From Campylobacterales bacterium (GTDB taxonomy: Bacteria; Campylobacterota; Campylobacteria; Campylobacterales; QNZT01): a stretch of 46,222 nucleotides of DNA. Positions 1-46,222 of this stretch are shown in pieces (the stretch's first letter is position 1; every line of letters begins with the position of its first letter). Position numbers and translations under genes: made by a program. The stretch covers positions 1 to 46,222 of the forward strand of contig JAMOMC010000137.1 in NCBI GenBank assembly GCA_027068765.1, written 5' to 3'. Below the pieces are notes generated by a model. That model made no database searches. It was not told where the DNA came from and worked only from the letters and a program-made list of their open reading frames with translations.

Positions 1-678
1 TTAATCTCTATTTTCAGTACCACTTCCATCATACTTTTCAAAATGTTCATCTGAACCATTTTTATAGCCTCTATATAATTTCTTCGCAATTTTATCAATA
101 ATAAAATCACTTGTACCATTTAAAAAAGCATAGCTTTGGTTGTCATATTTGTGGTGATTTTTATGGTGTGATAGCGGTAAAAGAATTCTATATTTTTGTA
201 ACTTTTTTATAAACTTTGAGTTTGAGTTATGACATAGAAAGTGAGATACTTCTGCAACAGAAGATAATATGCCTATGTAAATGAAGATGAGTAAAACAAA
301 AGAATTTATCTCAAGTGCCCAAAATAAAAGAACAACTAGAAGATAAGGAACCAACCAAAACTTAGCTCCTGATTCGTTGAAATATATGATAAAAATATTG
401 GCATTTTTATACATCTGGGTTTTATGATGAAGATGGAAAGAAGCGATAAAAGGTCCCCAAATCGAGTTATAATTATCATTGTTATCCATATACATATGAA
501 CTAAACCATTGATGAAATCAGTAAGAAAATAAGCGATAAATAATCCTATAAGATATAAATACCAAGACATTTCTAAGGAAAAAATTATAAAAAGAAGTAT
601 GATTTGTAAAGATACATTTAGTGCCGATACAATTTTATAGATAAGTTTATAGCGGTTATGGCTATCGTATTTATGCAT
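1..678 (-). CDS. CarF/TMEM189-like membrane lipid desaturase (Lipid_desat family), probably 5'-frameshifted
   Basis: This is an integral membrane protein with two hydrophobic stretches near residues 20-55 and two near 105-140. Between and after them lie histidine clusters arranged as in the Kua/TMEM189/CarF desaturases: DFINGLVHMYMD (H61, D65), FHLHH (H82, H84, H85), EVSHFLCH (H146, H150) and SHHKNHH (H171, H172, H175, H176). Characterised members are di-iron enzymes that introduce the vinyl-ether bond of plasmalogens; the substrate here is unknown. The annotated ATG has no good ribosome site. A better start (ATG at 791, AGGA 8 bases upstream) lies in another frame and joins this ORF if one A is added to the A7 run at 751-757, giving about 263 residues. 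The gene ends exactly at the window edge. Family call is fairly firm; the true start is not. Confidence 0.75.
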   Translation of the reverse strand: MHKYDSHNRYKLIYKIVSALNVSLQIILLFIIFSLEMSWYLYLIGLFIAYFLTDFINGLVHMYMDNNDNYNSIWGPFIASFHLHHKTQMYKNANIFIIYFNESGAKFWLVPYLLVVLLFWALEINSFVLLIFIYIGILSSVAEVSHFLCHNSNSKFIKKLQKYRILLPLSHHKNHHKYDNQSYAFLNGTSDFIIDKIAKKLYRGYKNGSDEHFEKYDGSGTENRD

Positions 679-710
679 AGCTTGGTTGAACTCTTTTTGT
701 TTTATAGTTT

Positions 711-791
711 TTATGATAGATGCATCCTTATCTCTTCTATAAAATAGATCTTTTTTTGAATATTTTTAACTCGTTGAATTGCTTTAGACAT
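711..791 (-). pseudogene. Out-of-frame 5' end of the lipid desaturase gene
   Basis: An ATG at 791 with AGGA 8 bases upstream opens a 26-codon ORF that begins MSKAIQRVKNIQKK. After the A7 run (T7 on the plus strand at 751-757) this frame soon stops. The frame of the downstream desaturase is open from just upstream of the run and reads DLFYRRDKDASIIKTIKQ into its annotated ATG. A single inserted A joins the two into one plausible protein. This could be a real mutation, a slippage or phase-variable tract, or a sequencing indel. Confidence 0.6.
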
Positions 792-848
792 AGTTTAAAT
801 CCTGCAAATAGTACAAAATATCCTCTTTTTTTATTGAATTTAGATTTC

Positions 849-1169
849 TTAAACTTTGATTTGTTTAGTTGCTATTTGGTGAATAATAGAAGCTAAAAAA
901 GTTTGATATGGTAAACCTTTTTCTAATGCTATACTCTTGATACTTGATATATCTTGTTCATAAACTCTTAAATTTAGAGATTTTTTTCTAGTTATATTTT
1001 TGATAGTATTTGTGGCAACTTTTTTATAAAAATCTTTCTCTTTTTCTAGCTCATTTTCAGGCATAGAACCATAATTACCTGCTTCTATTTGTTCAAATAG
1101 TTCTAGCTCATCTTTTGTATAAATTTCCTTATCAGGAACACTGTTTTTTTTATTTTTCATAATCTTCAT
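849..1169 (-). CDS. CopG-type antitoxin, orphan
   Basis: The 106-residue protein has an acidic, flexible N-terminal half and a C-terminal ribbon-helix-helix region: KKSLNLRVYEQDISSIKSIALEKGLPYQTFLASIIHQIA. This is the pattern of CopG-type antitoxins of type II toxin-antitoxin pairs, which neutralise the toxin and repress their own promoter. No toxin ORF flanks it: 679-848 holds only the desaturase 5' end, and 1170-1420 has no ORF of useful size. It therefore looks like an orphan, or the survivor of a decayed module. An ATG at 1160 is an alternative start. A palindrome over the predicted -10 box fits autorepression. Confidence 0.7.
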   Translation of the reverse strand: MKIMKNKKNSVPDKEIYTKDELELFEQIEAGNYGSMPENELEKEKDFYKKVATNTIKNITRKKSLNLRVYEQDISSIKSIALEKGLPYQTFLASIIHQIATKQIKV

Positions 1170-1420
1170 TTTTAAATTAATTAGTCATATACAATGTAGA
1201 TACATTATACTTAATTAATAGTTGAAAGTCAAATCTTATTTTTAGATTTTCATCGTTTCAAACAACTCTTCAAGCTCTATTTCAAGCCTAATATTTTCAA
1301 ATACTCCTTTATAATTTTAACATATTTGGTTTTATATATAAAGGTGTGGTAAAGGCACAATCATATTTTTTATAAACAAATAGAAAAAAACATTTCAATA
1401 TTAGATAATTTTCCTTATGA
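1170..1420. other. Gene-free stretch with short reading-frame remnant
   Basis: Apart from the antitoxin promoter there is no ORF of usable size. On the minus strand, about 1250-1310, a short stop-bounded frame ends GVFENIRLEIELEELFETMKI and could be the C-terminal tail of a lost protein. I do not recognise it. Confidence 0.3.
1193..1209 (-). promoter_or_regulatory. Promoter -10 overlapped by palindromic operator of the CopG antitoxin
   Basis: The perfect 14-base palindrome AATGTAGATACATT (1193-1206) overlaps a minus-strand TATAAT (1204-1209) about 35 bases upstream of the antitoxin ATG. Ribbon-helix-helix antitoxins usually bind short palindromes over their own promoter, so this is the natural autoregulatory site. 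Binding is inferred. Confidence 0.5.
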
Positions 1421-1985
1421 TCAATCCTTTCGCTTTTTTATTACCTTAAAAATAGCAGGTTGAGAGATACCTATCTCTTTTGCTATCTTTCCTTGTGAGT
1501 ATCCATCTTTATACGCTTGAACTATCTGTTTATCTCTATCATCTAAGTTGTTAAAATAATCTCGAAGTGGTTTAAAAACTTTGGTATGTTCGTCTGATAC
1601 ATCAACCTTTTGACTACTAGTCTCTTTTAAAGTTTTTGCTTCACTCTCTTGGTCTACAACTTCATTTAAAAATTCTGCAATCTCTTTTTTTGTTTCAAAT
1701 CTATCATAGATAAAAGAGTTTAAAAGACATGGATGAGGGCTATCAGATACAAAATGTTTAAAACTTATATATTCATAATCACCAAGCTTTTTAACAATTT
1801 CAGCTTTTAAAGGATTTTGCCCTATATATCTTAAAAGTGTAAAAAGATAAATCTCAACTAGTGATATATGAAGATTGAAATCTCCCCTGCCATAAGTGAC
1901 CATCTCTTTTGTACTTTTTATTGTAATAGACTGCATAGCTTGAGTTTATATAGCGAAGTGCATGAGAGAGATCATTTCTAGTTGT
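1421..1985 (-). pseudogene. REP-associated (RAYT, Y1/IS200-like) transposase fragment, frameshifted
   Basis: The annotated ORF carries the C-terminal part of RAYT transposases: YLFTLLRYIGQNPLKAEIV, then DYEYISFKHF, and a C-terminal helix-turn-helix (KIAKEIGISQPAIFKVIKK). Its first 28 residues are spurious. Another frame over the same bases continues the homology upstream as NDLSHALRYINSSYAVYYNK and then RDGHLWQGRFQSSYIT, so there is a frameshift near 1850-1870. The N-terminal Y1 nuclease domain with its HUH motif is absent, because homology stops near 1985 where the opposite-strand DUF5615 fragment begins. The element should be inactive, although the surviving C-terminal ORF could still be translated. 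Confidence 0.75.
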
Positions 1986-2171
1986 TTCTTGCAAATTATA
2001 AAAGACTCTGACTTTAACGACCTAATTCTTTTAAGAGGAGGGCCACTAAAAGTTATATGGTTAAAAGTAGGAAACTGTAAAGTTTCTAAAATTGATATGA
2101 TATTTAAAAAATACAAAAAGTCAATAAAAGATTTTTTAGATAGTGAAAATAATGCAATTTTAGAAATATAA
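1962..2171 (+). pseudogene. C-terminal fragment of DUF5615 (PIN-like) toxin
   Basis: The 69-residue ORF matches the C-terminal half of DUF5615 PIN-like proteins: KDSDFNDLILLRGGPLKVIW, then VGNCKVSKIDMIFKK and a terminal LEI. Full-length members are about 110-120 residues with an N-terminal acidic motif (LLDEN-like), which is missing here. The 5' end lies against the opposite-strand RAYT remnant, so a rearrangement probably removed the N-terminus. DUF5615 proteins are predicted ribonuclease toxins usually paired with DUF433 antitoxins; no DUF433 gene is visible. Presumed inactive. Confidence 0.6.
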
Positions 2172-2287
2172 ATTTATATTTCTAGAAACTGCCCAATGTT
2201 AAAACTACTACCAACTAATTACATACATGTTGAGATATGGATATCAAGGGGTTTTAGAGCACTTTGGTTTTAAAAGTGGAGATTTAC

Positions 2288-2989
2288 TTAAGGGAGTAGC
2301 GTATTATACCATGATTTAAAATAGCCTTTAATTTTTTTTATCCAAGATGAGATATTATCACACCAGCTATCACAAAATTTATTATCAACAATAGGCTCAA
2401 TTACCTCTGTTTTCTTTTTATCTAAATCCTCTTTTATTAAGTGTAAATTCATTGGTAATTCGCAATGCTTATCAAATTCACAAGCAGCCTCAATTCCTAT
2501 CTTGGCAATTTCTGATGCACTGTGTGTATCGTATGCTTGCTCCATGGCTCCAAGAGCAAAATTTCCACCACTACCATTTGCCCAAAATTTAGAGTAATCT
2601 GCAATATATCTATCAGAACTTACTCCAAAAATACCACTACTATTTGCGATCAAAAGAGTTACTTGTGATGATTCAACCCTTTGTGCTCCATTGTGTGGAG
2701 TCAAATAGTGTTCATTTTTTAATATTTTATGTATTTTAAGCATCGATCTATATATATTATCAACACCATGCAAGGATAATTCATTGCTATTACTTTTTAA
2801 AGATTGAAGAAACATCTGTTTCGCCATACTAGCACCAACAGAACCAATCCAACTATCTTTATATTTTACTATTTTGGAGCTATTAGATTTGTGTGTAGAG
2901 TTTAAGCCAATATATCCATACATAGTCGTTAGGGTATCAGCAGCAATTACAATCTCTTGGTCTTTTTTCACTACAATTACTACTGACAT
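2288..2989 (-). CDS. Proteasome-like Ntn hydrolase, Ser nucleophile (paralog B, C-terminally extended)
   Basis: After removal of Met1 the protein starts SVVIVVKKDQEIVIAADTLTT, the N-terminal strand of proteasome beta/HslV proteins, with Ser1 in place of Thr1 and Asp17 at the canonical position. A lysine in SSKIVKY (or the preceding HK) fits catalytic Lys33. GSGGNFALGAM matches the conserved Ser/Gly loop of HslV, and an Asp in AACEFDKHC fits Asp166. Mature-type N-termini without propeptide are typical of HslV, Anbu and BPH. Compared with paralog A upstream it has an extra C-terminal tail of about 40 residues with two cysteines (FCDSWC) and an amphipathic end. It overlaps paralog A by 10 bases, with its AAGGAG ribosome site inside that gene. 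No unfoldase ATPase is adjacent. Likely a self-compartmentalising peptidase; the exact family is unresolved. Confidence 0.7.
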   Translation of the reverse strand: MSVVIVVKKDQEIVIAADTLTTMYGYIGLNSTHKSNSSKIVKYKDSWIGSVGASMAKQMFLQSLKSNSNELSLHGVDNIYRSMLKIHKILKNEHYLTPHNGAQRVESSQVTLLIANSSGIFGVSSDRYIADYSKFWANGSGGNFALGAMEQAYDTHSASEIAKIGIEAACEFDKHCELPMNLHLIKEDLDKKKTEVIEPIVDNKFCDSWCDNISSWIKKIKGYFKSWYNTLLP

Positions 2990-3561
2990 ATTTTCTCCTT
3001 AATCATCTGTATTTGTATTGGCAAACCACAACCTTCATCAAAATTACAAGCTGTTTGAACACCAATTTTAGCTGTTTTTAGTGCATCATATTTATCATAC
3101 ACATGATGCATTGCTCCAAGAGCAAATACTCCACCATCTCCAATTGCCCAAAATTTTGAAAATTCCTCTATATTTTTGTCTTCACCTACACCATAAATGC
3201 CACTATTATTTGCAATCAACAACTGCATATTTATAGACTCTACTGTTTGATTTGTAACTTTTTTTTGCTTAGGATCTAAATAGTACTTCTTTTTTAATAC
3301 CTTATGTAGTTTTAACAAAGATGTATAGATGTTGTCGATACCATCAAAAGAGAACTCTTGTTTGCCATTTTCTAATGCATGAAGAAGCATTTGTGTCGAC
3401 ATGTTGTCATTTGCACAACCAATCCAGTTGTCTTGATATTTTATAAATTTTTCACTATTAGTTTTATATTGTGAATTTATAATAAGTGAACCTCGATTTG
3501 TTAATGAATCAGAAGCAATAACAATCTCTTTATCTTTTTTTACAACCACTACAACTGACAC
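2980..3561 (-). CDS. Proteasome-like Ntn hydrolase, Ser nucleophile (paralog A)
   Basis: This 193-residue protein starts at a GTG with AAGGG seven bases upstream. It is a paralog of the following gene: SVVVVVKKDKEIVIASDSLT puts Ser1 and Asp17 in register, SEKFIKY supplies the Lys33 candidate, and CNFDEGCGLP keeps the Asp166 candidate. In the loop before the C-terminal helices it has GDGGVFALGAM, where paralog B and HslV have GSGG. The Ser129-equivalent is therefore Asp here, so this subunit may be less active or structural. Both genes share a promoter with an extended -10 at 3659-3667. The overlap and size suggest a co-translated two-subunit complex. Confidence 0.7.
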   Translation of the reverse strand: MSVVVVVKKDKEIVIASDSLTNRGSLIINSQYKTNSEKFIKYQDNWIGCANDNMSTQMLLHALENGKQEFSFDGIDNIYTSLLKLHKVLKKKYYLDPKQKKVTNQTVESINMQLLIANNSGIYGVGEDKNIEEFSKFWAIGDGGVFALGAMHHVYDKYDALKTAKIGVQTACNFDEGCGLPIQIQMIKEKICQ

Positions 3562-3658
3562 TTTGTACCCTTATCTTGCTCTTTTTCTTGTAAATTGATT
3601 CTCAAGCTATAAGTAAGCTTATAAATTATTTTATTCTATTAATTTTATAGTCATATTG

Positions 3659-3667
3659 ATTATAGCA
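3659..3667 (-). promoter_or_regulatory. Extended -10 promoter of the Ntn hydrolase pair
   Basis: The minus strand reads TGCTATAAT, an extended -10 element about 98 bases upstream of the GTG of paralog A. Campylobacterota sigma70 promoters often rely on an extended -10 with a weak -35. Confidence 0.45.
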
Positions 3668-3778
3668 CAAAATGTTCTCTGGGTTCCTTGTATCCTTGTA
3701 GCTCAATATATCTTTGATGTATCTAAACTCCTTTAACAATTTTAGCAAATCATAACATCATATGTTAGATGATTTTAA

Positions 3779-4264
3779 TCAAACAGACTTATTCTCCATT
3801 TTCAACAAGAACCTTTTATCATCCAACCCACTAGCAAAACCAGTCAATTTTCCGCTCTTGCCGATAACTCTATGACATGGAACTATAATCGAAATAAGGT
3901 TTAGTCCATTGGCTCGTCCGATTGCTCTAACTGCTTTTGGATTACCGATAGCTTTGGCTTGTTCAGAGTAACTTCTTGTCTCTCCAAAGGGAATTTTTAA
4001 AAGTGCCTTCCAAGCTGAAACTTCAAAGTTTGTTCCTTCAAAATATATTGGTAGTTCAAAAACTCTTCTTTTTTGTGCAAAATACTCATCTAACTGCTCT
4101 TTAGTTTGCTCTAAAATAGGGTGTTGTTTTTCTATCATACTATCTAATCTGTTTTTGACTTTATCCCAATTGCCCTTAAGTGCTAAAGCTCTAAGATTTT
4201 TTCCGTCTGTCGCTATATGGATAGCTCCAACTGGTGAATTTATCGTTTGATAATAAAGACTCAT
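3779..4264 (-). CDS. ogt: Methylated-DNA--protein-cysteine S-methyltransferase
   Basis: Suicide repair enzyme that transfers the methyl group from O6-methylguanine (and O4-methylthymine) to its own cysteine. The active-site motif PCHRVIG puts the acceptor Cys at residue 130. IPFGETRSYSEQAKAIGNPKAVRAIGRANG forms the conserved DNA-binding helix-turn-helix and Asn hinge. I use the ATG at 4264 rather than the longer ORF start at 4318, because it forms an ATGA overlap with the alkA stop and gives a normal N-terminus (MSLYYQTINSPVG). It is 161 residues, the usual length for Ogt. Translationally coupled to alkA, making a compact alkylation-repair operon. Confidence 0.93.
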   Translation of the reverse strand: MSLYYQTINSPVGAIHIATDGKNLRALALKGNWDKVKNRLDSMIEKQHPILEQTKEQLDEYFAQKRRVFELPIYFEGTNFEVSAWKALLKIPFGETRSYSEQAKAIGNPKAVRAIGRANGLNLISIIVPCHRVIGKSGKLTGFASGLDDKRFLLKMENKSV

Positions 4265-5019
4265 GCTAATCCTTTGTTCCAAATATAGTGCGTCAAATAA
4301 GCACGATTTGACATCCATAGTTTTTCATCTACTAAATTCTCTTTGATTGCTTTTTGGATAAAAAGATCATTTTTAGCAAAAGCATCTCTATCTTTAAAAC
4401 ATCGCATCATAATCATCTCGCTTGTCCAAGGTCCAATACCTTTGATGCAGAGCAATCTTTCCCTAGCCTTGCTAAAATCATCTTCTAAAAATATTTTATC
4501 ATGATAACTTGTAAGAGCTAAAGATCTTATCGCAGATGCTTTTGTTTTGGTGATACCTAGAGTTTCAAGTGGTGCATCTATAAGTTTAGTAGGAGGAGGA
4601 AAATGATAAATTTCATCTTTTAAGGGTCTACCAAACTCTTTTATAAGTTGTGCTAGTTTTTTAGTTGCACCAACTACTGAGATTAGTTGTCCAAGTATGA
4701 TAGATACTGCCACTTCAAATGGATCATAACAGCCAATTACTCTAACTCCTGTTGGTTTTGGTAGAGTTTTTGGATTGTGGATTGTGTCAAAAAGGTGTTT
4801 GATTTTTTCTAAATCATCCACTTGACACAAAACAGACAAAGCATCATCAAACTCACTCATCATAACTTTTATAACTCTGTAACCATCATCTGCTGGAACA
4901 TATCGAAGATAACAATCCTCACTAACTTTTTCAATTCCAAAAGCTTCATGTCTTTTTAAAAATGCTAAAACGGTTTTAAAATCATATGGTTTGTGGATGG
5001 AAATTTTAAACTCTTTCAC
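4261..5019 (-). CDS. alkA: DNA-3-methyladenine glycosylase II (AlkA-like)
   Basis: HhH-GPD family glycosylase that excises alkylated purines in base excision repair. An AlkA N-terminal-like domain covers about residues 1-85. The helix-hairpin-helix CIKGIGPWTSEMIMMRC is near 191-207 and the catalytic Asp in DAFAKNDLF is near 218. There is no C-terminal 4Fe-4S cysteine loop, which separates it from Nth/MutY. The start is a GTG whose bases overlap the TGA stop of an upstream remnant reading frame (GTGA), and it is coupled downstream to ogt. Confidence 0.88.
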   Translation of the reverse strand: MKEFKISIHKPYDFKTVLAFLKRHEAFGIEKVSEDCYLRYVPADDGYRVIKVMMSEFDDALSVLCQVDDLEKIKHLFDTIHNPKTLPKPTGVRVIGCYDPFEVAVSIILGQLISVVGATKKLAQLIKEFGRPLKDEIYHFPPPTKLIDAPLETLGITKTKASAIRSLALTSYHDKIFLEDDFSKARERLLCIKGIGPWTSEMIMMRCFKDRDAFAKNDLFIQKAIKENLVDEKLWMSNRAYLTHYIWNKGLA

Positions 5020-5140
5020 TGATTTATCCTCTCTAGTGCCACTTCTCTCGTATATAAAAACAGAGATAATCCAAATCCAACAGCTATAAATGTTTCTTGT
5101 AAATTAAGCTGTCAAATTATAGCTATTTTAAAAACCTTTG
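5016..5140 (-). pseudogene. Small membrane-protein remnant coupled to alkA
   Basis: A minus-strand frame ends LQETFIAVGFGLSLFLYTREVALERINQ at a TGA that overlaps the GTG of alkA. The same frame has an ATG upstream (MTKVFKIAII) followed by an in-frame TGA, so it is open only over about 31 codons and has no clear start. It looks like the single hydrophobic tail of a lost gene that was once translationally coupled to alkA. I cannot name the family. Confidence 0.3.
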
Positions 5141-5149
5141 TCATTCACT

Positions 5150-5346
5150 TAGATTCATTTTTTCTAAGCTTACCTGATTTTAGCAAATTGTTACTATTGC
5201 TGAAGTTTCGTGTAGTTTTGTAGTTGATTTTTAAATTATGGCTTTTTCGTGGCGTGGACACTACAGCCTCAAAACTAGATTAAGCAAACTTTTATAAAAA
5301 TTAACTTATTATATTTGTTTATAATTTAAAAAATGGCAAATAACAT
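5150..5346 (+). promoter_or_regulatory. Upstream region of the L,D-transpeptidase with -10 box
   Basis: This gene-free region has a TATAAT at 5320-5325 about 22 bases upstream of the ATG, embedded in a strongly AT-rich run. That implies a short 5' untranslated region. No further structured element was recognised. Confidence 0.4.
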
Positions 5347-7056
5347 ATGTATAAAATTCTCCTTTTCTCATTACTTTTTGTTTTTCAAATTTCACTTTTT
5401 AGTGATTGGACAAAAGCACTTGGTACTTTACAAAATAGTGATAGCTTAAAAAAGAGCTACTTAAGTGGTATGCTTTTAGGTGAGAGTTATGGTATTTATG
5501 AAGTTAAAAACTTAAAATCTAAACAAAATGTAAAAGATCTCTATGAGATTAATGAAAATAGTCTTTATTGGTTTGATGATAGTAAAGAGCTAAATAGCAA
5601 CATCTCAAACATGATTGAAGCAATTCATATGTCGCAAAGTGAAGGTTTGGACTCTTCTAGGTATCATATAGATGAGATTGAGTTTATATTTAAAAAGATT
5701 AGTAATGGTGTGATTTTTGATGATAGGGATCAAAATCTTGCACTTATAAAATTGGATATTTTGCTAAGTGATGCTTTTTTTACATTGGCTCGTGATTTAT
5801 CTTTGGGGCAGATTAATTATAAAGACTTTAGAAATATACTCTATAAAAAATCAAAAGATGAAAATATCAACCATCGTTGGGAAGCTAAAGTTGCAGAGCA
5901 TGACTATGTGCAATTACTTCAAAAAGCAAAGGAGGGTGGTGATTTTAGTGAAGTTATATACTCTCTTGTTAATGATAATGCAATTTATAATTCTCTTAAA
6001 GATGCATACATAAGATACAAATCTATTCAAGACCAAGATGGTTTTCAAAAAATCTCAAACGGTAAAAATCTCAAAATTGGAAATGTTTCAAATAGAGTAA
6101 AAGAGCTTCGTATTAGATTGTATCAAAGTGGTGATTTGGATTTTGTGGATGAAGATAATAAAAAATTTGATAAAGAGCTAAGAGATGGGCTTAAAAGATT
6201 TCAAAAAAGAGTTGGAATCTGGCCCTCTGGTATTTTAAATTCAACTACACAAAAAGCACTAAATGTATCTGTTCAAAAGCGATTAGCAAAGATAAAATTA
6301 AATCTTGAGAGGTCTCGTTGGGAGAGTGATGATTTTGATTTTCGTTATATTCTTGTAAATATACCTGAGTTTATGATGCATTTTAAAGAAGGAAATGAGC
6401 TTTTAATGAATGCAAGGGTAATTGTTGGAAAGCTTAAAAATCCTACACCAATTTTTAAAGCAGATATGTCTTACATAGTTTTAAATCCTAGATGGAGTGT
6501 TCCTAATTCAATTGTTAGTAAAGAGATGCTGGGGAAAATTCAAGATGACCCTTACTATCTTGAAGATAGAAATTTTAAAACTTATGATAGATGGACACGA
6601 AAAGGTAGAAAGGAAATTGATTCATTTGATGTGGATTGGTTTCAATATGATAAGAACAGTAAAATACCTTACAATATAGTAAAAGAACCAGGCTCTTCAA
6701 ATCCTCTTGGAAATGTTAAGTTTATGTTTCCAAATGATCATGCAGTTTATATTCACGATACTCCAAAAAAGAATCTTTTTAAAAAAAGCGTTAGAGCATT
6801 TAGTCATGGGTGCATAAGACTTCATAAACCTCAAAAACTCTTAGAATTTGTCTCACAAGGTTATCTTGATAGTTCTTACTTGGATATAAAATCAAAATTA
6901 AACACAGGAAATAATATCTCTTTGGGGTTAAACGAAAAGATACCTGTTTATGTTAGATATTATACCGCATATATCGATGAGCGAGGAGCTGTTGTTTTTA
7001 CAAAAGATGTATATGGATATGATAAAATTCAAGAAAAACTACTTCTTGAAAAATAA
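5347..7056 (+). CDS. ldtD: L,D-transpeptidase, YcbB/LdtD type
   Basis: Periplasmic enzyme that makes 3-3 (mDAP-mDAP) crosslinks in peptidoglycan. It has an N-terminal hydrophobic signal (about residues 1-19), a long scaffold region to about 230, and a peptidoglycan-binding domain (SNRVKELRIRLYQSGDLDF, FQKRVGIWPSG) near 245-315. The YkuD catalytic domain follows, with VYIHDTP and SHGCIRL, placing the nucleophile near Cys489. At 569 residues it is close to E. coli LdtD (615). The gene immediately downstream encodes a DUF882/M15 protein, the same ldtD-mepK order as in E. coli, which supports a joint role in wall remodelling. Confidence 0.9.
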   Translation: MYKILLFSLLFVFQISLFSDWTKALGTLQNSDSLKKSYLSGMLLGESYGIYEVKNLKSKQNVKDLYEINENSLYWFDDSKELNSNISNMIEAIHMSQSEGLDSSRYHIDEIEFIFKKISNGVIFDDRDQNLALIKLDILLSDAFFTLARDLSLGQINYKDFRNILYKKSKDENINHRWEAKVAEHDYVQLLQKAKEGGDFSEVIYSLVNDNAIYNSLKDAYIRYKSIQDQDGFQKISNGKNLKIGNVSNRVKELRIRLYQSGDLDFVDEDNKKFDKELRDGLKRFQKRVGIWPSGILNSTTQKALNVSVQKRLAKIKLNLERSRWESDDFDFRYILVNIPEFMMHFKEGNELLMNARVIVGKLKNPTPIFKADMSYIVLNPRWSVPNSIVSKEMLGKIQDDPYYLEDRNFKTYDRWTRKGRKEIDSFDVDWFQYDKNSKIPYNIVKEPGSSNPLGNVKFMFPNDHAVYIHDTPKKNLFKKSVRAFSHGCIRLHKPQKLLEFVSQGYLDSSYLDIKSKLNTGNNISLGLNEKIPVYVRYYTAYIDERGAVVFTKDVYGYDKIQEKLLLEK

Positions 7057-7093
7057 TTTTGTTTACTTTTCATTTGTTTTATTTACTCTATTA

Positions 7094-7102
7094 TGCTATA
7101 AT
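7094..7102 (+). promoter_or_regulatory. Extended -10 promoter ahead of the DUF882/M15 gene
   Basis: TGCTATAAT lies about 65 bases upstream of the TTG start at 7168. The M15 gene may therefore have its own promoter in addition to readthrough from ldtD. Confidence 0.4.
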
Positions 7103-7167
7103 TTTGACTTTAAATATTTATATTTAATATAAAGATTGAAATTTTTGTTAAAATTAAGGGAGAGTTT

Positions 7168-7743
7168 TTGGATAGTGATATAGTTAGCAGGTCTAAAAGT
7201 ATTCAAGTTTCTAGAAGAAATTTTTTAAAAAAATCAGCGGTTTTAATGGGTGGTGCAATCATCACACAAAGTGAGTTGTTAGCAAGTAGAGGTGAGACAA
7301 AAACAATTCATCTACATAATATTCATCAAAACAAAACATACAATGCAAATTTTTATGAAAGAGATGCTTACAGATTAAGAGGTCTTTTTGAAGTCAATAA
7401 AGCTTTTGTTGACCACAGAGCTCATGAGATGACAAGGATAGATGTAGGTTTGATAAACCTTTTATATGAGATCAATTTAGAAGTTGGTCTTGATAAGAAC
7501 TTTAATATTATTTCAGGTTATCGAAGCGAGAAGACAAATGCAAATTTAGCAAAAAAGATGCGAGGTGTTGCAAAAGATAGTTATCATATGCAGGGTAAGG
7601 CAGTTGATATATATATGCCAAATGTAAGATTAAGCAAAATCAAAGATATTGCTGTTGGACTTAAAAAAGGTGGTGTAGGGTATTACCCTAAATCAAACTT
7701 CATTCACTTGGATGTTGGTCCCGTAAGAAGATGGGGAAGTTGA
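7168..7743 (+). CDS. mepK: DUF882/M15-type murein DD- or LD-endopeptidase (MepK-like), Tat-exported
   Basis: The start is TTG with TAAGGGAG just upstream. The N-terminus has a twin-arginine signal (SRRNFLKK followed by a hydrophobic segment), as in E. coli YcbK/MepK. The zinc site of the M15/DUF882 fold is visible: SGYRSEKTN, YHMQGKAVDIY (His140, Asp147) and NFIHLDVG (His near 182). E. coli MepK cleaves 3-3 crosslinks made by LdtD-type enzymes, and the neighbour here is just such an enzyme, so the two probably make and break the same bond. 191 residues, close to E. coli (182). Confidence 0.87.
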   Translation: MDSDIVSRSKSIQVSRRNFLKKSAVLMGGAIITQSELLASRGETKTIHLHNIHQNKTYNANFYERDAYRLRGLFEVNKAFVDHRAHEMTRIDVGLINLLYEINLEVGLDKNFNIISGYRSEKTNANLAKKMRGVAKDSYHMQGKAVDIYMPNVRLSKIKDIAVGLKKGGVGYYPKSNFIHLDVGPVRRWGS

Positions 7744-7764
7744 CTCTAATAAAGAGACACTTCC
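7735..7764. terminator. Hairpin between convergent mepK and lolA
   Basis: GGAAGT and ACTTCC arms enclose an inner CTCT/AGAG pairing, spanning the mepK stop codon between two convergent genes. There is no strong U-tract, so bidirectional termination is only plausible. Confidence 0.35.
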
Positions 7765-7768
7765 TAAC

Positions 7769-8293
7769 TTATTGCTCTAATATATCGTAATCTAATGGTA
7801 TTTTATAGGCAAATTTGCTTTGGTTTATTTGCTGGTTACTTTTTTGTGAGTTAAATTCTATCGTTACAGAGTTTTGTATCTCATCTTTGTAGGAAATCTT
7901 TTTTATTTTATTTCCATCTGTTGTGATAGTATATTTTATATTGTTGAAAGTTGTAACAAATTGGTTGTTGCCTATATCTTTGGCAGAATTTAAAAGTTGT
8001 AGTACATTTGGTACTTTTGTAAGTTTGGCAAAGATTGCTTGCTCTAGTTCAGGTTCAATTATGACTATATTTCCATTTTTATAGTAGATCTTTTTCTCAA
8101 TTGGGCTGTTGTACTCCCAAAGGGCTTGATTGTTCTGTTTTGTTGCATACATTTTTCCGCTATAGGTGATTTTAGAGTTTTGTTCATTTACGATGCTTTG
8201 CTTGAAGTTTGACTCTAGTGTATTTAGCTTATCTAAAGAAGCAGAAAATAGTGTGCTTGAAATTATAGTAGTTGCTAATAAAAATTTTTTCAA
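7769..8293 (-). CDS. lolA: Outer-membrane lipoprotein carrier protein LolA
   Basis: Periplasmic chaperone that ferries lipoproteins from the LolCDE complex to the outer membrane. It has a signal peptide (MKKFLLATTIISSTLFSAS), then the LolA pattern: ...LESNFKQSIVNEQNSKITYSG, LWEYNSPIEKKIYYKNGNIVI, and a C-terminal DILEQ. It is 174 residues, with a TTG start preceded by AAGGA. Its position next to secA and a lolC/E-type permease groups secretion and lipoprotein sorting. Epsilonproteobacterial LolA is divergent from E. coli. Confidence 0.85.
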   Translation of the reverse strand: MKKFLLATTIISSTLFSASLDKLNTLESNFKQSIVNEQNSKITYSGKMYATKQNNQALWEYNSPIEKKIYYKNGNIVIIEPELEQAIFAKLTKVPNVLQLLNSAKDIGNNQFVTTFNNIKYTITTDGNKIKKISYKDEIQNSVTIEFNSQKSNQQINQSKFAYKIPLDYDILEQ

Positions 8294-8404
8294 ATGTATC
8301 CTTTTTAATTCAAATATCTATATACTTTAGCAGATTAAAATTAATATTTTGTTAAAATGAAAAAATAGATTAAACAACAAATTAAGCATGTAAGGATAAG
8401 GTTG

Positions 8405-11032
8405 ATGATAACCTCCATCGTAAGTAAAATTTTTGGAACAAAAAACGATAAAATTGTAAAACAGTATTTAAAAAAAGTAGAGAATATAAATGAGTTAGAA
8501 GAGAAATATGAAAAATTAAATGATGAGCAGTTAAAAGAGGCTTTTAATGTTTTGAAACAAGAAGTTCAAGCTAATGAAAAAAGCTTAGACGAGGTACTTT
8601 ATGACTCATTTGCAATAACTAGAGAAGTTAGTAAAAGAACAACTGGACTTAGACATTATGATGTGCAGATGGTTGGTGGATTAGTGCTTCATGAGGGTAA
8701 AATTGCAGAGATGAAAACAGGTGAGGGTAAAACTCTTGTTGCAACTCTACCCATAGTGTTAAATGCTATGAGTGGAAAAGGTGTGCATCTTGTGACTGTA
8801 AATGACTATCTTGCAACTAGAGATGCAGAAGACACGGGTAGAATTTATAAGTTTTTAGGTTTTAGTGTTGGTGTTATTACAAATGAGATTCACGATGATT
8901 TAGAGAGAAAAGCACAATATGATGCAGATATAACTTATGGTACAAATAACGAATTTGGTTTTGATTATCTAAGAGATAATATGAAATATGCAATAGCTGA
9001 AAAAGCTCAAAGAGAACATAATTTTGTAATTGTTGATGAGGTTGACTCTATCTTAGTTGATGAAGCAAGAACTCCGCTTATCATATCAGGACCAACAAAT
9101 AGAACTTTAGACAATTATGAAAAAGCTGATGAAGTGGCTGCATCCATGGAAGAAGCTACAGAGAAAGATGAAAAAGGTGAGATTAATCAAGAGAGTGGAG
9201 ACTATGTTGTAGATGAAAAAAATAGAACAGTCTCAATGACGGAAAACGGAGTTTCTAAAGCTGAAAAGGCTTTTGGAGTTGACAATATCTACAATCTTGA
9301 AAATGCATCTCTCTCTCATCATATTGACCAAGCTTTAAAAGCTAGGTATATTTTTACAAAAGATGTTGACTATGTTGTAAATGATGGACAGGTTGTAATT
9401 GTTGATGAATTTACAGGAAGACTTAGTGAGGGAAGACGATTTAGTGAGGGGCTTCATCAAGCACTTGAGGCCAAGGAGAAGGTTGAAGTTCAAGAGGAAT
9501 CTCAAACATTAGCTGATATTACATTTCAAAACTATTTTAGAATGTACAATAAATTAGCTGGAATGACAGGGACGGCACAAACTGAAGCTACAGAGTTTGA
9601 GCAGATTTATAACTTACCTGTTATCTCTATTCCTACAAATGTTCCAATTGCTAGAAAAGATTTAAATGATCTCATCTATAAAAGTGAGATAGAGAAGTTT
9701 AATGCAGTGATAGAGACGATAAGAGGACTTCATAAAAATGGTCAACCAGTTCTTGTTGGTACTGCATCTATTGAAAAGAGTGAGCTTTTGCACTCTTTGC
9801 TGAAAAAAGCAAAAATTCCTCATACAGTTTTAAATGCAAAACACCACGAGAGTGAAGCAAAAATAATTGAAGATGCTGGAAACAAGGGTGCAATTACAGT
9901 TGCTACAAATATGGCAGGTCGTGGTGTTGATATAAAAATAAGTGATGAGATAAAAGAGCTTGGTGGACTTTACATAATAGGAACAGAGAGACATGAGAGT
10001 AGAAGAATTGACAATCAGCTTCGAGGAAGATCAGGTCGTCAAGGAGACCCTGGAGCTAGTCAATTTTATTTAAGTCTTGAAGATAATCTTCTTAGAATAT
10101 TTGGAAGTGATAAGATAAAATCAATCATGGAGCGACTTGGAATTGAAGAGGGTGAACATATAGAGTCTGGTATGGTAACTAGAGCCGTTGAAAATGCACA
10201 GAAAAAGGTAGAAAATCTTCACTACGAGTCGAGAAAGCATATTTTAGAGTATGATGATATAGCAAATGAGCAAAGAAAAGTGATATATAGATACAGAAAT
10301 GAGCTTTTAGATCCAGAATATGATATAAGCAATAAAGTCAAAGAGAATAGAGAGGCTTATGTAACAAATCTTTTAAGTCGAACTGGAATTTATGATGGAA
10401 TTCCTGAAGATGAGTATGATATAGATAAACTTTTAGCATATCTTCGTGAAGATGTGTTAATAGAGTTTGAAGATGGACAATTTAAAGATCTTGAAGCTGA
10501 AGTATTACGAGAAAAAATCAATGAAATTCTTATGGGGCTTTATGAGCAGAAAATGGAAAAAGTTGATGAGAAACAAAGAAGTAATATAGAAAAAATTGTT
10601 TATTTACAAGTTGTTGACAATAGCTGGAGAGATCATCTTTATCAGATGGATATCTTAAAAACAGGTATTGGGCTTCGTGGGTATAACCAAAAAGATCCCC
10701 TAACTGAGTATAAAAAAGAGAGTTATGAGATGTTTATTGATTTAACAAAAAGAATTAAACACGAAAGCACAAAAACACTCCAATTAATTCAACTTCGAGA
10801 TGAGTCAGAAGATAAAGAGCGAGAATATGCGATGGAAAAGATGATGAAAGATATGGAGGAAGCTTCTAAAGATATTACTATGGAGCATACAAGTGTTTTA
10901 CAGCCAAGTGAAAGTAAAAGTGTAATAGAGAAAAAAATTCCAAGAAATGACCCATGCCCTTGTGCAAGTGGGAAAAAGTATAAAAATTGCTGTGGAAAAA
11001 GTGGACCTAAAAAGGGACTTTTAGCCAAGTGA
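8405..11032 (+). CDS. secA: Preprotein translocase ATPase SecA
   Basis: Motor ATPase that drives unfolded preproteins through SecYEG. Helicase motifs are clear: [14 protein letters not shown] (Walker A), [20 protein letters not shown] (Walker B), [12 protein letters not shown], and [13 protein letters not shown]. The C-terminal zinc-binding SEC-C motif [14 protein letters not shown] contacts SecB or ribosomes. The track starts one codon earlier at TTG (8402); I prefer the ATG at 8405, eight bases after AAGGA, giving 875 residues. Its stop overlaps the GTG start of the next gene (GTGA). Confidence 0.97.
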
Positions 11033-12234
11033 AGTCTATCTCTTTAGTCCCTTATCTTGTTAGAAAGTATCTTCGTTTTGATAAGAGTCAACCTTTTATA
11101 ACCGTTAGTGCGATTTTAGCTTTTTTAGGTGTTTCTATCGGGCTAATGGTGCTTATCATCGCTATGGCTATTATGAATGGAACTAGTAAAGAGTTCAAGA
11201 GTAAAATCTCTACTATGAGTTACCCTATAACAATTTTGCCAAAAGCTGATAAAAAGATAGATATTTATGGTTTGCAAGTGCTTCGAGATAAGTTTCCACA
11301 TCTTGATTTTAGCCCCTATCTAAATTCACAAGTTATAATTAAGCAGGGAGACACCATGGAGGGTGCAGTTCTTTTTGGTGTTAATTTTGAAGATGAGGTA
11401 AAGATCAACTCTATTGTAAAAGAGGCTGTAAAAGATGTTAATGTTAGTGGTTTTGAGATAATTACTGGAAAAGGAATAGGTGAGAGTTTTTCTCTTTTTG
11501 ATGGAGTTAAAACAACACTTATTTTTACTCAATCCCAACCAGGAGGTTTTTCTCTTATACCCACTATGAAAAGATTTACTTATAGAGGTAGTTTTAACTC
11601 AGGGATGCAAGCTTATGATCATGCTTATGTTTATACAACTATCGAGGCACTCTCAAAAATTTTGAAAATCAAAGATAATAGTTTCCACGGTATCCATGTT
11701 CACTCAGATGAGCCATTAGAGGAGATTGAAAAGATACGAGAGTTTTTATCTCCTGATTTAGTTGCTGTTGGTTGGTGGCAACAAAATGGAAATCTCTTTT
11801 CAGCTATGGAGATGGAGAAAAAAGCACTTTTTATAGTTTTAATGCTTATTATCTTAGTTGCATCTTTAAATATCATAAGTTCACTTCTTATGACTGTTAT
11901 GAATAGACGACGAGAGATTGCTCTTTTGTTATCTTTGGGGGCTACTAAAGAGGAGATTAAAAAAGCATTTTTTCTTTTGGGAACTGTTATTGGGGGCGCG
12001 GGGATTTTATTTGGTACTTTTTTGGGGTTTTTAGGGATGTTTTTACTTGGTCGTTTTGATATAATCTCACTTCCTGAAGATGTTTATGGAACTAGTCGTC
12101 TGCCACTTGATTTATCTACATCAGATCTTGTATCTATTTTGGTTGGAGCTGTTTTAATTGTTTTGGTATCTTCATTTTATCCATCTAAAAAAGCTACACA
12201 AATTGATGTTTTAGACACTTTAAGGAATGAGTAA
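11029..12234 (+). CDS. Lipoprotein-releasing ABC transporter permease (LolC/LolE-like)
   Basis: Inner-membrane permease of the MacB/FtsX-like family. One TM segment lies near residues 22-48 ([29 protein letters not shown]), a large periplasmic domain covers about 50-260, and three C-terminal TM segments include the [24 protein letters not shown] signature. In LolCDE these subunits release lipoproteins to LolA; lolA sits upstream on the other strand and supports the call. LolC and LolE cannot be separated from sequence alone, and no lolD ATPase is in the window. GTG start coupled to secA. Confidence 0.87.
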
Positions 12235-12248
12235 TCTAAAGATAGTAG

Positions 12249-12277
12249 CTTTTTAGTCGATATAAAAACTAAAAAGG
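12249..12277 (+). promoter_or_regulatory. Hairpin that overlaps the ribosome-binding site of the following gene
   Basis: CTTTTTAGT (12249-12257) and ACTAAAAAG (12268-12276) form a 9-bp stem with a 10-base loop. The 3' arm contains the AAAAAGG that serves as ribosome site for the ATG at 12287. It may be a weak terminator of secA-lolC or a translation-control hairpin. Confidence 0.4.
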
Positions 12278-12286
12278 TTTTATATT

Positions 12287-12703
12287 ATGGATAAAAAGTT
12301 TTTATTGGCACTTCCTATTTTAGTATTTGTTATTGGTTTGTATTTTTTTCTAACAAAAGAAAATATTGAACAATTTAATCAAAATGTTACCAAACAAAAC
12401 AGTAAAGATTTGCAGAACTTTTTATATGAAAACAATGATAAGTTTGTAAAACTAGCCATAACTCTCTCTCCTGAAATTTCAAATAACATCACAAGAGGAT
12501 CAGTTGAAGATAATAAAATAGAGTTCACAGCTCCAGATACAAACAATCCAAAACAGAAAGTCAAATACAGAATAAGGCTTTTAGATAGTGGCATAATAAA
12601 CTTTGATTTTGATGAGAACAGTGGGAGAATTAGTGGAAATTTTATAACATATAGAGGAGTTGCATCTGATGGTTCACCTATCGTAAATCTTATACCTTTA
12701 TAA
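12287..12703 (+). CDS. Membrane-anchored periplasmic protein of unknown function
   Basis: The 138-residue protein has an N-terminal hydrophobic anchor (LLALPILVFVIGLYFFL) with short charged start, then a soluble domain rich in Asn and Asp that ends in predicted beta strands. No prepilin motif or lipobox is present and I do not recognise the family. It sits directly ahead of the large MshQ-like gene and the prepilin genes in the same orientation, so it may belong to that locus. Its ribosome site lies in a hairpin arm. Function not assigned. Confidence 0.6.
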   Translation: MDKKFLLALPILVFVIGLYFFLTKENIEQFNQNVTKQNSKDLQNFLYENNDKFVKLAITLSPEISNNITRGSVEDNKIEFTAPDTNNPKQKVKYRIRLLDSGIINFDFDENSGRISGNFITYRGVASDGSPIVNLIPL

Positions 12704-12704
12704 T
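12699..12704 (+). promoter_or_regulatory. Possible -10 box ahead of the MshQ-like gene
   Basis: TATAAT overlaps the stop codon of the preceding gene, about 70 bases upstream of the MshQ-like ATG. No -35 is obvious. Confidence 0.3.
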
Positions 12705-12774
12705 ATAGGGTGTTCATTTTTCTAAGATTATGCCGATGTTACTAGTAATAGTACCAAATAAAGGATTTACTCTT

Positions 12775-15700
12775 ATGAAATTTAGCAAAAATATATTTTT
12801 AATTATCTCCGTCTGCTTTTTTACAATCTCTTCATTGCAAGCTTCGCCTTGTGATACAAATCAAGAGATAACACTTGGTACAACTGCTTCAAATGCTGAG
12901 TTAGGAAATCAAAGAGTAAATAATGCAACTGGAGCTTTATATTATAAAATAGAGATAAAAGATGCAGGAAGACTCTCAATTTGGACTATGAGGGATAGTG
13001 TGGAGCCAGACAATAGAGTCAATACAAAAGGTTATCTTTTAGATAGTAGTTGTAATGATATGGGTTTTACAGAAAACATTAAAAATACATCTCCAAGATA
13101 TTTTGATTTTTATGAAGTTCTTAATCTTGGCACTTATTACTTAAAAGTTGAAAATAGTTCAAGTCTTGATGATGAAAATACCAATTTTAGAAATGGTCTA
13201 TTTGAGATACGAAACTATTTTATAAAGACAAAAGATACACCTAGTATTGTTTTAGATAAGTATACAGACTCATCTGTAAGATCTGGAGAAGATTTTAGAT
13301 ATAAGCTTTCACTTTACAATGATAGTTCATTTGTTAATACAGACATAGTTATAACAGATACTCTTGATTCAAGGTTAGTGTTACAGACAGATTGGAATAA
13401 GACTCCTGGTGATTGGGATTGTACAAATGTTGGAAATGATATAACTTGTAAATATAAACATGATTTACAAGCAAACAATTATGCAAGCAGACTTGAAATA
13501 GGTGTTATTGCACCAACTGTAACAAGTGTGATTATGATAGATAATAAAGCTGAAGTTACAGCAAAATCAGGAACTACTGATATTGGAGATGATGATAGTT
13601 TTTCAGTAGATATTGACCCTGTGGTTATAAGTAAATCTGATATTAGTTTAAATATTTTAAGTGGTTATGATGAAGTTGAAGTTTTAGGAACTTACTACTA
13701 CAACATTGTTATTAATAAAACAGGAGATGAGAATATTACAGGAACTACTTTAGAGATAAACACAACAAGTGAGGCAGATTATGTCTATATAGATCATACT
13801 TATAGTTATGATTGGGTTTGTAGTAAAAATGCTAAACGCTTATCATGTCAGCTAACTCATGCTTTTGGTCAAGGCGGCCTACAAGAAGAGATAAAAATTA
13901 GAGTGCAAGCACCAGGTAATCCATCGGAAGTTAAAATAATAGCTAGAGTTTATTCAGACTATTTAGATGATCTTAATTTGACAAACAATAGTGCTAGCAA
14001 AACAACAACTATAAAAGAGACAGATATGTCTGCTCACAATCCTAGAGAGTTTACAAAAGTTCCATTTGCAGATGATGTAGTTGATATGAATATATTTGGT
14101 GATATTTTAACAATAGGAAATCAATCTATTTGTGAAAAAGATAATAAAGGAGATTGTCAAGAGCCAAGTGCAAGTGTAAATGATAAAATATATCAAAAGT
14201 ATGCAAATTTAGATACAAGTGGACTCTCTGCAATTTATAGCACTTCAACAAGTGCAACTTTAGATATCTCTCTCACAGATGAGATTATGTGGGCTGGACT
14301 TTACTGGATGGGGAGAGTTGATAAAGGGAAAGAGAGTTGGAAAGATTTACAAGATAAAGCATCTACTGTATATATAAGACATGATTCAAATAAGACGGCA
14401 TATCATAAATTAGATGCTCTAAGAAGTACACCAAGTTACGATAACAGTGGTACTAAAATCATGGTAGATAAGTACAATTTTATAAATACTACTAGCTATT
14501 TTAACTATCAAGGTGTAGCGGATGTTACTAAATATGTAAAAGATAATAGAGGTGGTAGATACTGGGTAGCAGATGTAACTTCAAGTGAAGGTTACAATAT
14601 AAGTGCAGGTTGGAGTTTAGTTGTTGTTGTGAGAGATACGAAATCAGCTCCAACAAGAGAGCTTAAAAATATTACACTTTATGATGGATATGAGGGTGTA
14701 TGGAAAACTCCAAATAATACAACTTCAGCTATCTATAAATCTTCTATTGAGCAGAATGTAGTAGGGTTTTTAACTCCTTCAACAGGAGCTATAACTTCAA
14801 AGCTTACATTTTTTGCATTTGAAGGTGATCTCTCTTTACCAGATTTTATAGAAGTTGATGGCAATAGACTTAAAAACAGTTTAAATAATGAAAAAGATGT
14901 TGTAAATGGAACAATTTCACAAGATGGAAAATTTGTTAATACAAGACTTCCAAATCTAAAAAACACTTCAGGAATTGATATAGATGAGTTTAATTTAGGT
15001 ACAACTGATGGTGGACCTGGTATCATTAAACATTCTCAAAAAGAAGCTAAGATTAAAATCGGCTCTTTAGGTCTTGCTTCAAATAATGGTGGAGGAGATC
15101 AATACTATCTAGGAATGTTCTCTTTTTCAACAAACTTAAATGATCCAGTTTGTTATATGCAGAATTTTAAAAACAGTTCATACACGAGTGATCTTAGTGA
15201 TAGTGGTTCATATATAGATGATGTTATTGGAATTGAAGTAGAGATTAGAAATAAAGAGACACAGACACTTTTTGATGTTCATAGTTATATAGAGATAGAT
15301 AAGATGTTTGAAGAGGTTAATGGAACATTTGAGTTAAAAAATGTTGGTGATGTTGGATTTAGTGAGTATAGTAATCTTTTTGAGTACTCTAAAGTACAAA
15401 GAGTTGATGTTAATTTGAGTGAAGTAAAAACTTCTATAGGCTCAAGTGCGAGTTCAAGCAAAGGTGGAGATTTAAAATATAAAGAGAATATCTTTATAAG
15501 ATTTAATGCAAAAATCAAAGGACAAAATGATGATAACACGACTAGAAATAGATTTAGTGTAAGTTATGTTCCAACACCTGATAAAAAGATAGAGATTTCA
15601 AGATGTGATGGAGAGGATCAGAAAATCCATATCTTGAAAAATAAGCCAAATGGTTTTGAGGTGACTCATAGAGGTGGCTTGCAAGATGGAGTTACAGATG

Positions 15701-17565
15701 GTATGAGTAATGGAGCTAAATCGAATGAAAATCATCTTTTTACTCAAGTTGTAAATCAAGGTTTTTATATTGATATAGTTGCACTTCAAGATGGAGTTGG
15801 CAAAGAAAATCTGGTACGAGATGCGAGTGAAAAGTATAGAGGTCTTGTCCAGCTTCAAGCAGTTGATGTAAATGCTAGTGGAACTTGTGAGAGTTTTGTA
15901 GGAGTTGGTCCTATAAGTTATATACCATTTGATGATAAAATAAGAGTTGAGACAAACTCTAGTGTTTTTTCAGTTGATAAAAATGCTTCATTTAGAGTTA
16001 AGTATCTAGTAGATAGATATAGAAATCATGTGGAGTGGGATAACATTGGAGATGATTTAGATAGCTTGCAAAAAATGGTAGAAAAAGCTAATGTAGATAG
16101 TGTCTGTAAAGAGATTTGTGAAAACACAACAGATGCAAAAACTTGTAGAGAGTGTGTTTTTGAAGATGTATCTAAAGGTGGCTTTAGTCAATCTTCATGT
16201 TCTTCTGATACATTTGCAATAAAGCCTGAAAAAATTGAGCTTAGTTTAAATGTTGCAACAAAACCAATAGGAGGAGCAAGGTATAACTTGACTCTTGACT
16301 CTCTTAGTGCAGGTTATGATCAAAACTTTTCTACTTCAAGTATTAATAGAGTAAAAGGTGAGATAACTTTAGCTAGTGAAAATTCTGAATGTGGAGAGGA
16401 TGATGGTTTTTATAGTGGAGATATAGCTTATTTGAGTGGTGTTGCAAATGTATCTAATTTCTCTTATAATAATGTTGGAAGAGTAATTGTAACTTATAGC
16501 GATAAAAGTTGGACAGACTATGAGCAAAATGCTAGTAGTAAAACTCTCAGTGATTGTGTAGTTGGAAGTAGTGATAATAGTTTTAATGCAGATAATAAAG
16601 TAGGTTGTGAAGTGAGTGGAGGTAGAACTTTTGATTTTACTCCTGCTGGGTTTACAAATACTTTAGTATTAGAAAATGGTATAGGCAATTTTAACTATAT
16701 GGCAAATGATAGTGAAGATATCTCAGCAAGGCTTAGACTAAATATCCAAGCATCTTTAGCAGGTGGATTAGGAGTTGCTACAAACTATAGTGGTGAGTGT
16801 TTTGCAAATGATGTTAATGTTGCATATACTTATAATGGAATAAGAACAGGTACAAGATATATCCAAGCAGGAGAGACAAATATAGAAAATGATTTTGATT
16901 TTGATAGAGCTAGTGATAGTTTTGCAAATGGAGTTTCTAATGTAAATGTATCTGTTAACTTTGGTCGAGATTCACAAGTACCTCAAGAGCCATATACAAT
17001 TTTTAGAGACGATTTTAATGTTACAGTTGCAGACAAGGTAGATGCATCTGTAACAGGATCAATGGTAGCAGATGCAGATCATGGTGTCTCTTTTTATTAT
17101 GGTAGGTTGAATGTTCCTGATATTGAGACATCTCTTCAAAATATCTATGTTAATTTCCAGTATGAGGTTTTTTGCCAAGGGTGTGATAGAGCTGACTTCC
17201 CTTTTGCAAATGGTCCAGAGAGTGCTGATAGTGTTTTTTGGTATGTAAATAATACAAATCACAATAACTTTGTTCAAGGAACTTTTACAAATGAGAATTC
17301 ACAAAATGGAATGCAATTTGCTAATGAGAGCTTTAGAGGGATGAATGTTCTGCTTGGAGCTGGAAATCGTGTTCCTCATAGTGATAGAATTACTTACAAT
17401 CCTTCTCCTTGGCTTGTTTTTGATGAATTTAGAGCAGGTGTTGTGAGTGATAGTTTTAATATCAGGATGTTTTCTCGTGGAAATTGGTCTGGAAAAGGGA
17501 AAATTGGTACAAGTGTTTTAGGGCAAGATATGTCAGAAGAGACTTCAAAAAAGATGGAGTGGTAA
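12775..17565 (+). CDS. Large secreted MshQ-like/DUF11-type surface protein
   Basis: I place the start at the ATG at 12775, which follows AAAGGA and yields a signal peptide (MKFSKNIFLIISVCFFTISSLQAS), giving 1596 residues. Domains in order: an N-terminal beta domain; two DUF11-like beta-sandwich repeats near 150-285 and 290-415 (each with FRYKLSLYNDSS- or YYYNIVINKTGD-type strands and a WxC motif); a central surface-protein region (EIMWAGLYWMGR near 502, GWSLVVVVRDTKS near 611); and a C-terminal part after a Cys-rich linker (CKEICENTTDAKTCRECVF near 1110), where DTFAIKPEKIEL and YNLTLDSLSAGYDQNF recall the DUF6701 region of MshQ. It sits immediately ahead of three prepilin genes. MshQ belongs to the MSHA pilus locus of Vibrio, so a pilus-associated adhesin is likely; DUF6701 assignment is tentative. 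Confidence 0.65.
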   Translation: MKFSKNIFLIISVCFFTISSLQASPCDTNQEITLGTTASNAELGNQRVNNATGALYYKIEIKDAGRLSIWTMRDSVEPDNRVNTKGYLLDSSCNDMGFTENIKNTSPRYFDFYEVLNLGTYYLKVENSSSLDDENTNFRNGLFEIRNYFIKTKDTPSIVLDKYTDSSVRSGEDFRYKLSLYNDSSFVNTDIVITDTLDSRLVLQTDWNKTPGDWDCTNVGNDITCKYKHDLQANNYASRLEIGVIAPTVTSVIMIDNKAEVTAKSGTTDIGDDDSFSVDIDPVVISKSDISLNILSGYDEVEVLGTYYYNIVINKTGDENITGTTLEINTTSEADYVYIDHTYSYDWVCSKNAKRLSCQLTHAFGQGGLQEEIKIRVQAPGNPSEVKIIARVYSDYLDDLNLTNNSASKTTTIKETDMSAHNPREFTKVPFADDVVDMNIFGDILTIGNQSICEKDNKGDCQEPSASVNDKIYQKYANLDTSGLSAIYSTSTSATLDISLTDEIMWAGLYWMGRVDKGKESWKDLQDKASTVYIRHDSNKTAYHKLDALRSTPSYDNSGTKIMVDKYNFINTTSYFNYQGVADVTKYVKDNRGGRYWVADVTSSEGYNISAGWSLVVVVRDTKSAPTRELKNITLYDGYEGVWKTPNNTTSAIYKSSIEQNVVGFLTPSTGAITSKLTFFAFEGDLSLPDFIEVDGNRLKNSLNNEKDVVNGTISQDGKFVNTRLPNLKNTSGIDIDEFNLGTTDGGPGIIKHSQKEAKIKIGSLGLASNNGGGDQYYLGMFSFSTNLNDPVCYMQNFKNSSYTSDLSDSGSYIDDVIGIEVEIRNKETQTLFDVHSYIEIDKMFEEVNGTFELKNVGDVGFSEYSNLFEYSKVQRVDVNLSEVKTSIGSSASSSKGGDLKYKENIFIRFNAKIKGQNDDNTTRNRFSVSYVPTPDKKIEISRCDGEDQKIHILKNKPNGFEVTHRGGLQDGVTDGMSNGAKSNENHLFTQVVNQGFYIDIVALQDGVGKENLVRDASEKYRGLVQLQAVDVNASGTCESFVGVGPISYIPFDDKIRVETNSSVFSVDKNASFRVKYLVDRYRNHVEWDNIGDDLDSLQKMVEKANVDSVCKEICENTTDAKTCRECVFEDVSKGGFSQSSCSSDTFAIKPEKIELSLNVATKPIGGARYNLTLDSLSAGYDQNFSTSSINRVKGEITLASENSECGEDDGFYSGDIAYLSGVANVSNFSYNNVGRVIVTYSDKSWTDYEQNASSKTLSDCVVGSSDNSFNADNKVGCEVSGGRTFDFTPAGFTNTLVLENGIGNFNYMANDSEDISARLRLNIQASLAGGLGVATNYSGECFANDVNVAYTYNGIRTGTRYIQAGETNIENDFDFDRASDSFANGVSNVNVSVNFGRDSQVPQEPYTIFRDDFNVTVADKVDASVTGSMVADADHGVSFYYGRLNVPDIETSLQNIYVNFQYEVFCQGCDRADFPFANGPESADSVFWYVNNTNHNNFVQGTFTNENSQNGMQFANESFRGMNVLLGAGNRVPHSDRITYNPSPWLVFDEFRAGVVSDSFNIRMFSRGNWSGKGKIGTSVLGQDMSEETSKKMEW

Positions 17566-17568
17566 CTT

Positions 17569-18276
17569 ATGAAAAGAGCAGCATTTAGTTTGATTGAGCT
17601 TGTTTTAGCAATTGTCATAATTGCAATTTCACTTATGACAATACCTCTTATGCTTAGCCAAAGTGGGAATAATAACTCATTTGCAATATCACAAGAGACA
17701 ATTTTTGCAGCAAGAACCAAGATAGGAAATATTTTAACTCATCAGTGGGATGCAAACTCTACTGAAAATAATGGATCTATTACATATATAAGAGTTCTTG
17801 ATGTATTAGATGGAAATGCTAGTCTTGATAGATTAGCATTAACAGGAACATTAGATGATAACAGAAGAATAGGTCATGTTCAAAATAACTTTAGACGAAG
17901 ATTTCACGATGACAATATAACTGTTGCTGGAGTGGTTCTTCCTTCAGGTGGAGTAGATCTCAATAATACAAGTATAGATCAGTTTCACGGAGATTTCGTT
18001 TCATATGATAGCTTTACTGGATTTGATTATGTTAGGGATTTTAATTTAAGTACATCTATTTTTTATATCGATGATGATGCTAATTATACAAATCAGAATA
18101 TTAATTTTAATTTTGATGAAACAACTAGACAAAATATCAATAATATTGTTAATAGTACAAATATAAAAATGATTGAAGTAGTAGCCCAAAGTGAAGATGG
18201 AATAAGTTTTACATTTAGAACATTCTCATCAAATATTGGACAGACTGATTTACTAAGTCGAGAAGTGAGGAATTGA
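17569..18276 (+). CDS. Type IV prepilin-like protein (PilV/MshD type)
   Basis: 235 residues with a class III signal: KRAA followed by FSLIELVLAIVIIAISLMTIPLML. Glu at +5 is present, and the residue before the cleavage site is Ala instead of the usual Gly. The soluble part is beta-rich and Asn/Asp-rich. It lies three bases after the MshQ-like gene and overlaps the next prepilin gene. MSHA and type IV pili use such minor pilins to prime assembly. No pilin peptidase, assembly ATPase or secretin is in the window, so those must be elsewhere. Confidence 0.75.
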   Translation: MKRAAFSLIELVLAIVIIAISLMTIPLMLSQSGNNNSFAISQETIFAARTKIGNILTHQWDANSTENNGSITYIRVLDVLDGNASLDRLALTGTLDDNRRIGHVQNNFRRRFHDDNITVAGVVLPSGGVDLNNTSIDQFHGDFVSYDSFTGFDYVRDFNLSTSIFYIDDDANYTNQNINFNFDETTRQNINNIVNSTNIKMIEVVAQSEDGISFTFRTFSSNIGQTDLLSREVRN

Positions 18277-19229
18277 TGTTTAAAAGAGTAAAAAGAAGAG
18301 CCTTTACCATGATTGAAATGATTATGGTTATTGTTATTTTGGGTATAGTTTCTATGATTGGTACAAATATCATAGCAAACATGTATGAGTCATATATTCG
18401 TACACAAATCATCAACGAGTTGCAGCAAAAAACAGAGCTTACTATCAACCAGATTACAAAGAGACTAAAGTATAGAATTAAGCCTTCGGTTATCTCTAAA
18501 AATCGTACAAATCCAAATGATTTTAAAGAGTTATCAAATGATGATAATGTAGTAGTATATAATGTTTTAGAGTGGATTGGATATGATAATGAAAGTTTTA
18601 TGGGTGAGTGGAATGCAACATTAAATAGATATACTCCTGGATGGAGTGGCTTTGTAGATTTAGATGCACCTGATACAAATGTCTCACGAATTAGAACAAG
18701 TGGCTCTACTTTGGCATTTGCTAGACAAAATATTCTCGCACTTTCAAACAATCAGGTAGATATAGTTGCGGGTGCTCAATATCCTGCACTTATTTTTAAG
18801 AAGTTGGACAATATCGCACCTGTAACTTTTGGATTTGATCCAGCTATAAATGATGCAAGTAATACACTTCCAGTAAGATTAATAAATAATAATGTTTTAG
18901 AGTTTGTAAATAACGATGGAACAATCAATGATACAAATAAAACACTTTATGAGCAGTATCATCTAGCATGGTCTGCATATGCAATTGCTCCTAGTAATGT
19001 AGATGATATAAACTCTACTGATTTTAATTTGACACTTCATTACAATTATCAACCTTGGCACAATGAGAGATTTGATACAAATACAACATCAACAGTTCTT
19101 TTAGCTGAAAATGTTAGTACATTTGTATTTACTCAAACAGGTAATACTATCCAGATAAAACTATGCATCCAAGATGGAAATAGAACTGGTGTACCTATCG
19201 TATTTTGTAAAGAAAAGGCTATATTTTGA
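18276..19229 (+). CDS. Type IV prepilin-like protein (PilW/PulJ/MshO type)
   Basis: 317 residues from the ATG at 18276, which overlaps the previous TGA (TGATG) behind GAGGAA; the track's TTG start at 18273 is less likely. The N-terminal class III signal is KRRA followed by FTMIEMIMVIVILGIVSMIGTNIIANMYESYI. Ala again precedes the cleavage site and Glu is at +5. The long globular domain after the helix fits PilW/GspJ/MshO minor pilins. It is coupled to the genes on both sides, so it should be co-expressed with them. Confidence 0.75.
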   Translation: MFKRVKRRAFTMIEMIMVIVILGIVSMIGTNIIANMYESYIRTQIINELQQKTELTINQITKRLKYRIKPSVISKNRTNPNDFKELSNDDNVVVYNVLEWIGYDNESFMGEWNATLNRYTPGWSGFVDLDAPDTNVSRIRTSGSTLAFARQNILALSNNQVDIVAGAQYPALIFKKLDNIAPVTFGFDPAINDASNTLPVRLINNNVLEFVNNDGTINDTNKTLYEQYHLAWSAYAIAPSNVDDINSTDFNLTLHYNYQPWHNERFDTNTTSTVLLAENVSTFVFTQTGNTIQIKLCIQDGNRTGVPIVFCKEKAIF

Positions 19230-19666
19230 GAAGAGGTTTTGGTTTAATTACGGCAATAATTATAATGGTTACAGTGGCTGTTTTGATGTCACTTATGGTA
19301 AATCTATCAAGCTCCTCTGTAAAAACTACTTTAGATGTTTATCTAAAAGAGCAAGCAGAGCTTTTAGCAAGAGGAGCAACAGAGTATGCACTTTTAGCAA
19401 TATCAGGACATGATAATAGTAATAACTGTATTCAAAATATTAATATAGCATATCCGCAAGCTATAAACAACACTCACGATATAAGGATATCACTAACTTA
19501 TATCGGAAATAGTATGCCAAATTGTGTTAATATGCTTGATAATGGTATATTTACACCTGAGTCAAATGTAACCGTAATCATAGATACTGTTGTCTCTGTA
19601 AATCAAGCAAATACACTCATATCTGAGCCTATTAGGATACATAGAAGGACTATTCAAAAACCATAA
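19226..19666 (+). CDS. Prepilin-like protein lacking Glu5 (PilX/MshP/GspK type)
   Basis: 146 residues from a TTG that overlaps the previous TGA (TTGA), with AAAAGG seven bases upstream. The N-terminus MRRG|FGLITAIIIMVTVAVLMSLMVNLSSS has the Gly cleavage site, but hydrophobic residues instead of Glu at +5, as in PilX, MshP and GspK. Such subunits often sit at the pilus tip or initiate the complex. It carries a Cys pair (NNCIQN, MPNCVN) that could form a disulfide. Last gene of the locus before a long inverted repeat. Confidence 0.7.
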   Translation: MRRGFGLITAIIIMVTVAVLMSLMVNLSSSSVKTTLDVYLKEQAELLARGATEYALLAISGHDNSNNCIQNINIAYPQAINNTHDIRISLTYIGNSMPNCVNMLDNGIFTPESNVTVIIDTVVSVNQANTLISEPIRIHRRTIQKP

Positions 19667-19668
19667 TT

Positions 19669-19715
19669 ACTATTTAAATATAATTTATAATTTATCTTTT
19701 ATTTAAATAGTTTTA
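19669..19715 (+). terminator. AT-rich hairpin after the prepilin genes
   Basis: The perfect 11-base inverted repeat ACTATTTAAAT (19669-19679) and ATTTAAATAGT (19701-19711) is followed by TTTT. The loop is 21 bases and the stem has almost no GC, so it could instead be an operator in the hpf promoter. Confidence 0.35.
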
Positions 19716-19755
19716 TAGTAAAATGTACTTCTATTTCCATTTTAAGGAGGGAATT

Positions 19756-20301
19756 ATGAATATGAGTTTAGTTGGAAGACAACTTGAGTTAACAGAGCCT
19801 ATAAAGGCACATATAGAAGCAGCGATAGGAACTTTAAAAAAATATAATTTAGATATAATTGCTGTTAGAGTAGCAGTTTCTGCAGATGAGAGAGGTGGGA
19901 AAAAAGGTTTTTCTGTCGAATTTTCTATAAATTTACCACATAAAAATACAATTGTAGTAAAACAAAAAGACAAAGATGTATATGCAGCTGTTGATTTAGC
20001 AATAGAGAGAACACAAAAAGTTTTAAGACGACACAGCGACAAGATAAAAGCTCACAAAGCGATAAAAGTGAGTGAATTTGCAAATCTAAGTATTCCAGAT
20101 GAGTTAGATGACAATTTTGATATAGATAGTGAGATGGATGAGATAGTCCCAATGGAGCTTGATTTGTATAAGCCTTTAGATATAGAAGAAGCTTTAAATA
20201 TGCTAAAAGAGAGTAATAAACAGTTTTATATCTTTAATGATAAAGATGACAAAACAAGAGTTTTATACAAGAGAAAAGATAACAGATACGGACTTTATTA
20301 A
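19756..20301 (+). CDS. hpf: Long-form ribosome hibernation promoting factor
   Basis: 181 residues. The start ATG at 19756 directly follows AAGGAGGGAATT; the earlier ATG in the track has no ribosome site. The N-terminal RaiA domain (about 1-100: MNMSLVGRQLELTEPIKAHIE, VAVSADERGGKKGFSVEFSI) binds the 30S decoding site. An acidic linker leads to the C-terminal dimerisation domain (DLYKPLDIEEALNMLKESNKQFYIFNDKD, VLYKRKDNRYGLY). Long HPF proteins dimerise 70S ribosomes into 100S particles in stationary phase or starvation. Confidence 0.93.
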   Translation: MNMSLVGRQLELTEPIKAHIEAAIGTLKKYNLDIIAVRVAVSADERGGKKGFSVEFSINLPHKNTIVVKQKDKDVYAAVDLAIERTQKVLRRHSDKIKAHKAIKVSEFANLSIPDELDDNFDIDSEMDEIVPMELDLYKPLDIEEALNMLKESNKQFYIFNDKDDKTRVLYKRKDNRYGLY

Positions 20302-20307
20302 GATTTT

Positions 20308-20337
20308 AAGCCGTATTTTTATATACGGCTTATTTTA
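20308..20337. terminator. Terminator between convergent hpf and cytochrome c peroxidase genes
   Basis: AAGCCGTAT (20308-20316) and ATACGGCTT (20323-20331) form a perfect 9-bp stem with a six-base loop, followed by ATTTTAT. The stem's 3' arm overlaps the stop codon of the convergent peroxidase gene, so it probably serves both directions. Confidence 0.75.
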
Positions 20338-21409
20338 TCCCATAATCCACAATTTCACCCTCTAAAGTCTTAAAAAAAGCTACAATATCATCAATTTGAT
20401 GTTTAGTAAAATCAACTCCAATTTGATGTTTTCCCATAATTCTTACAGCTTCTTCAATCTCTTTAATTGCACCGTTATGAAAATAGGGAGATGTTTTTGT
20501 GATATTTCTAAGGATTGGCACACGAAATCTTTTATGGTTGTTTTGCCCTAAAAAGCCACCTATGTTTTCAAAAGGAAACTCTTGGTCATATATATTTACA
20601 TTAGGGTCAAAATTGATATTAAACCAATCTTTATATGGACGAAGTGGAAATTTTTGGATGCTTTGCCCTCCAACGCTCATGCCAACATGGCATCCTTTGC
20701 ATCCTTTATTTATAAAGAGATTTAATCCTCTTTTTGCTTTTTCATCAATCGCATTGTCATCTCCATTTAAAAAATCATCAAATTTTCCGTAAGTTAAAAG
20801 TGTTCTTTCATATGCTCCTATGGCTTTTTGAACATTTTTAAAAGTAATATTTTCATCAAATACTACTTTAAATTCTTTAACATATGTTGGAGAATTTTTT
20901 AATCTTCTTTCAACTTCTTTAGGTGTTAAATTCATCTCAAAAGATGCCTGGATTGGTCCACCTGCTTGCTCTTCAACATCTTTTGCTCTTCCATCCCAAA
21001 ATTGAGCTTTTGCAAGAGCTGCATTTAAAACTGTTGGAGAGTTTAAGTGAGATGGGTTTTTTTGACCATCGTGACCTATGGCGGTAGGGATATTGTCATC
21101 TCCTCCCTCTTTTAGTTTATGACAAGTAGCACAGCTAATATCTCTATCATAAGATAGATTTTTATCAAAAAATAGTTTTTTACCAAGGGCTATCTTTGTA
21201 GGAGTTAAAGGGTTTTGTGGATTGTCAATGACTTCTAAAAGCTCTTTATAAGTTGTTGGTATAGGCTTTAATCCAAGTGATAGAGCTTTTTCTCTAAGTT
21301 CTTTGTCACTTAGTTTTTCATCTGGATTTGCACTAAATATATACAATAGCAAGAGCATTGCAGATGCTAAGACAGTGATAATTACAATTTTTCTTTTTAT
21401 AGTTTTCAT
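20330..21409 (-). CDS. Diheme cytochrome c peroxidase (MauG/CcpA family)
   Basis: Periplasmic, membrane-anchored enzyme that reduces H2O2 with electrons from cytochrome c. An N-terminal hydrophobic helix (about residues 8-26) is followed by heme site 1, CATCH (93-97), and heme site 2, CKGCH (237-241). Conserved stretches include NSPTVLNAALAKAQFWDGRAKDVEEQAGGPI and RVPILRNITKTSPYFHNGAI. 359 residues, normal for bacterial CCPs plus an anchor. It stands alone downstream of the nir operon's AraC gene. Likely protects a microaerophile or denitrifier from peroxide. Confidence 0.92.
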   Translation of the reverse strand: MKTIKRKIVIITVLASAMLLLLYIFSANPDEKLSDKELREKALSLGLKPIPTTYKELLEVIDNPQNPLTPTKIALGKKLFFDKNLSYDRDISCATCHKLKEGGDDNIPTAIGHDGQKNPSHLNSPTVLNAALAKAQFWDGRAKDVEEQAGGPIQASFEMNLTPKEVERRLKNSPTYVKEFKVVFDENITFKNVQKAIGAYERTLLTYGKFDDFLNGDDNAIDEKAKRGLNLFINKGCKGCHVGMSVGGQSIQKFPLRPYKDWFNINFDPNVNIYDQEFPFENIGGFLGQNNHKRFRVPILRNITKTSPYFHNGAIKEIEEAVRIMGKHQIGVDFTKHQIDDIVAFFKTLEGEIVDYGIK

Positions 21410-21490
21410 AACAGATATTGTACGATAATATCATATAGAAATTCAATAATTTTTTATCACAAAAAGAATTTTATTTTAGCAGTAGAAGAA

Positions 21491-22366
21491 TTATTTTAAT
21501 AAATCTTTTGGATAAATTCCATAAGTTTTAAAAAATAGTTTAGAAAAGTGTCCTTGATGACGGTATCCCACTCTTTTTGAGATTTCTCCAATAGTTAAAA
21601 ACTGCTCTTTTAGAAGTAAGTTTGCTTCTTTAAGACGAAGTTTTTGAATATAGTGCCAAATAGTTGTTTTATAAACTCTTTTAAATACAATTTTTAGTTT
21701 AGATTCATTTGTAGCACAGAGGTGCGCTAGATCCTGTATAGTTGGAGGGTTTTCAAAACTTTTTAACAGATAATCTTTTGCTTTTGAAGCTATAAGTAGC
21801 TCATCTTTAGTTAAATTTTTATCCAATATATCAAGCAAAGAGAATCTATGGAGTATAAATTCAATTATATTATGTTCGCACAAGAGGCTATTTGTACTTT
21901 TTGTGTTGATGATTTTGTCAATGATATAAAGAGTTAATGCATCTATTGGTTGGGAGTTTATAAGCTCACTTGAGAATTCATTTTGTGTTTTGTTGTATAA
22001 AAAATCAATTGGTTCATTTGGATCTTTACTAAGATACCTTTTTAGAAAAAAATCAGCAACAAAGAGAATAAATATATTAGAATTTTCATCAGCTTTAAAA
22101 GTAAAGTCTTGTTTTGATGAAGAGTAGATATTTATATAATCTTCTTTAATTTCATAAGAAGTGTGGTTATGATGGTTATATATTTGAAGATTACCCTTTT
22201 TTACAACTATAAACATAAGCATTCTATCTAAATTTTTTATATGAAATTTTGATTTTGAAAGTATTGTTAAAAAGAGTATTCCATTTGAGATATCAACTCT
22301 TGTGAAATTTTTGTTTTTAGTTATCTTATATTTTCTGTCTGTTATGTTAAAGAAAAAACTATCCAT
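21491..22366 (-). CDS. AraC-family transcriptional regulator
   Basis: 291 residues. The C-terminal ~100 residues hold the double helix-turn-helix of AraC proteins (PPTIQDLAHLCATNESKLKIVFKRVY and LTIGEISKRVGYRHQGHFSKLFFKTYGIYPKDLL). The N-terminal ~180 residues look like a cupin-type sensing domain, but the ligand cannot be read. Its ATG shares one base with the stop of the SDR gene (TAATG). It is the last gene of a run that begins with nirN and nirE, so it may control that operon or the adjacent peroxidase; this is inference. Confidence 0.85.
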   Translation of the reverse strand: MDSFFFNITDRKYKITKNKNFTRVDISNGILFLTILSKSKFHIKNLDRMLMFIVVKKGNLQIYNHHNHTSYEIKEDYINIYSSSKQDFTFKADENSNIFILFVADFFLKRYLSKDPNEPIDFLYNKTQNEFSSELINSQPIDALTLYIIDKIINTKSTNSLLCEHNIIEFILHRFSLLDILDKNLTKDELLIASKAKDYLLKSFENPPTIQDLAHLCATNESKLKIVFKRVYKTTIWHYIQKLRLKEANLLLKEQFLTIGEISKRVGYRHQGHFSKLFFKTYGIYPKDLLK

Positions 22367-23166
22367 TACAGATGATAATACTCTCTAACTCGTCTCTCAA
22401 AGTCCTCATCACTCAACTCTCTTCTCATGGGGATAAATTTACTTGCTTTCTCTCCAACTGTAACACGAGCAGGGGAGTGTCTATCTTCAATTATTTTCAA
22501 GATAGCTTTTGCGACCAATATAGCATCATTTCCACTGTTTATCTGATTTAAGATTTGAGGGGTTAGAGTTGATACTATTTTGAAGTATGGTGAGTTTTTA
22601 TCAAAAGTTTTTTTATTTGTCACTAGGTTTTCTCTTGCAAAATTTGTATCAAAAAAACCAGGCATTATGGAGTGGACTCGTATGTCAAAATCTCTTAATT
22701 CATATCTTAAAGAGTCGGTAATCCCTTCTACTGCATATTTACTAGAGTTATATAGTGTTAAAAGTGGCAAACCTATTTTTCCTAAAAATGAGCTGATATT
22801 TATAATAATACCTTGTTCTTGAATTCTCATTTTGGGTATTACAGCTTTGCAAACTCTTAAAACTCCAAATACATTTATATTAAATTGTTCAAGCATCTGA
22901 TTTTCATCTAAATCTTCGATAGTTGAAACTAAACCATAACCAGCATTGTTTATAAGAATATCAATTTTTGGTATATTCATAAGAGTATTTTTTATATCTG
23001 TTTGACTGCTTACATTTAGTTTAATTGGATGCAGATTTTTCTCTTTTATATCTTGTAATTTTTCAGGGTATCTTGTTCCTGCATATACACTAAAGCCTCG
23101 TTTTGCCAAAAAAAGTGCGGTTGTTTTACCCATACCTGAACTAGATCCTGTGATTAAAACAGTCAT
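22366..23166 (-). CDS. Short-chain dehydrogenase/reductase
   Basis: Classical SDR fold with the nucleotide-binding TGSSSGMGKTTA, NNAGYG, and the catalytic triad Ser-Tyr-Lys in INISSFLGKIGL...YNSSK. I use the ATG at 23166, which overlaps the stop of the upstream small gene (ATGA) and directly starts MTVLITGSSSG; the track start adds nine unlikely residues. 266 residues. Substrate unknown. It is embedded between nirE, a small membrane protein and an AraC regulator with overlaps at both ends, so it is co-translated with them, but no role in nitrite reduction can be claimed. Confidence 0.85.
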   Translation of the reverse strand: MTVLITGSSSGMGKTTALFLAKRGFSVYAGTRYPEKLQDIKEKNLHPIKLNVSSQTDIKNTLMNIPKIDILINNAGYGLVSTIEDLDENQMLEQFNINVFGVLRVCKAVIPKMRIQEQGIIINISSFLGKIGLPLLTLYNSSKYAVEGITDSLRYELRDFDIRVHSIMPGFFDTNFARENLVTNKKTFDKNSPYFKIVSTLTPQILNQINSGNDAILVAKAILKIIEDRHSPARVTVGEKASKFIPMRRELSDEDFERRVREYYHL

Positions 23167-23351
23167 GTTAGCTTCATAAATAGAGCTAAACAAAGAGCGA
23201 TAACAATTGTAAAAAAGAGTAGAAGCATATTTTGTTTTTTTTCATTAAGATCTTTTTTGCTTTTTATAAAGTTTACTATCTTAATAGCAGGCCAGATAGA
23301 AAAACCTATAAAAACCATCATAAAAACTAGAGTAATAATTATATCTATCAT
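23163..23351 (-). CDS. Small two-helix membrane protein
   Basis: 62 residues: a hydrophobic segment (IIITLVFMMVFIGFSIWPAI), a lysine-rich loop (IKSKKDLNEKKQ), and a second hydrophobic segment (NMLLLFFTIVIALCLALFM). Overlaps nirE (ATGA) and the SDR gene (ATGA), so it is clearly a translated member of the operon. No family recognised and no function assigned. Confidence 0.75.
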   Translation of the reverse strand: MIDIIITLVFMMVFIGFSIWPAIKIVNFIKSKKDLNEKKQNMLLLFFTIVIALCLALFMKLT

Positions 23352-24088
23352 GATTTTTTAATCCAATTCAATTTTTTTCTTAGATTTACTACTTCTCCAG
23401 TTATTATTAAGACAGGAGTTTTTAAATCTTTTGCCAATTCATAGATATTTTCCAACTCTCCAACAACTACCTCTTCATCTTTTGTTGTTCCTCTACTTAT
23501 AACCGCTATTGGGTGATTTTTTGGTTTTCCTATCTCTATAAGTTTAGTGGAAATTTTTTCTAATTGATGAAGACCCATTAAAAAGATAATTGTATCATCG
23601 TTTTTATAATCCTCAAAAGAGAGTTGACTCTTTGTTTTATCTGAACTTTTATGAGCGGTTACTACTCGAAATGAGCTTGCAATGCCACGATGAGTTACTG
23701 GAATTCCAGCATATCCAGGAACGGCAATGGCTGAACTAATTCCAGGGATAAACTCAAACTCTATCTCTTTTTCTCTTAGATAAATTCCCTCTTCACCACC
23801 TCTACCAAAGACAAAAGGATCACCACCTTTTAATCTCACTACATGTTTATATTTTAAGGCACTTTGGTAGATAATTTCATTTATTTCATCTTGGGGCATT
23901 ATATGGTGTTTATTCTCTTTTCCTACATATATAAAGCTGCATTCACTCTTTGCCTCTTTTAGTATGTCAGGGTTTGCTAATTTATCATAGATGATTACAT
24001 CAGCTTTTTTTATAACACGAAGTGCTTTTATCGTAAGAAGCTCAATGTCTCCAGGTCCAGCTCCTGTTAGATAAACTTTTCCAGCCAT
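23348..24088 (-). CDS. nirE: Uroporphyrinogen-III C-methyltransferase (NirE/CobA type)
   Basis: SUMT of 246 residues that makes precorrin-2 from uroporphyrinogen III using SAM. Signatures: VYLTGAGPGDIELLTIKALRVI at the N-terminus, VRLKGGDPFVFGRGGEE, and the central IPGISSAIAVPGYAGIPVTHR. There is no fused CysG or HemD domain. Its place two bases after the cytochrome c-d1 protein and next to nirS indicates that this copy feeds heme d1 synthesis (NirE), though it could equally supply siroheme. Confidence 0.9.
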   Translation of the reverse strand: MAGKVYLTGAGPGDIELLTIKALRVIKKADVIIYDKLANPDILKEAKSECSFIYVGKENKHHIMPQDEINEIIYQSALKYKHVVRLKGGDPFVFGRGGEEGIYLREKEIEFEFIPGISSAIAVPGYAGIPVTHRGIASSFRVVTAHKSSDKTKSQLSFEDYKNDDTIIFLMGLHQLEKISTKLIEIGKPKNHPIAVISRGTTKDEEVVVGELENIYELAKDLKTPVLIITGEVVNLRKKLNWIKKS

Positions 24089-24090
24089 TT

Positions 24091-25692
24091 TTACTCTTTC
24101 TCATTTGCCAAGATAAAATCATCAACACTTTCTTTCTCATAAATATTTAAATCTTTTAAGCTCTGCATGCATTTTGTTGCATTTTTATTGTATTTGCAGT
24201 TTTGGTTAAATATATCAACTCCAAAAAGCCTTGGATAAAATTGTCTATTTTTGTTGATGTAGTTATATTTTCCAACAGGAATATCACAAGCATAAGATGC
24301 AATTTTTTCAAAACTTTTAGTATCCCATACTTCAATAGATCCGTTATGCTCATAGATGCTTAGATATGCATATTTTCCATCACCTGTAAATTCAGTGTGA
24401 ATGTACTGTTTATCTTTTATGGGTATCTTTTTTTTCATTTGGAAGTCATGTTTTGAGACAAGTATCAACTCATCACTGCCATTGTCTATCCAAAGATATG
24501 GAGTATTTGGATGAGTTTTAACAAAAAAACCATCTCCTCCTATTTTGATTTGTTTTTCAAAACTCCAGTCGTACATTTTCCAAATCGTGATATAAGGTTT
24601 TCTAAGATGTGGAGTTGCAAAATAGAAGTTACCTTTGTTGTACCAATAAGTTGCAGAGAAAAGGTGCGGCATACCCTCCATGTCATGTTCAAAAACTATC
24701 TTTTTACTCTCTATTTCATAAACTCGTAAAACTTTCCCACTTCTTGCAGTTGCTATTAAAAATTTATCAAAAGGATCTATAAAAAAGTCTTCAATCGGCT
24801 CTTTAATTTTACTATATGATATATCAAATGTTTTACTATTAACTACACCAATAAGAGGTTTATTTCGATAAGTAAAAATCATCTCATCTTTTGAGTAAAG
24901 CTCATACAAAGCACTAACTTTTCCATCAAGTGGAATTAATTTTGAAGGTGAGAGAGTTGTACTATCCATAACTACCATCTGCTCAGGTAGTAAACAAGTA
25001 GCAACAACTTTTTTCCCATCTCTGCTTAAAGAAAGATTTCGAAGATTTATACAGGCTCTTATCTTTGCAACTCTTCGACCCTCTTTTAATGAGTACCTTG
25101 CAACCCAGCCATCACGAGTAGGGATAAAGATATTTTCTGCTTTAGGAAATTGATACTTGATACCTCCGTGAACATTTTTTAGTGGAAATTTATCTAGTAT
25201 CTTTTCATTTTCCATAATCCAAACATATCCACCATCTCTCTCAACAACTGGAAGTAGTTGCTCAATATCTTTGATACCTAAATCTTTTTTCTTATCATTA
25301 AAGTTAACAATGGATTTTTTAATTTTCTCTTTATCCCAAATATAGTTTTTTACAGGAGTTTTTATATATCTGCTTATCTCTAAAAGCTCATAAGGGCTTA
25401 AAAACTCATATGAAGGCATAAGAGTCTGAGGAAATCCATTTTTTATTTTTGATGATAACTCTTTTATCTGTTTATATTTTTTTAAAAACTCTGGCATAAG
25501 TGGAGGAGCTGATATACCAATTCGATCTTTATGATGACAACTCATACAATACTTCTCATATAGTTTTTTCCCAGTGTTGTGTTTTGGAAGTGCTTCAACA
25601 TTGTGAGCAGCTACACTATCTATCGCATTTGCAGGAAGTAAAAAAACCATTGTGGATAAAAATATAGTTATTAGTAGATGTACTCTCATCAT
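24091..25692 (-). CDS. nirN: Cytochrome c / d1-domain protein, NirN (or NirC-NirF fusion) type
   Basis: 533 residues: signal peptide (about 1-23), a class I cytochrome c domain with CMSCH at 49-53 and MPSYEFL as possible Met ligand region, then an eight-bladed d1-type beta-propeller from about 160 onward with repeats such as GWVARYSLKEGRRVAKIRAC and GDGFFVKTHPNTPYLWIDNG. NirN proteins bind heme d1 and help convert or deliver it to NirS; NirF is related but lacks the fused cytochrome here. The C-terminus is unusual: after VGKYNYINK it extends about 50 residues with three Cys (NQNCKYNKNATKCMQ). It has its own -10 box after the nirS terminator. Confidence 0.75.
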   Translation of the reverse strand: MMRVHLLITIFLSTMVFLLPANAIDSVAAHNVEALPKHNTGKKLYEKYCMSCHHKDRIGISAPPLMPEFLKKYKQIKELSSKIKNGFPQTLMPSYEFLSPYELLEISRYIKTPVKNYIWDKEKIKKSIVNFNDKKKDLGIKDIEQLLPVVERDGGYVWIMENEKILDKFPLKNVHGGIKYQFPKAENIFIPTRDGWVARYSLKEGRRVAKIRACINLRNLSLSRDGKKVVATCLLPEQMVVMDSTTLSPSKLIPLDGKVSALYELYSKDEMIFTYRNKPLIGVVNSKTFDISYSKIKEPIEDFFIDPFDKFLIATARSGKVLRVYEIESKKIVFEHDMEGMPHLFSATYWYNKGNFYFATPHLRKPYITIWKMYDWSFEKQIKIGGDGFFVKTHPNTPYLWIDNGSDELILVSKHDFQMKKKIPIKDKQYIHTEFTGDGKYAYLSIYEHNGSIEVWDTKSFEKIASYACDIPVGKYNYINKNRQFYPRLFGVDIFNQNCKYNKNATKCMQSLKDLNIYEKESVDDFILANEKE

Positions 25693-25714
25693 AAACCCTC
25701 TTTAAAAAAAATCT

Positions 25715-25720
25715 ATTATA
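25715..25720 (-). promoter_or_regulatory. -10 box for the nirN operon
   Basis: The minus strand reads CTATAATAG just after the nirS terminator and about 25 bases upstream of the nirN start. It suggests that nirN-nirE-araC can be transcribed independently of nirS. Confidence 0.4.
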
Positions 25721-25724
25721 GTAG

Positions 25725-25761
25725 AAAAAGATAATATCGAGCAAAAGCCCGATACTATCTT
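25725..25761 (-). terminator. Strong terminator after nirS
   Basis: On the minus strand AAGATAGTATCGGGC, loop TTTT, GCTCGATATTATCTT gives a 15-bp stem (two G-U wobbles) followed by a T run. This is the clearest intrinsic terminator of the window and should limit readthrough from nirS into nirN. Confidence 0.8.
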
Positions 25762-25765
25762 GGAT

Positions 25766-25791
25766 GAAAGATATTTTAGTAGATATCTTTC
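25766..25791 (-). other. Second hairpin spanning the nirS stop codon
   Basis: GAAAGATAT (25766-25774) and ATATCTTTC (25783-25791) form a perfect 9-bp stem around the stop codon of nirS, immediately before the terminator hairpin. Possibly protects the 3' end of the nirS messenger. Confidence 0.35.
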
Positions 25792-27416
25792 ATTGTGTTA
25801 GTTACATTGAACTTACCAGTTGGAGTGATAAGTCTTTTATCGTCAATTACACTTTTAAGCTCAAGTGTATTTGAATCATAAACCAAGATTACAGACGGTG
25901 TAAGCTTGTTACCCCAAATGCTTGTCCATACTTCTGAACCATCAGCATTGAACTCAAAGTGAACAGGTCCTCTCATGGCAACTTTAGGATCAGCAGACTT
26001 AAGATACTTAGGATCAATAGGAATAGTTTTAACAACTTCTAGTTTCTCTTTATCAATTACATAAATCTGAGTTTGTAGTTTTCTATCTGGATTCACTGGA
26101 CGATCTGCAAAGATATATTTGCTATTTGGGTGAGTTTTTACAAATAGATTCCCACCACCTTCACCTGGAAGTGCAAATTTTTTAACAACTTTCCAAGCAT
26201 TTTTAGGATGATTTTCTGGATCTGTTCCAATTGCTACGATATCATTAGAACCGATATGACCTGTAATCCAAATAGGTCCCAATGTCTTATGATCAACATT
26301 TGCTCCACGACCTGGATGAGGTTTGACACCTTGTGATGGAATATTTTTAACTAATTTACCCTCTTTGGTATCAATTACAGAGATAACATCTCTAGCATTT
26401 GCAGCTGACATAAAATATCGTTTGCTCAAATCCCAACCACCATCGTGCAAAAATCTCTCTGCTTCAATCATTGTAATTTTTGGATTCATGACATTTGAGT
26501 AGTCATATAACCATACTTGACCAGTCTCTTTGATATTTATAACCCATTCTGGTTTTGTATGAGATGCAATAATAGCTGCAACTCTAGCTTCTCTTACATA
26601 CTCATTTGTATCATAAGTGTAACTTGCAGTTGAGACAATTTTTAAAGGCTCTAATGTCTCTGCATCAACAGTTACGATAGATGGTGGCCAGTAACAGCCA
26701 ATAACAGCATATTTATCAAGATAATCTTTGTGTTTAGATGTATCAATACTTCTTGCATCATTACATGGTCTGAACTCTGCAACATTTTTAGGATCACTCA
26801 TCCAAAGATCAATTACAGATGCTTTCCCATCTCTACCAATTACATACATGTATCTACCACTTGCACCTGTTCTTGTTATGTGTGTTGCATATCCAGAATC
26901 AACAACAGAGATAACTTTTTTGGTTTTTCCATCTATAATTGCAATTTTTCCAACATCTCTTAAAATTACTGCAAAGTAATCTTTCCAATTTTTAGCCCCA
27001 GCTTCTGGTGCTGTTGGTCTATCTTTAACGGGAATTAATATTTTATGGCTTGCTTTCATATCTGCCATAGATTTTTCAGGTGGCATAGGTGCTTCTATTT
27101 GCATATATTTAGCCATTAAATCAGTTTGAGCAGGTGTTAACTCTCCTGATTTACCCCAACCTGGCATTCCGCCTGGTGTTCCATCATTTACAATCATTTT
27201 AAGGGCTTCTGTCCCTATAGCTTTGGCTACCTTAGGTTCCAACGATGGTCCTAATGCCCCTTTTCTTAACATTCCATGACAACCTGCACATCTATCAAAA
27301 TAGACCTGAGTTGCCTCTTTCATCTCAGCATCTGATAACTTAATACCACTTGCTTGTAGACCCATAGCTGCAACAGATGTTGCAACCACCACACTTAAAA
27401 TCTTACCGAACTTCAT
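25776..27416 (-). CDS. nirS: Cytochrome cd1 nitrite reductase NirS
   Basis: Periplasmic enzyme that reduces nitrite to nitric oxide. The 23-residue signal peptide is followed by the heme c motif CAGCH (43-47) and LRKGALGPSLEP. The cytochrome c domain runs to about 125, and the d1 propeller covers the rest. Characteristic d1 stretches are present: RFLHDGGWDLSKRYFMSAAN, VKPHPGRGANVDHK (distal histidine candidates), GGGNLFVKTHPNSKYIFADR and the C-terminal PTGKFNVTNT. 546 residues. Ribosome site GGAGGA. Electron donor and heme d1 come from other genes; only nirN and nirE are nearby. Confidence 0.97.
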   Translation of the reverse strand: MKFGKILSVVVATSVAAMGLQASGIKLSDAEMKEATQVYFDRCAGCHGMLRKGALGPSLEPKVAKAIGTEALKMIVNDGTPGGMPGWGKSGELTPAQTDLMAKYMQIEAPMPPEKSMADMKASHKILIPVKDRPTAPEAGAKNWKDYFAVILRDVGKIAIIDGKTKKVISVVDSGYATHITRTGASGRYMYVIGRDGKASVIDLWMSDPKNVAEFRPCNDARSIDTSKHKDYLDKYAVIGCYWPPSIVTVDAETLEPLKIVSTASYTYDTNEYVREARVAAIIASHTKPEWVINIKETGQVWLYDYSNVMNPKITMIEAERFLHDGGWDLSKRYFMSAANARDVISVIDTKEGKLVKNIPSQGVKPHPGRGANVDHKTLGPIWITGHIGSNDIVAIGTDPENHPKNAWKVVKKFALPGEGGGNLFVKTHPNSKYIFADRPVNPDRKLQTQIYVIDKEKLEVVKTIPIDPKYLKSADPKVAMRGPVHFEFNADGSEVWTSIWGNKLTPSVILVYDSNTLELKSVIDDKRLITPTGKFNVTNTMKDIY

Positions 27417-27488
27417 AATATATGTCCTCCATATAATCTTCGTGTAATTTACAATGAGTATAATGGCTCCGTTTGTTTCTAGGCAAAC

Positions 27489-27512
27489 TAGGGAGGAATT
27501 TCCTCCTCCCTA
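27489..27512 (-). other. Hairpin in the nirS leader region
   Basis: TAGGGAGGA (27489-27497) and TCCTCCCTA (27504-27512) form a perfect GC-rich 9-bp stem between the small ORF and nirS, exceptional in this AT-rich DNA. On the minus strand it is followed by GTTTGCC, not a T run, so it may be an attenuator, processing or stability element rather than a standard terminator. Confidence 0.5.
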
Positions 27513-27530
27513 AAATGGAACAATCTCTCT

Positions 27531-27585
27531 TGTAGCCTTAGCTAATTTTTTTCCTGTAGCCTTATTTACCTTCAGCTAATTTTTT
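27531..27585. repeat. Imperfect direct repeat at the end of the small ORF
   Basis: TGTAGCCTTA followed by AGCTAATTTTTT occurs at 27531-27551 and again at 27555-27585, the second copy carrying a 9-base insertion. The second copy includes the 3' end of the 50-residue ORF, so it looks like a partial duplication of that gene's tail. Confidence 0.5.
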
Positions 27586-27714
27586 CTTTTCACTACTATA
27601 TAAAAAAAACATAGGAGTGATGATAATTGCATGAAGAAAAAAAGTCAATAACATTGGGTACTGATTTAGTGTTCCAAAAAAACTTGGAACTATATCTGAA
27701 AATGGTTCAAACAT
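27562..27714 (-). CDS. 50-residue membrane protein between norB and nirS
   Basis: This ORF is below the track cutoff. It starts at an ATG preceded by TTTAAGGAGATACA, one of the best ribosome sites in the window, and reads MFEPFSDIVPSFFGTLNQYP, then a single hydrophobic helix (MLLTFFLHAIIITPMFFLY), then a lysine-rich tail (SSEKKKLAEGK). It begins 45 bases after norB on the same strand and precedes nirS. The topology, one helix with a positive end, suits a small accessory subunit of the neighbouring NO reductase or of the quinol/cytochrome chain. Translation is likely; function is unknown. Confidence 0.7.
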   Translation of the reverse strand: MFEPFSDIVPSFFGTLNQYPMLLTFFLHAIIITPMFFLYSSEKKKLAEGK

Positions 27715-27759
27715 TGTATCTCCTTAAATAAATATTGGCTGAGAAAAATTCTCAGCGTC

Positions 27760-29196
27760 TTAAACTTTTGCTGACTCTCTTAGTTTCGCATTTTTTCCAA
27801 TTGAGAGCAAATCTACAATTAAAAACACAAAACCAATCAACATAACTCCACCCATAACAAGTCTCCATCCCATACCTTGAACAAACCAAACGGCATTTTG
27901 TGAGATAAAGAAACCTTCCCAAGTTGCACCAAATTGAGCTCTTTCTATTAGTACTTGACCATATCCAGAGATTAAAAGTGCTACTGTCATACCAAGCATA
28001 CCGATATTTAAAAGCCATATTGACATCTTGAAATTAAATGATGCCTTCATCTGCTTAATGCCATGGGCTCTTTGAATTCCCATATAGAACATCGCTATGA
28101 GGATTGTTGCATATGCACCCCAAAATGCTAGGTGACCGTGTGAAGAGGTAAACTGTGTACCGTGAGTATAGATATTTACCTGTGGTAAGGTATGAAAAAA
28201 TCCCCATACACCAGCACCTAAAAAGTTACCAGCACCATTAGCTATAATCCAAGCAAAAGCAGGAGTATTAGCTAAATGTGCTGTTCCACCTTGTCTTCCT
28301 GCCTCTTTACCCCAGTCATATATAACATGAACTAACATTGCTATAAGAGGAACTGGTTCAAGTGCTGAAAATAGTGCTCCAATTTCCCACCAGTACTCAG
28401 GAGTACCAATCCAGAAATAGTGATGACCCATACCTAATATACCTGAGCCAAAAAGCATTGCAACTTCTATCCATAACCACATCTCAACAATTTGTCTTTT
28501 AGCACCTATAATTTGCATAAGTGACCAAGCAGCAAGTGTAGCTACATAAACTTCCCAAGTGGCTTCAACCCAAAGGTGAATTACCCACCACCACCAAAAC
28601 TGATCAACTGTGATATTGTCTGTATAAAACATACCACATAGGTAAAGACCAGCAAGTGCCAAAAGGTTTGCCATCATAACAGTCATAAGACCTGTTCTTT
28701 TTCCTTTAATTGCAGTTGCATAGACATTAAATACAAATCCTAAAACTACAATAACAATACCAATATCAGCCCATCTTGGAGCTTCAATATATTCTCTACC
28801 TTCGTGAATTAACCAGATACTAGCTTCAGTTCCTGAACCTACTTGAACAAAGATATATACAAGTATAACTACAGTGATAGCAGCTGTTAAAACCCAAAAT
28901 AGAAGTTTACCTAAACCTATACCTACAGTCTCTATACCTGTTTCAGAAGGCATGAGTAGATATACAGTTCCAATCATCGCATACAACATCCATACAATAA
29001 GTGCATTGATATGAACCATTCTAGCTACCGAAAAATCAAAGATTTCAAACAAAAAACTAGGATAGAGAAATTGAGTTGCTATTATCATACCCATTAAAAG
29101 TTGAGCACCAAGCAAAATAATAGCAACTCTATAGTACATCATCGCTAATTTTTCAGATTCGTATTTGAATACATTATTTTTAATACTATCTACCAT
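27760..29196 (-). CDS. norB: Nitric oxide reductase large subunit NorB (cNOR)
   Basis: Heme-copper oxidase superfamily catalytic subunit that reduces two NO to N2O with heme b and a heme b3-FeB site. About 12 TM segments. Diagnostic motifs: MVHINALIVWML (low-spin heme His), WWWWVIHLWVEATWEVYVA (FeB His and catalytic Glu), MGHHYFWIGTPEYWW (FeB His pair), GFFHTLPQVNIYTHGTQFTSSHGHLAFWG (heme ligands). 478 residues without the N-terminal quinol oxidase extension of qNOR, so the cNOR type. Its start overlaps norC by 11 bases. Confidence 0.96.
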   Translation of the reverse strand: MVDSIKNNVFKYESEKLAMMYYRVAIILLGAQLLMGMIIATQFLYPSFLFEIFDFSVARMVHINALIVWMLYAMIGTVYLLMPSETGIETVGIGLGKLLFWVLTAAITVVILVYIFVQVGSGTEASIWLIHEGREYIEAPRWADIGIVIVVLGFVFNVYATAIKGKRTGLMTVMMANLLALAGLYLCGMFYTDNITVDQFWWWWVIHLWVEATWEVYVATLAAWSLMQIIGAKRQIVEMWLWIEVAMLFGSGILGMGHHYFWIGTPEYWWEIGALFSALEPVPLIAMLVHVIYDWGKEAGRQGGTAHLANTPAFAWIIANGAGNFLGAGVWGFFHTLPQVNIYTHGTQFTSSHGHLAFWGAYATILIAMFYMGIQRAHGIKQMKASFNFKMSIWLLNIGMLGMTVALLISGYGQVLIERAQFGATWEGFFISQNAVWFVQGMGWRLVMGGVMLIGFVFLIVDLLSIGKNAKLRESAKV

Positions 29197-29842
29197 GGAT
29201 TGCTCCTTTTATCTTGCCAAAGTTTCTTGGGAAACCGTTGGTGTCGATTGAACTCATGTGTTTTAAAAATGCAACCAAACCTTTAGCCTCTTCTTCAGTA
29301 ATACCAAGTTCAGGCATCATTCTCTCATGTGTTGGATAAGTTGAAGGATGCATTAAAAATTCTGCCATCGCTTCCTCTTTTGTACTTTTTCCAGTCATTG
29401 CAAGATAAGGTCCACTCTCACTCCACATTGGATCAAGCCATGATTTTGTAAGATCCGGTGCATAGTAGGCACCATTTCCAAGAAGTGTATGACAATTCAT
29501 ACAGTTTTTAGCTTGAGATGTAAGTTTACCGAGGTTAAGAAGTTTTGCCGCTTCTTCTACACTCCACTCTTTCCCAAAAAACAGCTCTTTTTCACCAATA
29601 AATGGAGTCTCATGACCTCTTTTGTCATTCATCTCATAGGTGATTGTGTAGTTGATTACTGTTGGGGCTGGAACCCTTTTTGTAATACCGTTTTTGAGGT
29701 CTTCATCATTTCCCATTGAAATTTGAGCCCCTGTATCAAAGGTTAGCCAAATTAGCAATATTGCGGAAAAGCCCGTTACCCATGCGGCTGAGCGTTGCCA
29801 GAAACGATTACTTCCCCAAACAGAAGTTGGTTTCTCTTCCAT
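29186..29842 (-). CDS. norC: Nitric oxide reductase cytochrome c subunit NorC
   Basis: Membrane-anchored monoheme cytochrome that passes electrons to NorB. One TM helix near residues 19-36 (AAWVTGFSAILLIWLTF), heme motif CMNCH at 114-118, and a probable Met ligand in HERMMPELGITEEEAKGLVAFLKH. At 218 residues it is longer than typical proteobacterial NorC (about 150), the extra part lying between helix and heme domain. Ribosome site AAGGAGGTAGAT; overlaps norB. Confidence 0.95.
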   Translation of the reverse strand: MEEKPTSVWGSNRFWQRSAAWVTGFSAILLIWLTFDTGAQISMGNDEDLKNGITKRVPAPTVINYTITYEMNDKRGHETPFIGEKELFFGKEWSVEEAAKLLNLGKLTSQAKNCMNCHTLLGNGAYYAPDLTKSWLDPMWSESGPYLAMTGKSTKEEAMAEFLMHPSTYPTHERMMPELGITEEEAKGLVAFLKHMSSIDTNGFPRNFGKIKGAIHGR

Positions 29843-29865
29843 ATCTACCTCCTTAAAATATTGTT

Positions 29866-30195
29866 TTAATGTTCACAAGTCTCATCGTGTGACTTATCCA
29901 TCAAGAAGAAGATGAAGTGAGGAAAAAATAGGTAAGCAAGCATTGTCATAAACAGTACTTTTTGCGTAAACGGATGATTTCCAATAAGATCACTAAGGAC
30001 ATATAGACATAAAACTGTTAGAACCCAAAAAAAATAAGCTATTGGCATAAAATACTTTTTGAGTTTTTTAATCTTTACAAGAGCAAAGACACATACATAT
30101 GCACCCGCAAAAACAATTGTTAAAGCTCCAGATAGAAAAACAATCATAAAGTCGTCGATTGCAATTTCTGGTCTTGAGATAAAAATTTCTTCCAT
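29866..30195 (-). CDS. Small membrane protein heading the nor operon
   Basis: 109 residues from the ATG at 30195, which follows AAGGAGCACCCA; the track's earlier start lacks a ribosome site. Predicted three TM helices (DFMIVFLSGALTIVFAGAYVCVFALV, YFMPIAYFFWVLTVLCLYVLSD, VLFMTMLAYLFFPHFIFFLM) and a His/Cys-containing tail (DETCEH). It is the first gene after the Crp/Fnr box and promoter and lies 23 bases ahead of norC, so it is the leader of the operon. It resembles no family I can name; an assembly or electron-transfer accessory for NorBC is plausible. Confidence 0.75.
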   Translation of the reverse strand: MEEIFISRPEIAIDDFMIVFLSGALTIVFAGAYVCVFALVKIKKLKKYFMPIAYFFWVLTVLCLYVLSDLIGNHPFTQKVLFMTMLAYLFFPHFIFFLMDKSHDETCEH

Positions 30196-30227
30196 TGGGT
30201 GCTCCTTTTTGTGTATATACAAGGAGA

Positions 30228-30233
30228 ATTATA
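30228..30233 (-). promoter_or_regulatory. -10 box of the nor operon
   Basis: The minus strand reads TATAAT here, with a predicted start point near 30221, about 26 bases upstream of the first ATG. Confidence 0.55.
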
Positions 30234-30255
30234 AAACATAATCAGATGAAAAGCT

Positions 30256-30269
30256 TTGATTTAGGTCAA
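30256..30269 (-). promoter_or_regulatory. Crp/Fnr-family binding site for the nor operon
   Basis: TTGATTTAGGTCAA matches the Fnr/Dnr palindrome TTGAT-N4-ATCAA with one mismatch. Its centre is 41.5 bases upstream of the start point implied by the TATAAT at 30228-30233, the classical class II activator position. The regulator gene immediately upstream is the obvious candidate. Confidence 0.7.
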
Positions 30270-30301
30270 TATTTGATTAAAAATAAATAAAATTATAAAA
30301 C

Positions 30302-30943
30302 TTATTTAAAAAGTGAGTTAAGTGTTACTTTGTCAAGAATATTAACCTGATGGTTTTTCTCTATAATTATGAAGTTTGATTTTTTGAAACGTGTTAATAT
30401 TCTTGAGAGTGTTTCTGGTGTAATATTTAAGATTGAGGCTATTTGAGTGTTTTTAAGAGTTTCAAAGAGTTCACTGTTCTCCATGATAAACTTTGCAACT
30501 TTTGCTTCGGATGTAAGTATCGTCTCTTTGTGGATTACTTGTGATAAGATTTTAATTTTTTTAGTTAGTGATCTTATAATTTCCATGCAGACATCAGGGT
30601 TTTTGAAAAAACCTTTTTCAAGCTTTTTAAAATTTATCTTTAAAATCTTACCGTTTGTTATAAATCTAGCAGTTGCAGGGTAGTTCATGTTTTCAAAACA
30701 AGCGAGTTCACCAACTAGCCCAATAGGGGTAAATTGATGAATATATATCTCATTCCCCTTTGCATCTGTTTTATAAAGCTTGAGTACACCTTCGGTTAAA
30801 ACATAAAGAGTACCAGGTGCATCACCTTCATAAAAGACTATCTCATTACATCTATATGTTTTAAATCTAGAAATTTTTTCTAATGCTTTAAGGTTAATGT
30901 CACTTAATTTTGAAAAAAGCGGAATATCTCTAACTCTGTCCAT
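30302..30943 (-). CDS. Crp/Fnr-family regulator, DNR-like
   Basis: 213 residues: a cyclic-nucleotide-binding-like beta barrel (about 1-115, EIVFYEGDAPGTLYVLTEGVLKLYK), a long dimer helix, and a Crp-type helix-turn-helix near 160-190 (TQIASILNITPETLSRILTRFKKSNFI). The N-terminal Cys cluster that holds the Fe-S centre of Fnr is absent, and the few Cys are scattered. That fits the DNR/NarR-like branch that senses NO through heme. It lies just upstream of the nor operon on the same strand, with a Crp/Fnr box in between. Very likely the nitrosative/denitrification regulator. Confidence 0.85.
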   Translation of the reverse strand: MDRVRDIPLFSKLSDINLKALEKISRFKTYRCNEIVFYEGDAPGTLYVLTEGVLKLYKTDAKGNEIYIHQFTPIGLVGELACFENMNYPATARFITNGKILKINFKKLEKGFFKNPDVCMEIIRSLTKKIKILSQVIHKETILTSEAKVAKFIMENSELFETLKNTQIASILNITPETLSRILTRFKKSNFIIIEKNHQVNILDKVTLNSLFK

Positions 30944-31020
30944 TTAATTTAATCTTTTATTTTTAATATAGATTTTTATTATATCTTGTTACTCTTAATT
31001 TATACTAACAATAGTAATTT

Positions 31021-32529
31021 TTATTCTCTTAAAAGCTGTCTTTTGTTGTGTTTGGTAACATTTTTTTCTCTAATATTAGGAATAAAAGAGATATGGTTTT
31101 GTAAAAATTTTGGAATTTTTCTTCCATTTACTTTTTGTAAGTCTGATAATATTGTATCTGCAGTAATGGTTTTGTTGAAACTTTTATACTCTGTGAGGTA
31201 GATAAATATATACTCACTTAGACGATTTAAAGAGATTTGCCAAGTAGATTCACTTTTTTTATAAATCCACTCACTAAATTCATAAAAACTTTTAAAAACA
31301 TCCTCTTTTTCAAATATAAATTCAACTGTTTTTTGAAAATTACCACTATTGTATACTAAATCCCAAAACCTTGCAAATCGTTTCATCTTTTGGATTATCT
31401 TAAAACTTAAATTATCATTTTGTAAAATATCATAAGGAGGTTTATCATTGTAAATGAAGCCAAATTTTTCATCATGACGGCTTAGTGTTGTGCCTGAGAG
31501 CTTTTTGAGTATTCCTATTTGTATCTCAGAATTTGTCATCATTTTTAGACGATTTAAGTTTTTAGCAAAACTTTCAAGATTTTCTCCTGGAAGTCCAACG
31601 ATAAGGTCAAGATGCAAGTGTGCTTTTGAGCTGTTTTCTAAAAAGTCTATATTTTTTTTAACTTTGTTTAGGTTCATTTTTCTATTTATATTCTCTAGTA
31701 CAGTGCTGTTTAGAGTCTGGATACCAATCTCTAACTGTAGAGTTTTGGGTGGAAATTTTGAAATTTTCTCTTTTAAAGCTTCAGGAAAGTGATCAGGTAT
31801 AACTTCAAAATGCAAAGAGTAAGGCTCATCTTTTGCAAGAAAAAAATCCATTAAAGAGCTTGCATGGTGGATATTTAAGTTAAATGTTCTATCGATAAAT
31901 TTAAAGTTTCTTGCTCCTTTTTGCCAAAGAGTTTCAAACTCATCTAAAAGTATACTCATATCAAAATGTCGTACTTTTTCATCAATTGCAGATAGGCAAA
32001 ACTCACACTCAAATGGACATCCACGACTAGCTTCCACATAAATATAGCGATGTTTTATATCTTGTTCACTGTAGTAGGAGTAGGGGAGTTTTAACTCTTT
32101 TAAGTTTGGCATTTTTGCTTTTATTATTTTTGGATTATCTCTATCTTTTAAAATATCCAAGCAGAGTTCATAGAAGCTAATCTCACCTTCTCCTTGAATG
32201 ATAAAATCAGCTTTGTCAAAATTGACCCTAAAAGGCTGATGGCTAACTTCTGGACCTCCAAGGACTATCTTTGTTTTTGGAGAGACTTTTTTTAAAACTT
32301 CTATCAAGTTGTGTACATCTAAAGCATTCCAAATATATACACCTATACCGATAATCTTAGGTTTTTTTTCTAAGATTTTCTCAGCTATTGTTTGTGTTTG
32401 CTCATTTATAACAAATTCAATAATCTCTGTTTTTTTTTGTAGTTCATTTAAATTTGCATAGAGGTACTTTAGAGCTATTGAAGTGTGAGTATATCTAGAA
32501 TTTATAGCGATAAGTATGATTTCTCTCAT
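31021..32529 (-). CDS. B12-binding-domain radical SAM protein (DUF4080)
   Basis: 502 residues. The N-terminal cobalamin-binding-like domain (about 1-135) contains PKIIGIGVYIWNALD and KTKIVLGGPEVS. The radical SAM core carries CPFECEFC (Cys171, 175, 178) for the 4Fe-4S cluster, followed by FKFIDRTFNLN and LHFEVIPDHFPE. The C-terminal part is the DUF4080 region. Members of this family are widespread in Campylobacterota and Firmicutes but their substrate is not established. It stands alone in the minus direction, divergent from the dapE-pgi run. Confidence 0.87.
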   Translation of the reverse strand: MREIILIAINSRYTHTSIALKYLYANLNELQKKTEIIEFVINEQTQTIAEKILEKKPKIIGIGVYIWNALDVHNLIEVLKKVSPKTKIVLGGPEVSHQPFRVNFDKADFIIQGEGEISFYELCLDILKDRDNPKIIKAKMPNLKELKLPYSYYSEQDIKHRYIYVEASRGCPFECEFCLSAIDEKVRHFDMSILLDEFETLWQKGARNFKFIDRTFNLNIHHASSLMDFFLAKDEPYSLHFEVIPDHFPEALKEKISKFPPKTLQLEIGIQTLNSTVLENINRKMNLNKVKKNIDFLENSSKAHLHLDLIVGLPGENLESFAKNLNRLKMMTNSEIQIGILKKLSGTTLSRHDEKFGFIYNDKPPYDILQNDNLSFKIIQKMKRFARFWDLVYNSGNFQKTVEFIFEKEDVFKSFYEFSEWIYKKSESTWQISLNRLSEYIFIYLTEYKSFNKTITADTILSDLQKVNGRKIPKFLQNHISFIPNIREKNVTKHNKRQLLRE

Positions 32530-32599
32530 TTTGAAAGGTTAGCATAATTTTTAAAAATTTTGCTAACATGTGCTTTTTAAAATCAAAAGGAGATAAATT

Positions 32600-32947
32600 A
32601 TGAAGAGTATAATTTTTATATCTATTGCATCTTTAGTGATAGTTATGACTATAGGATGCACACAGGAGACACAAAATAAACTAGGTAGGGCTATTCAAAA
32701 TTGGACTGGAACAGATGGTGTTTTAGAGGTTTATGCTGGAGATAAACTTGTAAAGAGGTTTATGAAGATTGATAAGCTTTCAACTGCTATAAGTACAAAT
32801 GGAGATGATAGTCGTCCTTATAGATTTGGGTATGGTGTATTGGATGCAAATCTTGATGGAGTTGCTTCAAAAGATGAAAAAAGAGTCTATTTTGAGTTTA
32901 GTGACTACTCAACTTCATATATATTTTATGAAAATCCTGTTAAGTAA
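32600..32947 (+). CDS. Small lipoprotein of unknown function
   Basis: 115 residues with a lipoprotein signal ending MTIGC (Cys20), preceded by AAAAGGAG. The mature part reads TQETQNKLGRAIQNWTGTDG and later FGYGVLDANLDGVASKDEKRVYFEF, where DANLDGVASKDE resembles a single calcium-type loop. No family recognised. It lies nine bases ahead of dapE and may be co-transcribed. Confidence 0.7.
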   Translation: MKSIIFISIASLVIVMTIGCTQETQNKLGRAIQNWTGTDGVLEVYAGDKLVKRFMKIDKLSTAISTNGDDSRPYRFGYGVLDANLDGVASKDEKRVYFEFSDYSTSYIFYENPVK

Positions 32948-32956
32948 GCTCTCTTG

Positions 32957-34051
32957 ATGGATACAATTTCGCTTTTTGAAAAACTGCTTCGTTTTAAGTC
33001 TATTACACCAGATGATGATGGAGCTTTGGATTTTATACAAGAGTATATGAGTGGATTTGAAGCAAAAAGATTAGATATAGATGGTGTTAAAAATCTTTTT
33101 TTAGTTAAAAAATTCTCAACTGGTCCGCATCTATGTTTTGCAGGTCATGTTGATGTTGTACCTGCTGGGGATGATTGGGATAGTGATCCATATGAGCCTA
33201 AAAGGGATGGAGATAAAATCATAGCTCGTGGCACTCAAGATATGAAAAGTGGAGTTGCTGCTTTTTTAAATGCTTGTTTAGGGGCTAAAGATTTTAAAGG
33301 AACTCTCTCCATCATTTTAACCTCTGATGAAGAGGGAGATGCGATAAATGGCACAGTAAAAGTGTTAGAGTTTTTAAAAAAAGAGAATTTTTTACCAGAT
33401 TTTGCGATAGTAGCTGAACCTACTTGTGAAGATGTTTTTGGAGATGCTATAAAGATAGGAAGACGAGGCTCTATAAATGGAGTTATCGAAAAGATAGGAA
33501 GACAAGGACATGCTGCTTATCCCGAAAAAGCAAACAACCCTATACATAAAATCGCTGGAATTTTACCTTATATTGCAGGTGTGGATTTAGATAATGGAGA
33601 TGGTAGTTTTGCACCTAGCAAATTTGTTATAACAGATATTAGAGCTGGAATGGAGGTTACAAATGTGACTCCAGGAAGACTTAAAATGATGTTTAATATT
33701 AGAAATTCTACAAAAACAGATAAAAAAGATGTTGAAGATTTTGTGCATAAATATTTTAAAGAGTTAGATTATACACTCATCTTAAACCAATCAGCAAAGC
33801 CTTTTGTAACAAATAAAAACTCTAAAGTAGTTACTATTTTAGCCGATGCTATAAGAGATATTACAGGAGTCAAAACCAAACTCTCAACCGCAGGAGGCAC
33901 AAGTGATGCCCGTTTTTTTGGTGAGTATGGTGTAGATACAGTAGAATTTGGTGTGATAAATGATAAAATACATGCTCCAAATGAGAGTACAACAATCAAA
34001 GAAGTTGAAGATTTACAGAGGATATTTAGTAAATTGATAGAGAATTTCTAA
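32957..34051 (+). CDS. dapE: Succinyl-diaminopimelate desuccinylase
   Basis: M20 metallopeptidase of lysine and meso-diaminopimelate synthesis; hydrolyses N-succinyl-LL-DAP. Dizinc ligands are visible in CFAGHVDVVPAGDDW (His64, Asp66), ARGTQDMKSG (Asp96), TSDEEGDAINGT (catalytic Glu and ligand Glu), and GVINDKIHAPNEST near the C-terminus. The ATG at 32957 is preferred to the TTG one codon before; the ribosome site is weak. 364 residues. It precedes pgi by 11 bases, so it heads the same transcription unit. Confidence 0.95.
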   Translation: MDTISLFEKLLRFKSITPDDDGALDFIQEYMSGFEAKRLDIDGVKNLFLVKKFSTGPHLCFAGHVDVVPAGDDWDSDPYEPKRDGDKIIARGTQDMKSGVAAFLNACLGAKDFKGTLSIILTSDEEGDAINGTVKVLEFLKKENFLPDFAIVAEPTCEDVFGDAIKIGRRGSINGVIEKIGRQGHAAYPEKANNPIHKIAGILPYIAGVDLDNGDGSFAPSKFVITDIRAGMEVTNVTPGRLKMMFNIRNSTKTDKKDVEDFVHKYFKELDYTLILNQSAKPFVTNKNSKVVTILADAIRDITGVKTKLSTAGGTSDARFFGEYGVDTVEFGVINDKIHAPNESTTIKEVEDLQRIFSKLIENF

Positions 34052-34062
34052 GGAGATTAAAG

Positions 34063-35304
34063 ATGATAAAAAATGAGATTTTTTTTCAAAATGGTGATTT
34101 TTTTGAAGATGATATAAAGTGGCTTTATAATGCTATTTTTGAACAGATGCAAAGTGGAGATATTGGGTATTATAATCTTGTAAAAGGTGAAAATATAGAG
34201 AGTATCAAATCTTTTGCTAAAGAGCAGAGGAGTGTAAAAAATGTTGTAGTTATTGGTATTGGTGGTTCATCTTTGGGGACAAAGGCTGTTGATGAACTTC
34301 TTTGTCACAGTGAAAATAGAAACGATAAAAATCTAATATTTTTTGAAAATGTTGACCCAATAGAGATAGAAAAAAATCTTAAAAATCTAGAGTTAGAAGA
34401 GAGTCTTTTTATAGTTATCTCTAAATCAGGTGGGACTATTGAGACAACTTCACATCTAAAGTATCTTCTTAGTCATTTTAATATCTCTTTTGAGAGTGAA
34501 AAGTTTAGGAAACATTTCTGTTTTATAACTGATTGTGGATCACCTTTAGATAAATTTGGAGAAGATTTTTCTCTTAAAAGATTTCATATTCCTTTAAATG
34601 TTGGTGGGAGGTTTTCTATCTTATCTGCTGTAGGACTTCTGCCACTTTGTATATTAGGGTATGATATAGATAAATTGCTTGATGGTGCAAAAACATTAAA
34701 AGACTCTTTTGAGGCTGAAAATCAGTATGAATTATGCCAAAAAGCACTCTTTTATGCAAAATTTGCACAGACTAAACCAATCAATGTACTTTTTTCATAT
34801 TCGAGTTCATTTAAGGCTTTTAATGATTGGTTTGTTCAGCTTTGGGCTGAATCTCTTGGAAAGGTTAATTTTGATGGAAATAGTGTAGGGCTTACTCCTG
34901 TTGGACTTATTGGCTCAGTTGATCAACACTCTTTTTTGCAACTGATAATTGAAGGGGCAAAAGATAAAAATGTAACTATGATAAAAGTTAAAGATTTTGG
35001 TATAACTACCTTAATCCCTGATATCTCACTTCCTCATCTTCAAAAGACAGATTTTATAAACTCTAACACATTTACAACACTCATAAATGCCCAATGTGAT
35101 GCAACTATGCAGAGCTTAATAGACCAAGATATAAGTGTTGATCTGATTACGATTGATACTTTAGATGAGAGTAGTGTTGGATATATGCTCTTTTATTATG
35201 AGCTTTTAACCTCTTTGGTTGGTATAAAATTAAATATAGATACATATAATCAGCCAGGGGTTGAGCTTGGAAAAATTATACTTCAAAAGAAGTTTGAAAA
35301 TTGA
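34063..35304 (+). CDS. pgi: Glucose-6-phosphate isomerase (short form)
   Basis: Interconverts glucose-6-P and fructose-6-P. Signatures: VVIGIGGSSLGTKAVDELL, VISKSGGTIETTSHL, NVGGRFSILSAVGLLPL, WAESLGKVNFDG (catalytic Glu), DQHSFLQLIIEG. At 413 residues it is shorter than E. coli Pgi (549), as is normal for Campylobacterota and Bacillus types. AAGGAGATTAAAG precedes the ATG. Its TGA overlaps the TTG of the phosphatase gene (TTGA). Here it probably links gluconeogenic fructose-6-P to UDP-glucose for glucosylglycerate. Confidence 0.95.
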   Translation: MIKNEIFFQNGDFFEDDIKWLYNAIFEQMQSGDIGYYNLVKGENIESIKSFAKEQRSVKNVVVIGIGGSSLGTKAVDELLCHSENRNDKNLIFFENVDPIEIEKNLKNLELEESLFIVISKSGGTIETTSHLKYLLSHFNISFESEKFRKHFCFITDCGSPLDKFGEDFSLKRFHIPLNVGGRFSILSAVGLLPLCILGYDIDKLLDGAKTLKDSFEAENQYELCQKALFYAKFAQTKPINVLFSYSSSFKAFNDWFVQLWAESLGKVNFDGNSVGLTPVGLIGSVDQHSFLQLIIEGAKDKNVTMIKVKDFGITTLIPDISLPHLQKTDFINSNTFTTLINAQCDATMQSLIDQDISVDLITIDTLDESSVGYMLFYYELLTSLVGIKLNIDTYNQPGVELGKIILQKKFEN

Positions 35305-36041
35305 GTAAATATGTCATCTTTTCAGATTTAGATGGCTCTTTATTAAATCACGAAGATTATAGCTTTGAAGAGGCAAAAGGTATGCTAAAAGTTATAAATG
35401 AGCTTGATATTCCTCTTATTTTTACCACAAGTAAAACTAAACTAGAGTGTGAAATACTTCAAAAACAGATGAATATAAAAGCACCTCTTATAGTTGAAAA
35501 TGGTGCTGCTATCTATTACCTAGATAAAGAGGTAGAGCTTTTAGGGTTAAAGCACTGTAAAATAAAAACTTTTATAGATTTAGTCAAAGATGAGTTTGAG
35601 ATTTTAGCTTTTTCTAGCATGAGGATTGAAGATATAATGGAGTATACACTTTTCTCTTATGAGAGTGCAAAGTTAGCTAAATTAAGAGAATTTTCAGAAC
35701 CATTTTTGATTAAAGATGAGACAAGACTTAGTGAGCTTGAAGTGTTGGCTGAATCAAGGGGGATGAAGATTTTAAAAGGTGGCAGGTTTTATCACTGTGT
35801 TGGAATTAATCAAGATAAAGGAAAAGCAGTTGAAAAATTAAAAAAACATTTTCCTAATTGTATAAGTATTGCTCTTGGAGATAATTATAACGATGTTGAG
35901 ATGCTTAGGGTTGTAGATATACCTGTTTTAATTCCTCACCATGAAGGAAGATATATAGAGTTTAGTGCAAAAAATCTTATAAAAGCTCCGTATAAAGGTA
36001 GCCTTGGTTGGAGTGAAGCTTTAAAAGAGATAATTTTGTGA
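35301..36041 (+). CDS. HAD phosphatase, mannosyl/glucosyl-3-phosphoglycerate phosphatase type
   Basis: Cof/MPGP-type HAD hydrolase of 246 residues. Motif I FSDLDGSLLN (Asp9, Asp11), FTTSKTKLECEILQKQMNIKAPLIVENGAAIYY as in MPGP proteins, and motif IV ALGDNYNDVEML. MPGP enzymes remove phosphate from mannosyl- or glucosyl-3-phosphoglycerate. The GpgS-like transferase two genes on makes the latter the likely substrate. TTG start coupled to pgi and GTGA overlap with the kinase gene. Confidence 0.85.
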   Translation: MSKYVIFSDLDGSLLNHEDYSFEEAKGMLKVINELDIPLIFTTSKTKLECEILQKQMNIKAPLIVENGAAIYYLDKEVELLGLKHCKIKTFIDLVKDEFEILAFSSMRIEDIMEYTLFSYESAKLAKLREFSEPFLIKDETRLSELEVLAESRGMKILKGGRFYHCVGINQDKGKAVEKLKKHFPNCISIALGDNYNDVEMLRVVDIPVLIPHHEGRYIEFSAKNLIKAPYKGSLGWSEALKEIIL

Positions 36042-37261
36042 AAAAAAAAGAGATAAGAGAGATTTATGATGCTGCTGTTTTGTCAGTTATGCCTGAAAAT
36101 CTTATCTCAAATAATTCATATTTAAAAAGTATAAAATCAGATAAAATCCACCTTTTTGGTTCAGGAAAAGCTGCATTTGAGATGGCAAAAGAGATAGAGA
36201 AAATTTTTGGTGAAAATATCATAGATGGTCTTATAATAACTCCAAATGAAGATAAAAATTTAAAAAGAGTTGAAGTGTTCCAAAGCACACATCCAAACCC
36301 TTCTAACAAAAGCATAGTTGCAGCTAAAAAGATGTTTGAAAAATTTATAGCTTTAAAAGAGGATGACTTTTTTATCTATCTTCTTTCAGGTGGGAGTTCG
36401 GCTTTATTAGAACTACCAAGAGAGCCTATTAGTTTAGATGATTTTATAAAAACGACTAAGATTTTATTGGAAAATTCTGTGCCAATTGAAGAGATAAATA
36501 TCGTAAGAAAACATCTCTCAAAGATAAAAGGTGGACAGCTTGGTCTTCAAGTTAAAGCAAAAGGGGTAGTTTTAGTCATAAGTGATGTAATTGGTGATGA
36601 TCTTGAAGCTATCGGTTCAGCTGTTTTGTTTTGTGATAGTTCAACTTTTAAAGATGCAAAAGATATACTTTATAAATACAAACTTTATGATAAACTTCCT
36701 GCAAGTGTAAAAGATGTTTTAGAAAAAGAGATTTGTGAAACTCCTAAAAGTGTAAATAAAAATATAGAGCATATTATCATAGGCAACAACAAAATAGCTC
36801 TAAAAAAAGCTAAACAAAAAGCAGAAAATTTAGGATATAGTTGCACTATTGTAACTAATGAGTTACAAGGAGATGTTAAAATAGTTGCAAAAAAGATAGT
36901 AGATTTGATACTATGTTCAGATCAAGATGTTCTTCTTTTTGGTGGAGAGTGTACTGTAGATGTGTTAGGAGATGGGCTTGGTGGTAGAAATCAAGAGTTA
37001 TGTTTGAGAGTGTTAAAACTTATTAAAAATCATCCAAATATTATATTTTTGAGTGGTGGAAGTGATGGCATTGATGGAAACACTAGAGCAGCAGGAGCTA
37101 TTGTAGATAGCAAGTCTTATCAAAATGATATAGATTATTTTTTACAAAAGAGCGATTCATATAATTTTTTAAAAAGAGGGGATAATCTACTTGTTACTGG
37201 ATCTAGTGGAACAAATGTTATGGATATTATGATTGCGATAAAAGGAGTTAAAAATGTCTGA
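36038..37261 (+). CDS. Glycerate 2-kinase (MOFRL family)
   Basis: 407 residues, GckA/TtuD type. Motifs: LSGGSSALLELPREPISLDD, INIVRKHLSKIKGGQLG, GGECTVDVLGDGLGGRNQELCL and FLSGGSDGIDGNTRAAGAIVD. Members convert D-glycerate plus ATP to 2-phosphoglycerate. In this operon it would return the glycerate released by the glucosylglycerate phosphorylase to glycolysis or gluconeogenesis. Overlaps its neighbours on both sides (GTGA with the phosphatase, 8 bases with the transferase). Confidence 0.88.
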   Translation: MKKKEIREIYDAAVLSVMPENLISNNSYLKSIKSDKIHLFGSGKAAFEMAKEIEKIFGENIIDGLIITPNEDKNLKRVEVFQSTHPNPSNKSIVAAKKMFEKFIALKEDDFFIYLLSGGSSALLELPREPISLDDFIKTTKILLENSVPIEEINIVRKHLSKIKGGQLGLQVKAKGVVLVISDVIGDDLEAIGSAVLFCDSSTFKDAKDILYKYKLYDKLPASVKDVLEKEICETPKSVNKNIEHIIIGNNKIALKKAKQKAENLGYSCTIVTNELQGDVKIVAKKIVDLILCSDQDVLLFGGECTVDVLGDGLGGRNQELCLRVLKLIKNHPNIIFLSGGSDGIDGNTRAAGAIVDSKSYQNDIDYFLQKSDSYNFLKRGDNLLVTGSSGTNVMDIMIAIKGVKNV

Positions 37262-38477
37262 TTTTTTTCAAAATGGCGTAATAACAACAATACCAAGATT
37301 GGGAAAAAGAAGTTTAAAAGAGATGGAAGAAGAGCTAGAAGGTTTTTCTAAAAGACGAAAAATGGTACTTCTTTTGCCTGCACTTTATAGTGAATTTGAG
37401 ACACCTTCAATGCAAGGCATAATACAAGAGCTTAAAAAAGTGAAATATCTCTATAAGATTATTTTAGGATTAGATGCAGCAGATAAAAAGCAATTTGAAG
37501 AGGTTAAAAAAATAATGTCAGTTTTGCCAACTAATGTTGATATAATTTGGAATGATGGCCCTAGAATGATGGGTTTAAAATCAGATTTAAAAGAAGCAGG
37601 TTTTCAAAGTACAGATATAAGAGGAAAAGGGTTAAATGTCTGGATGATGTTAGGATATGCACTTAGTGATGAAAATGCTTATGCTATAGCTCTTCATGAT
37701 TGTGATATTGTAAATTATACAAGAGAGATTCCAGCTAGGCTTTTGTATCCTATCGTAAATTTTGCATTTGATTATGAGTTTAACAAAGGATACTACTCAA
37801 GAGTTACAGATAAGATTCACGGTAGAGCTACAAGATTGTTTTATACACCTTTGATAAAATCTTTAGAGAAGGTGTTTGGGCAGAGTCGCTATCTTGATTA
37901 TATGAATAGTTTTCGATATGCACTTTCAGGTGAGTTTGCACTTGTTAGGTCTTTAGCTCGTGGTATTCGTATATCTCCTACTTGGGGATTGGAGGTTTCA
38001 ACTCTTAGTGAAGTTTATCATAATACTTCCAAAAAGAGAATTTGTCAATCAGAAATCATGGATACATATGAGCATAAACATCAAGATTTAGGAAAAGAAG
38101 CAGGAGGAGGAGTCTCTAAAATGACAAAAGAGATAGCAGAGACTATTTTTCGTATCATGTCACAAAATGGTATCATCTTTTCAAATGCAAAGTTTAAATC
38201 ACTTCTTATTACATATTTTGAAGAGTCTCGTCGTGCTATCACCCAATATAGCACAATATCTGCTGTAAATGGTTTGGCATACGATAGAAAAAAAGAGATT
38301 GAATCGATTTTAGAGTTTACAGACTCTTTAGGGTTAGCAAATGATGATTTTAATAAAAACCCAATGGGTGTTCCAGAACTTTCGGCTTGGACTGCTGTTA
38401 GATCAGTTTTACCAAAATTTGAAGATAAATTTAGAGAAGCTGTTTTATCTGACATGAGAGAAAATCATGATAAATAG
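37254..38477 (+). CDS. Glucosyl-3-phosphoglycerate synthase-like glycosyltransferase
   Basis: 407 residues with a GT-A fold and retaining GT81/GpgS-like sequence: FFQNGVITTIPRLGKRSLKEM at the N-terminus, LLPALYSEFETPSMQ, and the metal/nucleotide-binding DxD as HDCD (149-151), followed by IVNYTREIPARLLYPIVN. GpgS transfers glucose from NDP-glucose to 3-phosphoglycerate, giving glucosyl-3-phosphoglycerate. The gene context (phosphatase, glycerate kinase, GH13 phosphorylase, galU) fits glucosylglycerate metabolism closely. A mannosyl donor cannot be excluded from sequence. Confidence 0.8.
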   Translation: MSDFFQNGVITTIPRLGKRSLKEMEEELEGFSKRRKMVLLLPALYSEFETPSMQGIIQELKKVKYLYKIILGLDAADKKQFEEVKKIMSVLPTNVDIIWNDGPRMMGLKSDLKEAGFQSTDIRGKGLNVWMMLGYALSDENAYAIALHDCDIVNYTREIPARLLYPIVNFAFDYEFNKGYYSRVTDKIHGRATRLFYTPLIKSLEKVFGQSRYLDYMNSFRYALSGEFALVRSLARGIRISPTWGLEVSTLSEVYHNTSKKRICQSEIMDTYEHKHQDLGKEAGGGVSKMTKEIAETIFRIMSQNGIIFSNAKFKSLLITYFEESRRAITQYSTISAVNGLAYDRKKEIESILEFTDSLGLANDDFNKNPMGVPELSAWTAVRSVLPKFEDKFREAVLSDMRENHDK

Positions 38478-40143
38478 GCTAAATAAACTCTATAAAAATG
38501 AAGATGCTAAAAAAGCATATGATGAGATTTTGAAACTTGAAAAAAAGTATAAAAAACTTATAGTCTCTGAACATTATGAGATGAGTGAAAAAGATGTTAT
38601 TTTGATAACTTATGGAGATCAAGTAGTCTCTGCAGGCATAGAGCCGTTAGTGAGTTTAAAACACTTTTTGGATGAGCATATAAAAGATATCATCTCTACT
38701 GTTCATATTTTACCTTTTTATCCATACTCTTCAGATGATGGTTTTTCGGTGATTGATTATAAAGATGTTTCACCTCGTATGGGCTCATGGAGAGATATAG
38801 AAAATTTGAGAAAAAATTATAGACTTATGTTTGATGGTGTTATAAATCATATTTCACAATACTCATTTTGGTTTAAAAGCTTTTTAGTAAATGATGAAAA
38901 ATATAGAGATTTTTTTGTAGAAGTTTCTTCGTGTGAAGATTTGTCAAAAGTTGTTCGTCCAAGAACTCTCCCTTTAATTCATGAGTATCAAGATATCGAT
39001 GAGGTGAGTCATTTTATCTGGACAACATTTTCTAAAGATCAGGTTGATTTAAATTATAAAAATTATAAAGTTTTGATAGCTGTTTTAGATGCACTTTTAT
39101 TTTATGTTCAAAAAGGGGCAACTCTCATAAGATTAGATGCAATTGCATTTGTCTGGAAAGAGATAGGTACAACTTGCATTCATCTGCCACAAACACACGA
39201 GTTGATACAACTTATGAGAGAGGTAATTCACAAAATTGCTCCTGAAGTTCTTATAATCACAGAGACAAATGTACCTCATGATGAGAATATCTCCTATTTT
39301 GGAAGTGGAGAAGATGAAGCACAGATGGTTTATAACTTTGCTCTTCCACCACTTATCGCCCACTCTATCTTAAAAGGGGATGCAAAAGCGATTACATCTT
39401 GGGCTAAAACACTCTCTTTGCCTAGTGATAAGGTCTGTTTTTTTAACTTTACAGCCAGTCATGATGGTTGTGGAGTTAGACCTATTAGTGGTCTTATCAG
39501 TGATAATGAGCTTGATGATTTAGTTGAAGTTGTAGAAAAAAGGGGTGGATTTGTTTCGTATCGTTCAACTGATGATGGTAAAAAAAGTCCATATGAGTTA
39601 AATGCAAGTTACATAGATATTGTGAGTGACCCTAATGATGAGGTTAGTTTAAGAGTTAAAAAGATGATGCTAGCACAATCAATACCTCTATCGATGCCAG
39701 GAGTTGCAGGGATTTATTTTCACTCTCTTGTTGGTTCTGTTAGTGATGTAGATGGAGTTAGAAGAACTGGAATGTTGAGATCTATAAATAGAGAGAAGTT
39801 AAACCTTGAAATTTTACAAAATCAGATAGCTAATAGAAGTGGTTTAAGAGGTATGATTTATCAAAATTTTAGAAAAATTTTAGGAATTGCTACAAAACAG
39901 AGTGCATTTAACCCTTATGGAAAGTTTGAATTTGTCGATATAGCTTCAGAGCTTTTTTCTATTCGAAGATTTTCAAAAAATGGTGAGGAAATTTTTGCAA
40001 TTCATAACTTTTGCGATGATATAGTTACTATCAAGCTTCCTTCGTTTGTTAAAGAGGATGCATTTGAGCTTTTGGAAAATAGAAAAATAGAGAGTAGAGA
40101 GATTAAATTACAAGCATATCAAGTTATGTGGATTAAATATTAG
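38467..40143 (+). CDS. GH13 sucrose-phosphorylase-like enzyme, probable glucosylglycerate phosphorylase
   Basis: 558 residues with a TIM-barrel of the GH13_18 sucrose phosphorylase group: VHILPFYPYSSDDGFSVIDY, nucleophile Asp224 in IRLDAIAFVWKEIG, acid/base Glu266 in IITETNVP, and Asp333 in SHDGCGVRP. Family members phosphorolyse sucrose, glucosylglycerol or glucosylglycerate to alpha-glucose-1-phosphate. There is no sucrose gene nearby, but a glycerate kinase and a GpgS-like transferase overlap it, so glucosylglycerate plus phosphate to glucose-1-P plus glycerate is the best assignment. Overlaps the transferase by 11 bases; galU follows after eight. Confidence 0.8.
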   Translation: MINRLNKLYKNEDAKKAYDEILKLEKKYKKLIVSEHYEMSEKDVILITYGDQVVSAGIEPLVSLKHFLDEHIKDIISTVHILPFYPYSSDDGFSVIDYKDVSPRMGSWRDIENLRKNYRLMFDGVINHISQYSFWFKSFLVNDEKYRDFFVEVSSCEDLSKVVRPRTLPLIHEYQDIDEVSHFIWTTFSKDQVDLNYKNYKVLIAVLDALLFYVQKGATLIRLDAIAFVWKEIGTTCIHLPQTHELIQLMREVIHKIAPEVLIITETNVPHDENISYFGSGEDEAQMVYNFALPPLIAHSILKGDAKAITSWAKTLSLPSDKVCFFNFTASHDGCGVRPISGLISDNELDDLVEVVEKRGGFVSYRSTDDGKKSPYELNASYIDIVSDPNDEVSLRVKKMMLAQSIPLSMPGVAGIYFHSLVGSVSDVDGVRRTGMLRSINREKLNLEILQNQIANRSGLRGMIYQNFRKILGIATKQSAFNPYGKFEFVDIASELFSIRRFSKNGEEIFAIHNFCDDIVTIKLPSFVKEDAFELLENRKIESREIKLQAYQVMWIKY

Positions 40144-40151
40144 GAGAAAAA

Positions 40152-40982
40152 ATGATTAAAAAGTGTCTATTTCCAGCTGCTGGATACGGAACAAGATTTT
40201 TGCCAGTTACAAAAGCTATGCCAAAGGAGATGTTGCCAATTTTAACAAAACCACTTATTCAGTATGGAGTTGAAGAGGCGGTTGAAGCTGGTATGGATAC
40301 CATGGCTATTATAACAGGGCGAGGAAAAAGAGCAATTGAAGATCACTTTGATATATCTTATGAGTTAGAGCATCAGATAAAAGGGAGTTCAAAAGAGCAT
40401 CTTTTAACTGAGATTAGAGATCTTATCGGAAAGTGTACTTTTACTTATACTAGACAAGTTGAGATGAAAGGTTTAGGAGATGCAATTTTAAAAGGAAATG
40501 CTCTTATTGGGAGTGAGCCTTTTGCTGTTGTTTTGGCAGATGATCTTTGTATTAACCAAAATGGTGAAGGTGTTTTGTCTCAAATGGTTAAATTGTATGA
40601 TAAATATAAGTGTTCAATTGTTGCAATTATGGAAGTTCCAAAAGAGGAGACTTACAAATATGGTGTGATTGAGGGAAAAGAGATTGAAGAGGGTGTTTAT
40701 ATGATCTCTAACATGGTTGAAAAACCAGAACCACAAGATGCACCATCAAATTTAGCAATTATTGGAAGATATATATTAAGTGATGATATATTTGAAGTTA
40801 TTAAAGATACAAAACCTGGTAAAAATGGTGAACTTCAAATCACAGATGCATTGATGAATTTAGCTCAAAAGGGCATGGTTTTAGCTTATAGGTTTAAAGG
40901 TGAGAGATTTGATTGTGGAAGTGTTGATGGATATGTTGAAGCTACAAACTATCTTTATGATTTAGAGAAAGGTGGAAAATAA
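40152..40982 (+). CDS. galU: UTP--glucose-1-phosphate uridylyltransferase
   Basis: 276 residues; makes UDP-glucose. Nucleotide-binding motif LFPAAGYGTRFLPVTKAMPKEMLPI, then KPLIQYGVEEAVEAGMD, VVLADDLC, MVEKPEP and GERFDCGSVDGY. GGAGAAAAA precedes the ATG, eight bases after the phosphorylase stop. It closes the operon functionally: the glucose-1-P released by the phosphorylase is its substrate, and UDP-glucose is a donor for the transferase. Also serves envelope glycans. Confidence 0.95.
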   Translation: MIKKCLFPAAGYGTRFLPVTKAMPKEMLPILTKPLIQYGVEEAVEAGMDTMAIITGRGKRAIEDHFDISYELEHQIKGSSKEHLLTEIRDLIGKCTFTYTRQVEMKGLGDAILKGNALIGSEPFAVVLADDLCINQNGEGVLSQMVKLYDKYKCSIVAIMEVPKEETYKYGVIEGKEIEEGVYMISNMVEKPEPQDAPSNLAIIGRYILSDDIFEVIKDTKPGKNGELQITDALMNLAQKGMVLAYRFKGERFDCGSVDGYVEATNYLYDLEKGGK

Positions 40983-40985
40983 GTT

Positions 40986-41513
40986 TTAAAACTTATATTC
41001 GCCACCAAATGTTAGATGATTTATATCATCTTCAAATTTTGTGTAGTTTGTGAAAACCGCATAGTTTTGGCTAAACTGATATGATAGACCAATCCCTCCA
41101 CTTATGGCTATGCCACTTTTTTCTGTAGGTGTAAAAGGGTTTTCTGGATCTTTTATATTTATCGTTGATTTTATATTTTCAAAAACTATACCAAGTCGTG
41201 GTTTTATGTTGAGCTTGTTAATCTTCCAGATGTATGCACCGTAAATTCCTATCGACCAGAAATCTACATCTGATTTTCTATCTCCAGCTTTTGCCTCTAT
41301 CTTTTGAAGACTTGTAGCTCCCTCAAACTCCAGTGCCATATCACCATAAAAACTCTTACCCGCATTAGCAACAATCGCTAAACCATCATCAAAATGTTTA
41401 TTATCGATGTTTTGAAGTGCTAAACCAACACTAACATAGTCTATATACTCTTCCGCATGTGCATGTGAGAGTAGTGATAAGCTTATTAAAATTGTTGTAA
41501 CTGTTTTTTTCAT
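40986..41513 (-). CDS. Outer-membrane beta-barrel protein
   Basis: 175 residues with a clear signal peptide (MKKTVTTILISLSLLSHAHA), then alternating beta strands (DYVSVGLALQNIDNKHFDDGLAIVANAGKSFYG, VDFWSIGIYGAYIWKI) and a terminal Phe (LTFGGEYKF), the BAM targeting signature. About eight strands, like OmpA-type or OMP_b-brl porin-like barrels. It is convergent with galU and divergent from ridA. Function not assigned. Confidence 0.8.
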   Translation of the reverse strand: MKKTVTTILISLSLLSHAHAEEYIDYVSVGLALQNIDNKHFDDGLAIVANAGKSFYGDMALEFEGATSLQKIEAKAGDRKSDVDFWSIGIYGAYIWKINKLNIKPRLGIVFENIKSTINIKDPENPFTPTEKSGIAISGGIGLSYQFSQNYAVFTNYTKFEDDINHLTFGGEYKF

Positions 41514-41586
41514 AAAAAACTCCTCCCTTTTAAATCATTAATTCTGCTGATAGTATATAATAAAAACATTAAAATAATATTTAATC

Positions 41587-41595
41587 TGTTATAAT
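41587..41595 (+). promoter_or_regulatory. Extended -10 promoter of ridA
   Basis: TGTTATAAT lies about 32 bases ahead of the ridA ATG and fits an extended -10 element. Confidence 0.55.
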
Positions 41596-41626
41596 TTTGC
41601 ATACTATAAGAAAAAGGATGACATTA

Positions 41627-42022
41627 ATGATCAAGAGAATAAATACACAAAAAGCACCAGCTGCAATTGGTCCATATGCACAAGCTATAAAAGTTGGAAA
41701 TATGGTCTATACATCAGGACAAATTCCTTTAACTCCAGAGGGTGAACTGATAAAAGGAGATATTCATGAGCAAACTAGACAGATTTTAGTAAATTTACAA
41801 AATGTTTTAGAGGAGGCTGGTAGCTCACTTCAGCATATTGTGAAAACGACAATTTATTTAACTGATATGGATGATTTTTTGGCAGTTAACACTGTATATG
41901 GTGAGTTTTTTGCAGGTAGTTTTCCAGCTAGAAGTACCGTAGCTGTAAAAACTTTACCTAAAAATGTTGATATTGAGATAGATGCGGTCGCTGTAGCTGA
42001 TGGAGATACTTACTCTTTTTAA
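41627..42022 (+). CDS. ridA: RidA-family enamine/imine deaminase
   Basis: 131 residues, the usual family length. I use the ATG at 41627, eight bases after AAGGA, which gives MIKRINTQKAPAAIGPYAQAIKVGNMVYTSGQIPLTP; the track's earlier start is not supported. Conserved GPYAQA, the catalytic Arg in FPARSTV and the C-terminal VDIEIDAVAVADG are present. RidA hydrolyses reactive 2-aminoacrylate-type intermediates from PLP enzymes. Independent promoter; 62 bases ahead of rplU. Confidence 0.95.
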   Translation: MIKRINTQKAPAAIGPYAQAIKVGNMVYTSGQIPLTPEGELIKGDIHEQTRQILVNLQNVLEEAGSSLQHIVKTTIYLTDMDDFLAVNTVYGEFFAGSFPARSTVAVKTLPKNVDIEIDAVAVADGDTYSF

Positions 42023-42084
42023 TGAGATATTAAATAACTCTTAGATATAATCACCGCTCAAAATTAAAATTAAGGACCAAATAG

Positions 42085-42390
42085 ATGTATGCAATCATCA
42101 AAAATGGCGGAAAGCAATATAAAGTTCAAGAGGGAGATTACTTAAATCTTGACCTCATTGACGCTTCCCCAAAAGACAAAATTTCTGTCGAAGAAGTTCT
42201 CGCTATAAATGCAGGAGAACTTAAAATTGGTACACCTTTTGTTGAAGGTGCAAAAGTTGAGTTAGAGGTTATAGCTCATGGAAAAGATAAAAAGATTATT
42301 ATCTTTAAAAAGAGAAGAAGAAAAGACTCTAAGCTAAAACAAGGTTTTAGAAGACAATTTACTAGAGTTAAAGTTACTAAGGTAGCTTAA
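42085..42390 (+). CDS. rplU: 50S ribosomal protein L21
   Basis: 101 residues: [20 protein letters not shown], then [25 protein letters not shown], typical L21. AAGGACC precedes the ATG. In most bacteria rplU is followed directly by rpmA (L27) and then obg. Here no rpmA follows: the next 450 bases hold only a weak hairpin and a transposase-like remnant. rpmA must be elsewhere in the genome. Confidence 0.97.
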
Positions 42391-42402
42391 GTTAAACAAG
42401 TG

Positions 42403-42418
42403 GACTAAGCTTTTAGTC
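42403..42418 (+). terminator. Weak hairpin after rplU
   Basis: GACTAA, loop GCTT, TTAGTC forms a six-bp stem 13 bases after the rplU stop without a T run. It could be a terminator or part of a mobile-element end. Confidence 0.3.
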
Positions 42419-42562
42419 TGCTTTAATGTAGTTGGTCAGCAATTCTAAGTCTAAAAAAGCGCTACCACAAAACCAAACAAATCAACCCAATAATCAACCA
42501 CCAAAAACACTATATACATCGAACTTCAAAGCATTTTTTGATTATTTTTAGGGTATTAAGTA

Positions 42563-42787
42563 TTGCCATACAAGGAGCTAGGGTTTTTGGGGTTGCCCTT
42601 TAGTTTTATGGTTAATATTTTTATAAAAAATATTGAAAATATTACAGATTACAGAAGAAAAAGAAGTGATACACAATATGCTTTTAAAGATATTTTATTT
42701 TCAATCCCCATCATGGTTAAGTTTTCAAACAAAAATGCAGAGTATCAAGGGAAGAAGAGGTTTTCAATATCTGCCTTTTTAAGGTAG
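42563..42787 (+). pseudogene. Degenerate transposase N-terminal fragment
   Basis: The 74-residue ORF contains ITDYRRKRSDTQYAFKDILFSI, resembling the N-terminal pattern (I-x-D-x-R-x(4)-x-Y-x(2)-x-D-x-L) of DDE transposases of IS4-like elements. The catalytic domain is missing and no terminal inverted repeats were found. Its position where rpmA would normally follow rplU suggests an old insertion followed by deletion. The 42391-42562 part upstream holds nothing else recognised. Confidence 0.4.
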
Positions 42788-42848
42788 AATGTTTATTTTA
42801 ATTAAGTTTATTATACAATATTTTAATTTTAAAATTAAAGGAAAAATT

Positions 42849-44870
42849 ATGAAAAGATATATAGCTATAGCACTTTTAGCTGTTGTTATGATTGGCTGTG
42901 GTAGTAAAAGTAGTGGACCTGATTCTGAGACAGAAAAAACTACAAAATTAAAAGGTATTGCTGTTGATGATTTGATTGTCAATGGTATTGTCAGTGCTTA
43001 TGCCGCATCAAATTCATCAACTGTATTAGCTACAGGACGAACAGATGCGGATAATGGCTCATATGTACTAGATGTTTCATACGATGGGGTTATCATCATA
43101 AAAGTAACTTGCGATGCAAATTCATTAATGAAAAATCCAGTTGATAATACAACAAAAGCATGTATAAGTGGTCTTCAGCTTCGTTCTGCTGTTGCAGTGA
43201 CACCAACTAGCGGAGAAATAGAAGTTAATACCTCACCTCTTAGTGAACTTATGGTTAGACAAATGAATGAAAATGGTACAACTGTTGCAGACTTAACTGA
43301 GGCACAAAATAACATTGGATTGATGTTTGGTCTTGATCCGGTAGCTGAAAATCCAGTAGAAAATAATTCATATAGTAAAATTATTGGAGCTATTCATAGC
43401 ATGGTTGATTCAGATAGCAATAAAACTATTTTAGATATTATTGATGAAATAAATAATGATTTAAAAGATGGTATAGCAGGTGATGATGGCAATATATCTA
43501 CTCAATTAGCACAAGCTATGACTAATAAAAATGTGTCAAATAATCTAACTGAAAATAATGGTAATTATACACCCCCAACAAATGCTGCTCCATTAAGTGA
43601 TATCGCACAATCAAAAGAATTTTTTAATTCTCTTCGTACACAAGCGATGAGTGTTGTGGATTATAAAAATAGCGGCACTCCTGGATTTTTGGATAATGAA
43701 GTCGATAATTTAGGAACAGCTTTGGGAGATGTGGCACTTAATGCTGGTATTGCAGGAGATTATGTGGCTAGCATAACTGGTAATATACTTGAAGCTATTG
43801 ATAATGATTCAGATGAAAGCACTAATACTATCGAAAAAGGTACAAGAAGTGTTACAGTTACAAAAAGCCAAACAGACTCATCTGTTTGGACATATATTGT
43901 TGTGGGAACAAGTTATACTGGAACAGTTACATTGCCAGTAGAAACTCCATCAGATATCTCACCTGATAATTTTACATCACTTAATTTGGTATTTGACGGT
44001 ACTATACCTTTGAAAGAGGTAGGAAACTCTTCTAATGCGGGTGAGCAAACATTTACAACAAACATGACACTTACAAAAACAACAGCTGGTGCCGATTTTA
44101 TTCTTAGTAATGCAATACTTAGTACAGATGTGGAATCTTTAAATATCTCAAATTTATCAATCAGCACTAAGTATGATTATAATAATACAGCAGAAGATGA
44201 TAAGTTAAGTATGCATTTTATAGAGCTACAGTCATTAACATTTGGTGGTGTAATTAGTGGATATAGTATGGGCGGAACACTCTTGGTGCCAACATATGTT
44301 TTAAATAGTAGTTTGAACGGCAAAGGCTTTATCGAAGAAAATAATGGTGACTACAATAGTGATGAAAAATTTTATAATAGTGCAAATCTCCCAAAAGTAA
44401 TAACTTTTACAGGAGATATCAACAATACAACTACTAATGCTAGCTTAAGTGGTACTTTAAATGTTGATTGGCTAAATGCAGCTACAATGGATTTGACTGA
44501 AGGCTCAAACGATAAACAAAGCATTAATATTTCATTTAATGGAAAACTTCAAATACCATCAATTCCTATGATGATTATAAATCTAGGATATACAAATCCA
44601 TCTCAAAACAATAATTTTACATTTTCTTATAGTTATGATGCAACTGTAATTAATGGAAGTGGCAACTTTGACCAAGATATGGAAAATGGCACAATTACCT
44701 TAACTAATCATTTAGGTTTAGAAGCAACAATTATTCAGGCAGATGGAAATACAGTTTATGGCTCACAAAGTAGTGTGAAAAAGAGTGGAAAATCAATAGG
44801 TGAACTTCAAGAAAGAGAAGGAGTCCCAGTTATTAAATACATAGATGGAACATTTGAGTCACTCCCATAA
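42849..44870 (+). CDS. Large secreted lipoprotein of unknown function
   Basis: 673 residues from the ATG at 42849, which follows AAAGGAAAAATT and gives a lipoprotein signal ending in IGC; the longer ORF start is unlikely. The N-terminal part (KLKGIAVDDLIVNGIVSAYAA, TGRTDADNGSYVLDVS) looks like a carboxypeptidase-regulatory-type beta sandwich, then a helical, Asn-rich region near 110-330, and a long beta-rich C-terminal half. Such lipoproteins are frequent in Campylobacterota but their role is not known to me. Its stop is one base before the next start, so the two are a pair. Confidence 0.7.
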   Translation: MKRYIAIALLAVVMIGCGSKSSGPDSETEKTTKLKGIAVDDLIVNGIVSAYAASNSSTVLATGRTDADNGSYVLDVSYDGVIIIKVTCDANSLMKNPVDNTTKACISGLQLRSAVAVTPTSGEIEVNTSPLSELMVRQMNENGTTVADLTEAQNNIGLMFGLDPVAENPVENNSYSKIIGAIHSMVDSDSNKTILDIIDEINNDLKDGIAGDDGNISTQLAQAMTNKNVSNNLTENNGNYTPPTNAAPLSDIAQSKEFFNSLRTQAMSVVDYKNSGTPGFLDNEVDNLGTALGDVALNAGIAGDYVASITGNILEAIDNDSDESTNTIEKGTRSVTVTKSQTDSSVWTYIVVGTSYTGTVTLPVETPSDISPDNFTSLNLVFDGTIPLKEVGNSSNAGEQTFTTNMTLTKTTAGADFILSNAILSTDVESLNISNLSISTKYDYNNTAEDDKLSMHFIELQSLTFGGVISGYSMGGTLLVPTYVLNSSLNGKGFIEENNGDYNSDEKFYNSANLPKVITFTGDINNTTTNASLSGTLNVDWLNAATMDLTEGSNDKQSINISFNGKLQIPSIPMMIINLGYTNPSQNNNFTFSYSYDATVINGSGNFDQDMENGTITLTNHLGLEATIIQADGNTVYGSQSSVKKSGKSIGELQEREGVPVIKYIDGTFESLP

Positions 44871-44871
44871 T

Positions 44872-45999
44872 ATGAAATATTTGCCAGCTATTTTGGTTGG
44901 CAAATTACTTTTTTTCAGTACCATTCATGCTGGAGTAATACAATTTTTTGACCCTACAAAAATCTATCAAAATCAAACTCTCCAAGTAGATTTAAAAACA
45001 TTTATAGCAAATGACCCAGTTTCTATGAAAGAGTTTTTTGATGACTGGAAAGGTGAATATACTCCCAAAGATACTCAAAATATTGCTTTGCTTGATAGTA
45101 GATTTGCTGTTGGTGTTTCTTTGAAAAAAAATTATTATTTAGAATATTTTTACCAATATAGTGTTTTTCTTGACACAAATAAAGAGTTTACGGATTTTTT
45201 GCATAGTGTAAAAAATAAAAATAATTTAATAGCTAATAAAATCTATACACCTAAGTTGGATATCATTGGCATAAAACAAAATGGTTTGCTTGTATCAAAA
45301 AGTCAAAAAATATTTGAAAATGATAAATATACTTTTGGTTTAGCAGGAGCCTTTTATATATCTTATGGCACAGAGATGCAAGATGGGGTCGTTAATGGAG
45401 ATATAATATCAACAGGTGCAAAAGATTATGATATTGATGTAAGCTCATCATACTATTACACACATAACTATCTATATGATTTAGATGTTAAAGGTGCTTA
45501 TGGATATGGATATGGTTCTCATGTAGGATTATATTATGAAAATAAAGAGTATTTACTGAAAATAAAGTTTTTAGCAAATGATTTGGTAAGTAAAATGTAT
45601 TGGAAAAATCTCCCATATAGCAAGATTTTACTAAAAACAAAAAACAAAAGTTATAATGAAAATGGCTATGTAAAGTATGCCCCAAGTATCAGTGGATTGG
45701 AGCAATATAGAAATTACACCCAAAGACTTGTGCCAAGCTATAAATTTGAAAGTAATTTAAAGCTAAAAAACATAGCTTTAATAGGAGGAATTGAACATAA
45801 GTATAAAATAAATTTTCCATATCTAAAAATGACCTATGAATTTAATCAAGCTCAAACCTTTGATATCATGTATGAGAGTAGATTTGGAAGTTTTGGTTTT
45901 GGGTATGAGTATAAGTGGTTCAAAGTAGAAATTATTGCTAACAAGTTTACAAACTTTTCCTCTTTTGGGTTTAATACTAATTTTAAATATAAATTTTAA
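44872..45999 (+). CDS. Outer-membrane beta-barrel protein paired with the lipoprotein
   Basis: 375 residues from the ATG at 44872 (two bases after the previous stop codon's first overlap region, TAATATG). Signal-like start MKYLPAILVGKLLFFSTIHAG, then about 12-14 alternating aromatic-rich strands (YYLEYFYQYSVF, YDLDVKGAYGYGYGSHVGLYY, FGFGYEYKWFKVEIIANKF) and a terminal Phe (NTNFKYKF), as in outer-membrane barrels. No family recognised. Coupling to the upstream lipoprotein suggests a two-component outer-membrane complex. Confidence 0.65.
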   Translation: MKYLPAILVGKLLFFSTIHAGVIQFFDPTKIYQNQTLQVDLKTFIANDPVSMKEFFDDWKGEYTPKDTQNIALLDSRFAVGVSLKKNYYLEYFYQYSVFLDTNKEFTDFLHSVKNKNNLIANKIYTPKLDIIGIKQNGLLVSKSQKIFENDKYTFGLAGAFYISYGTEMQDGVVNGDIISTGAKDYDIDVSSSYYYTHNYLYDLDVKGAYGYGYGSHVGLYYENKEYLLKIKFLANDLVSKMYWKNLPYSKILLKTKNKSYNENGYVKYAPSISGLEQYRNYTQRLVPSYKFESNLKLKNIALIGGIEHKYKINFPYLKMTYEFNQAQTFDIMYESRFGSFGFGYEYKWFKVEIIANKFTNFSSFGFNTNFKYKF

Positions 46000-46041
46000 A
46001 TAAGGAGTGGACGACTGAGATTAGAAAAAACTATGGTAATT

Positions 46042-46076
46042 AAATACCTGCCTTAAATGATAAAAGACAGGTATTT
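46042..46076. terminator. Hairpin between convergent genes
   Basis: AAATACCTG (46042-46050) and CAGGTATTT (46068-46076) form a 9-bp stem around a 17-base loop, between the barrel gene and the convergent peroxiredoxin gene. Probably a bidirectional terminator; T runs are weak. Confidence 0.5.
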
Positions 46077-46089
46077 ATACTAAAAGTGC

Positions 46090-46222
46090 TTATAGATCTT
46101 TCTCATTTTTTGCCAAATACTCAGCAACACCTTCTGTAGTAGCTTTCATACCTTCATCACCTTTGCTCCAGCCAGCAGGACAAACTTCACCGTGCTCGTT
46201 TGTAAAGAGCATTGTATCTACC
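46090..46222 (-). CDS. 2-Cys peroxiredoxin (AhpC/Prx), C-terminal fragment at window edge
   Basis: The last 43 residues read VDTMLFTNEHGEVCPAGWSKGDEGMKATTEGVAEYLAKNEKDL. HGEVCPAGW is the resolving-cysteine motif of typical 2-Cys peroxiredoxins of the AhpC/Prx1 group, which reduce peroxides. The rest lies beyond the window. Too short for the ORF track, but the motif is diagnostic. Confidence 0.9.
   Translation of the reverse strand, partial: VDTMLFTNEHGEVCPAGWSKGDEGMKATTEGVAEYLAKNEKDL

Follow-up and report, generated by a model that had tools for sequence, protein, structure and literature searches.

The stretch of DNA analysed here, referred to as the window, comprises 46,222 nucleotides from a Campylobacterales bacterium. 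Two overlapping genes on its minus strand, here called A and B, encode homologues of the betaproteobacterial proteasome homologue (BPH), with the following layout.

2288..2989, minus strand: gene A, 233 codons with an ATG start; a Ser1-type BPH subunit in which every checked active-site residue is present.
2980..3561, minus strand: gene B, 193 codons with a GTG start; a BPH paralogue located upstream of A.
2980..2989, minus strand: the 10 bases shared by the end of B and the start of A.

The initial annotation of this DNA described two adjacent paralogues overlapping by 10 bases, which we confirmed; the two products share 52% identity across 192 residues (E 4e-58). A Shine-Dalgarno-like AAGGAG for A falls within the final codons of B and, together with the overlap, suggests that B and A are translationally coupled. 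Alignment also verified that both proteins read Met-Ser-Val-Val, with Ser in the nucleophile position (Ser1) and with Asp17. Neither protein has a propeptide, as the start codon lies immediately before Ser1 and, in the case of A, the start is supported by the Shine-Dalgarno-like sequence. Given the Met-Ser start, one would expect methionine aminopeptidase to expose Ser1. A scan for promoters and terminators gave sites no commoner than in shuffled sequences.

With regard to the origin of the pair, the GC content of A and B equals that of their surroundings, and composition thus gives no sign of recent horizontal transfer. A plasmid origin was rejected, as only two weak plasmid matches were obtained, and so was a phage origin, since A had no match among phage records or, in a single-sequence search, among viral contigs, and the pair has no phage genes next to it. 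An alignment search of the viral contigs produced 14 weak matches, mostly at 23-32% identity, with one 29-residue segment at 66%. The family phrog_1040 matches both proteins at E about 1e-15, but ordinary BPHs match it equally well. PADLOC gave no match to a defence system for A or B.

A and B both belong to BPH, as is well supported by sequence, profile and predicted fold. A search of PDB sequences with A placed BPH on top (5ovu from Cupriavidus metallidurans, E 4e-36; 5ovs from Thiobacillus denitrificans, 8e-27), with HslV at 0.08. The profile comparison proposed with the initial annotation pointed the same way: with a BPH profile built from 43 BPHs from outside Campylobacterota, and containing no Campylobacterota copy, A scored 216 bits and B 197, while HslV from this genome reached 29. 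On curated models the pair scored weakly, with 18.7 and 13.0 bits for the Pfam Proteasome model (under the cut-off) and 25.5 and 17.5 bits for the NCBIfam HslV model (cut-off 157.75), and these scores, together with the lead of BPH in the PDB search, rule out membership in HslV, 20S or Anbu. The AlphaFold monomers (pLDDT 86 and pTM 0.76 for A; pLDDT 90 and pTM 0.88 for B) both contain the proteasome-like Ntn fold with helices H1-H4, and the top Foldseek matches of both are 5ovs, 5ovt and 5ovu, which bears out the fold that had been read from the sequence. AAH, PPH and the other group I proteasome homologues belong to the same superfamily group (PMC8665760), but BPH is a far better match than these or phrog_1040.

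A and B resemble the solved BPHs (5ovs, 5ovt, 5ovu; PMC5777263) in fold, with A 36-39% identical to them, and also in the missing propeptide, the nucleophile directly after Met, Asp17 and Lys37, the position of a long pore loop and the absence of an unfoldase neighbour. No unfoldase gene was found in the neighbourhood of the pair, as the initial annotation had stated; the genome's own HslVU lies elsewhere, on contig C54, where HslU adjoins the real HslV. HslV, from which BPH probably descends according to published work, shares the Ntn fold and the GSGG motif with the pair, but the similarity is weak (25 bits versus 158), the pore loop is longer in A and B, and these have no adjacent HslU.

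The initial annotation assumed that the known bacterial families normally use Thr1, which is incorrect, since all BPHs outside Betaproteobacteria are stated to be of the Ser1 type (PMC5777263). It also considered that its reading would fail if both proteins fell inside a well-described single-gene family, and both do fall within BPH, which is otherwise a single-gene family. Described BPHs are homo-tetradecameric double rings without a partner unfoldase (PMC5777263). Ser1 and the missing unfoldase are thus already published for BPH, and what differs is the pairing: two overlapping paralogues as opposed to one gene. The observation holds, and a known family accounts for most of it; the new part is the pairing of an active with an impaired subunit. 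A literature search, to which most subscription journals and preprints were out of reach, found no later papers on BPH paralogues.

Two further features distinguish A from the described BPHs.

2291..2419, minus strand: C-terminal extension of A, about residues 190-232, with a CDxWCDxxSxWI motif; present in A copies only.
2675..2710, minus strand: pore-loop region of A, between helix H2 and strand S7, with a net charge of +1.

The C-terminal tail, which had been put at about 40 residues, extends A some 42 residues beyond the end of B. AlphaFold predicts an amphipathic helix at residues 204-230, and in the A copies this helix has a mean hydrophobic moment of 0.60-0.67, with a best window reached in at most 0.4% of shuffles. 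Because the C-termini point away from the ring (PMC8665760), the predicted helix could bind a partner or a membrane. As for the pore loop, the five intact Campylobacterota copies in the alignment all have a net charge between 0 and +2, compared with -2 to -5 for the remaining 43 BPHs; the acidic loop is thus missing from A, B and the other Campylobacterota copies aligned. Since the acidic loop was described for betaproteobacterial structures (PMC5777263), we regard the neutral or basic loop as a variant trait, which is no ground for excluding these proteins from BPH.

To compare the active sites, we used the numbering of the Thiobacillus BPH at positions 1, 17, 37, 50 and 139. The codons at which A and B differ are the following.

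2834..2836, minus strand: Gly51 of A, equivalent to Gly50 of the Thiobacillus BPH, oxyanion hole.
3409..3411, minus strand: Asn50 of B; Gly in every other aligned BPH except the B of the sister species (Asp).
2570..2572, minus strand: Ser139 of A, within the GSGG motif.
3136..3138, minus strand: Asp141 of B, within the GDGG motif, where it replaces the Ser of GSG; Thr in the sister species.

A, its orthologue and a single-copy relative from a Nitratifractor metagenome-assembled genome (MAG; L009) have Ser, Asp, Lys, Gly and Ser at the five positions, corresponding in A to the mature residues Ser1, Asp17, Lys38, Gly51 and Ser139. B has Ser, Asp, Lys, Asn and Asp (Ser1, Asp17, Lys37, Asn50, Asp141), and its orthologue in the sister species Ser, Asp, Lys, Asp and Thr. 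The annotated contrast between GSGG in one protein and GDGG in the other is therefore that between A and B. A matching Lys had also been proposed, and this holds for K38 of A and K37 of B, which align with Lys37 of Thiobacillus, but not for K33 of A. Among more than 80 aligned BPHs, Gly50 is absent from the two B copies only. Position 139 is Ser in every other aligned BPH apart from three with Thr, which keep Gly50 (the copy in L008 lacks the region). The near-invariant residues Q108, R126 and A167 (A numbering) are also altered in both B copies and not in A, whereas S124 is altered in both B copies and in the sister A as well.

In proteasomes the oxyanion-hole Gly is strictly conserved, and Ser129 has a proton-relay role in the protonation of the N-terminal amine (PMC4792962). 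With neither the oxyanion Gly nor the Ser that contacts the nucleophile left in place, B is probably catalytically weak or inactive although Ser1, Asp17 and Lys37 are kept. As judged from these residues it is a divergent paralogue within BPH and not a canonical catalytic BPH. It may nevertheless retain some activity, given its Ser1, Asp17 and Lys37, and the NH that makes the oxyanion hole belongs to the backbone, so that an Asn or Asp might supply it too. The substitutions in B might accordingly retune catalysis and not abolish it, A and B then forming two separate active homo-oligomeric rings that differ in substrate preference or conditions. This would agree with the homo-tetradecameric assembly of every BPH whose structure has been characterised (PMC5777263), with the residues that B has kept, and with the three BPHs that tolerate Thr at 139 next to an intact Gly50. 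We nevertheless consider separate rings unlikely, since Gly50 is otherwise invariant in the aligned set, B departs at Q108, R126 and A167 in both copies (and at S124, as does the sister A), and the overlap of the genes favours matched expression of one complex.

Next we surveyed how widely the pair occurs. Scanning 85,462 species genomes turned up 398 relatives; the 80 best of these were examined as loci spanning about 5 kb on each side, contig permitting. Two BPH genes were found together in one of these 80 loci (L007), belonging to a Campylobacterales MAG (genome G020) of the same genus as the window. The pair there has the same B-A order and a 13-base overlap, so that order and overlap are kept in otherwise different surroundings: the window has AlkA and O6-methylguanine methyltransferase genes next to the pair and L007 has other genes, the O6-methylguanine methyltransferase of G020 lying on a separate contig. 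In the window these neighbours (3779-5019) are an AlkA-like glycosylase and an O6-methylguanine-DNA methyltransferase gene that overlap by 58 bases, forming an alkylation-repair pair.

The intact pair is carried by these two genomes only. A third genome of the genus (G017) has A alone, with an in-frame deletion of 210 bases, and no B was found in that genome. The ends of the deletion correspond to two copies of TAAATTTTG present in gene A of the window. As a result of the deletion, this A-type gene (L008:5001-5477) lacks the GSGG motif and the H3-H4 region. Of the genus's six genomes, the other three lack both genes, as do almost all of about 400 genomes sampled from the order and about 400 from the phylum; one other match in the order (G029, E 1e-4) is HslV-like. 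On the question, raised in the initial annotation, of whether A and B always co-occur, they do so in the window and in L007; G017 has only a broken A and the Nitratifractor MAG a single copy. As three genomes of the six lack the pair and a fourth has it in broken form, it is dispensable.

In the tree, the A copies of the two species group as one clade and the B copies as another, and a species-specific duplication, with the A and B of the window as sisters, was rejected (p-AU 5e-62). The duplication therefore predates the split of the two species. It may even be older than the genus, with one copy lost later, because the tree position of the Nitratifractor gene differs between two runs; AU tests reject neither a split before nor a split after the A/B duplication. 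Between the two species, dN/dS was 0.159 for A and 0.166 for B by the NG86 method; the Biopython maximum-likelihood estimate for B (0.62) came with an implausible dS and was not relied on. Both genes are thus under purifying selection, and B is not decaying. This weighs against the view that B is a functionless duplicate heading for loss beside an A that is an ordinary homomeric Ser-type BPH. Such a fate could account for the active-site residues gone from B and for the third genome, where A is broken and B missing, but the dN/dS of B (about 0.16) is the same as that of A, its frame is intact in two species and its AlphaFold model is confident (pLDDT 90). We therefore find loss of B quite improbable.

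We favour a hetero-oligomeric BPH ring in which A would be the catalytic and B an impaired structural or gating subunit, a reading based on sequence to which we assign an even chance of being correct. A and B would be co-translated as subunits of a BPH-type self-compartmentalising Ntn hydrolase, methionine removal would expose Ser1, and the two would assemble as a mixed heptameric double ring or as stacked unlike rings. Ser1 of A, activated by Lys38 and Asp17, would cleave unfolded or peptide substrates independently of ATP. B, weakly active or inactive, would build the ring, cut the number of active sites and shape the pore and chamber, while the C-terminal helix of A would point outward and dock to B, a partner or a membrane surface. 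Rings that mix active and inactive paralogous subunits occur in eukaryotic 20S beta rings, ClpP/ClpR and ClpP1P2, and the role of B would be like that of the inactive subunits of the eukaryotic proteasome beta rings or of ClpR. The analogy would be a functional one: A and B are two subunits only, and the ClpP fold is unrelated to theirs. The gene-level traits expected of an active/inactive ring are found, in two genomes only: paralogues kept together, catalytic residues lost by B alone, and purifying selection on both. The two-subunit idea is thus strengthened by retention of the pair in a second species, by the restriction of active-site loss to B and by the selection on both genes.

The mixed ring is less secure in that even protease activity of the BPH family is unproven, since purified BPHs are inert towards standard substrates (PMC5777263). 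By analogy with connectase, a proteasome homologue that acts as a ligase (PMC8665760), the pair might instead derive from BPH as an Ntn enzyme that is not proteolytic, or as a device that binds peptides or ligates proteins, a use with which that inertness and the replacement of the BPH-typical acidic pore loop would agree. However, A has a complete catalytic set as well as helices H1 and H2, which are missing in connectase, and epoxomicin reacts with BPH by binding its nucleophile productively (PMC5777263), so that we judge a non-proteolytic use quite improbable.

More tentatively, and with more doubt than confidence on our part, the mixed ring could be the first bacterial compartment of the HslV/BPH lineage with an intra-ring division of labour, combining a Ser-type catalytic subunit that bears an outward amphipathic helix with a silenced partner, and arising independently of the eukaryotic proteasome and ClpP/ClpR. 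If so, active and inactive subunits would have been divided independently in the proteasome lineage outside eukaryotes. BPH structures have been solved but no activity, substrate or partner is known, and a natural pair with an impaired subunit would offer a direct handle on how the BPH ring works.

Some minor observations were made elsewhere in the window. Region 849-1936 contains a CopG-antitoxin-like ORF without a recognised adjacent toxin; it also encodes a helix-turn-helix protein, of which a sister genome has numerous distant copies. Region 12730-17565 encodes a protein of 1611 residues whose only match is a weak one to DUF11; pilin-like genes come after it.

The nucleophile has changed at least five times on the BPH tree, and such Ser/Thr switches offer natural comparisons when asking what makes Thr the preferred residue of proteasomes. 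Ser1 occurs in two betaproteobacterial MAGs that group within a Thr1 clade, and Thr1 in a Leucothrix MAG (L045:5004-5576, L053:5004-5576 and L010:5004-5576), although the MAG labels could be wrong. The published rule of Thr1 inside and Ser1 outside Betaproteobacteria is not strict. Finally, a Ser1-type BPH is present in a MAG labelled Haloplasmataceae (Mycoplasmatota; L026:5004-5570), far beyond the phyla covered in the BPH paper.
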